A stretch of DNA of 64,000 bases. Origin: Pleurocapsa sp. PCC 7319 (GTDB lineage Bacteria; Cyanobacteriota; Cyanobacteriia; Cyanobacteriales; Xenococcaceae). Position numbers and translations under genes: made by a program. The notes under the pieces were generated by a model. That model worked only from the letters and a program-made list of their open reading frames with translations, was not told where the DNA came from and searched no databases. Below, in pieces: positions 1 to 64,000 of this stretch. Location: assembly GCF_000332195.1 (NCBI RefSeq), contig NZ_KB235922.1:1237902-1301901 (forward strand). Direction: 5' to 3'. Position 1 is the stretch's first letter. Every line of letters starts with the position of its first letter.

Positions 1-1
1 T

Positions 2-688
2 GAAAAACAATATGCTGTTGCTACTATTCCCAGTTTAAAATTACTCTCATCACAATCTTCAACCAAAAATAATCTTAATGTCTTGGCATTTGGTCTCTCT
101 GAGATTAGACCAGACTTTATAGCTCATCAAGGCTTTAGCACATTGGATAATGTAAAAACTGAATTAACAGAAATTAGCTCTCAAGTTACTTCCAAGAAGT
201 ATTTAGATCGAGAATTTACAAGCAACAACTTACAACAGCAAATTAATGCCCTAAATTTTCCCATACTTCATCTAGCTACTCATGGTCAATTTAGTTCCGA
301 ATTAGCACAAACATTTCTACTGGCTTGGGACAAAAGGATTGATGTGAGTAATTTGAGCAATATATTACAACTAAGAAAACAAAGTGATTTGCAACCAATT
401 GAATTATTAGTATTAAGTGCTTGTCAGACCGCTGCGGGGGATAATCAAGCTACGATCGGACTAGCGGGAATCGCAATTGAATCGGGGGCAAAAAGCACTC
501 TGGCATCTTTATGGAATGTTCAAGATAGTTCAATTGCTAAATTAATGAGTCAGTTTTATCAAGAACTAGCAAAAAACACAACTAAAGCAGAAGCCCTCAG
601 ACGCTCTCAAGTCAAACTTTTACATACTCCGGGTTATCAAGCACCTTTTTATTGGTCGCCTTATATTTTGTTGGGTAATTGGTTATAA
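2..688 (+). CDS. CHAT-domain protein, C-terminal part (cut by window edge)
   Basis: The reading frame is open from the first bases, so this is the 3' part of a longer gene whose start lies outside the window; the internal TTG at 83 is not a real start. The protein has the hallmarks of a CHAT (caspase-like) peptidase domain: a His in a LATHG motif (codon 281-283) and a Cys in an LSACQT motif (codon 422-424), followed by a GLAGI...GA.S..ASLW segment and an ALR..Q helix typical of the family's end. Cyanobacterial CHAT proteins of this kind usually carry N-terminal TPR repeats; that part is not visible. The gene ends three bases before the stop of the DUF928 gene on the other strand. Function is inferred to be a protease or signalling role; the substrate is unknown. 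Confidence 0.88.
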   Translation, partial: EKQYAVATIPSLKLLSSQSSTKNNLNVLAFGLSEIRPDFIAHQGFSTLDNVKTELTEISSQVTSKKYLDREFTSNNLQQQINALNFPILHLATHGQFSSELAQTFLLAWDKRIDVSNLSNILQLRKQSDLQPIELLVLSACQTAAGDNQATIGLAGIAIESGAKSTLASLWNVQDSSIAKLMSQFYQELAKNTTKAEALRRSQVKLLHTPGYQAPFYWSPYILLGNWL

Positions 689-691
689 GAT

Positions 692-1507
692 TCAGTTGTT
701 GCTGAGATTAATATCTTGACAATTAACTATAGGATCTGAAGCGATCGCTTTTAAGCCACCTACATCTAATAAATTCGACCAATCATTATTTACCATTCTA
801 TCTTGGGGACGAGCGCAACGAAGTTTAGCTAAAGAAGTTAGACTATCTTGCCAAATCCCTTTCTGACCATATAAACGAGCTATTTCTAATTGAGATTTGG
901 CTGCTGCAACTTGCTTGGTTAAATTGATGTTAGAGGGAATTCTGATAATTAAACCTTCAACTGTAGGATTTTGAGCAGGACTTTGCGGATCTACCACAGC
1001 TGATAACTGCCAGCGATATCCTTGATTGACTTTTAAAGGAAAATCAACGGCTAAACCGACTATGCCTTCTGTTGCTGGTAAGTTTACTGACTTTAATGCT
1101 AAAAGACGCTGCTGAGGATCGAGTATGACTAACTCACTTAGTTGAGAAGTTAAAGACGGTGGTACATGGATCCAGATAGTAGGATTTGCTACCAAAGTAG
1201 CTGTCATAAAAGAAAAAGATTCTCCCTGACACCTATTATTCTCAAGCATATCTCTACCCGGTAAGAGGGCAATTAGTTGTCTTTTGCAAGCACCTCGAGT
1301 ACCCCCAGAAGTTCTAGTTGGCGGTCTACCCCATCGGCGATCGTTTTGTGTTTTTTGGGCAAAAGTTTCTAGAGACAATTGAGATTTTTGCTCTTGTCGG
1401 TCAATATTAATTTGAGCCAGAGAACGACGACCAAGAGAAAGGTTCCCCCAAATTAAACTGAAAAATATCAACCAGTAAAAATTTTTGATTATAAGCGAAA
1501 TAAACAT
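692..1507 (-). CDS. DUF928-family exported protein
   Basis: About 271 residues. A hydrophobic N-terminal signal peptide (IIKNFYWLIFFSLIWG, then a SLAQ cleavage-like site) is followed by a Gly/Arg-rich segment with GRPPTRTSGGTRG, which I recognise as the DUF928 signature. I start at ATG 1507 because it places the signal peptide at the N-terminus and avoids overlap with the gene upstream; an open frame continues to 1606 and would overlap that gene by 73 bases. The gene lies 26 bases downstream of the CHASE2 gene and is likely cotranscribed with it. DUF928 genes commonly sit next to CHASE2, CHAT and DUF1822 genes in cyanobacteria. No biochemical role is known to me; an envelope location is inferred from the signal peptide. 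Confidence 0.82.
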   Translation of the reverse strand: MFISLIIKNFYWLIFFSLIWGNLSLGRRSLAQINIDRQEQKSQLSLETFAQKTQNDRRWGRPPTRTSGGTRGACKRQLIALLPGRDMLENNRCQGESFSFMTATLVANPTIWIHVPPSLTSQLSELVILDPQQRLLALKSVNLPATEGIVGLAVDFPLKVNQGYRWQLSAVVDPQSPAQNPTVEGLIIRIPSNINLTKQVAAAKSQLEIARLYGQKGIWQDSLTSLAKLRCARPQDRMVNNDWSNLLDVGGLKAIASDPIVNCQDINLSNN

Positions 1508-1533
1508 CTTGAATAAATTATGGTCGCCAAGAA

Positions 1534-3843
1534 TTAAACATTGAAATGCTTGATAAAAATAGATGTAGTAGCTAAAGCAATAACAGGCGGAACCAGAGGA
1601 ATCCATCCTCCTTGGTAAAACAAAAGTATGGTAAATCCAGTCAGAATACTTAAGGATAGTAGCAAACTAAGAATTAATTGCTGTTTTGAATTTGAATAGA
1701 TAATTACTCCTACTCCTACTCCAGACCAAATAATTATCCAGAAATATTCTTGTGCTTGTGTCCACCACCAGACTACGGTAGTATTTTTTCCCTCGACAGC
1801 GTTGATAATGCTACCTACTATATGAGCATGAATAGTAACTCCCGATACTTTGGAAGTTGACGACTTTTGTTGTTGAGGAATTAAATGAGTGTCCTTAGAA
1901 CTATTACCAACACCAATTAAAATAATTTTGTCTTGTGCTAAATCAGCAAGCTGTGAATCTATTCCTTCTTCTAAAAAATCTCTCAAGCTGATTTCAGGAA
2001 ATTCAGCAACAGAATAATTCAGCAATACTTGATACCCTAGAGCTTCTGAATAGGGTAGCTGGTATCCTCCTGCGTTGTGAGATAACCGAGGAAAAGTAAC
2101 CCCATCAATTTTAACTTCTTCCTTAGCGGTAAATTCTAAGGAAATATTTTTTGTTTGAGTAAGATACTCTAATGCTATTCGTAAACTAAGAGAACTATCT
2201 GTAGGGCAAGATATTGTAGAGTCCATAAATAGAAGCTGACGACGAATAATATTATCTGGATCGAGGGGAAAATCAGTAAATCCTATTTGCTCTGGAGCAA
2301 TGTTAGGAGGAGCAGGAACACTGTAGGTATGGGCTGGAGTTTTACCAATTTCGCAGGCAGCTATAAAGTTAGTTTGGGATAATTTTTGCCTTAGTTTAGG
2401 TTCAAAAGGAGAATCATGATAAATATCTAATGCAATCACCTTAGGTTGATATGGTAATAGCTTGGTTAGTGCTCTTTCTAATGCTTCATCTCCTAAAGAA
2501 CCTTTTCGATTCATTCCCTGTCGATCTTGATATTGAATATCAGCTTCATCTACGGTAATCAACAAAAAGCGATCGTCCACGGCTTGATGATGAGGTAGCA
2601 TTCCCACTAGCCAGTCATAGATTTTAAGTTCCATTCCCTGCCACAATCCTAATGAGCTAGTGCCAATCGTGAGAGCTGAAATTGACAAAGCGATCGCGAA
2701 ATTATTTCTAATCTTTGATAGTGACCATCGAACAGAATGAGATTGTTCAGGGAAATATTGCCCAATTGAAGTTGATGCTGCTGGATTTTGACAAAGAATT
2801 GGTACCCAACTAGCACAAGGATATTCTTCTTCTATGTCTTTTAATTTATCTCTTGCTTGTCTTACTGCTAAGCAAGTTGACTCTCCCTCAGCTATCGCGA
2901 CTAAAAAATGTCTGAGAAATTTCTGTGCTACGTTATCAGTTACTGGTTGGCTCATGACAATAGCTTGAGGAATGTTTAATTTTGCTAAATTCCAAGCTAA
3001 TCCCAAACCATCACAGGAATTAAATATGGCTAACTTTAACCCTTGTCTAATACTGTATTCTAGAGCAGGCTCTAACTCTGAAAGGTTAATACTATTAAGT
3101 TTTTGCTCTTGATTGAGTAGTAGGTTTCCTGTTCTTCCCCCCGATGAACTGTGCCCGGCAAAATAAAATATATCCCAGTTATATTGCCGTAATTTTTCTT
3201 TTAATTCCGATTGTGTTGGTTGAATTAAAAACTCGATTTTAGTATTAAGAGTTTTTTCCAGAATTAGTTTATCTGTATTGAGTTCATTATCTATGGGATT
3301 ACCAATTACTCCTAATACTTTAACTGGAAATGAATGATGATTATTGTTTAATGATACTTGTTTATATACAGGAAGGCTTAAAGCCACCTCAGCTAGGGGA
3401 TAGTCAGCCAAAAAGTTCCATAGATTCCAGGGCAGTTGTCTTATTTGTTCATCATCTGTTTCAATAATTATCTGGAGCTCTTCCAAGGGACTGAGATTTA
3501 TACCTAAATGCCAGCGAATATCTGCAAAAGATAAATTGTTGAGCCATATATTAAATTGCTCAGACAGCTGTTGACATACTTGCTGAAATTCTAAATAGGA
3601 AAAATTCAAGGGTCTTTCATCTGCTTCGACAATTTCAACTCGCATTGACTGCTGAAAATCAAGATAATATGTCAGATAAAGCGATCGCCATTGATGATAA
3701 AGTTGCGATAATTGTGGATTGGCAGTTAAGCTACTCTGCTGCTTGGTAATTAATTGGCTGTTTCGATCCCACAATTGCATTGTAACTATAGGAAAACCTT
3801 GCTCTAAAGAGCCTTTACCAAAACATATCGTAGCTTTATTCAT
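1534..3843 (-). CDS. CHAT-CHASE2 membrane sensor protein
   Basis: 769 residues. The N-terminal cytoplasmic half holds a second CHAT-type peptidase domain (roughly residues 170-350) with His231 in FAGHSS and Cys277 in FNSCDGL, the expected catalytic pair. A membrane segment near residues 381-400 leads into an extracytoplasmic CHASE2 sensor domain (about 405-690, including LLITVDEADI and IALDIYHDSPF), followed by two or three C-terminal membrane helices (about 695-769). CHASE2 is a ligand-sensing domain usually attached to kinases or cyclases; here it is joined to a caspase-like domain. A model in which an envelope signal controls proteolysis inside the cell is inference. It is followed by the DUF928 gene and preceded by the NTPase gene on the same strand. 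Confidence 0.87.
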   Translation of the reverse strand: MNKATICFGKGSLEQGFPIVTMQLWDRNSQLITKQQSSLTANPQLSQLYHQWRSLYLTYYLDFQQSMRVEIVEADERPLNFSYLEFQQVCQQLSEQFNIWLNNLSFADIRWHLGINLSPLEELQIIIETDDEQIRQLPWNLWNFLADYPLAEVALSLPVYKQVSLNNNHHSFPVKVLGVIGNPIDNELNTDKLILEKTLNTKIEFLIQPTQSELKEKLRQYNWDIFYFAGHSSSGGRTGNLLLNQEQKLNSINLSELEPALEYSIRQGLKLAIFNSCDGLGLAWNLAKLNIPQAIVMSQPVTDNVAQKFLRHFLVAIAEGESTCLAVRQARDKLKDIEEEYPCASWVPILCQNPAASTSIGQYFPEQSHSVRWSLSKIRNNFAIALSISALTIGTSSLGLWQGMELKIYDWLVGMLPHHQAVDDRFLLITVDEADIQYQDRQGMNRKGSLGDEALERALTKLLPYQPKVIALDIYHDSPFEPKLRQKLSQTNFIAACEIGKTPAHTYSVPAPPNIAPEQIGFTDFPLDPDNIIRRQLLFMDSTISCPTDSSLSLRIALEYLTQTKNISLEFTAKEEVKIDGVTFPRLSHNAGGYQLPYSEALGYQVLLNYSVAEFPEISLRDFLEEGIDSQLADLAQDKIILIGVGNSSKDTHLIPQQQKSSTSKVSGVTIHAHIVGSIINAVEGKNTTVVWWWTQAQEYFWIIIWSGVGVGVIIYSNSKQQLILSLLLSLSILTGFTILLFYQGGWIPLVPPVIALATTSIFIKHFNV

Positions 3844-3933
3844 TGAATCATTGACTTTCTAAGTATGTCTCTAAAAGTTTTTACAATTATTTTGTATGGA
3901 TTTTATGCCTATTAAAGGAGCTAAAGTATGTTG

Positions 3934-5811
3934 TTACATCATAAAATTTTCTTGAATGAATAAATCATTCATTGCTAAACCAATCGTAAATTTTTCTGGA
4001 GCTTTTCCCCTAATTAGAGGAAGCTGAATAAAATTATCCTCCCTACGAGAGATGACTTCTCGTAAAAAATCACCTGAATCATTAATTAAGCTCAATTTCA
4101 GATTAGCAGGTAGTGTACTTTTTGCTGGTGGAGGATATACTTGAACGCGAATTGATAAATATCCCTGAGAATCGGGCTTAATTTCTACTAATAACACTAC
4201 TGACTCAGACCCTAGCTTAATTGCTTTACAACGTTTGATAGACATATCAGGCTGCAAATAATAAGTACCTCTTAACCGCTCAGAAAGTTTTTGGGTATTT
4301 AGTAATAGCTTTTCAATCGATTGCCAATCAGTTTCAAAATCACCTTGTTGCCATTTACTCAAATTAGCTTGTTGAGTATTTGCTGGAACACTTAAGTCAA
4401 TAAAATCTTCTTTAGAGGTGAAATTTCGCTCTGATGAGTAGGAGAAAGATGTAGAAGTAGCTCGCTCGATTAGCTTCTTGCTAAGATAAGCATGAATCAT
4501 GGCACCGAGAGTAAATAAAGACTGTTCTTTGATTTGTAAAGTTTCCAGCAATCCTCGTCTTTCCAGGGAGACCAAACTGTTTAATAAGTCCGCTTTATCA
4601 ATAGTTAAATTAATATTATTTCGAATTTGATTGATCGAAAGAGGTTTAGTTTCAACTGCCAAGCAGTAAAGAATCTCTAGCTCTATAGAAGACAACCTCC
4701 CTAAAGTATGAGCCAACATATCCTCAATTTCGCCAAAAATAAAGATTTTTTGGGCTAAAAACTCGTTGACATTGTCATTAAAAATATCTTTAATCGTTTT
4801 TTGGATAATTTTTAAGGCTAGAGGGTGTCCCTGATATTTTTCGATTAGATGATTCCAGTTTGGTTCATCCGTAATAGATATTCCTAAAAATAAACCTGCA
4901 TCTTCGATGGTTAAACCTGAAAGTAGTAGTGAACGAACTAAAGATGTTGCTGTTTCCAAAGCCAGGTTATTTTTAGGATTTTCGACACTTGTGACTAGGA
5001 CGCAACTTTGATGAGATAAAGTAGCAATTTTATAGAAAAACTGCTGATAGTTGACATATTCTGACAGATATTCTCTGTTGGTAGTACCTTTCTGTAAAAG
5101 TGTTTCGAGACCATCTAAAACAATTAAGCAACGTTTTTCGCTCATTACAGCTAATAGATGTTCTAATTGCTGCCCATGACAATCACGCTCTTTTGATAAA
5201 AGGTATGCTACTTTTCGGTTTAACTGAGAAATTAATTCTGTTATAGCTAGGTGTGAAGCAAGAGACTGCCAAACTACACAATCAAATTGATCGCCATACA
5301 GGCGAGTAAATTGCTGACATAAAGATGTTTTACCAATACCATTTATGCCCAACACCGATATTAATTGTAATCTATCTTCTAATATCCATTGTTTTAAAGT
5401 ATTGAGTTCTGTCTCTCTACCAATAAAACTTCCCTCAGCTATTTCTTGCCAAAGCTCTGATAAGTATGTTTCTGTATTGTTTGGGTTTGGTGCCAGGCGA
5501 TCGGTAATAATTTGATTTTTCCTCACCTCTATATACTCTTGATTTACGGGCAAGTTTTCTAGCACGGAGCGAAAATTATGCTTGTTTACTGGCTTACCAA
5601 ACACGTGAGACAGTAATTTCCATAATTTGGGGGCAACATCGCGCATAAGATAGTTGCGGCTAAACTCAGTGGTATTTTCCATCTCTTTATAGCCAATTTT
5701 TTGCCAAGTACCTCTAATCACAGCTTCTTCAGGAGGATTTAAACCCCTACCTAAATGTTGATTTACCGCTTTATCAACCATCTTCAAAGCCGTATCTACG
5801 TCTAGATTCAT
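3934..5811 (-). CDS. STAND-like NTPase with DUF1822-like C-terminus
   Basis: 625 residues. Residues 1-90 match the helical N-terminal domain that precedes many cyanobacterial NB-ARC/WD40 proteins (the vMAP-type winged-helix region, from memory). A P-loop NTPase follows: Walker A GINGIGKTS at 155-163 (Lys161) and Walker B CLIVLDGLE around Asp233. The region from about 380 to 450 looks like a winged helix. The last 110 residues resemble the end of DUF1822 proteins (LKLSLINDSGDF...REDNFIQLPLIRG...F.IGLAMND). The expected WD40 or TPR repeats are absent. It heads the minus-strand run NTPase, CHAT-CHASE2, DUF928. STAND NTPases act as signal-triggered switches; coupling to the neighbouring CHAT proteins is inferred from position only. 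Confidence 0.75.
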   Translation of the reverse strand: MNLDVDTALKMVDKAVNQHLGRGLNPPEEAVIRGTWQKIGYKEMENTTEFSRNYLMRDVAPKLWKLLSHVFGKPVNKHNFRSVLENLPVNQEYIEVRKNQIITDRLAPNPNNTETYLSELWQEIAEGSFIGRETELNTLKQWILEDRLQLISVLGINGIGKTSLCQQFTRLYGDQFDCVVWQSLASHLAITELISQLNRKVAYLLSKERDCHGQQLEHLLAVMSEKRCLIVLDGLETLLQKGTTNREYLSEYVNYQQFFYKIATLSHQSCVLVTSVENPKNNLALETATSLVRSLLLSGLTIEDAGLFLGISITDEPNWNHLIEKYQGHPLALKIIQKTIKDIFNDNVNEFLAQKIFIFGEIEDMLAHTLGRLSSIELEILYCLAVETKPLSINQIRNNINLTIDKADLLNSLVSLERRGLLETLQIKEQSLFTLGAMIHAYLSKKLIERATSTSFSYSSERNFTSKEDFIDLSVPANTQQANLSKWQQGDFETDWQSIEKLLLNTQKLSERLRGTYYLQPDMSIKRCKAIKLGSESVVLLVEIKPDSQGYLSIRVQVYPPPAKSTLPANLKLSLINDSGDFLREVISRREDNFIQLPLIRGKAPEKFTIGLAMNDLFIQENFMM

Positions 5812-7028
5812 TGAGGAAAAATAGTTTATGTATGCCTTACCTTTATTATTACATACATTGTATTGTTGATTTATATTTCAAAATACTGCATACTACTTAT
5901 GGAGATCGTATGATACTTTGTGAAATGAGTTTTTGGGGATAGTAATATTGACTGATGAAATGTTTCATGTTTTCTCAATCAACCGGAATATATAGATATG
6001 ATTTTGAGGCAAAACGAATTGACTGAATTTTAATTTTTAGTTTTTCTTCTTTATTCCCGTTGACGCTAGTTTACAAGCTCAACTTGTGACCAATGAACAG
6101 ACTATCGCTGCCCCAAGCAGAAAATCACGTTATCTCAACTAATATTAACCAAGATAACAAAAAAAATGTAATTTAGATAACAAAAAAAATGTAATTTAGA
6201 TAATCAAGATTGTAATATCAATTTAGCCGAAAAAATCTAATTACCCTCACAAGTTTCTCAAATTTTTTTTCTAACTTTAAAAATAACTAGAGTGGATAAA
6301 TGAGCTTAACAAACATATAGATAAGTAGCTATTATGAAGTAAAAAAAACTAGTATCACTAAAAAATACTTTTAAGTTAGAGGCGATTACACCATCAAATT
6401 TTTAGTTTCTAATTAATCTGCGTAAAATATGGAATATTTTCCCGTATAGAACAAAATGAATTTCTGTCAATCTTATTAAGATAAAACTAAATAACTTACT
6501 CGATCTTCTGTGTATATTTGCTACTAATATTGGCAAATATAGTTGATTGCCTAAAATATGAGTAAACTGATAATACTTTTTGAGTATGATCAAAGACACT
6601 ACCACGTACACAACAATATTCGTAATTGTTGATAGAATTATACTGCTTTTAAAACAACCTGTAAGCCCGAAATTTTAAGGTAATTCAATAAATTTGAATA
6701 GTCGCAGTTCGAAATCATTTTCTGATTATCTAAATTGATGAAAAATGAAACGAATTAGGTGACAAAGATATCATATTCTTGAACAAAGAAACAAAAAGTA
6801 TGATAACTTACATTTCCTATCAATAGCTTAATCTCTCATTGTGATTCAAAGCTATTTAATCGCCTACGAATGTGACATCAGGTAACTTTATAGCTCTTCA
6901 AATATATTGAATTCTAATCAGCTAGGGATTTTCTCTGCTGAACTAAGAGAAGTATCAAAATCAACTTTGCAATTAATTTATATTTTTTTATTCTTTCAAG
7001 TTGAATTGTTTGAGGAAAAATTCACGTC
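5812..7028. other. 1.2 kb AT-rich region without a convincing gene
   Basis: This gap separates the CHAT/CHASE2 group from the secretion island. Short open frames occur (for example 6402-6611 minus and 6907-7089 plus) but they lack ribosome sites and recognisable composition. It contains an exact 23-base tandem duplication at 6153-6198. It probably holds the promoters of the minus-strand NTPase gene at its left edge and of the helix-turn-helix gene at its right edge; I could not place promoter boxes with confidence. Confidence 0.5.
6153..6198. repeat. 23-bp direct tandem repeat, two copies
   Basis: The unit begins GATAACAAAAAAAATGTAA and is repeated exactly at 6153-6175 and 6176-6198, followed by a further GATAA. 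No function can be assigned. Confidence 0.85.
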
Positions 7029-7673
7029 ATGTTTAATGAACTGTCTCAATCAAGAGATTCTCAGAGCGACTATTCGCAACCTAAAATAAATATTCATAAG
7101 CGATTACTATCTCCTTTTCAAAAAAAGTTACTTCAAGAAAAATTGCAGACAAATCTACGCCCAGAGTATCGTCGGCGAATTGAAATCATGTTGCTAGCAG
7201 ATCGAGGATGCTCTCAAACTAAAATTTGTGCTACTTTAAACTGTTCTCATGAAACAGCCCGATATTGGACTCGTGTGGCTCAAGCGGGAGATGCTCACAA
7301 GTGGCAAGAATTACCCATAGGTAGACCCAAGACCGTTAATGAAAGATATCTCAATCGATTACAAGAACTAGTCAGTCAAAATCCTCAAGATTTCGGCTAT
7401 GCATTTAACCGTTGGACAGCATATTGGTTAAGTAAGCATCTAGCTGAGGAGCTTGGCATACAAGTAAGCGAACGCCACGTTAATCGCTTATTAAAAAAGA
7501 TGGGATTATCAACGCGTCGATCGCGATTAGATGTAGATATGGATAGTTCATCAATACACCATTTCCAGGAATTAAATTCATTAAAATCACAAAATTCCAA
7601 CATTATTATAGGCAATCTCAAGGGGAGTAAACCAGCTCAGATCGCTAGTTTTAGTCCTTTTCAACTCACATAA
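7029..7673 (+). CDS. Transposase-derived helix-turn-helix protein, likely regulator
   Basis: 214 residues. Residues about 47-85 form a helix-turn-helix (CSQTKICATLNCSHETARYW), and 115-165 form a winged helix-turn-helix (GYAFNRWTAYWLSKHLAEEL, then a VNRLLKKMGLS end) like that of IS630-type transposases. The DDE catalytic domain that follows in such transposases is absent; instead there are about 50 low-complexity polar residues. I saw no inverted repeats or target duplication around it. GAGG at 7012 may serve as ribosome site for ATG 7029. It lies 37 bases upstream of the exporter gene on the same strand, so it is more likely a domesticated DNA-binding protein of the secretion operon than an IS remnant. 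The DNA target is unknown. Confidence 0.75.
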   Translation: MFNELSQSRDSQSDYSQPKINIHKRLLSPFQKKLLQEKLQTNLRPEYRRRIEIMLLADRGCSQTKICATLNCSHETARYWTRVAQAGDAHKWQELPIGRPKTVNERYLNRLQELVSQNPQDFGYAFNRWTAYWLSKHLAEELGIQVSERHVNRLLKKMGLSTRRSRLDVDMDSSSIHHFQELNSLKSQNSNIIIGNLKGSKPAQIASFSPFQLT

Positions 7674-7710
7674 ATAGCCAATTAATAAATAATGTTGTTT
7701 GATCCTAATC

Positions 7711-10700
7711 ATGTATATTGATTTACTATCTCAATCGGTATTTAAAAAACGCCTTCAACAACAATTAGAAAAGACATTTGCCAGATCTCTATCTCTATCC
7801 GAACTAGAACAGTATTTGCCGGTAATCAAACTAGTTGAACCTTCTACGGGAAAACAATTCTGGCAATCAAACCAGTCAATTCCAGGTATTTATTTAATTT
7901 TGACAGGAAAAGTTAGATTATTTGACGTCTATGGTCAATTGCTAACTTCCTCAGAAGAGGGAACATCTTTTGGCGAACTGACATTATTTCCTCAAGAATC
8001 TTTTTGCCCTTATCTTGCCCGAGCTTCTTTTAGATTGAGGCTAGCATTTATTCCTGGCTCTTTAATACAAACGCTGATTAAAGACGATCCTCATTTAGAA
8101 GAACATCTAAAACAACAAGCACTATTTCAAGACTTACTTTTACTATGTCGCCAGTCTGGCGAATTTAAGAGTATTTCGGTAGATAAACTAAAATCTGTAA
8201 TTCCTTTATTGCAACGTCACGATCTAAATCAGGGGCAATTAATATCTTCATCATCGTCGAAACAGTTTTTCTGGCTGCTTAGAAAGGGGGAATTAGAAAA
8301 TGAGAATAGTCAGAAATTGACCTCAGGTACCATCTACTTTCCTCAGCAATCTGAGTCTCAAAAATCCTGGCAAGTTGATCTACCTACTGAATTGTATAGT
8401 CTGAGTTATGAAGACCGTGATGCCGTCCAACTACATTCATCGCCATTACATTCTTCAGAATCAGAAATTTTAGCAACTTCTCAAGATACAGTACTGTCAA
8501 ATAATGCCTTATCACCTATCAAGGTAAAACCAGTTCAGGCGATCGACTTACCAAATACTATCTCTCAGGAAAATAAACCATCCCATAAGGAACGACGAGC
8601 ATATTTCCCTTCCCCAAGACAGCGAGTTGGACATTTATGGCAAAGACTCACCCAACGTTATCCCTACTATGCACAACAGAGTGTAAGTGACTGTGGTGCA
8701 GCATGCCTGATTATGATTGGACAGTATTGGGGAAAAAATTATAGTCTTAATCGACTACGAGATTTAGCTAATGTTAACCGTAACGGCTCTACCCTCAGAG
8801 GTTTAGCTTCAGCAGCCGAGACTATTGGTTTTGTAACCCGTCCTGTTAAAGCCACTTTAGATCGTTTGGAGCAACAAAAATTACCGGCGATCGCTCACTG
8901 GGATAACAATCACTATATTGTGGTCTATGAAATCACGAATAAGAAAGTTATCGTTGGCGATCCAGGGATGGGACCAAGGGTTTTAACTCATCGAGAATTT
9001 CAAGCCGGGTGGACTGGTTATGCTCTTTTATTAGAGCCGACCACTTGGCTAGAGGAGGGAAGAGAATCCACTTTTCCGATCTGGCGATTTTTAGAGTTAC
9101 TCAAACCACACTCTCTAGTGCTTTTAGAGGTTTTAATCGCTTCAATTACGATTCAAATTTTTGGTTTGGTTACTCCTCTGTTAACCCAGCTATTATTAGA
9201 TCGAGTAGTAGTCCAGCGCAGTAATCTTACTTTGATGGCTGTAGGTATGGGATTACTAATTTTCGGTCTATTTAGAGTAGCAATTACAGGATTACGTCAA
9301 TATCTTTTAGATCATGTATCTCAAAAAGTAAACGTTTCTCTAATCGTCGGTTTTGTAAGGCACAGTTTCAAGCTTCCTCTTAGCTTTTTTGAATCCCGCT
9401 ATGTAGGAGATATTGTTGCTCGTTTACAAGAAAATCAAAAGATCCAAAACTTTTTAACCGGGGAAGCATTATCGATCTTTCTTGATTTTTTAACCATCTT
9501 TGTCTATGTCGGTTTAATGTTTTGGTATAGCTGGAAGATGGCTCTGTTGGCATTGGTTATTGTACCGCCATTCTTTATCTTGGCTTTAGTTGCGACACCA
9601 TTTCTACAAAAAATTTCGCGAGATATCTTTACCGCTTCAGCAAAAGAGCAAAGCTATGTGATTGAAGCCTTTTCAGGAATTGCTACCGTCAAATCGATGG
9701 CAGTGGAACATCGAGTACGCTGGCGTTGGGAAGAGTTTCTGAATAAGGCAGTAAAAAAAGGTTTTAGCGGACAAATAATTGGTAATAAAGTTCAGGTAAT
9801 TAGTTCCACAATTCAAGTTATTGCAACCACTTCAGTATTGTGGTTTGGAGCTTGGCAGGTAATTCAAGACGAATTAACTATTGGACAATTAATTGCTTTT
9901 AATATGTTACTAGGCAACGTGATTAGTCCTTTTCAACGCTTAGCGGTGTTATGGAATCAAATCCAAGAAGTAATTATCTCCGTAGAGCGAATTAATGATG
10001 TTTTGGAAGCAGAACCCGAAGAAGATTGGCAGACCAATCCCCGTCAGTCTTTGCCTACTATTGCAGGACATCTTCAGTTTCAAGAAGTCAGCTTTCGTTA
10101 TCATCCCGACGATCGAGCCAATGTTATCGAAAATCTGAACTTTGAAGTTCAGCCTGGAAAAACTGTAGCGATTGTTGGTCGCAGTGGTTCTGGCAAAACA
10201 ACTATTGCCAAGCTGATTTTGGCATTGTACCCACCGACAGCAGGAAAAGTACTCGTCGATGGTCACGATCTAGCAAATGTCTCTCCTTCATCCTTACGTC
10301 GACAGGTAGGGGTAGTAGATCAGGCAAACTTTCTCTTTGGAGGCACAATTCGCGAAAACATCAGTGTTAAACATCCTGAAGCTACCCTCGAAGAAATTAG
10401 AGAAGCAGCAGAACAGGCAGGTGCTGATGAGTTTATTCAAAAACTCCCCCTTAAATACGAAACCCTTGTAGGGGAAAGAGGTGGCACACTCTCAGGAGGA
10501 CAATGTCAACGTTTGGCGATCGCTCGTGCCCTATTAGGTAATCCCCGTTTGCTGATTTTAGATGAGGCGACCAGCAGTTTGGATGCTGAATCAGAACGAA
10601 TAATTCAAAATAACCTCAAAACTATCATCAAAGATCGTACAACAATTATCATCGCTCACCGTCTTTCCACAATTCGACAAGCAGACATGATTTTAGTACT

Positions 10701-10803
10701 GGATCAGGGTGTTTTGGTAGAAAAAGGTACTCACGACGGTTTAATGAGCAAAAAAGGACATTACTTCTACCTCAACCAGCAACAACTAGCAGTGTCTCAG
10801 TAA
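7711..10803 (+). CDS. Peptide exporter: cNMP-binding, C39 peptidase and ABC domains
   Basis: 1030 residues from ATG 7711; a TTG four codons upstream is less likely. The N-terminus (about 40-140) resembles a cyclic-nucleotide-binding domain (GIYLILTGKVRLFD...GTSFGEL), followed by a weaker second copy. A C39 bacteriocin-type peptidase domain occupies about 315-440, with Cys328 (in QQSVSDCGAAC), His401 (NNHYIVV) and Asp417 (GDPG), so leader cleavage after Gly-Gly should be possible. Six membrane helices (about 455-745) precede an ABC ATPase with Walker A GRSGSGKTT at 823-831 (Lys829), signature LSGGQ at 927 and Walker B ending Asp951-Glu952. The domain order is that of PCAT exporters and of cyanobacterial HetC-like proteins. 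The five Gly-Gly precursors at 14060-15785 are the obvious cargo. The cNMP domain suggests ligand control; the ligand is unknown. Confidence 0.93.
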   Translation: MYIDLLSQSVFKKRLQQQLEKTFARSLSLSELEQYLPVIKLVEPSTGKQFWQSNQSIPGIYLILTGKVRLFDVYGQLLTSSEEGTSFGELTLFPQESFCPYLARASFRLRLAFIPGSLIQTLIKDDPHLEEHLKQQALFQDLLLLCRQSGEFKSISVDKLKSVIPLLQRHDLNQGQLISSSSSKQFFWLLRKGELENENSQKLTSGTIYFPQQSESQKSWQVDLPTELYSLSYEDRDAVQLHSSPLHSSESEILATSQDTVLSNNALSPIKVKPVQAIDLPNTISQENKPSHKERRAYFPSPRQRVGHLWQRLTQRYPYYAQQSVSDCGAACLIMIGQYWGKNYSLNRLRDLANVNRNGSTLRGLASAAETIGFVTRPVKATLDRLEQQKLPAIAHWDNNHYIVVYEITNKKVIVGDPGMGPRVLTHREFQAGWTGYALLLEPTTWLEEGRESTFPIWRFLELLKPHSLVLLEVLIASITIQIFGLVTPLLTQLLLDRVVVQRSNLTLMAVGMGLLIFGLFRVAITGLRQYLLDHVSQKVNVSLIVGFVRHSFKLPLSFFESRYVGDIVARLQENQKIQNFLTGEALSIFLDFLTIFVYVGLMFWYSWKMALLALVIVPPFFILALVATPFLQKISRDIFTASAKEQSYVIEAFSGIATVKSMAVEHRVRWRWEEFLNKAVKKGFSGQIIGNKVQVISSTIQVIATTSVLWFGAWQVIQDELTIGQLIAFNMLLGNVISPFQRLAVLWNQIQEVIISVERINDVLEAEPEEDWQTNPRQSLPTIAGHLQFQEVSFRYHPDDRANVIENLNFEVQPGKTVAIVGRSGSGKTTIAKLILALYPPTAGKVLVDGHDLANVSPSSLRRQVGVVDQANFLFGGTIRENISVKHPEATLEEIREAAEQAGADEFIQKLPLKYETLVGERGGTLSGGQCQRLAIARALLGNPRLLILDEATSSLDAESERIIQNNLKTIIKDRTTIIIAHRLSTIRQADMILVLDQGVLVEKGTHDGLMSKKGHYFYLNQQQLAVSQ

Positions 10804-10841
10804 TTCTAATAATCAGATTAAAACCAAATCTATTTAAGCTC

Positions 10842-12833
10842 ATGTCATATTCCCAACCAGAATCAGCTTTAGCTCTTGCTAATGGCAGAGTTAGACCCAA
10901 AATTCGCATCTTAATTATCGATCAGCAAAACCTAAGTAGCGAACTCCTCAAATGCCAACTCAAGCTCGAACCAAATATGTCAATTGTGGCAACGGTTAGT
11001 GACGAATTGGAAACCTTTGTCGCCATCCAAAGCTATGATCCTAATGTGGCGATCGTTGATGTCGATCTACCAGAAATTGATGGCTGTGCCTTAATCAAAA
11101 AAATCAGCCATAATTTCCCCCAGATTAAAATTGTAATTTTTACCAATAACCATCAATCAGATCAGATCAACAAAGCGCTTAGCCTGGGGGCGCAAGGAAT
11201 TTTATATAAAAATTCTTACTCTGAAGAAACTAAAAAAGTTCTTAATACTATCAACAATATCAGTTCAAGAGATACGACACCAGAACTTTTCAATCGGGAT
11301 AATTCTGTTGAACCAACAACTTCTAGCGATAACAATCATATTGACAATAATTCAGCAATAGTTCATTCACCCGGTACAGTAACATTTGAAACCGTAGAAG
11401 AGCGAGAAGATTGGTCCGCAGCAACCAAAGATCTCTTAGATTCACTACCCCGGGTTTGGACAAGGGGCTTACTATATTTCCTCATAATTGGGACAGGAAT
11501 TATTTTGCCTTGGTCAATTCTGACCAAGGTCGATCAGACAGGAACCGCCCGTGGCAGACTAGAACCAAAAGATAAAGTTATTCATTTAGATGCTCCCGTA
11601 GCGGGAAAAATAGAAGCAATCACAGTTAAAGAAGGTGATAAAGTCAAAAAAGGTGCGATTTTAGCTGAATTAGCCTCTGAAATAGTTAATTCAGAACTAG
11701 AAGAATTACAAGACAAACGATTCGGACTTCAGCAAAGGTTGAGCCAACTAGAACTAATGTACAATCAGGCCCGAATTACGCTAAATACTAAAGAAGATGA
11801 AAACCAGGCCAGACTTTTAGAAAAGCAATCTCAGCTAGCTCAAGCACGGCAAAATCTTGATACCCTCAAAGCCCTTTACGAATCTCAAACAGGAGAAAAA
11901 CTGGCACAGATTGAACAGGCAAAACAGGAAATAAATTCCAGTATAGCGGCGCGTAAAGAGGCAGAATTAGCCATGTTAGGTGCCCAGGAAAAAACTAGAC
12001 GTTATCAAGCAGCCTATAGAGAAGGAGTAATTGCTCAAGATCGTTTTTTAGACGTCCAACAACAAGCTAAAGAAAATCAAGAACGGTTAGCTCAAGCAAG
12101 TTCGACCGTAGAACAAGCCAAGTCTCGACTCAAAGAGCAGCAAAATAGTTACCAAAATCTAATTAAGAAATCAAAAGCAGAAATTAAACAAGCCTCTCTG
12201 CGATTCGAAGAACAAAAACGTAGTGACCAAACTTTGATAGCCTCCAGCAAGTTAGAAAAGCTCAAAACAGAAGAACAGCTCCAAGAGTTACAATCTCAGA
12301 TTACTAGTCTAACTAGCGAAATTGCTCAGACTAATAAGCAGCTACAATCTAGACAATTTCAATTAAAACAACGAGAACTAATTGCTCCCATTGACGGGAT
12401 GGTTTTTCATATCCCTGCTAGAGGCAGAGGAGCAGTAGTTCAACCAGGAGAGAGAATGATCGAAATTGCACCACAAGACTCTGCTCTGGTTTTGCGCGCA
12501 CAAATTCCTCCTGCAGATAGTGGATTTCTCCAGCAGGGAATGCCTGTCAAAATTAAATTTGATGCTTATCCTTTCCAGGATTACGGTGTTACCGAAGGCA
12601 CATTAATTTCTGTATCACCAGACTCAAAAGTAACCGAAACTCCTCAAGGCGATCGGGAAAGTTATGAGCTAGAAATAGAATTAGCTCAACCCTATGTTTG
12701 GGATGAAGGCAAGCGTATAACCTTGACCCCTGGTCAAACTGCTACGGCTGAAATAATTATCCGTCAACGTCGCGTAATTGACTTTTTTATCGATCCCTTT
12801 AAGAAATTACAACAGGATGGCATGAAACTATAA
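10842..12833 (+). CDS. Receiver-domain/HlyD fusion, membrane fusion protein of type I export
   Basis: 663 residues. Residues 20-140 form a CheY-like receiver domain with candidate phospho-acceptor Asp73 (VDVDLPEIDG), Thr101 and Lys123; the usual acidic pair near the N-terminus is reduced to Asp27-Gln28. A linker leads to one membrane helix (about 209-226, LLYFLIIGTGIILPWSIL). After it comes a standard HlyD/MFP architecture: lipoyl-like half (APVAGKIEAITVKEGDKVKKG), a long coiled coil (about 280-510) and a beta-barrel end. The receiver domain therefore sits in the cytoplasm and the adaptor in the periplasm. The gene starts 38 bases after the exporter. Control of the channel by phosphorylation is inference. 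I know of no characterised adaptor of this design. Confidence 0.9.
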   Translation: MSYSQPESALALANGRVRPKIRILIIDQQNLSSELLKCQLKLEPNMSIVATVSDELETFVAIQSYDPNVAIVDVDLPEIDGCALIKKISHNFPQIKIVIFTNNHQSDQINKALSLGAQGILYKNSYSEETKKVLNTINNISSRDTTPELFNRDNSVEPTTSSDNNHIDNNSAIVHSPGTVTFETVEEREDWSAATKDLLDSLPRVWTRGLLYFLIIGTGIILPWSILTKVDQTGTARGRLEPKDKVIHLDAPVAGKIEAITVKEGDKVKKGAILAELASEIVNSELEELQDKRFGLQQRLSQLELMYNQARITLNTKEDENQARLLEKQSQLAQARQNLDTLKALYESQTGEKLAQIEQAKQEINSSIAARKEAELAMLGAQEKTRRYQAAYREGVIAQDRFLDVQQQAKENQERLAQASSTVEQAKSRLKEQQNSYQNLIKKSKAEIKQASLRFEEQKRSDQTLIASSKLEKLKTEEQLQELQSQITSLTSEIAQTNKQLQSRQFQLKQRELIAPIDGMVFHIPARGRGAVVQPGERMIEIAPQDSALVLRAQIPPADSGFLQQGMPVKIKFDAYPFQDYGVTEGTLISVSPDSKVTETPQGDRESYELEIELAQPYVWDEGKRITLTPGQTATAEIIIRQRRVIDFFIDPFKKLQQDGMKL

Positions 12834-13158
12834 TCTCGATGTAAATTCCCAATCTAATCAGAACTTAGGCAGAAGAAAACACTCTTGTTGCTCCAAATTA
12901 ACGTGATAAAATACTCAAGTAAAAACTATTATAACTATTTATATTGAACAAATAATTTACTCTCAGTTACTTAACAATCCCAAAACGTAACTGCAGATCG
13001 TATATCAAGTGAAACATAAATTAGGCAATCAACCATTTGTATAGATGATCTAAAGCAAGTCAAGATCGTCATTTCTGCTCCAACTTTAATCATATTTCTG
13101 AACTAATGATTAGAGGTCATTCTGTGGTGCAAATAATAGAGAAACTATATAAATAACC
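12834..13158. other. 325-bp gap upstream of the PpiC gene
   Basis: AT-rich with no coding signal on either strand. I found no further double-glycine precursor here. It may contain a separate promoter for the PpiC gene, but no clear boxes were identified. Confidence 0.4.
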
Positions 13159-13923
13159 ATGAAACAAACTTTAAAAATTAATCAAACAGCTATTGTTAAT
13201 CATCTCAAACTTTCTCGGCAGCTAGATCGTATTGTAGAGGGAGTAGCTACCTGTCAAATTATTGAATCTAAAGCGGCTGAGTTAGGCATTATTGTTAATG
13301 ATGAAGAACTTCAGCAAGCAGCTGATGATTTCCGTTTAACTCAAAATTTAAACAATATCGAAGCTACATGGCAGTGGTTAGAAAGCAATCATTTATCTAT
13401 GGATGATTTTGAAGCTTTGATCCACACTGATACACTGACGAAAAAACTGGTTCAACATCTTTTTAGCGATCGCGTTGAATCCTTTTTCTATCAAAATCAG
13501 CTCGACTATACGGGGGTAGCGATGTACGAACTGATATTAGACGATGAAGATCTGGCGATCGAATTATTCTGCGCTCTTCAAGAAGGGGAAGTGAGTTTCC
13601 AAGAAATTTCTAGAAGATATGAATCTAATCCTGTTCGCCGTCGCTCAGGGGGGTATTGTGGAGTACTGCAACGACAAAACCTGAAACCTGAAATATCTGC
13701 CGCCGTATTTGCAGCTTCCCCTCCTCAACTATTGAAACCAATAATTACATCTATGGGAGTTCATCTCATCTTAGTTGAAGAGATCATTCGACCCCGGTTA
13801 GATGAAGAGTTACAAAATCAAATTATGTCAACTTTATTCTCCGAGTGGCTACAACAACAGCTAGAAGAAGTTCAAATAGTTACGGAGTTTAGTGAAAACA
13901 AGCAAAATGTTCTAATTCAATAA
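13159..13923 (+). CDS. Parvulin-type peptidylprolyl isomerase (PpiC/SurA-like)
   Basis: 254 residues. The N-terminal half (about 10-110) is helical and resembles the SurA/PrsA chaperone segment (QIIESKAAELGIIVNDEELQ). The C-terminal half (about 115-235) is a rotamase domain with SFQEISRRYESNPVRRRSGGYCGVL and the end motif SMGVHLILVEEI. There is no signal peptide, so the protein is probably cytoplasmic. PpiC-like proteins are common beside double-glycine peptide exporters in cyanobacteria and are thought to hold or fold the precursors. The predicted cores encoded next door contain no proline, which favours chaperone activity over prolyl isomerisation. It converges with the precursor gene at 14060. 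Confidence 0.85.
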   Translation: MKQTLKINQTAIVNHLKLSRQLDRIVEGVATCQIIESKAAELGIIVNDEELQQAADDFRLTQNLNNIEATWQWLESNHLSMDDFEALIHTDTLTKKLVQHLFSDRVESFFYQNQLDYTGVAMYELILDDEDLAIELFCALQEGEVSFQEISRRYESNPVRRRSGGYCGVLQRQNLKPEISAAVFAASPPQLLKPIITSMGVHLILVEEIIRPRLDEELQNQIMSTLFSEWLQQQLEEVQIVTEFSENKQNVLIQ

Positions 13924-14059
13924 AATTTAAACAGCCTAAGTAACTTTACGCCCCATATAACTTGTTGAGCATTTCATTTATCTAAGAGTTTAACTCGGCA
14001 AAATAGTTGATAAATATAAATGTCAACTTTCTGAATAACAAGTTTTGATTATTTTAGCC

Positions 14060-14281
14060 TTAGGATGCTCCAGCATCGTTGCTTAAGACAGAGACATTAA
14101 AGTTATCACCACCAAAGGATACTTGCACATTAACATTGTTGTTGATCTGAACAATATTTGTGAATTCAAAATTGAAATATCTTTTTCGATGACCACCGAT
14201 AACAGTACCAGTTTCGCGATCGCTTAATAAGCTTAATTCAGAATTTAATTCTTGTAGTTCAGCAATTTGAATTTTAGACAT
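14060..14281 (-). CDS. Double-glycine leader precursor peptide A
   Basis: 73 residues. The leader is 30 residues (MSKIQIAEL...DRETGTVIGG), ending in Gly-Gly, the cleavage site of C39 peptidases. The 43-residue core has no Cys or Pro and is rich in Asn, Val and Phe. It contains the shared motif Q-x-N-x-N-x3-Q at Gln45, Asn47, Asn49 and Gln53. The second copy of the motif found in the other peptides is degenerate (GDNFNVSVL). AGGA lies eight bases or so upstream of the ATG. It is the last gene in the minus-strand precursor run, nearest the PpiC gene. Export by the C39-ABC protein at 7711 is inferred from leader type and proximity. Confidence 0.85.
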   Translation of the reverse strand: MSKIQIAELQELNSELSLLSDRETGTVIGGHRKRYFNFEFTNIVQINNNVNVQVSFGGDNFNVSVLSNDAGAS

Positions 14282-14476
14282 TTCTTTTCCTCGCTACTAT
14301 TTCTCAGAAGCTATTGTTTTTTCTATAAGCCAAATAAATCACAAATTAAGATATATATGTGGCAATATATTTGCCATATATGAAATCTTTCAATTTTAGT
14401 ATTTTTTCGTTACTGTCAATAAAAATCTTAAATACAAGTCTATTAACAGTAACAATAAGAATTGCTAGTTTGCTCT

Positions 14477-14761
14477 TTACTGAGCAACAAAAACAAAGTT
14501 ATGCTGACTAGTACCGTTAGATTGATCGGTGAAACTATATTTTTGATTGCCAATAGTAATCTGAATAGTTTCGTTTTCATTATTTTGCTCAATATCTGTA
14601 ACATTGACATTAAATCTTGAAGAGATATAAGCACTAAACCCCAGAACACTAGAGCGATACAGATAAGAGGTTCCACCAACAATTTCTGAAGCTTCAGCTT
14701 CGTTTAGCTTCTTAAAATCAGAAGAAAAGGAGTTTAATTTTGTAAGTCGAAGTTTAGTCAT
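14477..14761 (-). CDS. Double-glycine leader precursor peptide B
   Basis: 94 residues, the longest of the five. The 30-residue leader (MTKLRLTKLNSF...EASEIVGG) is diverged from the others but has the same length and ends in Val-Gly-Gly. The 64-residue core has no Cys or Pro. It carries the motif twice: Gln59-Asn61-Asn63-Gln67, and Gln86-Asn88-Val92-Gln94 at the very C-terminus. An open frame at 14443-14682 on the same strand in another frame is a shadow. The ribosome site is weaker than in the neighbours (AGAG). The role is presumed to be secreted material or a signal processed by the exporter at 7711. Confidence 0.82.
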   Translation of the reverse strand: MTKLRLTKLNSFSSDFKKLNEAEASEIVGGTSYLYRSSVLGFSAYISSRFNVNVTDIEQNNENETIQITIGNQKYSFTDQSNGTSQHNFVFVAQ

Positions 14762-14980
14762 TTTTAACTCTTATTTAAACTCGAGTTTGATACTATATTT
14801 ATGGTGTATTTTTAACCATTTACGAAGCTAGAAAATATCTAGACAAATTATCTATTCTGCTCAACTAAGTATAAATATATTAGAATGAGCAGAATAGTAA
14901 TATTTCCTACAATAATTACCAAAAAATTTATTACACTAATGATTAATATTTGTTGGCATTACTGAATAATCAGATTAGTA

Positions 14981-15202
14981 TTATTGGTAGACACTAGCTG
15001 AATTATCTTGATAAGTGCTATTGTAATTGCTGGCACTACCGTAGTAGCTATCTGCTATTTGCAAAGTTGAATTGTAGTTGAATTGTGAAATATAAGCAGA
15101 TTTATCAAAGTACCCACCAACAACCTTATTAGTTTGTTGCTCATTTAATGCATCAAATTCAGAAGTAGTTCGGTTGAGTTCTTTGATTTGAATTTTAGAC
15201 AT
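14981..15202 (-). CDS. Double-glycine leader precursor peptide C
   Basis: 73 residues from ATG 15202, which follows a GGAG site; the open frame extends to 15343 but the extra 47 residues run over the preceding gene and do not resemble the family. The leader is 30 residues ending VVGG. The 43-residue core has two motif copies: Gln40-Asn42-Asn44-Gln48 and Gln65-Asn67-Ala69-Val71-Gln73, joined by a Ser/Tyr/Gly-rich linker. The last residue is Gln. Peptides C, D and E are close paralogues placed head to tail, the result of recent tandem duplication. Confidence 0.85.
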   Translation of the reverse strand: MSKIQIKELNRTTSEFDALNEQQTNKVVGGYFDKSAYISQFNYNSTLQIADSYYGSASNYNSTYQDNSASVYQ

Positions 15203-15263
15203 TTTTTTTCTCCAAAAACTAAATATTGATGTATTCCTTTCAATCAAAAAAAATCTACTAATC

Positions 15264-15497
15264 TTATTGGTAGACACGAGCGGAATTATATTGGCTAGTT
15301 GAATTGCTATTGTTAGAACCACTATAGTAATAGCTGTAGCCACCTTCTGCTAGTTGTATAGTAGAGTTGACATTTTGTTGATAGATATCAACATACTTAT
15401 CATAGTATCCACCTATAACTTCACTACATTCTCGATCACTTAAGGTATTGAATCCAGAAGCAGTTACGTTGAGTTTATCAATTTGAATTTTAGACAT
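15264..15497 (-). CDS. Double-glycine leader precursor peptide D
   Basis: 77 residues from ATG 15497, preceded by CTGGAGAAAAAAA, nearly the same upstream sequence as peptide C. The 30-residue leader ends VIGG and contains a single Cys; the 47-residue core has none. Core motif copies are Gln40-Asn42-Asn44-Gln48 and Gln69-Asn71-Ala73-Val75-Gln77, with a Tyr/Ser/Gly/Asn-rich middle (EGGYSYYYSGSNNSN). An upstream in-frame ATG at 15530 would add 11 residues and is rejected because the ribosome site and leader alignment favour 15497. Confidence 0.85.
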   Translation of the reverse strand: MSKIQIDKLNVTASGFNTLSDRECSEVIGGYYDKYVDIYQQNVNSTIQLAEGGYSYYYSGSNNSNSTSQYNSARVYQ

Positions 15498-15563
15498 TTT
15501 TTTTCTCCAGAAAACTAAGTTACGATACAATCTTTTTCACTAAAGCTAATAAGCTTGTTGAAA

Positions 15564-15785
15564 TTATTGATAAACACTAGCGTAATTACTTTGAGAAGTG
15601 TAATTACTATTGCTACTGCTATAGTAGCCACCAGATGCAAATTGAAGTGTATCGTTGTAGTTACTTTGATAGATAGTTGCATATTTATCGCGGTATCCAC
15701 CTATAACTTCAGTAGTTTCTTGAGTATTCAAAAGATTGAATTCAGAAGCAATTTTATTCAACTCGGTAATTTGAATTTTAGACAT
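15564..15785 (-). CDS. Double-glycine leader precursor peptide E
   Basis: 73 residues, first gene of the minus-strand precursor run. The leader (MSKIQITELNK...TTEVIGG) is 30 residues; the core is 43 residues with Gln40-Asn42-Asn44-Gln48 and Gln65-Asn67-Ala69-Val71-Gln73. AGGTGA precedes the ATG. In each copy alternate residues (Q, N, N/A, T/V, Q) would face the same side of an extended strand, with small or aromatic residues between. This resembles curlin repeats in composition, although the spacing is shorter (eight residues from Gln to Gln). The promoter for the run should lie in the 15786-16389 gap. Confidence 0.86.
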   Translation of the reverse strand: MSKIQITELNKIASEFNLLNTQETTEVIGGYRDKYATIYQSNYNDTLQFASGGYYSSSNSNYTSQSNYASVYQ

Positions 15786-16389
15786 TTACTTCACCTAAAG
15801 TTAGGAAAATATTTAATTGATTTTCGAGATTTAAAAAGTTTCTTGTTTTTTCTCGATAGTTTTATTGTGCAACACTAGATTTCGAAAAACAATACTTTTG
15901 ACGATCTTAAATAGACACAAGTATCAGAGTTAAGTCCTCTTTTTAGATTTTATTAATTATTTTCAAAAAAGCTTAATAAGAAACAATATTAAATATATAT
16001 TTTATGTTAGTTACTTCTTTTGTTCCTATTAATTTGTAGTTTTGGCTATCTTATAACTAATATCTTGAATTTTTTTAAAAAAATAAAATTGCTATAAAAC
16101 TAATTTTTTTGATACTTAAAATAGGTAATTAGCTAAATCTTGTTTTTTGTAGTTAAGAAAAATACAAAAAAATAGTTTTTTGTTAAGTCATATAAAAAGC
16201 GTTAAGTCATATAAAAAGCAATTAAGCGTCTTTAATGCTCAAATAAGAGTAAATATCAGGTGATTTTTGCTCAAAATAGCTTTTAAACTAGTACTTAAAA
16301 ACTAAGTTTTTACTAAGAAATATGAACATAATCCCTTGTCAACCGAACTTGATAACCTATTGCTAGTATTTGCTGGTACTCAAAGAAAT
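15786..16389. other. Divergent 0.6 kb intergenic region, likely promoter of the precursor run
   Basis: The region lies between the first precursor gene (minus) and the ABC-class ATPase (plus). It is very AT-rich and contains poly-T/poly-A tracts and a 19-base tandem repeat at 16182-16219. No convincing gene is seen on either strand. It must hold the promoter of the precursor genes unless they use several internal ones. Confidence 0.5.
16182..16219. repeat. 19-bp direct tandem repeat, two copies
   Basis: GTTAAGTCATATAAAAAGC occurs twice without a spacer at 16182-16200 and 16201-16219. Its place in the divergent promoter region would suit a duplicated regulator site, but this is inference. Confidence 0.85.
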
Positions 16390-18090
16390 ATGAGCGATCA
16401 CCATCAATTAAATTCCACTCTTCTCAATCTAGATAACTCCAGCTACAAAGCATATAAAGAGATCAAAGGAAGTTATCAATTTGAAGATTTCACTCTAATC
16501 ATTGATTATGTGCAGGGAGATCCTTTTGCTACCCCCAGTCAATTGCGAGTCATAATTCCTCAGGCAATAGCCGATTTCCCAACGCAACTATATCAATCTC
16601 TAAGTAGAGAAATAGCATTAAGAGACTATCTTGCACGTCAGTTTGCCCAAATAGCCAATCAGATGAGTTCCCATCGAGGTACGGGAAAAAGCGGCTTAAT
16701 AGCGATCGCTACCTTAAATCAAGAAGTTTTGGAAGGAAATGCGGTACTGATTGATACAGAAAGAATAGAAGTACGTTTCGTGGTGGGATTACCTGCCAGA
16801 GGAAGGAGAATTCTCGGTCGTCAAGCTGCGGCAATGCTATGTGAAGATCTGCCCCAAATTATCATGTCATCCTTATTGTATAAATCTCAAAACGCGATCG
16901 CTATACAACGGCATATAGAAACTGTCGAAGATGCCGACTGGTTACGTCAGCAATTGTCAACTAAAGAACTAGTGGCGTTTATTCCCAACGGGGCAATTTT
17001 ACCCCGTCGTAGTGGTATTGATTCTCGTCCATTGATAGATGCAATTCCGTTTCAGTCACCACCAGCATTAGAAGTAGAATTTGCTTGTCCCAATCGAGGG
17101 AAAATCACTGGAATGGGCATTCCCGCAGGTATAACTTTAATTGTTGGTGGTGGATATCATGGCAAGTCAACACTACTCAAAGCAATTGAACTGGGAGTGT
17201 ACAATCATATCCCTGGAGATGGAAGAGAATATGTAGTAGCAAATCCTTTGGGAGTAAAAATTCGAGCAGAAGATGGACGTAGTATTGCGGGGGTAGATAT
17301 ATCTCCATTTATTAATCATTTACCTCAAGGGCGTGCTACTAATCATTTTTCCACCACTAACGCCAGTGGCAGTACTTCCCAAGCAGCAAATATAATTGAG
17401 GCATTAGAAGCAGGAGCCAGACTATTACTGATAGATGAAGATACTTCGGCGACTAACTTTACTATTCGAGATCGCCGTATGCAGGCTTTAATTGCCAAAG
17501 ACAAAGAACCAATCACCCCGTTTATCGATAAAGTGCATCAGCTTTATGATGATTATGGCGTATCAACCATTTTAGTTATGGGAGGCAGTGGAGATTATTT
17601 TGATGTTGCTGATCGAGTAATTGCCTTAGAGAACTATTTACCTAAAGATGTTACAGCTAGAGCAAAGGCGATCGCCAAACAATATGTTACCGATAGAAAT
17701 GCCGAAGGAGGGAGCAGTTTTGGTCAAATTACTCCCAGAATACCGTTAAGAGATAGCATTAATCCCAGTCGAGGGAAAAAAGAGGTCAAATTAAAATCTC
17801 GGGGAGTAGATGAAATTGCTTTTGGTACAGAAGATATCGATCTATCGGCAGTAGAACAAATAGTCGATACAGGACAGTTAAAAGCGATCGCTTTAGCAAT
17901 TGTTTATGCCAAAGCGAAATATATGAATCAATCACTAACTATTGGCGAGATCTTAGATCTGGTCACTCAGGATATTACTCAACATGGATTAGACATTATC
18001 ACCAATTTCCCTCAAGGAGATTTAGCCTTATTTCGTCGGTTTGAACTAGCCGCCGCTTTAAATAGATTGAGAAGTTTACAAGTTAAATAA
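16390..18090 (+). CDS. ABC-class predicted ATPase (COG3044 type)
   Basis: 566 residues from ATG 16390. The frame extends 54 bases upstream to a TTG at 16336, but family members begin shortly before the YKAYK.IKGSYQF motif, so the ATG fits better. The protein has Walker A GGGYHGKSTLL, a signature-like SGSTSQAA segment and Walker B RLLLIDEDTSATNF, as in the stand-alone 'predicted ATPase of the ABC class' family (PF09818). These proteins lack membrane domains and their role is unresolved. It lies beside the precursor genes but points away, and it is widespread outside such islands, so I do not assign it to secretion. Confidence 0.85.
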   Translation: MSDHHQLNSTLLNLDNSSYKAYKEIKGSYQFEDFTLIIDYVQGDPFATPSQLRVIIPQAIADFPTQLYQSLSREIALRDYLARQFAQIANQMSSHRGTGKSGLIAIATLNQEVLEGNAVLIDTERIEVRFVVGLPARGRRILGRQAAAMLCEDLPQIIMSSLLYKSQNAIAIQRHIETVEDADWLRQQLSTKELVAFIPNGAILPRRSGIDSRPLIDAIPFQSPPALEVEFACPNRGKITGMGIPAGITLIVGGGYHGKSTLLKAIELGVYNHIPGDGREYVVANPLGVKIRAEDGRSIAGVDISPFINHLPQGRATNHFSTTNASGSTSQAANIIEALEAGARLLLIDEDTSATNFTIRDRRMQALIAKDKEPITPFIDKVHQLYDDYGVSTILVMGGSGDYFDVADRVIALENYLPKDVTARAKAIAKQYVTDRNAEGGSSFGQITPRIPLRDSINPSRGKKEVKLKSRGVDEIAFGTEDIDLSAVEQIVDTGQLKAIALAIVYAKAKYMNQSLTIGEILDLVTQDITQHGLDIITNFPQGDLALFRRFELAAALNRLRSLQVK

Positions 18091-18093
18091 CTT

Positions 18094-18128
18094 GAGTTCG
18101 GAGTTCGGAGTTAGAAGTTCGGAGTTCA
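18094..18128. repeat. Heptanucleotide short tandem repeat (GAGTTCG type)
   Basis: About five imperfect copies of GAGTTCG lie between the tail-to-tail ABC-class ATPase gene and the solute-receptor gene. The same repeat class recurs at 62138-62165. Heptamer STRRs are typical of cyanobacterial intergenic DNA. Confidence 0.8.
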
Positions 18129-18150
18129 AGGATCTCAGAACTTGAAAAAT

Positions 18151-19419
18151 CTAACCTTTTTCTTTAACTGGAACGATTTTATTACCTGACCAACGTACCA
18201 TAATGTAGTCGTCTTCGTTGAGAGCGTCATAGTTGTCTGTCGTAAAAGGTTGATCGTAAGTTTTGATCAAGCCTTTATATTGAGGCAAATTGAGCAAAGC
18301 TGCTCGAATTTCTGGGCCATCAGTTGAGCCTGCTGTCTCGATCGCTTTAGCAGTTAGCATTAGAGCATCAAAAGCGTTAGCAGTACCAACGGGAGCGAGA
18401 ATATCACTGGGATCTTTAAGCTGGAATTTATTATTTAATTGGTCCAGAACCTTTTGCCCAACTTCTGATTGTGTATCGAAAAAACTATAGGTTTGTACAA
18501 ATTCCACTTTATTAGCGATATCTCCCGCTAACTCGGGAAAACGCCCTCCAGAAATACCCCAATGGGAAATAATCGGTACATCCCAATTAATTCGGGTTAG
18601 CGATCGCATCACTTGAGCTGCGGGTGCAGCATTGGCAACTAACATCAAAGCTTCGGCACCAGAATTCTTCAATCGAGTTAGCTGGGCTGTGACATCGTTA
18701 TCTTCTTCGTTGAATTTCTCTACACCAGTAATTTCAATGTTGTATTCACCTGCCCACTCTTCAAATCCTTGTTGATTGGATTCTCCCCAAGGATTGTTAA
18801 TTAACATCAAACCTACTTGGCTGACATTATATTTTTCTCGGGCGTGCCGGAGTAAAAATTTGTCTACTAAATTATCATTCGCCGAAACGCGAAAAGCATA
18901 GTTAGGCTCAAAATCATTACGAGTAATGCCTGTAGCTGCAGCCCAAACTCCCATATAAGGAGTTTCTAATTCGTGAAAGACAGGAAGCATTGCCAGAGAT
19001 ACGGGGGAGTCAAGTCCGCCAAAAACTACGGCAACATCTTCTTGTTCGATTAATTCTCTGGCAGCAGCAACCCCTTTGGCGGGGTTTGATTCGTCATCAC
19101 GACGAACTAATTCTAAAGTTCTACCGTCTAATACTCCTCCTGCTGTGTTTACCTCATCAAGAGCGACGGTTAAACCCCGAGTAATCGCTTCTCCCGAAAG
19201 GGCAGATTTTCCCGTCAGAGCAGCTACTAAACCTAGTTTGACAGGTTCTCGACCAGCTTCTTGACCTTCAACGTCTGATGGAGAATTAGTTGCAGTAGTT
19301 CCGGTTTCAGCAACTTGATCTCCAGATGTACAGCTTGCTAACTGAGCAATAGCCATTCCCGTAGCGAAGTAGCTAACTCCTTTGATTAAGTGCCGTCTGC
19401 TTAAATTTTTACCAGTCAT
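18151..19419 (-). CDS. ABC transporter substrate-binding lipoprotein (type I fold, amino acid/amide/urea class)
   Basis: 422 residues from ATG 19419, preceded by GGAG; the frame continues to 19482 but without a ribosome site. The N-terminus has SRRHLIKG, a twin-arginine-like signal, and a lipobox LASC with the lipidated Cys at residue 30. The mature part is a Leu/Ile/Val-binding-protein-like receptor (VKLGLVAALTGKSALSGEAI, GGLDSPVSLAMLP). No permease or ATPase genes lie next to it, so it must use components encoded elsewhere or act as a sensor. It is divergent from the cytosine-deaminase-like amidohydrolase, which suggests an amide or pyrimidine substrate; this is inference. Confidence 0.87.
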   Translation of the reverse strand: MTGKNLSRRHLIKGVSYFATGMAIAQLASCTSGDQVAETGTTATNSPSDVEGQEAGREPVKLGLVAALTGKSALSGEAITRGLTVALDEVNTAGGVLDGRTLELVRRDDESNPAKGVAAARELIEQEDVAVVFGGLDSPVSLAMLPVFHELETPYMGVWAAATGITRNDFEPNYAFRVSANDNLVDKFLLRHAREKYNVSQVGLMLINNPWGESNQQGFEEWAGEYNIEITGVEKFNEEDNDVTAQLTRLKNSGAEALMLVANAAPAAQVMRSLTRINWDVPIISHWGISGGRFPELAGDIANKVEFVQTYSFFDTQSEVGQKVLDQLNNKFQLKDPSDILAPVGTANAFDALMLTAKAIETAGSTDGPEIRAALLNLPQYKGLIKTYDQPFTTDNYDALNEDDYIMVRWSGNKIVPVKEKG

Positions 19420-19623
19420 TTGTATTCTTGCTCCGATAAATATTATGCTCGTTCCCAAGCGATTGTCTAAGACAACACCCAAAACACGATTGGACTCTGT
19501 CCAGGCTTCACGATTGTCTTGGTTGCTACGCTGTGCGTCATCGCTCTATGAGTAAATATCATGTATGGTCGCCAAAATAACTAAATAATCGTTAAAGCCA
19601 TCCAAATAATGACATGATTTAAT

Positions 19624-20865
19624 ATGAGTCTTAAGATCACCAACGTTACTTTACCAGATAGAAAAGGTTCTTGGCAGATAGCGATCGCCAATGGTTACAT
19701 AACAGAAATTGCTGCTGCTAATTCTACTGCCAAGATAACCGAACCAATACTAGATGCTCAGGGAAAATTACTAATTCCTGGATTAGTAGATGCTCATATC
19801 CATCTCGATAAAGCATTGTTGCTAGATCGCTATCCCGCCGAAGCAGGAACTTTTACCGAGGCACTACAAAAAACTCTTCAAGCTAAAAGCGAGTACACCG
19901 TAAGCGATATTCAAACTAGAGCCAGAAAAGTAATTGAACAAGCGATCGCCTTTGGCACTACCGCTATGCGTACTCATGTCGAAGTAGATCCCATTCTCCA
20001 ACTTAAGTCACTAGAAGCTTTGCTCCCTCTCAAGGAAGAATATGCTTGGGGCATTACTTTACAATTAGCCGTTTTTGCTCAAGAAGGAATTACCAACCAG
20101 TCAGGTACAGTAGATTTGCTCAGACAAGCAATGTCAATGGGAGGAGATGTTATCGGTTCCGCTCCCTATGTCGATCCTAATCCTGAAGAAAATATTCGCC
20201 AGGTGTTTAAGATTGCTCAGGAATTTAACTGCGATGTTGATTTTCACCTCGATTTTCTGGATGATGACGCACCTTTATTACTACCTGTAGTCATTAAAGA
20301 AACTCTCCAACACAATTGGCAGCAGCGAGTATGTCTAGGACACATGACTAAATTAGCTGGACTGACTCCAAAACAATTAGCGGCCTTTATTCCCTCGCTT
20401 AAAAAAGCTGGCATCGCCATTTTGGCTTTGCCCGCCACGGATCTTTACATGATGGCACGACAGGATACTCACAACTCTAGACGTGGCGTAGCACCAATTC
20501 ATCGGCTAGCAGAGTCGGGAATTACAGTAGGAATAGCAACTAACAACGTGCAAAATTTATTTACACCTTTCGGTGATGGCGATCTGCTAAAAATTTGTAC
20601 TTTACTGGCTCAGATTCTACAATTAGGTACAACTACTAGTCATCAACTTTGTCTGGAAATGGCAACATCTAGAGCAGCGAAGGCGATCGGCATTGAAGAT
20701 TACGGAATTGAGGTGGGAAAAATTGCCGATTTGGTATTGCTAGAAGCCAAGTCTATTTCGGCTGTAATTGGCACTGCTCCCATAAATAGAACCACAATCA
20801 AACGGGGCAAAATAGTTGCTCAAAGACACTCTGTGATCAATTTCGGAGAAAACATCAAATTTTGA
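19624..20865 (+). CDS. Cytosine-deaminase-like amidohydrolase
   Basis: 413 residues of the amidohydrolase superfamily. Metal-ligand motif HxH at His58 and His60 (DAHIHLDKA), further histidines at 118 (THVEVDP), 208 (FHLDFLDD) and 240 (GHMTKL). The position usually held by the catalytic Asp (SDN or HDD motifs) reads ATNNVQN at 305-311, that is Asn. From memory some cytosine-deaminase-like subfamilies also have TNNV here, so the enzyme need not be dead, but cytosine itself may not be the substrate. It likely hydrolyses a cyclic amide or amidine in nitrogen salvage. The divergent solute receptor may supply the substrate. Confidence 0.8.
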   Translation: MSLKITNVTLPDRKGSWQIAIANGYITEIAAANSTAKITEPILDAQGKLLIPGLVDAHIHLDKALLLDRYPAEAGTFTEALQKTLQAKSEYTVSDIQTRARKVIEQAIAFGTTAMRTHVEVDPILQLKSLEALLPLKEEYAWGITLQLAVFAQEGITNQSGTVDLLRQAMSMGGDVIGSAPYVDPNPEENIRQVFKIAQEFNCDVDFHLDFLDDDAPLLLPVVIKETLQHNWQQRVCLGHMTKLAGLTPKQLAAFIPSLKKAGIAILALPATDLYMMARQDTHNSRRGVAPIHRLAESGITVGIATNNVQNLFTPFGDGDLLKICTLLAQILQLGTTTSHQLCLEMATSRAAKAIGIEDYGIEVGKIADLVLLEAKSISAVIGTAPINRTTIKRGKIVAQRHSVINFGENIKF

Positions 20866-21001
20866 AATTTTTCTATTTTATTTAATTTGTATTTTTCAAG
20901 TAATTGAGTAATAATACGTAGGTTAATTTAAAGATTACCAGATCAGTCCAGAATGAGAAATGGAAAAAATCAATGCTTTTCTCAGTTAAATCCTGACATG
21001 T

Positions 21002-23860
21002 ATGTTTGATAAATTACGAACCACTTGGCACAATACCTCTGCTGTACTTTTAGCTATTCTGATAGCGGCAGGATATGCAGGTAATTATTTTAGTTATCCC
21101 TTTGGGTTTGGAGTTGATTTTTTATTTGGCAGCATCGCCGTTCTCATTGTAGTCAGACTGTATGGAATTTCCTGGGGAACTATAGCCTCTCTAATCGCAG
21201 GTTATTACACCATTACACTATGGCAACATCCCTATGCTCTAATTATTTTTACCTGTGAAACATTATTTGTTGCTTGGAGATTACGCCAAGGAAATCAAAA
21301 TATATTGCTCGTCGACATGATTTTCTGGTTGGTGCTGGGAATACCTTTAGCTTTGTTGTTTTATGGCTTGATTCTGCAAGTTGGGACAATTACCACTGCC
21401 ATTATTGTGCTTAAACAACCAGTTAATGGCATTTTTAATGCTTTGATTGCCAGTCTAATACTGACCTATAAACCACTTTATCGCTGGTCAAATTGCCCTT
21501 CGAGAAGAGCAACCTTTTTATTCGAGCAAATTTTACTTAACCTTTTGGTGGCTTTTGTTCTTATTCCGGCTCTAATGTTGATGGCGATCGATAATCGAGT
21601 TGCTCTCCAACATGAACAAAGTACCTTGATAGCCAATTTGGAAACTTCGGCTCATAACCTTTCAACGGATTTACTGAGATGGCATCAATCTGGTTTAGAA
21701 GCTCTGCGACGGTTAGCAGCAACTAGCAACCAAAGTCAAATTGTAGTTTTAGGTCAGACACAACAAAGTATGGAACTGGCAATTAGGAGTTTGCCGCTGT
21801 TTCGTCAAATATACATTATTAACGACAAGCTAGAGGTAATTGCCGCAGCAACGCTTCAAGATAAGTCTAGCACCAACTATCCAGACTTTACTGAGTTAGA
21901 TATTCCTCGAAAACCCGAAATATTTGTACTACCAAGTTCTTCAGAAGGGGAAAACAGCACTGCAAAGCCCAAAATCCTGCAAACTTTGCCGATTATTTTG
22001 AATAATCGTTGGGTAGGCAACATTATTGCTGAGTTGAACATCGATTTTATCAAGCAATTATTAGAAACCGAAACTTACATTGTGCCTTTAGAAAGTTCTT
22101 TACTCGATACAAACCAGCTTCTAATTGCCAATACCCATGAGGAACTCGATTCCCCACAAATTTTAAATCGTCGTCAAGAAGGAGAAATTAGTTACCTACA
22201 ATCGGACAATCAAGAGAATGGAGTTTATCATTGGCTACCTACTCTCGAGGGAAAACCTTTAATAGCTCGTTGGAAAGAATCTTTTTATGGTCAAGATTTG
22301 ACAATCAATGAACAAATTCCTTTAACTTTAGTAATGGAAGCCCCTGCTGCACCTTACATTAATTATTTACAGTTGCTCTATATTAGAAGTTTAGCTCTTT
22401 TGCTACTGATTAGCTCAAGTTCTATAATCATTGCTAAATTTCTCAGTCGCCTCTTAGTTAAACCAATTTTGAATTTGGCGAAATTTTCGACTAATCTTCC
22501 TGACAAACTCCTACATAATGAAACAATTGAATTGCCTCGGAGTTCTGTGAGAGAAATGAATGCTTTGGCAATCAACTTTGAGGGAATGTCTCAAACAATA
22601 GAACAGAATATTCAGCAGATTCAACAAACTAACCAGGAGTTAAAACAGGCAAAAGAAACAGCTGAAGTAGCTAACCAAGCAAAAGATCAATTTTTAGCCA
22701 ATATAAGTCATGACTTAAAAACGCCTCTCAACAGCATTATTGGTAATAGTAAACTGATTCAAAAAAATTTAGCTCAATCCAATACTCTTCCTAATAATCA
22801 ATCCAATTTATTTAAATGGCTCACTATCATCAATCAAAGTGGTAAGTATTTATTATCTTTGATTGATGAAATTCTCGACTTTGCCAAAGCCCAAGCTAAT
22901 AAAACGCAACTATATCCTTCTGTAATTAATCTGGAGACTTTTCTGCAAGACATAGTCTGGAGTAGTGAAACTAAAGCAGCGGCCAAAAATATTGAGTTTA
23001 AATGCGAAACTTCAGGCGATTTACCAGTGAATATCTATGTTGATGAGAAAAGACTCAGACAAATACTTTTTAACTTACTCAATAATGCTATAAAGTTTAC
23101 CGATCGTGGTCAAGTTACGTTGGAAGTTAGTCAAATTGATCGTATTCAAACCAACGATAGTAATTCTCAATCGCAAGTAAGTTTGCGTTTTGCCGTGATC
23201 GATACAGGAGTGGGAATTGCTTACCAAGATTTAAACAATATTTTTCAGCCTTTTGAGCAGGCGGGTGAATTAGCTGCGAGAGGATTTGGCACTGGTTTAG
23301 GACTGGCAATTTGCCAACAATTAATAGATTTGATGGGTGGAAAACTTAAGGTTGCTACCAAACTAAACGAAGGTTCAAGATTTTGGTTTGATGTGGTATT
23401 ACCTGAAATTAAAGTAACTTCAGAAATCGAAACTGAAGCGGTTGACGAAGTCAGTGGATATCAAGGTGGTCAAAAGACTATCTTGATTGTAGATGACACA
23501 CTAACAAGTCGATTATTATTCGTTGACCTACTCGAACCTTTGGGTTTTAAAGTCATGACTGCTAAAAATGGACATCAGGCATTAGAAATTGCCTTGCAAA
23601 ATAAACCCGATCTGATTTTAACTGATTTGTTTATGCCCATTAGAACTGGCTTTACTCTAATTTCTGAACTGAGGAAAAAAATTGATTTTGAACAAATTCC
23701 CATTATTGCTATTTCTGCCAGTAGTTTTGAGCAAGTAGAGAAGCAAAGTCGTAGTGTAGGTTGTGATGATTTTCTAACCAAACCAATTGATGATGTAAAG
23801 TTGCTTAATTTAATCGGCAAGTATCTCAACTTAGAGTGGATATATAATGCTGGCACTTAG
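21002..23860 (+). CDS. Hybrid histidine kinase with membrane sensor and receiver
   Basis: 952 residues. The first 195 residues hold about six membrane helices of MASE-like type. An extracytoplasmic sensor region (about 200-450) and another helix (about 457-477) follow, then a HAMP-like linker and coiled coil. The HisKA domain has His570 in [11 protein letters not shown]; the HATPase domain has [16 protein letters not shown] and [13 protein letters not shown]-terminal receiver (about 825-945) has the phospho-acceptor Asp875 in LTDLFMP. It is a complete phosphorelay kinase. No response regulator with an output domain is adjacent, and its signal is unknown. It is a possible donor for the receiver-HlyD fusion, but nothing in the sequence links them. 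Confidence 0.9.
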
Positions 23861-24034
23861 TTGACACACATGTCGCACGCTACGAATGCAACACAGTAAA
23901 TTACCAGGAAGAATCAATAATTTTGTCAGATTTTTCTGGCTGGTTTTTGAACTGCGCTTGAATTTTTTCGATAACAAGTTGTTGTTGTTAATTTCTAAAA
24001 CTCTTTTGATAGAAGGGATTTAAGTTGATTTTTT

Positions 24035-24523
24035 TTAGCTCGATTGCGAGAAGCTCCACGCCTGTATTACAATAGCAATCAGCGTGGGATGAATCGCCAG
24101 TAACAAACTTACAATGGGCGAATCTTGATTTTCTATATACTTTTTCAAAGTAGAAATGGTTACACCTCCGCATGATGCTAAGAAATAACTACTGTTCCAG
24201 ACTACTTTCTTTTTATAGTATGTTTTTTCTAGTTCTGGTAAAAACTCTTGTCTTAATTTTCTGCTAGATACACTTTTGAGGCTATTAACTAACTTACTCA
24301 ATTGAATTTCTGGATGATATTGAAAAAGCAGATGAACGTGGTCTTCTTCTCCATTAAATTCCACTATTTTGCAATCCCACTTGTCTAGCAAAGATTCAAA
24401 TATTTCATGAAGCCTGTTAATCATTTGAGCAGTAAATACTTTACGTCTATATTTGGTAGTCAAAACCAAGTGGATTTTAATATCAGATACAGAACGTCCT
24501 CTAGAGATAAAATCTTTGTACAT
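24035..24523 (-). CDS. tnpA: IS200/IS605 transposase TnpA (Y1 HUH)
   Basis: About 162 residues from ATG 24523; an ATG five codons upstream (24538) is an alternative. The HUH motif is HVH (EEDHVHLLF), and the catalytic Tyr lies in TLKKYIENQ. VSDIKIHLVLTTKYRRKVF is the usual N-terminal strand. Both catalytic elements are intact. The last 30 or so residues after YIENQ run through the predicted end hairpin of the element and do not look like the family, so the natural stop has probably been lost by a small frameshift. The enzyme may still be active because the truncated tail lies beyond the Tyr helix. Confidence 0.85.
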   Translation of the reverse strand: MYKDFISRGRSVSDIKIHLVLTTKYRRKVFTAQMINRLHEIFESLLDKWDCKIVEFNGEEDHVHLLFQYHPEIQLSKLVNSLKSVSSRKLRQEFLPELEKTYYKKKVVWNSSYFLASCGGVTISTLKKYIENQDSPIVSLLLAIHPTLIAIVIQAWSFSQSS

Positions 24524-24941
24524 CGATAGAAATGACAAGTTGTGCTATTATCAGTGTATATCATAAATGAACACTGATTGTGCTTTATAACTACCAGTAC
24601 AAAGTAAAACCGACTACGGAGCAGAAATTAATGCTCAATAGTTGGCTGCGTATTTGTCGTTATTGGTATAACCGTCAACTAGGAGAAAGATTTGATTGGT
24701 GGGAGCGCAATCGTACAGGGAGTATTGGGATGAAGAATTAAAACTCTTGATTGATCGTGATATTAATGCTGGGATCAATATCAAGAGAGTGGGGCTGGAC
24801 TTGTACCCCACTATAAAACGCTGTAAGGGGAATCGGGTTGTAACTAGTTCTACAACTAATAGTACCCTAAAGGAAGTTCTGACTATCTTACGAGGTTTTC
24901 AGAAGCCTACACCTGTACGCGAAGCCTCAGTGTAGGAGAAG
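24050..24941. mobile_element. IS200/IS605-type element, tnpA intact, tnpB degraded
   Basis: tnpA (minus) and a tnpB remnant (plus) are divergent, as in IS605-type elements. One end carries a hairpin pairing CCACGC (24056-24061) with GCGTGG (24082-24087). The other carries CCTACAC (24906-24912) with GTGTAGG (24930-24936). The right end directly abuts the stop codon of pgm at 24942. Exact element ends cannot be set without related copies. Confidence 0.7.
24580..24935 (+). pseudogene. tnpB: tnpB remnant with large internal deletion
   Basis: The 5' part (GTG 24580) encodes LYNYQYKVKPTTEQKLMLN and then RICRYWYNRQLGERFDWWE, the canonical start of TnpB proteins of this group. After about 42 codons the frame shifts to one encoding LLIDRDINAGINIKRVGLDL and a tail ending VREASV, which is the C-terminal end of TnpB. 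The middle, including most of the RuvC domain and zinc finger, is gone. The Asp of RDxNA remains. The remnant shows that the element once carried both genes. Confidence 0.85.
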
Positions 24942-26869
<1,928 letters not shown>

Positions 26870-26877
<8 letters not shown>

Positions 26878-27060
26878 TCCCACAGCTAGAAGCAGTGGGA
26901 TTCGAGGCTCAAGCGGAAATTGCTGTCTGAGACAGACTGACATTTCCTACCCTCAGAGTCGAAGCCCCGACTCTCAAAATTACTTGGCTAGCGTTTGAGT
27001 CTCGTCCATGCTTGGTAGAGCAACTCGGACAAACCCAATAACGCTCGTTCAAACCTAGCT
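26870..27060 (-). ncRNA. Predicted omega-RNA of the adjacent TnpB (position approximate)
   Basis: By family rule, the guide RNA of TnpB is transcribed from the 3' end of tnpB through the right-end hairpin and into flanking DNA. Here that is the minus strand from within the tnpB end to past the hairpin at 26879-26899. The guide would be the host sequence just beyond, towards 26860. I see only the hairpin; the RNA itself and its ends are inferred. Confidence 0.35.
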
Positions 27061-28030
27061 TATCTATAACAAAATAACACTCGGAACAAGTTTTAGTGCT
27101 TGGATACCAACGGTCAATATAGCTAACTATTTTGCCTTTCTTTTCTGCTACAAATTCTAAGATTTTTAGGAACTGAGCTAATGCTAAATCGCCAATTTTT
27201 CTTCCCCATAGTCGTTGCATCCCCTTGAGGTTAAGAGTTTCAAAGAACAGATAATCCAACTTATCCGTTAGCTGATGTGCTAATTTCCAGAACCAGTCAG
27301 CGCGACGATTGACTACTTTTTCATGCACTCTGACCAGATTTTGCCTAGCTTTTTCTTTGCTGTTTGAACCTCGTTTTTTATGAGAATGCTTACGACTAGC
27401 AGACGCGAGCTGTTTCAAAGATTGCTTAAGAAAAAATGGTGATTTGACTTCTGTAGAATCCGAGCAACTGAGAAAAACCTTGAGACCGAAATCAAAACCC
27501 GCACTTTTACCTGTCATGATTGCTGATATTTGGTCTGCACAGTCTGTCACTACAAACACAAACAGCTCTCCTAGGGGATTTCGTTTAATAGTGACCGTTT
27601 TAATTTTCCCTTCAATCTCTCGGCTTTTCCAGAACTTGAAAATGCGTTTCCCTATTCTCAAGCGATTACTGTCTAGAAACTTATAGCCAGCCTGTTTCAA
27701 TGTGAACGATTTGTACTTTATTCTTTTTCTAAAATTTGGCGGTCTAACTCCCCTTTGATGATGTTTGAAAAATAGCTGATATGCTCTATCTATACGCTGC
27801 ACGATATTTTGTACGGCTTGAGAGCCTACCAGTTGCCAGTACTCATTCTTGTGCCTGAGTTGGGCTATGTGTTTCATCAACTTATTTTTATTCAGATGCT
27901 TGCCAAACAAGCTGTAGTAGCGTTTATGCAACGCGATGCAGTGGTTGTATACGTGTCCCGCTGCATTAATTGTGCGATGCAAATGCCTGTTTCGCTTATG
28001 TTGGTAAAGCTTGAATTTATAAGTCTTCAC
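26909..28030 (-). CDS. tnpB: RNA-guided nuclease TnpB of an IS200/IS605-type element
   Basis: 373 residues from GTG 28030, which is preceded by AAGGG; the frame is open to 28147 but the extra residues do not resemble TnpB. The RuvC active site is complete: Asp180 (GFDFGL), Glu264 (FFETLNLKGM) and Asp344 (GRDSNAS). A CxxC...CxxC zinc finger is present at Cys315, 318, 334 and 337. TnpB proteins are omega-RNA-guided DNA nucleases that help retain the element. The accompanying transposase gene is broken, so this nuclease could persist only by cross-mobilisation or because it is kept for another use. Confidence 0.9.
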   Translation of the reverse strand: MKTYKFKLYQHKRNRHLHRTINAAGHVYNHCIALHKRYYSLFGKHLNKNKLMKHIAQLRHKNEYWQLVGSQAVQNIVQRIDRAYQLFFKHHQRGVRPPNFRKRIKYKSFTLKQAGYKFLDSNRLRIGKRIFKFWKSREIEGKIKTVTIKRNPLGELFVFVVTDCADQISAIMTGKSAGFDFGLKVFLSCSDSTEVKSPFFLKQSLKQLASASRKHSHKKRGSNSKEKARQNLVRVHEKVVNRRADWFWKLAHQLTDKLDYLFFETLNLKGMQRLWGRKIGDLALAQFLKILEFVAEKKGKIVSYIDRWYPSTKTCSECYFVIDKLGLNERYWVCPSCSTKHGRDSNASQVILRVGASTLRVGNVSLSQTAISA

Positions 28031-28089
28031 GTTGTGCCCTTGTGGTATGTGTCTATTGTACAATCCAAAAGACACGCTTAAAACATAAT

Positions 28090-28534
28090 ATGGGACAAGA
28101 ATATCGGCATACGGGCGACATAAAGGCTGCGGCGAATCCACAGCCACGCGCCCTCAAAAATACTTCAGTTACATTGATTAACTATCATTTTGTCTGGTGT
28201 CCAAGACGGCGTAGAAAAGTACTCTAAGGATTAATCGAACAGCGACTAAAAGTTTTGATACACGAAGCTTGCCAAGATAGTGACTTAATCGTAGTGGCAT
28301 TAGAAGTGATGCCCGACCATGTTCATGCTTTTTTAAACTGCTCACCCACAATTTCGCCATCTCAAGTGATGCACAAAGTTAAAGGCTATACTGCTAGATA
28401 CTTGAAACAAGAATTTACCTAATTACTAAAAATGCCTTCAATGTGGACGCTTAAGCTATTTCTGTTCAACCGCAGGAAATGTTTCATTGGCTATGATCGA
28501 GAGAGATATCGCTCAACAAAAAACTCGTGGTTAG
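28090..28534 (+). pseudogene. tnpA: tnpA remnant with in-frame stops
   Basis: Reading from ATG 28090 the frame encodes a TnpA-like start (LINYHFVWCPRRRRKVL), then a TAA at 28225-28227, then TnpA sequence in the same frame including the HUH motif (MPDHVHAFLNC) and a second TAA. A shifted frame gives the C-terminal end (AGNVSLAMIERDIAQQKTRG, stop at 28532-28534), in which the expected catalytic Tyr appears replaced (ERDIAQQ where family members read RYIE.Q). The gene is dead by several criteria. Confidence 0.85.
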
Positions 28535-28563
28535 ACCATCCCACGCATGAATGACGTGGGCTT

Positions 28564-29649
28564 TCATTTGCTGTAAACTTTTTGATAATAACTTTTATAT
28601 TCGTCACTTAGTAAAGGTTGCCACCAGTCACGGTTAGCCAAATACCATTCGACAGTACGCCGTAAACCTCCTGCTACTGTCTCTTGAGGAGTCCAGCCTA
28701 ATTCTCGTTTAATTTTGCTCGCATCAATGGCATAACGACGGTCATGTCCAGCACGATCTTTGACAAAGGTAATTAATTTTTTAGCGGGGCGAACAGGTAA
28801 ATCTGGTGCCAGCTCATCCATCAGTTCACATAGTTGTTTCACCAAGTCGATATTTTTGACTTCGTTATTGCCACCTACGTTATAGGTTTCGCCTGGTTTA
28901 CCGCGATGAATCACGATATCTAGAGCGCGACAATGATCTTCAACAAAAAGCCAATCTCGAATATTTTGTCCATCACCATATACAGGCAGAGGTTTACCCA
29001 GCAGAATGTTAATACACATTAAAGGAATTAACTTTTCGGGGAAATGATAAGGACCATAATTATTTGAGCAGTTGGTAATTATAGTAGGCATACCGTAGGT
29101 ATGGAAATATGCCCGAGCTAAGTGATCGCTTCCTGCTTTTGAAGCTGAATAAGGGCTATTGGGAGTATAGGGGGTTGTTTCTGTAAAGGCTGGATCATCA
29201 GCTTCTAAGCTACCATATACTTCATCTGTGGAAACGTGCAAAAAGCAATCGCTCTGGGGTTGCTCTCGTTTATTCCAGCGTTGACGAAAGGCTTCTAGCA
29301 AGGTAAAAGTTCCTACTACGTTAGTCTGTACGAAAGCTCCAGGTCCTAAGATAGAACGGTCTACATGAGATTCAGCAGCAAAATGAGCTACCGTATCAAG
29401 ATCTTCCGACTCTAAAAGATTGTCTACTAAAGTGCGATCGCAAATATCTCCTTGAACAAACTTTAGGTTAGGATTACTCTCCAAACTAGCCAAATTCAGT
29501 TTGTTCCCCGCATAGGTCAAGGCATCCAAAACCACTACGCGATCGCTTGGATAGCTTTTACACCAATGATGGACAAAGTTAGAGCCGATAAAACCTGCTC
29601 CTCCGGTAATCAATATTTTACGGGGGGTTCTATTACTGTCCTGTTGCAT
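28564..29649 (-). CDS. rfbB: dTDP-glucose 4,6-dehydratase
   Basis: 361 residues of the extended short-chain dehydrogenase family. NAD-binding [10 protein letters not shown], catalytic Thr-Asp-Glu in STDEVYG, and the YSASK motif with catalytic Tyr and Lys are all present. It makes dTDP-4-keto-6-deoxyglucose, the second step to dTDP-rhamnose. It is the last gene of the minus-strand run rfbC-rfbD-rfbA-rfbB, 62 bases after rfbA. An IS200/IS605-type element ends at its stop codon, leaving the frame intact. Confidence 0.95.
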
Positions 29650-29711
29650 AAAAATTACTTCTTACCTCTTACTAAACAAAGCTCTCAGCTCTCAGCTTTC
29701 GATTACCCAAC

Positions 29712-30785
29712 TCACGTTAACTCAATCGTTGAGTCATCACCAACCATAAAACGCAATGCTTTAGGACGTTGGGGTGCAGCTTTAAGATGTGCCCTTTCCC
29801 CGACTAAACTATCGACAATGCGATCGTTAATTCCTTCTAAAGTTGCTCCTTGGAGAATCACACTATGTTCTAAGTCAATGTCTATCAGAGTCGTATTATC
29901 AGCAATGCTACTGTAAGGACCAATAAAACAATTAGTAATCTGACAATTGTCACCAATGGTTACAGGTCCACGAATCATAGAGTTGATTATTTGAGAACCC
30001 TTTCCTATGTGAACTCGACCACTAATTTTACTTGGTTCATCTATTGCCCCCTCAATGGTTAACTCTAAACAAGTATCTAAAATAATTTGGTTGGCTGCCA
30101 GAAGATCGTCTTTTTTCCCTGTATCGAGCCACCATCCTGATAGCTGAAAAGATGCCACACTCTTTTGCTTGTCAATAAGATACTGGATCGCATCCGTAAT
30201 TTCTAATTCACCTCTGGCCGATGGCTGAATATTCGCGATCGCATGATGAATTTCTGGAGAAAATAAATAAACTCCCACTAATGCCAGATTTGAAGGTGGA
30301 TTTTTCGGTTTTTCAATCAGTTCCAGTACATTACCGTCACTATCAACTTTAGCTACCCCAAACGCACTGGGATTTTCTACCTCACAGAGTAAAGTTAAAG
30401 CATCTAAATGTTGAGATTTAAATTTATCTAAGAATAGGTCTAACTCACTTTGAACCAAATTATCTCCTAGATACATCACGAAAGGCGAGTCTCCTAAAAA
30501 AGGTTGAGCAACTTTTACCGCATGGGCAAGTCCTAAAGGTTGCTCTTGCTTAATATAAGTAATCTGTGCTCCAAAGCGATCGCCATTCCCTGTCTTCGAC
30601 TGTACTTCTCCCCCTGTTTCTGGACTAATAATAATGCCAATTTCCGTAATTCCTGCGGCCACAATGGATTCAATGCCATACCAAAGGATTGGTTTATTAG
30701 CTACGGGAACGAGCTGCTTTGCACCTGTATAAGTTAGAGGACGTAACCTTGTACCTTTACCACCAGAGAGAATAATCGCTTTCAT
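29712..30785 (-). CDS. rfbA: Glucose-1-phosphate thymidylyltransferase, long form
   Basis: 357 residues. The nucleotidyltransferase signature is LSGGKGTRLRPLT, with KQLVPVANKPI following and sugar-binding residues around YLGDN. The C-terminal 110 residues form a left-handed beta-helix-like extension (IGKGSQIINSMIRGPVTIGD), which marks the long-form subgroup, rather than the 290-residue RmlA typical of enterobacteria. It makes dTDP-glucose from glucose-1-phosphate and dTTP, the first step to dTDP-rhamnose. It is located between rfbD and rfbB. Confidence 0.93.
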   Translation of the reverse strand: MKAIILSGGKGTRLRPLTYTGAKQLVPVANKPILWYGIESIVAAGITEIGIIISPETGGEVQSKTGNGDRFGAQITYIKQEQPLGLAHAVKVAQPFLGDSPFVMYLGDNLVQSELDLFLDKFKSQHLDALTLLCEVENPSAFGVAKVDSDGNVLELIEKPKNPPSNLALVGVYLFSPEIHHAIANIQPSARGELEITDAIQYLIDKQKSVASFQLSGWWLDTGKKDDLLAANQIILDTCLELTIEGAIDEPSKISGRVHIGKGSQIINSMIRGPVTIGDNCQITNCFIGPYSSIADNTTLIDIDLEHSVILQGATLEGINDRIVDSLVGERAHLKAAPQRPKALRFMVGDDSTIELT

Positions 30786-30790
30786 TTTTA

Positions 30791-30825
30791 TCAGTAATCA
30801 GTAATCAGTAATTAGTAATTAGTAA
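30791..30825. repeat. Heptanucleotide tandem repeat overlapping the rfbD stop
   Basis: Five copies of TCAGTAA/TTAGTAA lie between rfbA and rfbD and run into the last codons of rfbD (stop at 30819-30821). Such heptamer STRRs normally stay outside genes; here one supplies the stop codon. Confidence 0.85.
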
Positions 30826-31712
30826 TCTTTTAGAGATCGCCATTCAGATAGCATTTTCCTGAGAGATTCTCGCCAATGGGGAGGATAAACTCCTAATGTT
30901 TCCGTAATTTTGACTTTGGATAAAACCGAATAGGCAGGACGTTGAGTTGGGGTCGGATATTCAGCTGTAGTAATTGGCAAGACTCTTTTAATCTTCAAGG
31001 GAAACCCCAGTTGTTTCGCTTCAGCAAAAATAGCCACAGCTAGATCGTACCAACTAGCAACCCCACTACTGGTAAAGTTATAAGTCCCATCCGTTGCTAA
31101 ATTATTTAGATATTTTTCGAGTAACTGAGTAATCGCTACGGCAATATCGTAAGACCAAGTAGGACTACCTATTTGATCCGCAACTACCTTCAATTCTTCT
31201 CTATCTGCTCCCAATCTGAGCATGGTTTTGATAAAGTTACCATGTCCTCTGGAACCATATACCCAAGCAGTACGGAGAATGATATGGCGATCGCAGTTTT
31301 TTCTAACCCCTTCTTCTCCTAAAAGTTTGGAATTACCATATACACCCAAAGGATCGGTTTGGTCTGTCTCTAAATAAGGAGTATGATTTTGACCATTAAA
31401 TACATAGTCGGTTGAGATATGAACCACAGTGGCACCGATATCTTGAGCTACTTGAGCGATCGCCTTGGGTGCCTCGGCATTAATTGCCATAGCCAATTCA
31501 GTTTCGGTTTCTGACTTGTCCACAGCGGTATAGGCAGCAGCATTAACTATTACATGAGGTTTGATCTCTGCAATCCTGTGTTGAATTTGGTCTGGTTGAC
31601 CTAAATCAAGTTCATGACGATTAACACCTATCACCTCTCCTATCGAAGTAAGGGTCTGTTGCAACTCTTGACCAACTTGCCCTGTAATTCCTGTCAATAA
31701 TATCTTGGTCAC
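30819..31712 (-). CDS. rfbD: dTDP-4-dehydrorhamnose reductase
   Basis: 297 residues. N-terminal LLTGITGQVGQEL nucleotide-binding motif, STDYVFNG and the YG.SKL..E catalytic motif identify RmlD. It reduces dTDP-4-keto-rhamnose to dTDP-rhamnose, the final step. Its start overlaps the end of rfbC by four bases, so the two are translationally coupled. The last residues (SLKDY) are encoded inside a heptamer repeat tract, which may have changed the original C-terminus slightly. Confidence 0.95.
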   Translation of the reverse strand: MTKILLTGITGQVGQELQQTLTSIGEVIGVNRHELDLGQPDQIQHRIAEIKPHVIVNAAAYTAVDKSETETELAMAINAEAPKAIAQVAQDIGATVVHISTDYVFNGQNHTPYLETDQTDPLGVYGNSKLLGEEGVRKNCDRHIILRTAWVYGSRGHGNFIKTMLRLGADREELKVVADQIGSPTWSYDIAVAITQLLEKYLNNLATDGTYNFTSSGVASWYDLAVAIFAEAKQLGFPLKIKRVLPITTAEYPTPTQRPAYSVLSKVKITETLGVYPPHWRESLRKMLSEWRSLKDY

Positions 31713-32254
31713 GCAAACACCTCAGCTTGATCTAAAGGTTTACCTGCCTGATCTTTCGCCGACAAGATTGGCTCTTCTGTTATTTGCCAATCTATATTAA
31801 GTTGCGGATCGTTCCACAGAATCGAACGTTCGTATTCAGGAGCATAATAATCGGTAGTTTTATAGAGAAAATCTGCCATATCAGACAATACTACAAAGCC
31901 ATGAGCGAATCCAGGTGGCACCCACAGCTGTCGCTTGTTTGCTTCACTGAGAATACAACCACTCCACTGTCCAAAAGTTGGTGAACTTTTACGGATATCC
32001 ACCACTACATCATATACTTCTCCTAAGACTACTCTGACTAGTTTTCCTTGAGATTGTTTAATTTGATAGTGCAATCCTCGCAAAACATTTTTAGCCGAGC
32101 GAGAGTGATTATCTTGCACAAATGTACTGGTAACTCCAGTTTTCGCTTTAAAAGTTTTTTCGTTAAAGCTTTCCATAAAAAAGCCGCGATCATCACCAAA
32201 CACCTTGGGTTCAATGATTAAAACATCGGGAATATTTGTTTGAATGATATCCAT
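31709..32254 (-). CDS. rfbC: dTDP-4-dehydrorhamnose 3,5-epimerase
   Basis: 181 residues, the usual length. Cupin-fold RmlC motifs: DDRGFFMESFN, VQDNHSRS with LRGLHYQ (catalytic His), VDIRKSSPTFGQW, and the VPPGFAHGF loop. It epimerises dTDP-4-keto-6-deoxyglucose. It is the first gene of the rfb operon; the promoter should lie in 32255-32550. Rhamnose made here likely enters O-antigen, S-layer glycan or exopolysaccharide; no glycosyltransferase is adjacent. Confidence 0.95.
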   Translation of the reverse strand: MDIIQTNIPDVLIIEPKVFGDDRGFFMESFNEKTFKAKTGVTSTFVQDNHSRSAKNVLRGLHYQIKQSQGKLVRVVLGEVYDVVVDIRKSSPTFGQWSGCILSEANKRQLWVPPGFAHGFVVLSDMADFLYKTTDYYAPEYERSILWNDPQLNIDWQITEEPILSAKDQAGKPLDQAEVFA

Positions 32255-32598
32255 GAAGCTTTTTATCTAACTTCTACTCAGCCTTTAGAGATAATTCTGC
32301 CGTATATTAACGGAGTGTTATCTGACTGCATCACGATAACATAGCATTTGATAAATAATATTCAGAAAAATTACTGAGAATTTTGTTTTGAAGCTAACAA
32401 TCAATAGTAGCTATACTAGGGAACTCGTAATTTATTGAAAATAATGGCACACTCACATATGGGCACACCATTACCCTTTAGTTTACTATGGCGCTAGTCC
32501 ACAGGTAGGTCATTCTGAGATTTTTCCGTAACCCATCACAGGCTAAGTATTTACATCCGCTTAAGGCGATACTTCATCGCCTTAATCAAACTCCCGCT
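32255..32598. other. Divergent region between rfbC and an MFS gene
   Basis: 344 bases with no gene. It holds a perfect 10-bp inverted repeat at 32561-32585 close to the MFS start. The rest is AT-rich and presumably carries the rfb promoter. Confidence 0.5.
32561..32585. promoter_or_regulatory. Perfect hairpin/operator-like inverted repeat before the MFS gene
   Basis: TTAAGGCGAT at 32561-32570 pairs with ATCGCCTTAA at 32576-32585 across a five-base loop (ACTTC). It ends 13 bases before the start codon at 32599 and there is no T-tract, so it is not an ordinary terminator. It could be an operator or an mRNA hairpin limiting translation start. Confidence 0.55.
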
Positions 32599-33999
32599 AT
32601 GCAGCCAGATTTTCCGTTTCAGCCTCAAACCCTCCCAGTTTTTTATGGCTGGGTAATTTTGGTAGTGACCACCATCGGGATTATCATGAGCATTCCTGGT
32701 CAGACTGCTGGAGTGAGTGTCTTTACCGATCACTTGATTGCCGCCACTGGACTATCCCGATTAACCCTAAGTAATGCCTATCTTATTGGTACCCTTACCA
32801 GCGGATTACTATTACCTTTTGGAGGCGTATTTATTGATCGGTTTGGGGCTCGCTTGGTAGTGATAGGTGCATCTATTTGGCTGTCCATAACACTGATTTA
32901 TCTAAGTATGAGCGATCGCCTAGCTCAATGGACAAGCGCTGCATTATCCCTTAACTCCTCTAGAGCGATCGCCTTTATCTTCTTGTGTATTGGCTTTATC
33001 AGCCTAAGGTTTAGTGGTCAAGGGATGTTAACGATGGTAAGTCGCACCACCCTTGGTAAGTGGTTTAATCGTCGTCGAGGTATCGCATCGGGAACCGCTA
33101 GTGTATTTGTATCCTGTGGTTTTTCAGCGGCGCCTCTGCTACTTAGCTTTTTTATCGATCAATTTGGTTGGCGTGGAGCATGGCTAAGTCTAGCGGTACT
33201 AGTTGGTCTTGGCATGGGAACAATTGGCTGGTTATTTTATCGAGATAATCCAGAAGAGTGTGGCATGGTAATGGATGGACTTTCCTCCGCTTCTGTCGCT
33301 GCCGGTTTTCCAGTTACTACTCCTGCAACTAAATCCTCTGATTCACCCAATACCTTATCAACCCCATCTGAGCATTCAACAGTATCGAAAACATCTCAAC
33401 GTAACGTTTCTCCTACTCGCGACTTCACAAGATCAGAAGCTCTGCGGACGCTTGCATTTTGGGCTGTCACACTGGCTCTGGCATCTCAAGCTCTGACCAT
33501 AACTGGTATTACTTTTCATATTGTGGATATCGGTGCTTCTGTGGGGTTGCCGCAAAAACAGACTGTTGCCATCTTTTTACCCATCGCCATTTTTTCGATG
33601 CTGACAAGCTATTTTATGGGTATAGTCTCAGATAGAACCCAATTGAGGGTCTTGTTTATCGGTATGATGATCTTTGAAGCCTTTGGGATTAGCGGTATGG
33701 CACACTTAGATAGTGCGGTGCTGCGGATAGTTGCGATTGTAGGATTGGGTATCAGTGGTGGATGTTTTGGGACACTATCAGCAGTAACTATGCCGCGTTA
33801 TTTTGGGCGTCAACACCTTGGTGCGATCTCTGGAGTTGAAATGATGACTCTAGTGATTGCCAGCGCAACTGGTCCATCCCTCCTAGCGATATTTAATGAA
33901 CTATTTGGCAGTTATCGCTTGGGACTATACTTTTTTTCAGGAATCCCTCTGACCATTATTTTTCTACTCATCTCGTTGCGAAATCCTCAAGAGTCATGA
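32599..33999 (+). CDS. Major facilitator superfamily transporter
   Basis: 466 residues with about 12 hydrophobic helices in two halves, separated by a Ser/Thr/Pro-rich loop around residues 225-275. Motif A-like FGGVFIDRFGARLV occurs in the first half, with YRDNPEECG at the end of that half as in the OFA/monocarboxylate-like branch. The substrate cannot be told. No good ribosome site precedes the ATG; the hairpin at 32561-32585 occupies that area. It has no functional partner next door. Confidence 0.87.
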   Translation: MQPDFPFQPQTLPVFYGWVILVVTTIGIIMSIPGQTAGVSVFTDHLIAATGLSRLTLSNAYLIGTLTSGLLLPFGGVFIDRFGARLVVIGASIWLSITLIYLSMSDRLAQWTSAALSLNSSRAIAFIFLCIGFISLRFSGQGMLTMVSRTTLGKWFNRRRGIASGTASVFVSCGFSAAPLLLSFFIDQFGWRGAWLSLAVLVGLGMGTIGWLFYRDNPEECGMVMDGLSSASVAAGFPVTTPATKSSDSPNTLSTPSEHSTVSKTSQRNVSPTRDFTRSEALRTLAFWAVTLALASQALTITGITFHIVDIGASVGLPQKQTVAIFLPIAIFSMLTSYFMGIVSDRTQLRVLFIGMMIFEAFGISGMAHLDSAVLRIVAIVGLGISGGCFGTLSAVTMPRYFGRQHLGAISGVEMMTLVIASATGPSLLAIFNELFGSYRLGLYFFSGIPLTIIFLLISLRNPQES

Positions 34000-34150
34000 A
34001 TCTTCTCGTCAACTTGAAGATTTAGTTGACAGAATTGTGAGCATTGTAGAGTTCTTTGTGGCAATATTATACTTCTAGTAACAGGCTAAGAGCTGGCAGC
34101 TTTTTCGGTCAAAGTTTTCTATCATCATCATAGGGATTAACTCATAACCT

Positions 34151-36043
34151 ATGACAGCATCGACAGAAACGAAACTATTACTAAAAGAACCAGAACAGCT
34201 AGAAATTCGCCTGAAGGAGATACCCTCCGAACCAGGAGTGTATTTCATGCGCAGTGGTAATGGCGATATTTTATATATTGGTAAATCCAAGAAATTGAGA
34301 TCGCGTGTTCGTTCTTATTTTCGCTCTGCTCAAAAACTAAGCGACAGAATCGCGATGATGGTGCGTCAAGTAGCGGAGATTGAGTTTATTGTCACCGATA
34401 CGGAAGCTGAATCTTTAGCACTAGAAGCCAACTTAATCAAAAAACATCAACCTTACTATAATGTATTGCTTAAGGATGATAAAAAATATCCTTATGTGTG
34501 CATTACTTGGTCAGAAGACTATCCCCGCATCTTTATTACTCGTAAGCGTCGGGCTACTAAGCAGCGCGATCGCTATTATGGTCCTTATGTAGATACTCGT
34601 CTACTGCGTTATACTCTGCATATAATTAAGCGTGTTTTTCCTCTACGTCAACGTCGTAAGCCCTTGTTTAAAGATCGTCCTTGTCTTAATTACGATCTAG
34701 GTAAATGTCCTGGAGTTTGTCAGTCTTTAATTACTCCTGAGGAATATCATAAAATCGTCCAAAAAGTGGCGATGGTGTTTCAGGGTCGGAGTGATGAATT
34801 AGTTAATACTCTAGAATCCCAGATGGAGAAGGCGGTAGAAAGATTGGAATTTGAGAAAGCGGCTAAATTCCGCGATCAGATCAAAGCCCTCTACAGTCTT
34901 AATGCCGACCAGAAAGTTTCCTTACCCGATGATACTGTTTCCCGTGATGCGATCGCTTTGGCTGCGGACGATAAACACTGCTGTATTCAATTATTTCAAA
35001 TTCGTGCAGGTAAATTAGTAGGGCGTTTGGGTTTCTTTGCCGATGCTCAATCTGGTTTACCTGGGGCAATTTTACAACGGGTATTGGAGGAACATTATTC
35101 CACTGTGGAGGCAGTAGAAATCCCCACCGAAATTCTGGTACAACATGAATTACCTGATGGAGAAATATTAACGGACTGGTTGAGTAATAAAAAAAGTAGA
35201 AAGGTTAGCTTAGTTAATCCCCAAAGACAAATCAAGGCTGAACTAATCGAAATGGTAGAACGTAATGCCAACTATGAATTAGAACGAACTCAACGAGTAA
35301 GCGATCGCAACTATAAAGCATTAGAAGATTTGGCAGCTATTCTTGATTTATCTGAATTACCTAAAAGAATCGAAGGTTATGATATTTCCCATGTCCAGGG
35401 ATCAAATGCTGTCGCTTCTCAGGTTGTTTTTGTGGATGGTGTACCCGCAAAACAACATTATCGTCATTACAAAATTAAAAACCCCGATGTCAAAATAGGA
35501 CACTCTGATGACTTTGCTAGTATGGCAGAAGTCCTTGGTCGTCGCTTTCGCAAGTATGCGCAAATTCCCCCCTTATCAAAGGAGAGAGGTGGGGATCAGG
35601 ATTTTCCAGATTTAGTGATGATTGATGGTGGTAAAGGACAATTATCTTCAGTGGTTAAAGTACTGCAAGATCTGAACCTATTAGAAGTAGTCAAAGTAGT
35701 TAGTCTGGCGAAAAAAAGAGAAGAAATTTTTTTACCAGGAGAGTCTAAGCCTTTAGATACGGATGCTGAACAACCTGGAGTTCAATTACTAAGACGGGTA
35801 AGAGATGAGTCCCATCGGTTTGCTGTTAGTTTCCATCGTCAACAGAGACTAAAAAGTAGCAGGCGATCGCGCTTAGCAGAAATTCCTGGTTTAGGTTTCC
35901 ATCGTCAAAAGCAACTCTTAGCTCATTTTCACTCTATTGATTATATTCGTGAGGCTTCCGTGGAAAAGTTAACTGAAGTGTCTGGGATCGGACCAAATTT
36001 AGCTCAGGAAATTTATAATTATTTTCATCCAAACCTAAATTGA
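34151..36043 (+). CDS. uvrC: Excinuclease ABC subunit C
   Basis: 630 residues. The GIY-YIG nuclease domain ([19 protein letters not shown]), a UVR motif around residues 215-250, the RNase H-like second nuclease ([24 protein letters not shown]) and tandem helix-hairpin-helix motifs at the end ([24 protein letters not shown]) are all present. It makes the dual incisions in nucleotide excision repair with UvrA and UvrB. Residues about 472-482 ([11 protein letters not shown]) are an extra stretch encoded by a palindromic repeat inserted in frame. Confidence 0.97.
35567..35594. repeat. Palindromic repeat inserted in frame within uvrC
   Basis: CCCCCC at 35567-35572 faces GGTGGGG at 35588-35594, with CTTATCAAAGGAGAGA-like sequence between. 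The pattern matches the dispersed CCCCCTT...AAGGGGG intergenic repeats of cyanobacteria. It adds a polar loop to UvrC without breaking the frame. Confidence 0.6.
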
Positions 36044-36045
36044 AG

Positions 36046-36975
36046 ATGCAGAACAACTTAGAGCCTTCTCTCTCGATTAATTTTTCTAAGGAAAAAGAAG
36101 AAGGTTATAAACGTATTTTTAAGCGATCGCCTCTTGTTTCTAGTATGTCCGTTGGCTGGAACGATCTAGTAATTGCCTACGATCAATATCCTCCAGGAGA
36201 AATACCTAAAATTTCAGTCAAACAACATTGTCTGGGAATTTATACTAATATGCCATCATTTGTTCAAACAGAAAGAACTATTAACGGACGTTTAGTACGA
36301 GAACAAAATATTCAAGGAGATTGTGTCATTGTCCCTGCCAACACAAGTCATCAAGTAGCATGGAATCACGAAGGTGGCGCACTTACCATCGCGATCAATC
36401 CTACAGTTTTTGCTCAGACTATTTACGAAGTAGTCGATCCTGACTGTGTTGAACTTTTGCCTCAGTTTGCAACTCCCGATCCCCTTATTTATCAGATTGG
36501 AGTAGCACTTAAATCCGTTTTAACTAAACATGGCACCAGCAGTCGTCTTTATGCCGAGACTTTAATTAATGCCCTCATTCTTCATTTACTAGAACATTAT
36601 TCAACTAATCGCCCAAATCTTTCTGAATGTATAGCAGGAAAGCTACCTAAATATAAATTACAACAAGTAATTGACTATATTTATGCTTATCTAGATCGCG
36701 ACTTAAGTTTAAAAGAATTAGGAACTGTGGTACAAATGAGTCCCCAATATTTTTCCCAGCTTTTTAAAGAAACGACGGGCATTACCCCCCATCAATATGT
36801 TATTCGCTGTCGTATCGAACGAGCCAAAGGCTTACTCAAGCAGGGATTATCTATTGCCGAGACAGCAACTCAAGTAGGTTTTGTAGATCAAAGTCATCTT
36901 CATCGTCATTTCAAACGTCTAATGGGTGTTACGCCCAAAACTTTTTCACAACAGTTTAAGAAGAGAAAAAACTAG
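36046..36975 (+). CDS. AraC-family transcriptional regulator
   Basis: About 309 residues from ATG 36046, two bases after the uvrC stop; a TTG at 36040 overlapping that stop is less likely. The C-terminal 100 residues hold the two helix-turn-helix motifs of AraC/XylS proteins (LSLKELGTVVQMSPQYFSQL and SIAETATQVGFVDQSHLHRH, with the closing GVTPKTF). The N-terminal part looks cupin-like (GDCVIVPANTSHQV) and should bind an effector. The cupin and Rieske genes downstream on the same strand are plausible targets. Confidence 0.9.
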   Translation: MQNNLEPSLSINFSKEKEEGYKRIFKRSPLVSSMSVGWNDLVIAYDQYPPGEIPKISVKQHCLGIYTNMPSFVQTERTINGRLVREQNIQGDCVIVPANTSHQVAWNHEGGALTIAINPTVFAQTIYEVVDPDCVELLPQFATPDPLIYQIGVALKSVLTKHGTSSRLYAETLINALILHLLEHYSTNRPNLSECIAGKLPKYKLQQVIDYIYAYLDRDLSLKELGTVVQMSPQYFSQLFKETTGITPHQYVIRCRIERAKGLLKQGLSIAETATQVGFVDQSHLHRHFKRLMGVTPKTFSQQFKKRKN

Positions 36976-37111
36976 CGCAGTTATTATATTGATTCCAGAG
37001 CGAGTATTTAGAAATTTCCTTAGATAGTAAATTTTTTGAGTAGTTTTGTACTGTTTGTTTGAATTTTGTCATAATAAATCTGTGACTCACTGAATCAAGA
37101 AATTAAACATT

Positions 37112-37492
37112 ATGAATGTTACCAACATTTCAGAAATAGAAACCCTGAAGCAACTTCAAATTGCTGACAAAACGAGCGAAAATGATGCAGAAAAATCAAT
37201 GCGGTTTCTGGGAACATTTAATCAATGTATATATGGAATGGTGAATTTTATTGGGGAAACCCCTTGGGAACTTCATCCTGATGATGAATATCTACAAGTT
37301 ATTGACGGTAATGTGGAAGTTACTCTTTTAGCAAAGGAAAATAGAACTGAAATATCTCTTTCAGCAGGCGATATATTCACTGTTCCGAAAGAAGTTTGGC
37401 ATCGGCAATTTTCCGAACATGGCGTCAAGCTAATGTTCATTACTTCTTCAGAAGGAAATCAGCATTCAACCAAAGACAATCCCAACAAATAG
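37112..37492 (+). CDS. Small cupin-domain protein
   Basis: 126 residues. A single conserved beta-barrel cupin: G(X)5HXH-like motif reduced to ELHPDDEYLQVIDG, and the second motif GDIFTVPKEVWHRQF with the metal-type His. It may bind a metal or small ligand, or be an oxygenase partner. The Rieske frame follows in the same reading frame directly after its TAG stop. Confidence 0.8.
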   Translation: MNVTNISEIETLKQLQIADKTSENDAEKSMRFLGTFNQCIYGMVNFIGETPWELHPDDEYLQVIDGNVEVTLLAKENRTEISLSAGDIFTVPKEVWHRQFSEHGVKLMFITSSEGNQHSTKDNPNK

Positions 37493-38653
37493 TTGGAATA
37501 TCCAAAAATACGCAGAATTTACAAGCTAATTATCCAGCAAACTTTTCATACTGGTGGTGAAAACATTGCAAAAAGAATACCAGCGATCGTGATTGAAACT
37601 AACACCCAAACACAAACTCAAATGTATGAAGGTGCGCCTTGGTGTTTAGGAAGATATGACAGCTTTGAAATTAATCAACCTAAACTAATTACTCTTCTCG
37701 ATCATGATTACGTAATTTGGAAAGATGAATCGGGTAATTTAAATGCTTTAGACAATATTTGTCCTCATGCTGGAGCAAATCTAGCTAAAGGCGGTTATAT
37801 TGTAGATTTTCAGGGAAATAACTGTTTAGCTTGTCCTTATCACGGTAATAAAGTCCAATTTTTAGGCGATGGTAAAGTAATTATCGATGGTAATATTTCC
37901 AATCAAGCTATACAGCAAGTATTACCGTTACAAATTGTTGATAGTTTAGTTTGGACTTATGGACTTAGTTGGCAAGAACAAGATGGAAAATTAGTTTCTG
38001 AACCAATTGAACCAAAACTACCTATTCCCGATTATAGTAATGTTCCTTATCTACCGAAATCCCATTCGCAACTACAGATAAACGGACTTAAGCATATTTA
38101 TTCTCGCTCAGAATCAGTTGATTGCAATATTCTCCAAGCTATTTGGAATATACATGATGGGGAGCATTTTGCAGGTAGTCATCGGGATACTATGCTGACA
38201 CAAGAGATAAAAATAAATAATTTAACTCAGGATGAAAATAAACTTGCTTGGCAACTAATTCAGTACAAACGTGACGATCCAGATGCCAAAAGAAATAAGA
38301 TGAGCTTGCTAGTTGACAATGTATATGTACAGTGTTTCAATACATTTTTACCAAGTCTGGCAGTTATCACTTTAGATTATAGAGGACAGCTTGTTTTAGG
38401 CATCGTCACTATATATCCAGAGTCCCCTCATAGCACCATACTATGTTTAGATAGTTACATAGATTTTGAATTTAGCTGGTGGCAGAAACTGATTGGATTT
38501 CCGAAAATAGCCAATATATTTCGCGATCGCTTACTTATTGAAGATATATCTATCCTTAATGATCTCTATCTAACCTTCAACAAAAAAATTAACCTCAAAA
38601 ATGATACCCCTGCTGAATTAGCAATCAATTATCTTCAAAATTGGGGTGATTAA
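37493..38653 (+). CDS. Rieske-type ring-hydroxylating oxygenase, alpha-subunit-like
   Basis: Up to 386 residues; the start is uncertain. Candidates are TTG 37493, GTG 37589 and ATG 37624, none with a strong ribosome site. The Rieske cluster ligands are CPHAGANL and CPYHG (2 Cys, 2 His). The catalytic mononuclear iron motif is NIHDGEHFAGSH (Asn-xx-Asp-xx-His-x4-His). These make it an active oxygenase of the large ring-hydroxylating family, close to cyanobacterial pigment or sterol-like oxygenases; the substrate is unknown. The stop codon lies inside the GATTAATC target of the IS1634 element but is preserved. Confidence 0.85.
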   Translation: MEYPKIRRIYKLIIQQTFHTGGENIAKRIPAIVIETNTQTQTQMYEGAPWCLGRYDSFEINQPKLITLLDHDYVIWKDESGNLNALDNICPHAGANLAKGGYIVDFQGNNCLACPYHGNKVQFLGDGKVIIDGNISNQAIQQVLPLQIVDSLVWTYGLSWQEQDGKLVSEPIEPKLPIPDYSNVPYLPKSHSQLQINGLKHIYSRSESVDCNILQAIWNIHDGEHFAGSHRDTMLTQEIKINNLTQDENKLAWQLIQYKRDDPDAKRNKMSLLVDNVYVQCFNTFLPSLAVITLDYRGQLVLGIVTIYPESPHSTILCLDSYIDFEFSWWQKLIGFPKIANIFRDRLLIEDISILNDLYLTFNKKINLKNDTPAELAINYLQNWGD

Positions 38654-38655
38654 TC

Positions 38656-40360
38656 GGACATTTCGCAGGTCAGTCAGCAGATTAAATAATATTTTTGGCA
38701 AGGGTTTCCAAAAAACCGTAAGATCTTCAGTCGGGTGTCAGTAAGATTAGAAACTTGTATTTGATGATTCAAATGAACAAGATGAACCGCCTGAAAACAC
38801 TGAAATACCCATCTTAGTGTAGGAGTAGAGGTGGGTTTCTTGAGTTGGTTGGGAATAGTCTGCTCGGAATGAGCTAAGACTTGTCTTAATTGACGTTGAC
38901 CGAGAGTATAAACTAGCAAACACAAACCCATAACCATTGCCAGGGCTGCCACTCGCCGAGGAGTATTCAAAAAGACACTCGAAGTAAAAAACAGAGGATC
39001 TTTCAAGAATCGGAAACCCCTTTCCGAACTTTGCTGACCTTTATATTCAGTTAAAATCTCATCATTAGTCAGAATCTTCTCATCGAGAACATTAGTAGCG
39101 AGAACAAACCTTCCTGCTTGTCTTCTGGCAATCTCAATTACCTCATCTACAGGAACAACTTGAGCCTTGATACGATAGGTAAAATGTTCAGGAGACTGAT
39201 TTTTCCTAGGTCGTCCTGCCTTTGTGTAGTGAGCATCAGTCTCAATGTCGATTAATTCTAAGGAATGATATTTCCAGTTGCGGCTAAGTTTTTCCGCCGC
39301 TTTTTTGGCATCGGCAGCACAGGCAAAATCTTGTCTCATCAGTGACTTAAGTTCACTTGTCGCTATTTTAAGTTGTTTTGTTAGTCGCTTTTCGAGTTGC
39401 TTGAGATCGCTATTAAGACGCTTTTCACTTTCAATAATTAGCCAACGTTGATGAACTCCTCCATAATCGCAACAACATGATGCAATACGATAACCTGGAA
39501 TTTTGCTCTCAACCAACACCTCGCCTTCGATTGATTCAGCTAAGATTTTGGCGGTTTTTATACTTCGAGGGACAAGGGTAATCCAGTTTAACTCTCCCAG
39601 TTGTTGAATATTTGCTGAACTGTAAAGCGCACTGTCAGCAACGTAGATACTATCCAGATTCCATTCCTGTTTAAATTGCTCGATCAATTGAGCAAAAACA
39701 GCACGGTCGGATTCGTTTCCATTTCCTATCCTCACAAACAGGGGGACATCTCCATCTCCTGTACAGATAACATCCATCATGAATTGTTTTAAATCTGGTC
39801 GATGATCTTTGGAGTAGCCGTAAGTTATCTTGACGGATTCGATTGATTCGGTTGATTCGGTTGATTCATCTGCGGTTTCTATTTCATAGCTTCCCTCCAA
39901 ACTAAAGCTACTCGAATCTAGATGTAGACTCTTGGTCAAAAGGTTAAATCTTTGATGGGCTAACATCGCAATGCTAGTGAATAAGGTCGTTAATCCTTGA
40001 TTCGACAAGCTATCCAAAGCTCTTCCAATTCGGTCATCATTCAGATGTTCTGGTTTAATCCCCTCTCCTAAAAGATGTTCCGTTGCTTTGCCAACGAAAA
40101 ACTCACTAAATAAGTACAGCGGTGCACTGACAAACCCTAATCCATTGAGAATCATAGCTTTCACCACTTGTCCTGTGCTGATGATTTGTTGGGGATGTTG
40201 CTCTATTTGCTTATCTATTTCTTCAACTAATCCTATTTGGTCAACGATTCCTGCTACTATACCTAGGTGGTCTAAGTTTTTAACTTGGATATCCATTCAG
40301 AGGTTATTTTAACTCTTCATTTTAATACCCTATCTTTATTCCTCAACCTGCGAAATCCCC
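38656..40360. mobile_element. Complete IS1634-type insertion sequence
   Basis: The single transposase gene is flanked by 15-base imperfect terminal inverted repeats: GGACATTTCGCAGGT at 38656-38670 and the reverse of GGGGATTTCGCAGGT at 40346-40360. Both sides are bordered by GATTAATC (38648-38655 and 40361-40368), taken as the palindromic target duplication. The element appears intact and recent. Confidence 0.9.
38674..40296 (-). CDS. IS1634-family transposase
   Basis: 540 residues. The N-terminus (NLDHLGIVAGIVDQIGLVEE) is the DUF4277-like domain of IS1634 transposases, and the rest is an IS4-superfamily DDE domain (HLDSSSFSLEG, YVADSALYSSANI, YKGQQSSERGFRFLKDPLF with the late Glu). The C-terminal AMVMGLCLLVYTLGQRQLR segment is also typical. 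It appears full length and has no internal stop. A run of SIE/STE repeats near residues 144-153 reflects a GATTCG(A/G)TT microrepeat. Confidence 0.93.
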   Translation of the reverse strand: MDIQVKNLDHLGIVAGIVDQIGLVEEIDKQIEQHPQQIISTGQVVKAMILNGLGFVSAPLYLFSEFFVGKATEHLLGEGIKPEHLNDDRIGRALDSLSNQGLTTLFTSIAMLAHQRFNLLTKSLHLDSSSFSLEGSYEIETADESTESTESIESVKITYGYSKDHRPDLKQFMMDVICTGDGDVPLFVRIGNGNESDRAVFAQLIEQFKQEWNLDSIYVADSALYSSANIQQLGELNWITLVPRSIKTAKILAESIEGEVLVESKIPGYRIASCCCDYGGVHQRWLIIESEKRLNSDLKQLEKRLTKQLKIATSELKSLMRQDFACAADAKKAAEKLSRNWKYHSLELIDIETDAHYTKAGRPRKNQSPEHFTYRIKAQVVPVDEVIEIARRQAGRFVLATNVLDEKILTNDEILTEYKGQQSSERGFRFLKDPLFFTSSVFLNTPRRVAALAMVMGLCLLVYTLGQRQLRQVLAHSEQTIPNQLKKPTSTPTLRWVFQCFQAVHLVHLNHQIQVSNLTDTRLKILRFFGNPCQKYYLIC

Positions 40361-40431
40361 GATTAATCTAACTATTTTAAGCGTTGACGATACAGTAGTA
40401 GAAAAGCTCTATAGCAATATCACCAATCTTT

Positions 40432-42534
40432 TTACAAAACTTTAATAAATTGACTTGCTCCATGAACTAAAGGCAATAAAGCTCCCGCTTGTTCTGTGCC
40501 ATTAACTCCTAAATCACTGTGACAGAGAAATATTCTGGCTTCTGCTCGACCTAAAAGATCTCGCAAAATACGCTGTAAACGCTGTTTATCCATCTCGTAT
40601 TCATCTTCGGGCATCCAAGTTTTTCCGTTCCATTGTTTCCAGAATAAAGGAGCTGCAAAAAGAGTGGCTGCACCACCCTGGGACCAAAGTGGTGAACTGG
40701 CATCGAGCCAAAATTGCCAACGATGGGACGAGCGCAGAGAGCGATATTGGAAGATCGTAGCTAGGGTCACAGCATTAGAGTTGCTGGGAAATTGGCTGAG
40801 TGGTCTGGGATTAGCGGTAATTGTACCGCGACGTAATAGTTGAATAAATTGAGCTGTGGTTGTCGTTTGGGTTTGGAAACTGGGTTCATTTTGTCTTAGT
40901 CGGCGATCTACTTCCCAGAAATGTTGAGCGGTTTCCATTAATTCTCTTAAAACTGCTATTTTGTCACTGGTCAGATATTTGCCATTACCTAAAAAGTCTT
41001 TAATTGCCTCTGATAATAGAATAGTTGGCGTGATAAAACTTTGTTTTCTTTGTCGCTCTTTACTTGCTTCAATCCATTGAACTATTTCCTGGTATGCATT
41101 TGTGGCTTGATGTCCCAACCGATCCCAACGGGGAAAGGTTTCTACAGAAGATAGATAAGGAGATTCAGGATCGACATGATAGCAATAGTCAGCAATTAGT
41201 CCTGCCCTCACTGGATCGATTTGGGAGACTAACTTCCCAGCTTGGGTTTTTTGGCTAAATACGGTCAGCATTTCGGCAATAGAATCTCTTTCTACTAAGC
41301 GACCTAAATCAGCATAGACTAAGCAAAGTAAAGTTAGTAAGCTTCTGACCAGAGGAGAACTAATGATGGGGCGTTGTTCATTAAGAGGTTTTATAGCAAT
41401 ACCCTGGGCTGAGAGAATCTCTATGAAGCTATAGCGAGCAATTTCATCTAAACCAGGGGCAATAATGGCTATTTCTGAAGGTTCAATTTCCTTCTTTTGA
41501 ACGGCTTGAATAATAATCTCGGCAGTTTTTCGGAGTAATTCAGCGCGGGAGATCGTTTGTAAAGACTGAATGCTATCTGGTGCAGTAATTAGATAAGCTC
41601 TTTCAGTGACTAAATCTACTGCCGTATCAGCAAACTCAACTGCCAAATTACTATTGATAGGCATAGATAATTCTACTTGCTCACAGCGAGCAGCTAAACC
41701 CTCTAGATAGTCTGGGTCGGCATTTAAGCCCAGGCGTATTTTGCCATCAGGGTTATAGGTAAATACAGCAGAAGCCCCTCGATCTAACATTAGCTCAAAC
41801 AAGTCACGAGCGATCGCCGGGTAATCATCAAGATCGTCAGCAAAAATTGCCTGATAGCGACGCTGTAAATGCTGTTGATATCTATGGTTAGGCAACAAAT
41901 AGCGCCAGTAAAGTTCATAGATCAGACCGTAAGTTAGTAAACCTCTTTCTAAACACCATTTACGCCACAGTACAAGCAATTCACCCATTCTTTGCCAGAG
42001 ATTACTTTGATCTCCTTGAGTTAGATCCAATCCTGACAAACCCTGATGCAATATCATTGGGATATCTTCTGTTGGGACACCACTTGCTCCTGCCAACTGC
42101 ATTAAATCTAAGGTTTGGCGCACCAAACGATACTCATTATCTATGGCACACAAATCTTGCCAATCTGGTTGATTACGCCAGAGCTGAGTGGCTAATTCTT
42201 GTTCAGTTTCAGGGCGCAACCTGAGAGGAAATTGAGCTTTGAGCTTTAACTCTTCAAAAATCAAGGGAAAAAATAACATCACTTCGTCAGTGATAAAGCC
42301 GACAGGAGTTTTACATACTACAGGATATGTACCATCGACCGCGAGAACAAGACGGTCATTTAATTCCCGGCGATTATTATTGTTGGCAGCAAAAACGAGA
42401 ATGGCTGAGGCTAGATTCTCAGGAACATTCTTCAGTTTGGGTTTGATTAACTGCTTTCTCACCCAGTTACAAAACTCTGCTACCAGACGAGAGGTTTTTC
42501 CTGTGCGAGTTGTCCCAACTATCCAAAGCGGCAT
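40432..42534 (-). CDS. UvrD/RecB-like superfamily I helicase-related protein
   Basis: 700 residues from ATG 42534 (a GTG at 42543 is an alternative). Walker A GTTRTGKTSRLV at the N-terminus, an FADDLDDYP Walker B-like motif, EIAIIAPGLDEIAR, ISSPLVRSLLTLL and VTLATIFQYRSL correspond to helicase motifs I, II, IV and V of UvrD/AddB-like proteins. It is shorter than UvrD and lacks an obvious nuclease domain. Similar proteins occur in many cyanobacteria, often annotated loosely as recombinases. The gene starts 84 bases after the end of the XRE-ATPase gene on the same strand. A role in recombination or repair is inferred. Confidence 0.65.
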   Translation of the reverse strand: MPLWIVGTTRTGKTSRLVAEFCNWVRKQLIKPKLKNVPENLASAILVFAANNNNRRELNDRLVLAVDGTYPVVCKTPVGFITDEVMLFFPLIFEELKLKAQFPLRLRPETEQELATQLWRNQPDWQDLCAIDNEYRLVRQTLDLMQLAGASGVPTEDIPMILHQGLSGLDLTQGDQSNLWQRMGELLVLWRKWCLERGLLTYGLIYELYWRYLLPNHRYQQHLQRRYQAIFADDLDDYPAIARDLFELMLDRGASAVFTYNPDGKIRLGLNADPDYLEGLAARCEQVELSMPINSNLAVEFADTAVDLVTERAYLITAPDSIQSLQTISRAELLRKTAEIIIQAVQKKEIEPSEIAIIAPGLDEIARYSFIEILSAQGIAIKPLNEQRPIISSPLVRSLLTLLCLVYADLGRLVERDSIAEMLTVFSQKTQAGKLVSQIDPVRAGLIADYCYHVDPESPYLSSVETFPRWDRLGHQATNAYQEIVQWIEASKERQRKQSFITPTILLSEAIKDFLGNGKYLTSDKIAVLRELMETAQHFWEVDRRLRQNEPSFQTQTTTTAQFIQLLRRGTITANPRPLSQFPSNSNAVTLATIFQYRSLRSSHRWQFWLDASSPLWSQGGAATLFAAPLFWKQWNGKTWMPEDEYEMDKQRLQRILRDLLGRAEARIFLCHSDLGVNGTEQAGALLPLVHGASQFIKVL

Positions 42535-42618
42535 AATAAGCACAATTAATTTAAAAGCTATTAGCCTTTAGCTTTTAGCTGTTGTTTAATGTCTAATCAA
42601 CATAAGTCCAGATAGTTA

Positions 42619-44040
42619 TTATAAACCGCGAGCTAGTCGCCAATATTTTTGTACTAACGAATAACGAAAAGTATATAAACTGCCTGAAAGATTATCTTCT
42701 TGCACTAAATAATAATCTTTCATTAACAATCGTAAGACAGTTCTGGCTGTTTCTTTGTCTCTAGTATCGGGTTCACTTTGCAGATATTGCCACAGCCTTT
42801 GAAACGAGGTGGGAGGATTGATTGAGAGAATATCTAAAATATTCAGAGCATAAGGCTTCTGTTCTTCGTTGTAATAATTATCGATTCGTTCGCGATAGTG
42901 ATCCATTTTCCAGAGATTTAATGGACTACGTAAGGATTGATCTACTGTCTCGATAATCTCATCCTGAGTCACTTCACTAGTTGCACCTTTAAGTTGATTA
43001 ATTAAGTGATGAATATAAAAGGGAATGCAGTCTACAGCCAGGGCAATTTCTTCAGCAGTTTTTTGCAGATTAAAAGTGGGTATTTCTTCTCCTTCCAAAA
43101 GTCTAATGGTTAACTCCATCGCATCTTCTAGAGCCAATGGTTGACCATCTACGGGATACATATCATTGGTAGGATCGTTGCTGTAGCCGGCTTTCTGCAA
43201 ATTTTTAATAATGTGGTGTAACCCAATGGAGCCAGAAAACACCATCCGCACATCAGGATAGGTCTGACGAAGCGATCGCAATATATCTAAGAGTTCCATT
43301 GCCACTTGATCGCTGAAATTACCTAACATATGAGGGATCTCATCCCAAATAAAGACAATTTGCTTATTTTGCAAGGTAACTACATCTTCAATGGTCTTAG
43401 TAAGTAGAGTTTTCCAATGCTCTTCTGCCACTTCTGGAAATTGATAAGCACTAAAATAGCTACCTGTTAATTCGCTGAGAAACTCTCTGACTCGCCTAGC
43501 TTTACCTGTTTCTCTTAAATATGTTTCTGTATCCTGCCAAACTCCCTCCACAAAATCAATGGGAGTTCTGACTCCTTCTAAGTCGCGATAGATAGGCAAC
43601 ATATCCTCTGGTGCTTCGGCTTTCATCTTTTTAAGGATGCTACTTTTACCGATTCTTCTCTCACCACTAAAAATAAAGCTTTGTTGTCTTAATCTATCCC
43701 AGAGGTCTTCAATTAACTGTTCCCTACCAACAACCTCATCAGGAGAAATTTGCCCCCCTGGATTTACCTTAAAGTCATCGCTTTTAAACTTGAAACTGGC
43801 AATTTGATCGTTCCATTCTCTCTCTGGTTGAGAAGCACCGTTCCAGTCGAGATTTAATTCCTGACACAGGCGAATAAAAGTGTTTAAGGCAATTGGCTTG
43901 CAATTGATAAACTTAGAAACCGACGAACGAGATATTTCCAGGCGTTCAGCAATTGAGCGTTGCGTTAATTGCTGGGTAGCCAGAGATTCCTCTACTTTTG
44001 TTATCCATTCGCTATTTAACTGTAAGGAGCTACGTGCCAT
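42619..44040 (-). CDS. XRE-type HTH fused to AAA ATPase
   Basis: 473 residues. The first 70 residues contain a Cro/C1-type helix-turn-helix (LTQRSIAERLEISRSSVSKF). An AAA_16/ATPase_2-like NTPase follows: VVGREQLIEDL, Walker A FSGERRIGKSSILKK, Walker B IVFIWDEIPHML, sensor FSGSIGLH. The last 100 residues are a winged-helix lid region. Such proteins are P-loop regulators, some of them tied to mobile elements or stress. The DNA-binding domain suggests autoregulation. Function is unknown. Confidence 0.83.
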   Translation of the reverse strand: MARSSLQLNSEWITKVEESLATQQLTQRSIAERLEISRSSVSKFINCKPIALNTFIRLCQELNLDWNGASQPEREWNDQIASFKFKSDDFKVNPGGQISPDEVVGREQLIEDLWDRLRQQSFIFSGERRIGKSSILKKMKAEAPEDMLPIYRDLEGVRTPIDFVEGVWQDTETYLRETGKARRVREFLSELTGSYFSAYQFPEVAEEHWKTLLTKTIEDVVTLQNKQIVFIWDEIPHMLGNFSDQVAMELLDILRSLRQTYPDVRMVFSGSIGLHHIIKNLQKAGYSNDPTNDMYPVDGQPLALEDAMELTIRLLEGEEIPTFNLQKTAEEIALAVDCIPFYIHHLINQLKGATSEVTQDEIIETVDQSLRSPLNLWKMDHYRERIDNYYNEEQKPYALNILDILSINPPTSFQRLWQYLQSEPDTRDKETARTVLRLLMKDYYLVQEDNLSGSLYTFRYSLVQKYWRLARGL

Positions 44041-44514
44041 ATTGCTTTACTCGTATTGTAGATAACCAAATAACTGCAGACATTAAAACTGTCTTAAGCT
44101 ATCATAAGCAATCTTACTAATACAAAATTGTTGAAAATCTTTGCTTTAATATTTTCTTTTGATTAGATTTTAGAGGGAAGTAGAGGGCTAAGGAAATAAT
44201 TAGCTACCTAACGTAGTCCCTTATCCCTTATCCCTTATTCGTTTACCTTAAAAAGCTTTAAGCTCTAAGCCTTAAGCTTTAAGCTCTAAAGTTTACGCTT
44301 GGTAAACGGCTAACAGTGAGACAGTTCGTTGGCGGGGGAACCCCGCTTAAAGAAACTGTCGTTGGCGGAGCCTTCTCGAAGAGTACCCGAAGGGCTTATA
44401 GCTATCGGGTTTAATGCCCCCAGCAAACGAAGTTTGGTGGTCTACAATTAGGAGAGGTTAAAGCCTCTTATAATTGGCTTACAGCTTACAGCTTATAGCT
44501 GCGGCTCTGCCGCT
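44041..44514. repeat. 0.47 kb intergenic region rich in palindromic and heptamer repeats
   Basis: The left part is unremarkable. From about 44230 there are tandem AAGCTTT/AAGCTCT heptamers, hairpins GTTTAC-GTAAAC, ACAGTT...CGGGG-GAA-CCCCG...AACTGT, CAATTA...AATTG and GCGG-CTCT-CCGC. The heptamer block recurs at 50468-50550. This looks like stacked repetitive or MITE-like DNA with no gene. Confidence 0.65.
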
Positions 44515-45678
44515 TTACTTACCCATACCCAATTGCTGAGCTTTTTGGTAAACTTTTCCTTCGGTTAGGAGCGATGGAGCAATTACTACATCAACTTGCT
44601 GCATTTCTTTAAGATCTTTCGCACCCAAAGTTCCCATACTGGTTTTAATTGCACCCAAGAGATTATGTGTACCATCGTCTAACTTGGCAGGTCCGACCAA
44701 GATTTCTTTGATTGTTCCTGTTGTTCCCACCTTAATACGAGTTCCACGAGGCAATACAGGACTAGGCGTTGCCATGCCCCAATGAAAATCTCCTCCAGGT
44801 GCCTCAGCCGCTCGGGCAATGGGCGATCCAATCATCACAGCATCAGCACCGCAAGCAAGACATTTACAGATATCTCCTCCAGTGATTATGCCACCATCAG
44901 AAATTACCGGGATATATTTGCCAGTTTCAGCATGATAATCATCCCTGGCAGCAGCACAATCTGCAGTAGCAGTAGCTTGAGGAACACCTACACCTAAAAC
45001 ACCTCGGGAAGTACAGGCAGCACCAGGTCCAATTCCAACCAGCACCGCAGCCGCCCCTGCCTTCATTAGTTTCAGCGCTACTTCATAAGTTACGCAGTTG
45101 CCCAACACCACAGGCATCGGCATCTCTTGACAGAAGGTAGCTAAATCGAGGGGCGAGATTGCTTCTGGAGCTAGATGATCGGTAGACACCACCGTAGCTT
45201 GAACAAAGACCAGATCTGCCCCTGCTTCAGCAACGGTTTTGCCGTACTTGCTCGCTCCTGCGGGAGTTAAACTAACTGCCGCGATCGCTCCTTGACTTTT
45301 GATCTCTGTAATTCTTTTAGTGATTAGCTCTGGTTTGATGGGTTCTGCATAGAGTTCCTGCATTAAACCTACAAACTCTTCTTTTCCTACGGAAGCAATT
45401 CGCTCCAAGATTGGTTCGGGGTTTTCATAACGGGTTTGTACCCCTTCTAAATTTAAAACCCCAATTGACCCCAGTTCCGACAATAATACTGCCATTTTGA
45501 CATCTACAACACCATCCATGGCACTTGCCAATATAGGTATTTCGCGGGCAATACCGCCAAGTTCCCAGGTTGTATTTGCCAAACTGGGGTCTAAAGTACG
45601 CACTCCAGGTGAAAGTGCTATTTCATCAAATCCGTAGGCTCTACGAGCCTGTTTTCCGCGACCTATTGATATTTCCAC
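44515..45678 (-). CDS. guaB3: GuaB3-family IMP dehydrogenase-related protein
   Basis: 387 residues from GTG 45678, the usual length of the family; the frame continues to 45720 but the conserved start is IGRGKQARRAYGFDEIAL. The (beta/alpha)8 barrel has the phosphate-binding ISDGGI and CGADAVMIGSPIA motifs and the Cys loop GPGAACTSRGVLG. CBS domains are absent. GuaB3 proteins in cyanobacteria are related to IMP dehydrogenase and were long left unassigned; activity on IMP is probable but cannot be shown here. It is a core gene. Confidence 0.92.
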   Translation of the reverse strand: MEISIGRGKQARRAYGFDEIALSPGVRTLDPSLANTTWELGGIAREIPILASAMDGVVDVKMAVLLSELGSIGVLNLEGVQTRYENPEPILERIASVGKEEFVGLMQELYAEPIKPELITKRITEIKSQGAIAAVSLTPAGASKYGKTVAEAGADLVFVQATVVSTDHLAPEAISPLDLATFCQEMPMPVVLGNCVTYEVALKLMKAGAAAVLVGIGPGAACTSRGVLGVGVPQATATADCAAARDDYHAETGKYIPVISDGGIITGGDICKCLACGADAVMIGSPIARAAEAPGGDFHWGMATPSPVLPRGTRIKVGTTGTIKEILVGPAKLDDGTHNLLGAIKTSMGTLGAKDLKEMQQVDVVIAPSLLTEGKVYQKAQQLGMGK

Positions 45679-45823
45679 GCTCTTGATTCGTTCCCAAAGC
45701 TTATTAGCATAGGCTATCAAATTTTATACTTCTTTGGAAATTGATTAGAGCTTAAAAATGTGTATCAATACTTATGAATTGATGAGAACACAGTCGATTG
45801 AAACTTCTCGAACAAGAAAAATA

Positions 45824-47491
45824 TCAGTTATTAGGTTTTAACTCGTCCAAGACAACAAACCTGATATGATTTAGAGCTAATTCCCCAATGGAGACGGTTT
45901 CCTTCTCTATTTTTACCCCTCCACTAGTGATCATTTCAAAAGCAGTATCCTTGGCCATTTCTGCGTGATACCAAGCTAGTCCCATAAAGAAGCGAGTAGG
46001 ATAAGGACCACCTTCAAAGAGATCGTCTGGATTGGATTCCATTGGTAGCCAGCCATAGCCAGGGAGATAAAACTCCATCCAAACGTGGTTGTAGTCGGGT
46101 TGTAAAGGAATATTTTTCTTCAGCGGATCGCCAGGACATTTGTATCTGCCAACGGTACGACAGGCAATACCATTTAAACGGCACAGAGCCAGTAGTAAGC
46201 CGAGGTATTCGCCACAGGAGCCTACCCCTCTTTTGAGGACGATATCTGGAGTATCGATATGGGGTTTTATGCCATAAGCGAGTTTGTCGTAAACATAGTT
46301 ACGAATACTATAGACTTGCCGCAAAATATTTGTTTCTCTGCCGATCGCTCTTGACGCAGCCTGACGAATGATATCTGTATCCATTGCCAGGTTATCGTTA
46401 TCTGTCAGGTACTTTTGTTTAAATTCCTCTGTAAGTTGAGGTAGATCCTCGCAATGGCGGGGTTGAATCTGATATTTGATGCTCCAGACTTCTAAAATAG
46501 CTTTCCAACCAAAGACATAACGCTGTTCAGAATTAAAGTGCTCAAACTTAAATACAGCAATTCGTTGTCCGTCTTTAACCTGTTCAGTAAAGGGTAGCCC
46601 GATCGCACTAACTTCTCTAATCTTCTGTCTGTCTGTTTCCGCAGGTAAAGCAATACGCCATTCTAAGTCATTTAATTCTATGGGATCGAGGGGAGAAATT
46701 TCCTCTGTGTAAGACATTTCAACTAAATAACCATTGGAAAGGGCATACTTTTCCTCGCGATTGTAGTGAAAATAAAGGGGATGAATAAAAGTGTTATCGC
46801 GATACTGTAATTCGTAATTAGGTTCGGCGTTGGGATTATCGCGAATATAGATCTCACGCTCAGCATAAGCTACATATAAAGTCTCTTGTTCTGTTTCACT
46901 ATCAGTATCAAAAGCTAATCCTGTAGGGGATTCAAAGGGAGTCAGTACACTAAAGATAGTTTCTCCTGTCCCGCGGTCAAGACAGTAGACAGTTTGCTCT
47001 AATGTATCGGTCAGCCAGATTTCTTCTTCTTTGACAGTAATATTTTCGACTCCAATTCCTGGAGCATAAAAGTGAGTAATTTTAGTTGCGCGATCGCGAT
47101 CGTAAATTAAAATCTGTCCTAACTTTTGACTGGTAAGATAGATGGTCGATTCCCAAACAGCTATCCCATCGATGTCGTAATCTAAACGTAAAAATAATTG
47201 CGGTTCAAAATCTTTTGTTACCAACGAACAACAATAGACACATTCGCGATTGGTAAACCAGAGAATATTATCAGTAATTGCTAACCCCGTTGCCCCTAAA
47301 AAATCTGACCAATAGTAAGTATTTAAAATAGTGGTGTTTTCTGTTTTGGGATCGATCTTTAATAAATAACCGTTGTGAGAATCGAGTGCCCAAACAAAGC
47401 CTTCGTGAAACACAATACCGTAAATTGAACTAGCCGCGATCGGTCTTATGGTTTTACTGGCTTGAACGGCACTAGACTGTTTCGGGGTCAT
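45824..47491 (-). CDS. Beta-propeller plus transglutaminase-like protein
   Basis: 555 residues. The N-terminal 230 residues form propeller-like repeats (GFVWALDSHNGYLLKIDP, ILWFTNRECVYC, IWLTDTLEQTVYCLDRGTG). The C-terminal part (about 360-500) is a transglutaminase/protease-like domain with the Cys in GVGSCGEYLGLLLAL, the His in YNHVWMEFYLPGYGW and the Asp in ESNPDD. There is no signal peptide. Proteins with this domain act as cysteine proteases or amidases; the target is unknown. It stands alone, 103 bases or so upstream of the guaB3 end on the same strand. Confidence 0.82.
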   Translation of the reverse strand: MTPKQSSAVQASKTIRPIAASSIYGIVFHEGFVWALDSHNGYLLKIDPKTENTTILNTYYWSDFLGATGLAITDNILWFTNRECVYCCSLVTKDFEPQLFLRLDYDIDGIAVWESTIYLTSQKLGQILIYDRDRATKITHFYAPGIGVENITVKEEEIWLTDTLEQTVYCLDRGTGETIFSVLTPFESPTGLAFDTDSETEQETLYVAYAEREIYIRDNPNAEPNYELQYRDNTFIHPLYFHYNREEKYALSNGYLVEMSYTEEISPLDPIELNDLEWRIALPAETDRQKIREVSAIGLPFTEQVKDGQRIAVFKFEHFNSEQRYVFGWKAILEVWSIKYQIQPRHCEDLPQLTEEFKQKYLTDNDNLAMDTDIIRQAASRAIGRETNILRQVYSIRNYVYDKLAYGIKPHIDTPDIVLKRGVGSCGEYLGLLLALCRLNGIACRTVGRYKCPGDPLKKNIPLQPDYNHVWMEFYLPGYGWLPMESNPDDLFEGGPYPTRFFMGLAWYHAEMAKDTAFEMITSGGVKIEKETVSIGELALNHIRFVVLDELKPNN

Positions 47492-47648
47492 ATAGTCAGA
47501 AAAGTTGGATTTTTTTAAATTTTATATTTGTTTCGTCAATATTAGTGTCGATATTGAACAATAAAGATACACTAACGTAACCATTAGCAACTAACAATAA
47601 GCGAATAGTAACTAGCTTTTCCTTTAGCACTTTTTCAACAGGTTTCTT

Positions 47649-50465
47649 GTGAACTCATCTCCATCTTCTCCATTGCCTGATGTTCAGCGACCCTGGCATA
47701 CATTATCTCCAGATAATACCTTAAAACAATTAAATAGTAATAGCGATCACGGATTGACTGATACCGAAGTAGAGCAACGACTAAACTACTACGGTAAAAA
47801 TGAAATTGTTGAAGCTAAGGGACGTAATTCCTGGGAAATTCTGTTAGATCAGTTCAAAGACATCATGTTGTTGATGTTGATAACTGTAGCAGTTATTTCC
47901 GGAATATTAGATTTAGTTAGTTTACGAGAATCTGGGGTAACACAAGGAGAAATACCGTTTAAAGATACTATCGCCATCATGACTATTGTAATTCTCAATG
48001 GAGCGTTGGGATACCTACAAGAAAGTCGCGCAGAAAAAGCCCTCACTGCACTAAAAAACATGACTTCGCCACAGGTACATGTACTGCGAAATGGTCAAAA
48101 AGTATCAATAGACTCACCGCAGCTAGTGCCAGGAGATATTATTTTCCTCAAAGCAGGAGACCAACTATGTGCTGATGGACAAATTATTGAGGCTGTCAAC
48201 TTACAGGTAAGAGAGTCTGCTCTTACAGGAGAAGCGCACGCTGTCCAAAAATCCCTACAGTCAGGATTGACAGAAGACACTCCCTTAGGCGATCGCCTTA
48301 ATATGGTTTTTACAGGTACTGAGGTACTACAAGGACGGGCTAAAGTCGTGGTGACGACAACGGGAATGGAAACAGAACTAGGCAAAATAGCCCAAATGTT
48401 GCAGTCAGTCCAGTCCGAAACTACCCCTCTGCAACAGCGGATGAATCAATTAGGTCATGTATTAGTTAAGGGTTCCATGACGCTGGTGGGATTAGTAATT
48501 GCCATCGGTGTAATCCGTAGTGGTTGGACTCATTTACGGGATTTAGTGGAAGTTTCTCTTTCGATGGCAGTGGCGGTAGTTCCTGAAGGTTTACCGGCGG
48601 TAATTACCGTTACTCTGGCTTTGGGAACCCAGAGGATGGTCAAACGGAAAGCTTTAATTCGTAAACTACCAGCAGTAGAAACCTTAGGTTCAGTCAATAC
48701 GATCTGCTCCGACAAGACTGGTACACTAACGCAAAACAAGATGGTGGTGCAAAAGGTAGCAACAGTTAAGAATTTATGGACCGTTACCGGAGAAGGCTAT
48801 CAACCCACAGGAGAGTTTTCTAACGATGGCAAAATTGCTCGAGAAAATTTACTACCTGAGCATCCTGAACTAGAAATATTGCTTACGGCTTGTGTATTAT
48901 GCAATGATGCCACGCTGTCTCACGAAAAAGAACAAGGCTGGCACATTGTAGGCGATCCAACTGAAGGGGCATTATTATCTTTGGCAGGAAAAGTAGGTCT
49001 AGAACAGCCTACCCTCAATAGTAAAATCCGTCGTGTAATCGATTTTCCTTTTGATAGCGATCGCAAGCGGATGAGCGTTATCTGTAATGTAGGTGGCAAC
49101 TGTGATTTGCCGTTCCAAAATGATTTAATTCTGTTTATCAAAGGTTCGCCAGAAATTGTTCTAGAAAGATGCACCGCTTATCATAGTAGCGGAGATAAGT
49201 TGCCTTTAAATCAAGATAGTCGTGATGCCATCTTAGAAACTAATAATCACCTGGCAAATGATGCTTTGAGAGTCTTGGGCTTAGCATATAAACCCCTGAC
49301 AGAAGTGCCAACGGAAGATAGCGCGTCAACCACCGAACAAGAATTAATTTGGCTAGGCTTAGTGGGGATGATGGATGCACCCCGTACTGAAGCTCAATCC
49401 GCGGTTACTGAATGTTTAGAGGCAGGAATTCGCCCAATTATGATTACGGGAGATCATCAACTAACCGCCAAAGCGATCGCCCAAAAACTAGGAATTACTC
49501 AAGAAAATGACTCGATTCTGACAGGACAGGAAATACAGAAACTATCCCAGGTCGACTTAGAACAAGAAGTCCAAAACGTAAATATTTATGCCCGTGTTTC
49601 TCCAGAACATAAATTACGAATTGTACAGGCATTACAACGCCAAGGTCGATTTGTCGCTATGACCGGAGATGGAGTTAATGATGCTCCGGCACTAAAACAG
49701 TCAGATATTGGTATTTCGATGGGCATTACAGGGACAGACGTAAGCAAAGAAGCCAGCGACATGGTGTTGCTGGATGATAACTTTGCCACCATTGTTGCTG
49801 CTACCGAAGAAGGGCGAGTAGTCTACAGTAATATCCGCCGTTTTATTAAATATATCTTGGGTAGTAATGTCGGAGAAGTAATAGTGATTGCCGCGGCACC
49901 TTTAATTGGTTTACCAGATGTTCCTCTCACCCCGTTACAGATTCTGTGGATGAACCTCGTTACCGACGGCTTACCTGCTCTTGCCCTAGCAGTCGAATCG
50001 GCAGAACCCGATATCATGAAGCGACCCCCCATTGATACTAAAGCCAGCATCTTCTCGGGAGGTTTAGGACTCTACATTATTCGTATTGGTATCATCTTCG
50101 CCATTATTACCATTGCTCTGATGAGTTGGGCATATGGTTCAACCCAAACTTCTAGCAATCCTAATAGTTGGAAAACTATGGTCTTTACTACCCTCTGTAT
50201 CGCTCAGATGGGACACGCCTTAGCAGTGCGATCACATGAACGGATGACTTGGGAACTAAATCCTTTTTCGAATCCCTATCTTCTAGGTTCAATTGTCGTT
50301 ACTACCTTACTACAGTTATTGCTGATCTACGTTCCCCCACTACGCAGCTTTTTTGGCACAGAGGTTTTAACAGGACAACAATTGTTAATTTGTCTCGGTT
50401 TTAGTCTCTTGGTCTTTGTTTGGGTAGAGTTGGAAAAGTTCTTGATTCGTTTGGTTAAAAAATGA
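47649..50465 (+). CDS. P-type cation-transporting ATPase, Ca2+-ATPase-like
   Basis: 938 residues from GTG 47649. The phosphorylation site Asp355 lies in [13 protein letters not shown], the transport motif is VPEGLPA (P2-type), with TGES-like LTGEAHAV and the hinge [13 protein letters not shown]. About ten membrane helices are present, with the cation-transporting ATPase C-terminal domain at the end. Sequence type points to Ca2+ (PacL-like), although Na+/K+ or Mn2+ pumps of this group exist. No regulator is adjacent. Confidence 0.92.
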
Positions 50466-50467
50466 CC

Positions 50468-50560
50468 CAAAAAAGCTCTAAGCTCTAAGCTTTAAGCTTT
50501 AAAGTTTACTTAAGTAAATAGCTCATAGCTTATAACTTATAGCTAGGGCGAAGCCCTTTA
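50468..50560. repeat. Heptamer/palindromic repeat block related to that at 44230-44514
   Basis: It contains AAGCTCTAAGC and TTTAAGCTTTAAAGTTTAC runs, a TTTACTTAAGTAAA palindrome and GGGCGAAGCCC. The AAGCTCTAAGCTTTAAG block and the AAAGTTTAC join are shared with 44260-44300. Confidence 0.7.
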
Positions 50561-50596
50561 CCAAGTGCTTGCCAAAAAAATAATGAAAAAATATCA

Positions 50597-51313
50597 ATGA
50601 TAATCATCGCCACTACAGCAGATACAGCTATAAACCAGTTTTGGGCTTTAATTTCGGGAGTATTATTGTTAAATCGCGAAACTTTTGCCTCAATCCATAA
50701 TTTACCTTTGGGCTTAATTACCAGTATTTTAATCGTCTTATTGGCTGGATTATCGCAAACTTTTGGTCAAAGCGTGATGCTGTTTATTAATCGGGTACGC
50801 CCTCTCCGGTTTGTACTCTCAGTGGCGATCGCAGCAGTCTTATTTGTCTTTAACTACAATTTTTGGGTATTGAGTACCTGGTTAGTTGCAGGGTGGTTAT
50901 TTAAAGTCCATCTGCCTCTAATAGAAGTGATCGAAACTCTAGGATTTAGCTATACACCATTGTTACTAGGTTTTTTGATGGTGATTCCCTATTTTGGAAT
51001 GCCGATTTTAATTGTGCTATCAATCTGGACTCTAATGGCGATCGCCACTGGTTTAGAGGTAATTTCTCACTTGGGAATTTGGCAAGCTTTTGAATGTTGT
51101 CTTGGTGGCTGGCTAGTACTACAAATCTCTCAGCGTGTTATTGGTAAGGCGATCGCTCGCATCACCAGTAGAATAGTTGACTGGGTTGCCGGAGTTGAAT
51201 TAATTACCGAACCTGATTATTTAGAACAAATGCTCTACACTGGTTTACCCATCCCTCCTACTAGTTCAGATATACCTAATTTACTAGGAAGCTCAGATAA
51301 CAGTAATGAGTAA
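50597..51313 (+). CDS. Multi-pass membrane protein, Yip1-like
   Basis: 238 residues with five or six hydrophobic helices (GLITSILIVLLAGLSQTFG, LRFVLSVAIAAVLFVF, LLLGFLMVIPYFGMPILIVL and others) and a short soluble C-terminal tail. The arrangement resembles Yip1-domain membrane proteins, but I cannot prove membership. The gene lies 60 bases upstream of the large hydrolase-like gene on the same strand and may be cotranscribed with it. Confidence 0.65.
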   Translation: MIIIATTADTAINQFWALISGVLLLNRETFASIHNLPLGLITSILIVLLAGLSQTFGQSVMLFINRVRPLRFVLSVAIAAVLFVFNYNFWVLSTWLVAGWLFKVHLPLIEVIETLGFSYTPLLLGFLMVIPYFGMPILIVLSIWTLMAIATGLEVISHLGIWQAFECCLGGWLVLQISQRVIGKAIARITSRIVDWVAGVELITEPDYLEQMLYTGLPIPPTSSDIPNLLGSSDNSNE

Positions 51314-51372
51314 AATTGGATCGGTTGTTTAACTGACATTCCTAATAGATTAGAGTCCATTTCCCAAAAATC

Positions 51373-54237
51373 GTGAATAAACAGTTTTTAAAACCCACAG
51401 CATTAATTCTCTTGGCGTTAGGTATAGTTGCTTTCTTATCTCCTGCTAATGCTGGGTGGATACGCTGGTATACTTTCGTTCAAAATCAATTATTAAATTT
51501 GCTTTTGGATGGGGCGCGAATTGTTGGAATTGCTCTAGTGTTGGCGGGTTTGCTTGCCCCCTTTGAAGCTTTGGGGTGGTGGGCAGGATGGTATGAAAAC
51601 TATCGAGATACAACTAATTTATCTTTTAAAACTACTCAATTACCAGTTAAAAAGATAGCTGCCACAACACCACATTACATAGTTTATCTCGATGGTATTG
51701 GCAAAAGTTCATTTAAATATTCCTTTAGGAGCGCCAATTTTCTTCAGCAGCTAGAAGAATCCTTGCCCAGCGATCGCATTTTAATTAAAAACATCATTCC
51801 CTATTCTGTAGTTAATTTGCCTTTAACTCTCAATAGACCATTAGCCCTATTTTGGCAATGGATTGAATTTACATCTAGGTTTGAAGTGTTAATTCTACTG
51901 CGTAATATGTTTCAAGTAGCTGTATCAGTAGATAGTCGTTATGGTCCCATATACAATCGCGGTACTGCACAAATAATTATTGATCGCTTGCTGAATAAAG
52001 GCTATCAACCAGGTAGCGGTGCCTTAATTACTCTAATTGGTTATAGCGGTGGGGGACAAATATCTTTAGGGGCAGTGCCTTATTTAAAAAAGGTTTTGGC
52101 TGCACCCATTGAAGTGATTTCTTTAGCAGGGGTGATTAGTGGTAATAATGAAGTAGCTCAGGTAGAACATTTTTATCATTTAGTAGGCAAAAAAGATTGG
52201 GTAGCTCGTCTTACTCCGATCTTATTTCCGCGAAGATGGTCCATAATCAGTTGGTCCAATTGGAATTTGGCTAAAAGTCGTGGTGAAATTAGCTTAATCT
52301 CCTTGGGAAACATGGGACATGACTCCCAAAATGGACCTTTAGATGAGACTGCAATCTTAGCAGATGGTAGTAATCATTTAGCCAAAACTTTAAGTATCAT
52401 ACGGCGTATTTTAACGCGCGCCGATGGTTACGAACCTTATCCTGCTGCTGTTGCCGATTACCAAGCAAGATCGACTAAGGTGGTGAGTGACTATGCCAAT
52501 TATGTCCAAGCAGATTTTAATCAACCCGATTATTATCCGATCCAGCAATCTTATACTCAAGAATATCTTCCTGTAAGTGAATGGTTGGGACGTTTAATCC
52601 TACCAGACGTTTCAGAACGTTCCCGCGTTAATGGAGTCTATTTTGAAGTACATCATGCACCGCGAGGGCAGCAAGATTTAATTGGTAAAAAAGTATACTT
52701 ACGTTGGAGCGATCGCCCTGACATTCAGGCTTATGTTAACCAAGTCAAAATTAGAATCGATTTTTCGGAACAAGCTTATGAAAGCATTAACCAGGGAATA
52801 GTTCATCCCACCCGCTTAAACCATTGGCGACAAGTACAAACTTTAGAATCTTTGGCTGGTGCTAGACCTAATGATGATGTAATGGTGGCGTTGAGTTCGG
52901 TAGAAGTTGTTAGTGAAGCCGAGATTAGCTTATATATTGCCCGTGAACCAATTTTAATTACAGGAAAGTATTATGCTTTAGTCACTGTTACCGAATTATT
53001 ACCTAATAATCGTGCAACTGTATGTCACTATAACTCTACTTCTAGGCAGTTTGATGGCAATGAAGAGATTGTCTATTTCCCTCAGGTAGTACCAGACCGC
53101 AATGGAGTTTTACCCGCTACTGCCAACAAGATTACTGAATCTCCGTTAAATAAAACAGGTTGGTATATCTATGGTGCGAAAAATAATCAGGGGATATTTA
53201 CTGTTCAGGCGATCGCACCGCGTCAACTGTTTCAATTACAACCAGCCAAAGTTATTTCTGGCTTACATAAAACCACCGACTACATTCACAATCGATATTG
53301 GCAGGGAATAAAACAAAAAAAAGGTCAAATCGATTCAATATTATTAAATCCCTGTAACTTAGCCGACCTAAAACTAATTGAATCATATCAAGAAGGCGAT
53401 CGCTTATTAGTGCTGCATACCTATGGCGGTATTGGCGGCAAGAAAAAAGAGTTTGCTCCATTAGGCATCTTTTTTGGTCATTTTGCCTTTGGTTTAGCCA
53501 GGGTAGTTCGTGAACCCATTACCCAAGAATTACATTTCAAAATCGGCTATGCCCAAGTTTATACCCAAAACACAACCGGGATTATTGCCGGGAGTTTAGA
53601 CTGGACTAATTTTACAGGCGATCGCCAGTTCGGTTGGCTAGGAAGTCGTCCCATTACCGATATAATCGTCAAAATAGACGTATTCGACGAATACAACTTT
53701 GGTGGTTTACGTCGCTTCCCCCTCAATGGCTTAGCCTATCAATTAGACCGCATGATGGCGCGTTACCGTACTGGAGATGGAACAGGAGCAACTTTTGTCG
53801 GTGGTGCTAACTCCTGTGTCCAAGATTCTTGTCAGGCTCTTTATCAGGCGATTAACATGACCTTGGCGGAATTCGATAATAATGTTCAAATTAAAGACTG
53901 GATTGCCAATAACCTCAATCATCCCCAAACCAAAAGACTACAACGTCTAGTAGCTCTCAACAAAGCTATCGAAAACAAATTAATAACTTGGCAAACTCGT
54001 GCTGATTGGGTAGATCCCTATCAGTCTCTGATCGGTACTCGTTTAGCAGATCGTCCTGTAACAACTGTAATTAATGCTTTAACTAGCTGGCGATCGCTTT
54101 TACCCCGTTTAGCCAACGATAATTTAGCCAAAATCTTTCTCAATCATGGTGCAAGTATCTGGCTGTTGCAAACCTATCAAGTAGGTGGTTGGGATGAAGA
54201 TATTGAACCGATTGCACCTACAAAGTTATGGTTATGA
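51373..54237 (+). CDS. Large membrane-anchored alpha/beta-hydrolase-like protein
   Basis: 954 residues from GTG 51373. Two N-terminal membrane helices (about 8-25 and 45-66) are followed by an alpha/beta-hydrolase-like segment with the nucleophile elbow GYSGGG (Ser225) and the strand HYIVYLDGIG. The C-terminal 550 residues do not resemble any family I know and contain HHAPRGQQDLIGKKVYLRWS, which hints at a beta-rich domain. A lipase or protease role at the membrane is possible. Oxyanion and acid residues cannot be assigned with confidence. Confidence 0.6.
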   Translation: MNKQFLKPTALILLALGIVAFLSPANAGWIRWYTFVQNQLLNLLLDGARIVGIALVLAGLLAPFEALGWWAGWYENYRDTTNLSFKTTQLPVKKIAATTPHYIVYLDGIGKSSFKYSFRSANFLQQLEESLPSDRILIKNIIPYSVVNLPLTLNRPLALFWQWIEFTSRFEVLILLRNMFQVAVSVDSRYGPIYNRGTAQIIIDRLLNKGYQPGSGALITLIGYSGGGQISLGAVPYLKKVLAAPIEVISLAGVISGNNEVAQVEHFYHLVGKKDWVARLTPILFPRRWSIISWSNWNLAKSRGEISLISLGNMGHDSQNGPLDETAILADGSNHLAKTLSIIRRILTRADGYEPYPAAVADYQARSTKVVSDYANYVQADFNQPDYYPIQQSYTQEYLPVSEWLGRLILPDVSERSRVNGVYFEVHHAPRGQQDLIGKKVYLRWSDRPDIQAYVNQVKIRIDFSEQAYESINQGIVHPTRLNHWRQVQTLESLAGARPNDDVMVALSSVEVVSEAEISLYIAREPILITGKYYALVTVTELLPNNRATVCHYNSTSRQFDGNEEIVYFPQVVPDRNGVLPATANKITESPLNKTGWYIYGAKNNQGIFTVQAIAPRQLFQLQPAKVISGLHKTTDYIHNRYWQGIKQKKGQIDSILLNPCNLADLKLIESYQEGDRLLVLHTYGGIGGKKKEFAPLGIFFGHFAFGLARVVREPITQELHFKIGYAQVYTQNTTGIIAGSLDWTNFTGDRQFGWLGSRPITDIIVKIDVFDEYNFGGLRRFPLNGLAYQLDRMMARYRTGDGTGATFVGGANSCVQDSCQALYQAINMTLAEFDNNVQIKDWIANNLNHPQTKRLQRLVALNKAIENKLITWQTRADWVDPYQSLIGTRLADRPVTTVINALTSWRSLLPRLANDNLAKIFLNHGASIWLLQTYQVGGWDEDIEPIAPTKLWL

Positions 54238-54261
54238 GAAAGTTTCACTATTTATAGAAGG

Positions 54262-54288
54262 TGAAAACCCACGTCATTCATGCGTTGG
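54262..54288. repeat. Solo IS200/IS605-type end remnant
   Basis: CCCACG at 54268-54273 and CGTTGG at 54283-54288 flank TCATTCATG. In reverse complement this matches the element end at 28541-28567 almost base for base. No transposase sequence is near, so it is a leftover end or a small non-autonomous copy. Confidence 0.65.
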
Positions 54289-54339
54289 AGTGTCAAGCTA
54301 TTAGGCAGATCCGCAAGGAGAATGATATTTTTAGTGTAT

Positions 54340-54900
54340 CTATAGGGGTGGACATCGAGCTAACTTGTCTTTCGAGCGACTACATTCATCAAGTAATAGA
54401 TTGAGTTCAGCAGCTACTTTCCAGGGATTGCGACCTTTGAAAGGGGCAGCGATAACAGCTTCATAGGGATTTTTTCCGATTTGTTTGACGGCTGCAATCG
54501 CAGCTTGCCTAGAGAGTCCTCGTCCAGCCACAAGCCAGGCTGCTAAAACGTGTCCTGTCCGCCCAACTCCGCCAGAGCAATGAACAACAACCTTTTCATC
54601 ATCCTGTCTGGCAGTTGCTAAGAACGGTAAAATTTGGTGGATGAGAATTTCGGAAGTAGCAAAGTAAAAATCCTCAATCGGTGTCCAACATACGTAATCA
54701 AATCCAAAGTTATGTCGATAAGTATTAAGTAGATTGGAATAGCGAGTTAGTTGAGATGAGGCAAGCAAACAGCAGACGTACTTAATGTTCTGATACTGCA
54801 TAAATTCAATCCACTGAGCTACTTGCTCGTTACTATATCCAGGGCGAGCAGAGCCAAACACAATAGGTTCACCTTCTGAAGCAGCAGCAAATTTATACAT
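54340..54900 (-). CDS. Protein-tyrosine phosphatase-like protein
   Basis: 186 residues. The active-site loop HCSGGVGRTG follows the CX5R rule (Cys108, Arg114). An upstream aspartate in WTPIEDFYF may be the general acid. The fold is that of dual-specificity phosphatases. The protein is cytoplasmic and stands alone. Its substrate may be phosphotyrosine protein, phosphoinositide-like or nucleotide; none can be chosen. Confidence 0.85.
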   Translation of the reverse strand: MYKFAAASEGEPIVFGSARPGYSNEQVAQWIEFMQYQNIKYVCCLLASSQLTRYSNLLNTYRHNFGFDYVCWTPIEDFYFATSEILIHQILPFLATARQDDEKVVVHCSGGVGRTGHVLAAWLVAGRGLSRQAAIAAVKQIGKNPYEAVIAAPFKGRNPWKVAAELNLLLDECSRSKDKLARCPPL

Positions 54901-55029
54901 TATTGATTTTTTAGTCTAAACTACAGTCATTATTGATATCTATCCAAATCTATCCAAAAATTCTCAAACTTTCCTTCTATTTCCGCCTCTTAGCGATCGC
55001 CATCATGTTTGGTCAACAAAAATCAACAT

Positions 55030-55428
55030 TTATCGTTTCCAATTTTCTATTTCTAAGCCCTCAATCTTCTCAAAATGCTTAATATTACTAGTTACTACAG
55101 TAAAACCATGATGTAAAGCGATCGCGCCGAGCAAAATATCTTCAATTCCAATGGATGTTCCAGCACTCAACAATTGATGTTTTACAGCCGAAGCAACTAA
55201 GGCACAGTCGTCATCGAAATATAGATGGTTAATTTGGCGGTAAAGTAAATCTAATTGTTTTTCGTAAGCTGTTCGTAAATGAGGCTTTTTTAGTAGTCCG
55301 TATTCTAGTTCAAACTTGGTTATCGAAGTAACGTAGATATTTTGACGGGAAGTTGTTCTCAAGCGAGCGATAATACCTTTGTTCCCTCTGAGATAATCTG
55401 AAATAGTTGTGGTATCTAAGACAAACAT
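55030..55428 (-). CDS. vapC: PIN-domain toxin of the VapC type
   Basis: 132 residues. The acidic ribonuclease residues of PIN domains are visible: Asp5 (FVLDTTTISDYLRG), the Glu in KFELEYG, and the Asp in SIGIEDILLGAIAL followed by VVTSNIKHFEKI. The start codon coincides with the last base of the antitoxin gene, as expected for a toxin-antitoxin operon. VapC toxins cleave tRNA or rRNA when the antitoxin is lost; the target here is unknown. Confidence 0.92.
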   Translation of the reverse strand: MFVLDTTTISDYLRGNKGIIARLRTTSRQNIYVTSITKFELEYGLLKKPHLRTAYEKQLDLLYRQINHLYFDDDCALVASAVKHQLLSAGTSIGIEDILLGAIALHHGFTVVTSNIKHFEKIEGLEIENWKR

Positions 55429-55667
55429 TAAAAGATCTCTTCACGAGAGGGCAGTAGAAAGTCTCGATCTATTTCTAAATCAAATTCTACTCCTGCAACT
55501 CCTTTCCAGCTAAGAATATCGGGATGCCAAGCCTCTTTGTCCTCTCTTTCGTTTAGAGTCTTCTCAATCGCCTCGACAATAAATTTGTTCTTAGGTATTT
55601 TATTGTGTTTCAGATAAGTATTTAGGCGATCGCTCAACTTTTTGGGAATATGTATCGATGTATTCAT
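55428..55667 (-). CDS. Ribbon-helix-helix antitoxin (VapB-like)
   Basis: 79 residues. The N-terminal 45 residues are a ribbon-helix-helix domain (TSIHIPKKLSDRLNTYLK, then NKFIVEAIEKTLNERE). The acidic C-terminal tail (VEFDLEIDRDFLLPSREEIF) is the probable toxin-binding part. It overlaps the vapC start by one base. The pair is expected to repress its own promoter upstream of 55667. Confidence 0.9.
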   Translation of the reverse strand: MNTSIHIPKKLSDRLNTYLKHNKIPKNKFIVEAIEKTLNEREDKEAWHPDILSWKGVAGVEFDLEIDRDFLLPSREEIF

Positions 55668-55806
55668 CCAATTTTCTGGTATTTTTTTAGTATATTATAC
55701 CAGAATTTCTCGGATCGAAAAGATTTCTCTTACACTAATTTTTGTAATTAACGCAGATTAATACTATCGGTTAAAATTTCTGTTAACCATAGAAATTTCT
55801 CTTGTT

Positions 55807-57654
55807 ATGACTGAACCTGTTCTTGATGTTCGCCAGCTACAAGTCCAATTTGCTACTGAATCTAAACCTGTTGTCGCTGTTGATGGGCTAAGTTTTCAAT
55901 TAAAAAAAGGAGAAAAATTAGGCATTGTTGGGGAGTCTGGTTCAGGTAAATCGGTTACTTCTTTAGCAATTATGGGTTTAGTACCTACTCCTGGACGCAT
56001 TACACAAGGAGAGATTTTATTTACCCCAGAAGGCAAATCCGCTGTTGATTTATTACAGATCAATGAGGCAGAGCGCAGAAGCTATCGTGGTGGTGAGATT
56101 GCGATGATCTTTCAGGAACCTATGAGTGCGCTTAATCCCGTTTACGACATTGGGTTTCAGCTGACTGAAGCTATTTTATTACATCAAAAGGTAACAGCTA
56201 CCGAAGCCAGACGCAAAGCTATTTCGCTACTCCAGGAAGTTCAACTTATACCCAGTGATTCCGCTCTAGAGCAGCAATACATTACAGAAAATTCCACACC
56301 ATCTTATACTAATCGAGACATATCGAATTATATTAATCAGCGTAAGCAGGCTATGCTCAAGCGTTATCCTCATGAACTCTCAGGGGGACAATTGCAACGA
56401 GTGACGATCGCGATGGCAATTTCCTGTAATCCTAGTGTTTTAATAGCTGATGAGCCGACAACTGCTTTAGATGTAACTGTACAAGCTACTATTCTCGATT
56501 TATTACGTAATCTTTGTCAAAAACGCGGCATGACTTTGATCTTTATTACCCACGATTTAGGTGTGATTGCTGAGTTGGTTGATTCGGTAGTGGTAATGTA
56601 TCAAGGAAAAGTCGTAGAGTCAGGGGAAGTACAAACTGTTTTTACTAATCCTCAACATCCTTACACCAAAGGGTTATTGGCTTGTCGTCCTCGTTTAGAT
56701 CGCAAGTTACAGACTTTACCCACCGTGGTTGATTTTATGGATGTATCCACTACTGATGATGGCGAAATCCAGATTACCGAGAAACAGACAGATATTGAAC
56801 ACAAACTAAATCAAATCATTACGGAAACTGAGCAACAAGAGAGATTAACTAAACTACTTGAAAAACAGCCTATCATGTCTGTCCAGCAACTTCGAGTAGG
56901 CTTTCCTCTGAAGGGAATATTTGGCAGAACCAAAAAATATCTGATGGCGGTTAATAATGTGTCTTTTGAAGTCTATCCTGGTGAAACTTTGGGTTTAGTA
57001 GGGGAATCTGGCTGTGGAAAGTCTACTTTAGCTAGAACTTTGTTGCGTCTAATTCAACCGATGGAAGGAGAGATTATTTTTGATCGTGACAATATTACTA
57101 ATCTATCCTTGAAAAGTCAGAAACTACGTTCTCTGCGCCGTCAAATGCAGATCGTCTTTCAAAATCCTTATAATTCTCTGAATCCTCGCATCAATATTGG
57201 CAAAGCGATCGCCGAACCTTTAGTTGTTCATAAGATAAAATGCGATCGCCAGAAGAAAGTAGCAGAACTTTTAGAACGGGTTGGTTTAAACCCCGATATG
57301 AGAAATCGCTATCCCCACGAGTTTTCTGGCGGACAAAGACAACGGGTCTGTATTGCTAGAGCATTAGCTTTAGAACCTCAGTTTATTATCTGTGATGAGT
57401 CAGTTTCTGCATTGGATGTCTCGGTACAGGCTCAAGTATTAAATTTGCTCAAAGAATTACAGGCAGACTTCGGGTTAACTTACATCTTTATTTCCCACGA
57501 TTTAAGTGTCGTGAAATTTATGAGTGATCGCATTATTGTGATGAATAAAGGCAAAATTGAAGAGATTGACACTGCCGAAGAAATCTATCGCAACCCAAAA
57601 ACAGAATACACTCGCAATTTAATTGATTCTATTCCTACAGGAGAATTGAATTAG
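55807..57654 (+). CDS. Fused dipeptide/oligopeptide-type ABC transporter ATPase (two NBDs)
   Basis: 615 residues comprising two ABC ATPase domains in one chain, as in YejF or GsiA. Walker A GESGSGKSVTS in the first half and GESGCGKSTLA in the second; signatures LSGGQLQRV and FSGGQRQRV; Walker B ending LIADEPT and IICDESV. The C-terminal oligopeptide-transporter motif HPYTKGLL is also present after the first domain. It energises import of peptides, nickel or glutathione. No permease or receptor is next to it. Confidence 0.93.
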   Translation: MTEPVLDVRQLQVQFATESKPVVAVDGLSFQLKKGEKLGIVGESGSGKSVTSLAIMGLVPTPGRITQGEILFTPEGKSAVDLLQINEAERRSYRGGEIAMIFQEPMSALNPVYDIGFQLTEAILLHQKVTATEARRKAISLLQEVQLIPSDSALEQQYITENSTPSYTNRDISNYINQRKQAMLKRYPHELSGGQLQRVTIAMAISCNPSVLIADEPTTALDVTVQATILDLLRNLCQKRGMTLIFITHDLGVIAELVDSVVVMYQGKVVESGEVQTVFTNPQHPYTKGLLACRPRLDRKLQTLPTVVDFMDVSTTDDGEIQITEKQTDIEHKLNQIITETEQQERLTKLLEKQPIMSVQQLRVGFPLKGIFGRTKKYLMAVNNVSFEVYPGETLGLVGESGCGKSTLARTLLRLIQPMEGEIIFDRDNITNLSLKSQKLRSLRRQMQIVFQNPYNSLNPRINIGKAIAEPLVVHKIKCDRQKKVAELLERVGLNPDMRNRYPHEFSGGQRQRVCIARALALEPQFIICDESVSALDVSVQAQVLNLLKELQADFGLTYIFISHDLSVVKFMSDRIIVMNKGKIEEIDTAEEIYRNPKTEYTRNLIDSIPTGELN

Positions 57655-57700
57655 AGTTATACATTACCTTTTAAGCTTAGGACATAAGATATTGGTTCAA

Positions 57701-57756
57701 AGGGAACAGGGAATAGGGAATAGGGAATAGGGAATAGGGAATAGGGAATAGGGAAT
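57701..57756. repeat. Heptanucleotide tandem repeat, eight copies
   Basis: Eight units of AGGGAAT (the first AGGGAAC) form an uninterrupted 56-base tract between the convergent ABC ATPase and murF genes. This is a classic cyanobacterial STRR and likely varies in copy number. Confidence 0.95.
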
Positions 57757-57790
57757 GTCCTAATGTTTTCTCGTAGTGCTTGCTATATGA

Positions 57791-59158
57791 TTAAACCTTT
57801 GGTAGATAATCACTAACCACTAACTCTTCTACAACTTTATTCAAACCCACGGAATTAGAGGCTTTGCATAAAATTCGATCGCCTGAACGCATAACTGCTT
57901 TGAGCTTACTGCTTAAACTGGCGCGATCGCTAAAGCATTCAGTGGTAATATTTTCTGCACCATGAGCAATTTCCTTAGTGGCAGCTTCATCTGCTAATAC
58001 CAGCAATAAATCTAAGTCTAATTCCTGGGCTTTTTCTCCTACCTGACGATGGAGTTGAGCCGAATATTCCCCTAATTCTTTCATCGTGCCTAAGACAGCT
58101 ATGTGCCTTTGACCGGGCGTTTCTTTGAGCATCTGTACTGCTGCCAACATCGACTCTAAACCCGCATTATAGGTTTCGTCGAGAACAACTATGTCATTGG
58201 GTAAATCATAACGACGCGATCGCCCTTTAGGTAACTCTACTTCTAACCCCATTGTCACAGGAGCAAGATCGAGCTTTAATACTTGAGCAACTGCGATCGC
58301 CGCCAGGTAATTACTAGCATTATGCATTCCTGGCAGAGGTAAAGGTAAATTTTGTCCACAGACTTTTAGGTGATCGCCGTTAATAATTTCTCCATGAATA
58401 TCCCCCCCGGTTAAACCGTAAGTAATAGTTTCGCCCTGCCAAACTTGGGCAGCAGTAGTCATTAAAAGAGAATCGTCGTGATTGAGAATCGCCACGCTAG
58501 ATGGAGGCATATTTGCCAATAGTTCGCACTTGGCTCTGGCGATCGCTTCTCTCGATCCCAACCGTCCAATATGAGCTGTTCCTACATTGGTGATAATCCC
58601 GATTGTGGGACGAGCAATTTTCGTTAGTAAAGCAATTTCCCCTTCCGCTCTCATTGCCATCTCAATTACACCATAGCTATGTTCTGGGGTGATTTGTAAT
58701 AGGGTTTTGGGCACACCGATTTCGTTATTGAAGTTAGCTTCGGTTTTAAGTACTTTCCCCTGAGTTTTTAATACTGCTGCTACCAATTCTTTGGTACTGG
58801 TTTTACCTACTGAACCAGTAATCCCGATAATTGGTATCTCCAAGCGATCGCGCCACCACTGAGCTATTTGTTGATAGGCTTTCAGGGTATCCTGCACGAC
58901 AAATTGGGGTACATCTGAAGCTAGTTCTAACTGACGAGAAACAATTAAAGCGATCGCCCCTTGCTCAATTGCCTGAGTTAGAAAGTTATGTCCATCAAAA
59001 TTTTCCCCACTCAAAGCAATAAATATTTCCCCTGGCTTGAGTGAGCGGGTGTCTGTGGTCACGCCATTGGCTAAACTTGTTAGCTCAGGGGAGGAAGTTG
59101 TTAGTAAATTACTGCTGAGAATTTTACGGAGTTCAGACAGACAGAAGTGGATAGTCAT
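57791..59158 (-). CDS. murF: UDP-N-acetylmuramoyl-tripeptide--D-alanyl-D-alanine ligase
   Basis: 455 residues, normal length. The ATP-binding GITGSVGKTSTKE, the central-domain motif NFNNEIGVPKTLL and the C-terminal DETYNAGLESMLAAV segment identify a Mur ligase of the MurF type. It adds D-Ala-D-Ala to the peptidoglycan precursor. Other mur genes are not adjacent, which is usual in cyanobacteria. Confidence 0.95.
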   Translation of the reverse strand: MTIHFCLSELRKILSSNLLTTSSPELTSLANGVTTDTRSLKPGEIFIALSGENFDGHNFLTQAIEQGAIALIVSRQLELASDVPQFVVQDTLKAYQQIAQWWRDRLEIPIIGITGSVGKTSTKELVAAVLKTQGKVLKTEANFNNEIGVPKTLLQITPEHSYGVIEMAMRAEGEIALLTKIARPTIGIITNVGTAHIGRLGSREAIARAKCELLANMPPSSVAILNHDDSLLMTTAAQVWQGETITYGLTGGDIHGEIINGDHLKVCGQNLPLPLPGMHNASNYLAAIAVAQVLKLDLAPVTMGLEVELPKGRSRRYDLPNDIVVLDETYNAGLESMLAAVQMLKETPGQRHIAVLGTMKELGEYSAQLHRQVGEKAQELDLDLLLVLADEAATKEIAHGAENITTECFSDRASLSSKLKAVMRSGDRILCKASNSVGLNKVVEELVVSDYLPKV

Positions 59159-59391
59159 AGGATTAGATGCGGGGAAATATACTTAGATGTACTTTTGAGG
59201 ACTAAAACAAGTTTCTTGTATCGGTAGATATACTAACAAATATCAGTTAAAAACTTGATTGAAAGTTTACAGCATTTATTGAGAGAAAGATTTATATTTA
59301 GGGATAGATTATAGTTTATTAATTTAAGCATTTAGCAATTTTTTATTATTAAATTTTTTCTTATAGTAAGTACAGAGGGAGTAAATCAATT

Positions 59392-60705
59392 GTGGCCATA
59401 ATACAGTATAAAACCACCTCCCATACAACTAAACAAGAACAGCAAATAATTTATGATCATTTTTTATATTGCGTAAAAACTGAATCCCCCCATAAAGTTT
59501 TAGAGAGATTTAATTACTTATTGATTAAGGGGACTGGTTATGAAGACAAAAGAGTACGTATTGCATTAGAGAATATCGTTGATGCTGCTAATGTCGAGTT
59601 AGAATTTCCTTTGTTCTATAACCGTTGCTGCCACATTATAGTCAATCGGTGGCAAATGCATCCCCATCTAAAAATCGAAATTGTTGAATTAGTAGCCCTG
59701 ATAGAACGATCGCTACCTCCTGGGAGAGTAGTTTCTCGCTCGGCACGAAAATTAAGACAGCTAGTTAAAAATTTTCAAACCACAGAGCATTATGTGAATT
59801 TACAGCGTTTAGCTCGATTAATTGATGGCAGTTTAGAACCAAGTACCCGCCGTCATAGACGGATCGAAATTATCGGTAATTCTGTAGGGGATTTAATTCA
59901 ACGCTACCCTTATTTGCATCAACACTGCTTATTAACTGAGGGAAGTAGCGAAGAATTTCAACAAACAGTAGAGACTATTCAATCAGGAATTCAAGCAAAC
60001 TATGAATTAAATCTGTCGCATTTCATTACTTATCAGGTGCGTCTCGCTCAGATCGTCAAAAAATATAAAGCTGCCAATAAAAAGAGAATTCCTAAAAAAC
60101 TCATTCAAGCAGTAGATAATCCCACTCTGTTAAGCGATCGCGAATTAATCCGAGCTTTACGTCATTACACAGGAAAAGTGCAGCAAAACAGTACCTACTT
60201 TGACTTATCTCAAAATTTTCTGACCCATACTAGTCGAGTTAAATCTTATCAAAGATTCAAGGCTAATTTATACGAATATATTGTTTCTGGCGTAGACGTT
60301 AGTTATGGAGAGAGTCAATTTAATCGTAATTTAGCCAATTACTTGCAGAATACTCTGACAGATTTTAATCATCGCGAGCTGGATGAATTTTTAACTCTGC
60401 GGACTTACTGTGAATTATTTAAATTTTTGGTAGTTGACAGCAAAAGTAATTCTAATCATCAACATTATTTAGATTTAATAACCCATTTAGGAGAGACTAA
60501 AACCATTGGTTTATTACTCAAACTAGTATTATTATGTGGCAAGGTCAAACCATATTTAGAACAGAGATTTTCAATTCTTTTTTCTCATTATGAAGCCGTA
60601 GCAGAAGATCAAGCTCCTTGGTTAGTTAAATCTTTAGAAAATATGCAGGTAGCCTTTAGCGTTCATTTTGGTCAGGCTGACTTTTCTCTAATTCAAATTA
60701 TCTGA
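59392..60705 (+). CDS. Cyanobacterial hypothetical protein, tandem paralogue 1
   Basis: 437 residues from GTG 59392. No domain is recognised. The protein is predicted mainly helical and soluble, without signal peptide or membrane helix. It shares with the next gene several blocks: a TxSPxxVxxxF block near residue 30, a QAVDNPTLLSDRELIRAL block near 240, and PWLVKSLENMQVAFSVHFG near the end. The two arose by duplication. Its neighbour downstream is mnmG, a tRNA modification gene, but a functional link is not evident. Confidence 0.8.
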   Translation: MAIIQYKTTSHTTKQEQQIIYDHFLYCVKTESPHKVLERFNYLLIKGTGYEDKRVRIALENIVDAANVELEFPLFYNRCCHIIVNRWQMHPHLKIEIVELVALIERSLPPGRVVSRSARKLRQLVKNFQTTEHYVNLQRLARLIDGSLEPSTRRHRRIEIIGNSVGDLIQRYPYLHQHCLLTEGSSEEFQQTVETIQSGIQANYELNLSHFITYQVRLAQIVKKYKAANKKRIPKKLIQAVDNPTLLSDRELIRALRHYTGKVQQNSTYFDLSQNFLTHTSRVKSYQRFKANLYEYIVSGVDVSYGESQFNRNLANYLQNTLTDFNHRELDEFLTLRTYCELFKFLVVDSKSNSNHQHYLDLITHLGETKTIGLLLKLVLLCGKVKPYLEQRFSILFSHYEAVAEDQAPWLVKSLENMQVAFSVHFGQADFSLIQII

Positions 60706-60746
60706 GGTTAAGATGTGACAGGAGTTCAAATATTTATTTTCTGTCA

Positions 60747-62093
60747 GTGAATAAAGAACTAGATGATTCAGCTAGACAACCAATTGTTCAATCAAGCAGC
60801 ATTATCTATGAGTACTTGCGTCAATGTGCAGCTACTCAATCCCCTCAAGCAGTAATTAAGGAGTTTAGAAGCATATTTCTTCTGGGGAGAAATGAAAATA
60901 ACAAGTTATCTCAAGCACTAGAGAAAATAATTTTTTCTTCTGTAGGGCAAAAACAATTTAATGTGATATTAACTCATTGTTTTAATATTATCTTGGATTG
61001 TTGGTCTGAAACTCCTGAGTCCTTAACATCTGTCTCAGACTTGATGGATACTTTGGATGTCATTAATCAAGCAAAATCCTACGATCGCCGTCGCAAACAA
61101 CTTATTCAATTAGTTAGAAATTATCAACAATCAGAATTATATTTTCAATTGCGAGGAATGATTGTAATCATTAATCCTCAAGAAATTGCCAATGTTGTCT
61201 TAACAAATGTAGTTGCTACCAATGAGGTATCTAGTAGTAACTTCAGCCGTAACAATACGATTTTTTATACTTACTTAGGACGCTATAGTTATTTATACGA
61301 TTATTTTTTACCGCAAAATTCTGATCTAAATCAATTAAGAGAGTTAATTAAGACTTTACAATCTAATCGAAAACAAGATTTCGCGATTAGCTTATCTAAG
61401 CATCTTATTTATCGCGTTAGATTAAAACAGGTTGCCCAAATGAAGCTACTCTCTAAAGGAGCAGGCAAAGCAATCACAAAAGTGGATAACCCGACTTTAC
61501 TTTCAGAAAGAGCCTTTAAAAAAGCTTTAAAACAATATATTGGTCAAGTGGAAAACCAAGGTACAATTTTAGAGCAAGCGCAACTTTTTGTAACTGGCAA
61601 TAATTTACGTAATTCTTATCAGGTATTTAAACAAGATCTATATTGTTTTTTAACTAAAAATATTAAGCCAAGAAATAGTACTTGTAATTTTAAAAACAAA
61701 CTCAAACTTAAACTTGAGCAAATTTTTTCTCAATCTGATGCGAAACCACTAAATAAAACTTTGATTTTACAGACTTGTCGGCAATTATTTAGTTTCTTAA
61801 TTCTCGATCCAAATTCGCCGCCAGATCCTAAAAAATATACTGATTTGATTACCAATTTAGGCACCGATCAAGTAATAATGATCTTAATTAAGATTACTTT
61901 GATCTGTCCCGAATCGAAAGCTGATTTAGAAAAAAAATTATCTTTAATTGTTACTCATTACCTACAATCTAATATTCAAGACATACCCTGGTTAGTCAAA
62001 TCTTTAGAACATTTACTAATTGCTTTTAGTATCTATTTTGGCAAGATTGATGTGTCGATCGCCAGAAATTTTAATTTGATTGGTAGTAAGTAA
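60747..62093 (+). CDS. Cyanobacterial hypothetical protein, tandem paralogue 2
   Basis: 448 residues from GTG 60747, 41 bases after paralogue 1 and probably in the same transcript. The conserved blocks include TKVDNPTLLSERAFKKALKQ and IPWLVKSLEHLLIAFSIYFG. The middle portion is more diverged and Lys/Asn-rich. No catalytic motif, metal site or repeat was found. Identity between the copies is concentrated at both ends, which suggests a conserved helical scaffold with different central surfaces. Confidence 0.8.
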   Translation: MNKELDDSARQPIVQSSSIIYEYLRQCAATQSPQAVIKEFRSIFLLGRNENNKLSQALEKIIFSSVGQKQFNVILTHCFNIILDCWSETPESLTSVSDLMDTLDVINQAKSYDRRRKQLIQLVRNYQQSELYFQLRGMIVIINPQEIANVVLTNVVATNEVSSSNFSRNNTIFYTYLGRYSYLYDYFLPQNSDLNQLRELIKTLQSNRKQDFAISLSKHLIYRVRLKQVAQMKLLSKGAGKAITKVDNPTLLSERAFKKALKQYIGQVENQGTILEQAQLFVTGNNLRNSYQVFKQDLYCFLTKNIKPRNSTCNFKNKLKLKLEQIFSQSDAKPLNKTLILQTCRQLFSFLILDPNSPPDPKKYTDLITNLGTDQVIMILIKITLICPESKADLEKKLSLIVTHYLQSNIQDIPWLVKSLEHLLIAFSIYFGKIDVSIARNFNLIGSK

Positions 62094-62137
62094 TATAGTA
62101 GTTCTCGAATTAGTGAAGTACACCTCGGTTAGGATAA

Positions 62138-62165
62138 GTTCGGAATTCGGAGTTCGGAATTCGGA
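62138..62165. repeat. Heptanucleotide tandem repeat (GTTCGGA/ATTCGGA), four copies
   Basis: Four alternating units lie upstream of mnmG. They belong to the same repeat class as the tract at 18094-18128. Confidence 0.85.
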
Positions 62166-62302
62166 AAATTTTGTACCTCACCTATTTTGAGAAACGCTAT
62201 ATATGAGAAACAAACTAGAGGATACGTTACAATCTATTACAGATGAATTGTGGGCGGGCATAGTCTAGTCAAGCAATTCCCAGAATTTAACTGTTAAGTA
62301 AC

Positions 62303-64000
62303 ATGACCGTATCTCATCCTATAGAGTTTCAAGACGCTTTCGATATTATCGTGGTTGGTGGTGGACATTCTGGCTGTGAAGCTGCCTTGGCTGCGGCAAG
62401 ATTAGGCTGCCGCACTCTAATGTTAACTCTCAACCTCGATAAAATTGCCTGGCAACCTTGTAACCCTGCAGTGGGAGGTCCTGCTAAATCTCAATTAACT
62501 CACGAAGTCGATGCCCTAGGGGGAGAAATTGGCAAGGTCAGCGATCGCACTTACCTCCAAAAACGAGTCCTCAACGCATCTCGTGGTCCGGCAGTATGGG
62601 CATTGCGAGCGCAAACCGACAAGCGGGAATATGCCGCAGTGATGAAGCAAATTGTGGAGAATCAAGAGAATTTGAGCATCCGCGAGGGTATGGTCACAGA
62701 TTTAGTACTGGGAAAAAATGATGAGGTGATCGGCATTGAAACTTACTTCGGTACATGTTTTGCTGCTCAAGCTGTAATCCTCACCACAGGTACTTTTTTA
62801 GGTGGCAGAATTTGGGTTGGCAATAAGTCTATGGAAGCAGGACGTTCGGGAGAATTTGCCGCTACAGGTTTAACTGAAACTTTAAATCAACTGGGTTTTG
62901 AAACAGGCAGACTGAAGACAGGTACTCCTGCCAGGGTTGACAGACGTTCTGTTGACTACAGCAAAATGCAACCTCAGCCCCCCGATGAGGAATTACGCTG
63001 GTTTAGTTTTGACCCCGAAGCCTGGATAGAAAGGGAGCAAATGAACTGTCATTTAACCCGTACTACTGCTGAAACCCATAAAATTATTCGGGATAATCTA
63101 CATCTGTCTCCTGTTTATGGAGGTTGGGTAGAAGCCAAAGGACCTCGCTACTGTCCCAGTATTGAAGATAAAATTGTGCGCTTTGCGGATAAAGAGAGTC
63201 ATCAGATCTTTATCGAACCAGAAGGTAGGGAGATCCCTGAACTCTATATCCAAGGTTTTTCCACAGGATTACCGGAAAAATTGCAATTGGCAATGCTCAA
63301 AACTCTGCCAGGACTAGAAAACTGTGTCATGCTTCGTCCTGCCTATGCGGTGGAGTATGACTTTTTACCGGCTACTCAGTGTTACCCGACCCTAATGACC
63401 AAAAAAGTTGAAGGGCTATTTAGTGCAGGGCAAATTAACGGTACTACTGGCTACGAAGAAGCAGCAGCTCAAGGCTTAGTTGCCGGGATTAATGCAGTGC
63501 GGTTTGTTAGAGGGGAATCAGAAGTGATTTTCTCTCGGGAACAAAGTTACATCGGTACACTAATTGATGATCTCTGTACTAAAGATTTGCGGGAACCCTA
63601 TCGAATGTTGACCAGTCGCTCAGAATATAGACTTATTTTGCGCTCTGATAATGCCGATCGCCGTTTGACTCCTCTGGGTAGAGAAATCGGTTTGATTGAT
63701 GACCGCAGATGGCAACTTTATACTGCTAAACAGGAGAAAATTACTGCCGAAAAAGAAAGACTCTATGAGACGCGGATTAAAGAACGAGATCCTGTAGGAA
63801 TTGCGATCGCCGCCGAAACTCAGCAAAGAATCAAAGGCTCAATTACCCTAGCTGATTTACTTCGCCGTCCTGGATTCCATTATGCAAATCTCAAAAATCA
63901 CGATTTAGCTACTCCTGAACTAACTATCGCCGAAGCAGAAGGAGCAGAAATCGACATTAAATATTCGGGTTATATCAAACGTCAACAAACCCAGATTGAA
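62303..64000 (+). CDS. mnmG: tRNA uridine-5-carboxymethylaminomethyl modification enzyme MnmG (GidA), 3' end outside window
   Basis: The first 566 codons from ATG 62303 are open and continue beyond the window (family length about 620-640). The FAD-binding motif is [19 protein letters not shown]; other signatures are [16 protein letters not shown] and the [17 protein letters not shown] segment. With MnmE it installs the cmnm5 group on wobble uridine of certain tRNAs. The frame is intact throughout the visible part. Confidence 0.96.

Follow-up and report, generated by a model that had tools for sequence, protein, structure and literature searches.

Five short genes of a cyanobacterial DNA, the precursors A to E, most likely encode subunits of cross-β surface fibres that would be exported by the neighbouring C39 transporter; we give this reading, which draws on analogy with known systems, a probability of about 0.6. 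The genes lie in a stretch of 64,000 nucleotides from Pleurocapsa sp. PCC 7319, the whole of which is called the window here. A β-strand reading of the cores, put forward in a preliminary description of this DNA, was strongly supported by a two-residue period of conservation over two 15-residue stretches, together with two AlphaFold strands in the same places.

Precursor genes and export operon

The precursors are five short open reading frames on the minus strand, with the transcription order E, D, C, B, A. All five leaders start with M-[ST]-K-[IL] and end with Gly-Gly, and a plausible purine-rich ribosome-binding site was found upstream of most of the reading frames. The genes for the transporter, the HlyD-type adaptor and the SurA-like protein are located on the plus strand and converge on the precursors. 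The features are:

7711..10803, plus strand: peptidase-containing ABC transporter with CAP_ED/cNMP, C39 peptidase and ABC domains
10842..12833, plus strand: HlyD-type adaptor with an N-terminal response-regulator receiver domain
13159..13923, plus strand: SurA/PpiC-like rotamase-domain protein
15564..15785, minus strand: precursor E, 73 aa (30-aa GG leader and 43-aa core), first of the precursor run
15636..15680, minus strand: predicted strand 1 of E, residues 36-50, ATIYQSNYNDTLQFA (nine-core conservation and AlphaFold)
15567..15611, minus strand: predicted strand 2 of E, residues 59-73, NSNYTSQSNYASVYQ, reaching the last residue (nine-core conservation and AlphaFold)
15264..15497, minus strand: precursor D, 77 aa (GG leader and 47-aa core)
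15348..15392, minus strand: predicted strand 1 of D, residues 36-50, VDIYQQNVNSTIQLA (nine-core conservation)
15267..15311, minus strand: predicted strand 2 of D, residues 63-77, NSNSTSQYNSARVYQ (nine-core conservation)
14981..15202, minus strand: precursor C, 73 aa (GG leader and 43-aa core)
15053..15097, minus strand: predicted strand 1 of C, residues 36-50, AYISQFNYNSTLQIA (nine-core conservation)
14984..15028, minus strand: predicted strand 2 of C, residues 59-73, NYNSTYQDNSASVYQ (nine-core conservation)
14477..14761, minus strand: precursor B, 94 aa, with a longer core; strand-1 face T-I-Q-N-N-T-Q-T and strand-2 face as in C, D and E
14060..14281, minus strand: precursor A, 73 aa; one predicted strand with the same Q/N face, the other face hydrophobic (Ile/Val)
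14117..14161, minus strand: predicted strand 1 of A, residues 41-55, TNIVQINNNVNVQVS

A scan for promoters and terminators around the precursors returned sites no commoner than in shuffled sequences. Upstream of the precursor run, at window positions 16185-16219, an exact 16-base direct repeat, AAGTCATATAAAAAGC, is present in two copies, 19 bases apart.

The transporter carries the C39 Cys, His and Asp motifs and a Walker A site, and judged by its sequence it is expected to cut after Gly-Gly and to export the cores; its CAP_ED match was marginal (27.1 bits, cut-off 27.5). The SurA/PpiC-like protein is a probable chaperone: the precursors contain no Pro, and it is therefore more likely to serve them as a chaperone than as an isomerase.

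An N-terminal receiver on HlyD was also observed at L018:15912-17891, L065:6913-8913, L066:2974-4953, L069:16959-18962 and L072:10290-12365. The domain was confirmed by Pfam in the window and in L018, and was recognised at the other loci by N-terminal sequence and length. The fusion is thus not specific to this cluster, since it is present in other relatives; in L086, a Nostocales-type relative, HlyD is shorter and has no receiver domain. The fusion could possibly act as a phosphorylation switch on the export channel. The window (7029-7673) and L019:24-215 both encode, immediately upstream of the transporter, a helix-turn-helix protein similar to the N-terminal portion of a transposase; its occurrence in both genomes suggests a retained, perhaps regulatory, gene.

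Sequence motifs and composition of the cores

The motif Q-x-N-x-N-x3-Q, reported earlier for all five cores, was found at exactly the residues given: Q45-N47-N49-Q53 in A, Q59-N61-N63-Q67 in B and Q40-N42-N44-Q48 in C, D and E. A second copy, Q-x-N-x3-V-x-Q, ends on the last residue of B, C, D and E, as had been claimed, and the cores of A-E are indeed free of Pro and Cys, the single Cys of D being located in the leader. The description of the linkers as Ser/Tyr/Gly-rich holds for C, D and E but not for A and B.

In shuffled cores motif 1 occurred with a probability of 0.002-0.009 per core and motif 2, exactly at the C-terminus, with a probability of at most 5e-5, values that must not be multiplied across A-E because the paralogues are related. 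Taken alone, these shuffle statistics are modest evidence, and conservation between species is the stronger test. The core residues N, Q, S, Y, G and T together make up 47-74% of A-E, the charge is near neutral (K+R 1-3, D+E 2-5), and no Pfam or NCBIfam family covering the cores was found.

Sleutel and others (2023) described the curlin half-motif as N-$-psi1-$-psi2-$-Q, in which the psi residues point inward and are small or hydrophobic and the $ residues point outward and are free; two half-motifs are separated by a four-residue arc and their two strands form a β-arch. The C-terminal unit N-x-[AGV]-x-[VI]-x-Q of precursors B-E has the strict half-motif form, which B shows twice, its other copy being N-V-T-D-I-E-Q in strand 1. 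These extend the likeness to curlin beyond what had been claimed. Five strict copies of N-x-psi-x-psi-x-Q were counted across the cores of A-E, compared with a mean of 0.56 after shuffling.

With the form loosened, four copies are found in each C/D/E core, two per strand; this four-unit pattern was defined after inspection, which bears on its shuffle statistics. Each C/D/E core reads K-x-[AV]-x-[ILV]-x-Q, N-x-N-x-[TN]-x-Q, a loop, N-x-N-x-T-x-Q and N-x-[AGV]-x-[VI]-x-Q. A single residue links the two units of each strand, hence the Gln-Gln spacing of eight, which had correctly been described as shorter than in curlin (11 across the arc).

Conservation of one strand face

Conservation of the Q/N positions in homologues had been set beforehand as a test of the β-strand reading, and the reading survived it for C/D/E and A. 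The set analysed consisted of nine cores of the C/D/E type, drawn from three species. In all nine, the inward Q and N residues of the motif are unchanged, and the alternate positions vary. In stretch 1, of 15 residues, near-invariant and variable residues alternate as A-x-[ILV]-x-Q-x-N-x-N-x-[TN]-x-Q-x-A, with entropies of 0.5, 2.06, 1.53, 2.5, 0, 2.06, 0, 2.42, 0, 1.84, 0.92, 1.53, 0, 2.06 and 0 bits. Stretch 2, the C-terminal 15 residues, follows the same alternation, N-x-N-x-T-x-Q-x-N-x-[AGV]-x-[VI]-x-Q, less sharply (mean entropies 0.31 vs 1.15 bits).

The parity difference of strand 1 was 1.70 bits, against a maximum of 0.87 among 224 windows of nine SurA orthologues; strand 2, at 0.84 bits, stayed within this background maximum. 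For the nine cores, permutation of columns gave p<1e-5 for the parity. The Fourier spectrum of conservation peaked at 180 degrees with little signal at 100, which indicates a β-strand and not a helix. At most of the invariant positions the codons differ synonymously (AAC/AAT, CAA/CAG, GCA/GCT), so the DNA had time to change.

When one gene per species was used in three-way comparisons, strand 1 was matched by 1 to 4 of the 836 background windows. Strand 2 was matched by 11 to 175 of the 836 and is not exceptional in this comparison; the case for strand 2 is therefore made by the nine-sequence set. Members of the family were recovered from only three species, all of one genus, so the evidence for selection comes from few lineages.

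The other two types were compared likewise. A-type cores have the face [AT]-I-Q-N-N-N-Q-[AS] in all three species, and the strand-1 face of the B-type is kept in two of three. The full pattern is absent from the A of the window and from the B of one species. The B-type paralogue in genome G015 (L018:14246-14509) has lost most of strand 1 and has kept the leader and a YSFT stretch; B may therefore have a separate role.

Structure prediction

AlphaFold was run on precursor E with an alignment of the five window precursors. The monomer was predicted with a leader helix (3-29) and strands at 37-53 and 56-72, at a mean pLDDT of 62.9. For the mature core, with an alignment of ten cores from two species, the same two long strands were obtained at a mean pLDDT of 79.0 and a low pTM of 0.39. 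Since the model is a monomer with two adjacent strands, it shows strand propensity, not an arch or a stack. Together with the alternating constraint, the prediction makes a two-strand structure with one conserved face very probable. When the cores were run as a profile against PDB sequences, nothing but a chance match (E 2.4) was obtained.

Distribution of the precursor family

The same gene set, three C/D/E-type genes, one B-type and one A-type with SurA, HlyD and the transporter, is present in two further genomes of the genus, G015 and G020 (Pleurocapsa sp. MO_192.B19). Searching 391 genomes of the order and 386 drawn from the phylum with the core profile yielded nothing convincing beyond the three species of this genus; the phylum-wide search gave one match at E 0.0099, with internal stops. 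A protein scan of named genomes with precursor E as query found no relatives. With the C/D/E core profile, B is recovered at E=3e-10 in the window and at 3e-12 in G020, and the A-type of G015 at E 7e-5; the three types are therefore related by descent in their cores, and not in their leaders alone.

The equivalent SurA loci of other relatives contain different GG precursors: the machinery of the export module is kept and its cargo has changed. In Waterburya agarophytonicola KI4 (G013), a seaweed-associated pleurocapsalean and further member of the genus, four near-identical GG precursors are found at the orthologous SurA locus (L064:7611-8864). Their cores are of another Gln/Asn/Ala/Gly-rich type ending in GASIGVNQTNQ and do not match the C/D/E profile.

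GG precursors at L067:9157-9432, L068:14530-14808 and L069:9151-9408 have cores such as VGISQTNVSVQISNVNASNVNVNASNVNI, which alternate strongly between polar residues and Val, and are candidates for another strand-forming family. Those at L081:8668-8949 and L078:16727-16960 differ from the rest at homologous loci in that their cores are extremely rich in Lys and Gly (GKGKGK...) or in Lys and Ser.

Alternative explanations

The usual annotation of such a cluster layout would make A-E bacteriocins or other antagonistic peptides. The GG leaders, the C39 transporter and the multicopy precursors fit the 'bacteriocin' clusters of Wang 2011, and some homologous SurA loci in other cyanobacteria have Gly-rich hydrophobic or Cys-containing, bacteriocin-like cores. 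We nevertheless consider it unlikely for A-E, whose cores are near neutral, rich in Gln, Asn, Ser and Tyr and free of Cys, and scored well below the cut-offs of Bacteriocin_IIc (13.4 vs 27.1 bits) and bacteriocin_sig (12.7 vs 15.7 bits). No immunity gene was recognised near the precursors, and antagonistic cores would be expected to diversify, whereas here one face is invariant across species in the paralogues. Export as signals or differentiation factors that do not assemble has a precedent in HetC, which is a C39 exporter linked to the differentiation of Nostoc cells (PMC10986499). Signals, however, do not need a 15-residue alternating face, and three close copies together with A and B suggest bulk products, so that this role is very unlikely.

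The Q/N pattern could also be compositional and the peptides disordered low-complexity secreted matter, as the high share of N, Q, S, Y, G and T would allow; this is highly improbable given the alternating invariance across species and the exact four-unit spacing in every C/D/E core, neither of which disorder would lead one to expect. Slightly less probable again is the insertion of the cores into membranes as β-hairpins that oligomerise to a pore or barrel. A Foldseek search with the AlphaFold model gave no significant match; the weak top hits (best E 0.16) were to hairpin stems of β-pore proteins, a similarity to be expected of any long hairpin. The second face of A is hydrophobic (Ile/Val; Kyte-Doolittle 2.0 to 2.6) and would suit a pore, but that of strand 2 in C/D/E is polar (-1.0 to -1.5) and that of strand 1 in B is charged, both ill-suited to lipid. 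Apart from A, most strands have a second face of polar, charged or mixed character, which disfavours a pore.

Proposed assembly

Curli-like paired strands with a conserved Q/N face point to products that are probably adhesive fibres and not antibiotics. In the fibre reading, the C39 domain of the neighbouring transporter would cut the leader after Gly-Gly and the ABC/HlyD channel would export the core, the SurA-like protein probably holding the chains unfolded before export. Outside the cell, each C/D/E-type core would form two 15-residue β-strands and a Gly/Ser/Tyr loop, with the inward faces [K]-A-I-Q-N-N-T-Q in strand 1 and N-N-T-Q-N-A-V-Q in strand 2. Judging from the symmetry of the motifs, the strands may face each other as in the curlin arch, through the pairs A36-V71, I38-A69, Q40-N67 and N42-Q65.

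The inward face would make Gln/Asn ladders and a small hydrophobic zipper with the copies above and below, as in curli, and the other face would be free. With one rung per chain, a fibre would need many chains, possibly mixed. Precursor A, with its hydrophobic outer face, may anchor or nucleate the fibre, and the fibres would serve adhesion or the biofilm matrix.

Comparison with known systems

The group I/II 'bacteriocin' clusters of cyanobacteria described by Wang 2011 consist of a long C39 transporter with CAP_ED, HlyD and SurA, and of tandem short GG precursors. The window cluster has this layout (C39 with CAP_ED, HlyD, SurA). It differs in the receiver domain on HlyD, and its cores lie outside the Pfam and NCBIfam families.

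The nearest functional precedent for A-E would be, by analogy, EbfG1-3. In the accessible part of the published work, EbfG1-4 of Synechococcus elongatus PCC 7942 are four small GG-leader peptides secreted via PteB, a C39 peptidase transporter; EbfG is needed for biofilm formation, for which the C39 Cys of the transporter is also essential. The same source reports that EbfG1-3 form amyloid, as seen with Congo red and AmyTracker and, for EbfG2, by electron microscopy, and it reports no homologues of the mature peptides. A GG leader and a linked C39 peptidase transporter are common to both systems. The EbfG N-terminal peptides given there contain Pro (e.g. TTYNPPSYPYPSYPK), in contrast to the A-E cores, and the EbfG hotspot A-[FI]-N-I-[GS] was absent from A-E on inspection; the likeness is therefore one of route and role. 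The Q/N half-motif repeat of A-E is not described for EbfG in that part of the work.

With curli, the A-E cores share an inward face of N, small or hydrophobic residues and Q that alternates with free outward residues. This is a likeness and not membership: Pfam Curlin_rpt PF07012 gave no match for A-E at E<=1 or for the homologues at E<=10, and neither Curlin_rpt nor CsgG was matched above cut-off in the genome itself. CsgA has at least 4 repeats of about 23 residues per chain, each centred on Q-x10-Q, whereas here there would be one two-strand unit, or arch; the half-motifs are joined by one residue instead of an arc, and the route is a GG leader with a C39 exporter instead of Sec/CsgG.

Amyloid GG peptides in cyanobacteria and the curlin zipper are both already known; the literature searched contained no example of the two combined, with one double-width arch in each chain. 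More tentatively, and with the odds somewhat against it, A-E might represent a new class of functional amyloid: a C39-exported single arch with one rung per chain, in which the curlin motif was reinvented at double width (two half-motifs per strand, no arc) and A, with its hydrophobic face, acts as nucleator or anchor. Hundreds of GG-leader peptides from cyanobacteria are listed as bacteriocins, their activity untested. If the fibre reading is true, the sequences of this family would by themselves be enough to identify some of these peptides as fibre subunits and to show how the fold can be read from sequence; the curlin zipper would have arisen on a different secretion route, with a very small curlin-like building block of 43 residues.
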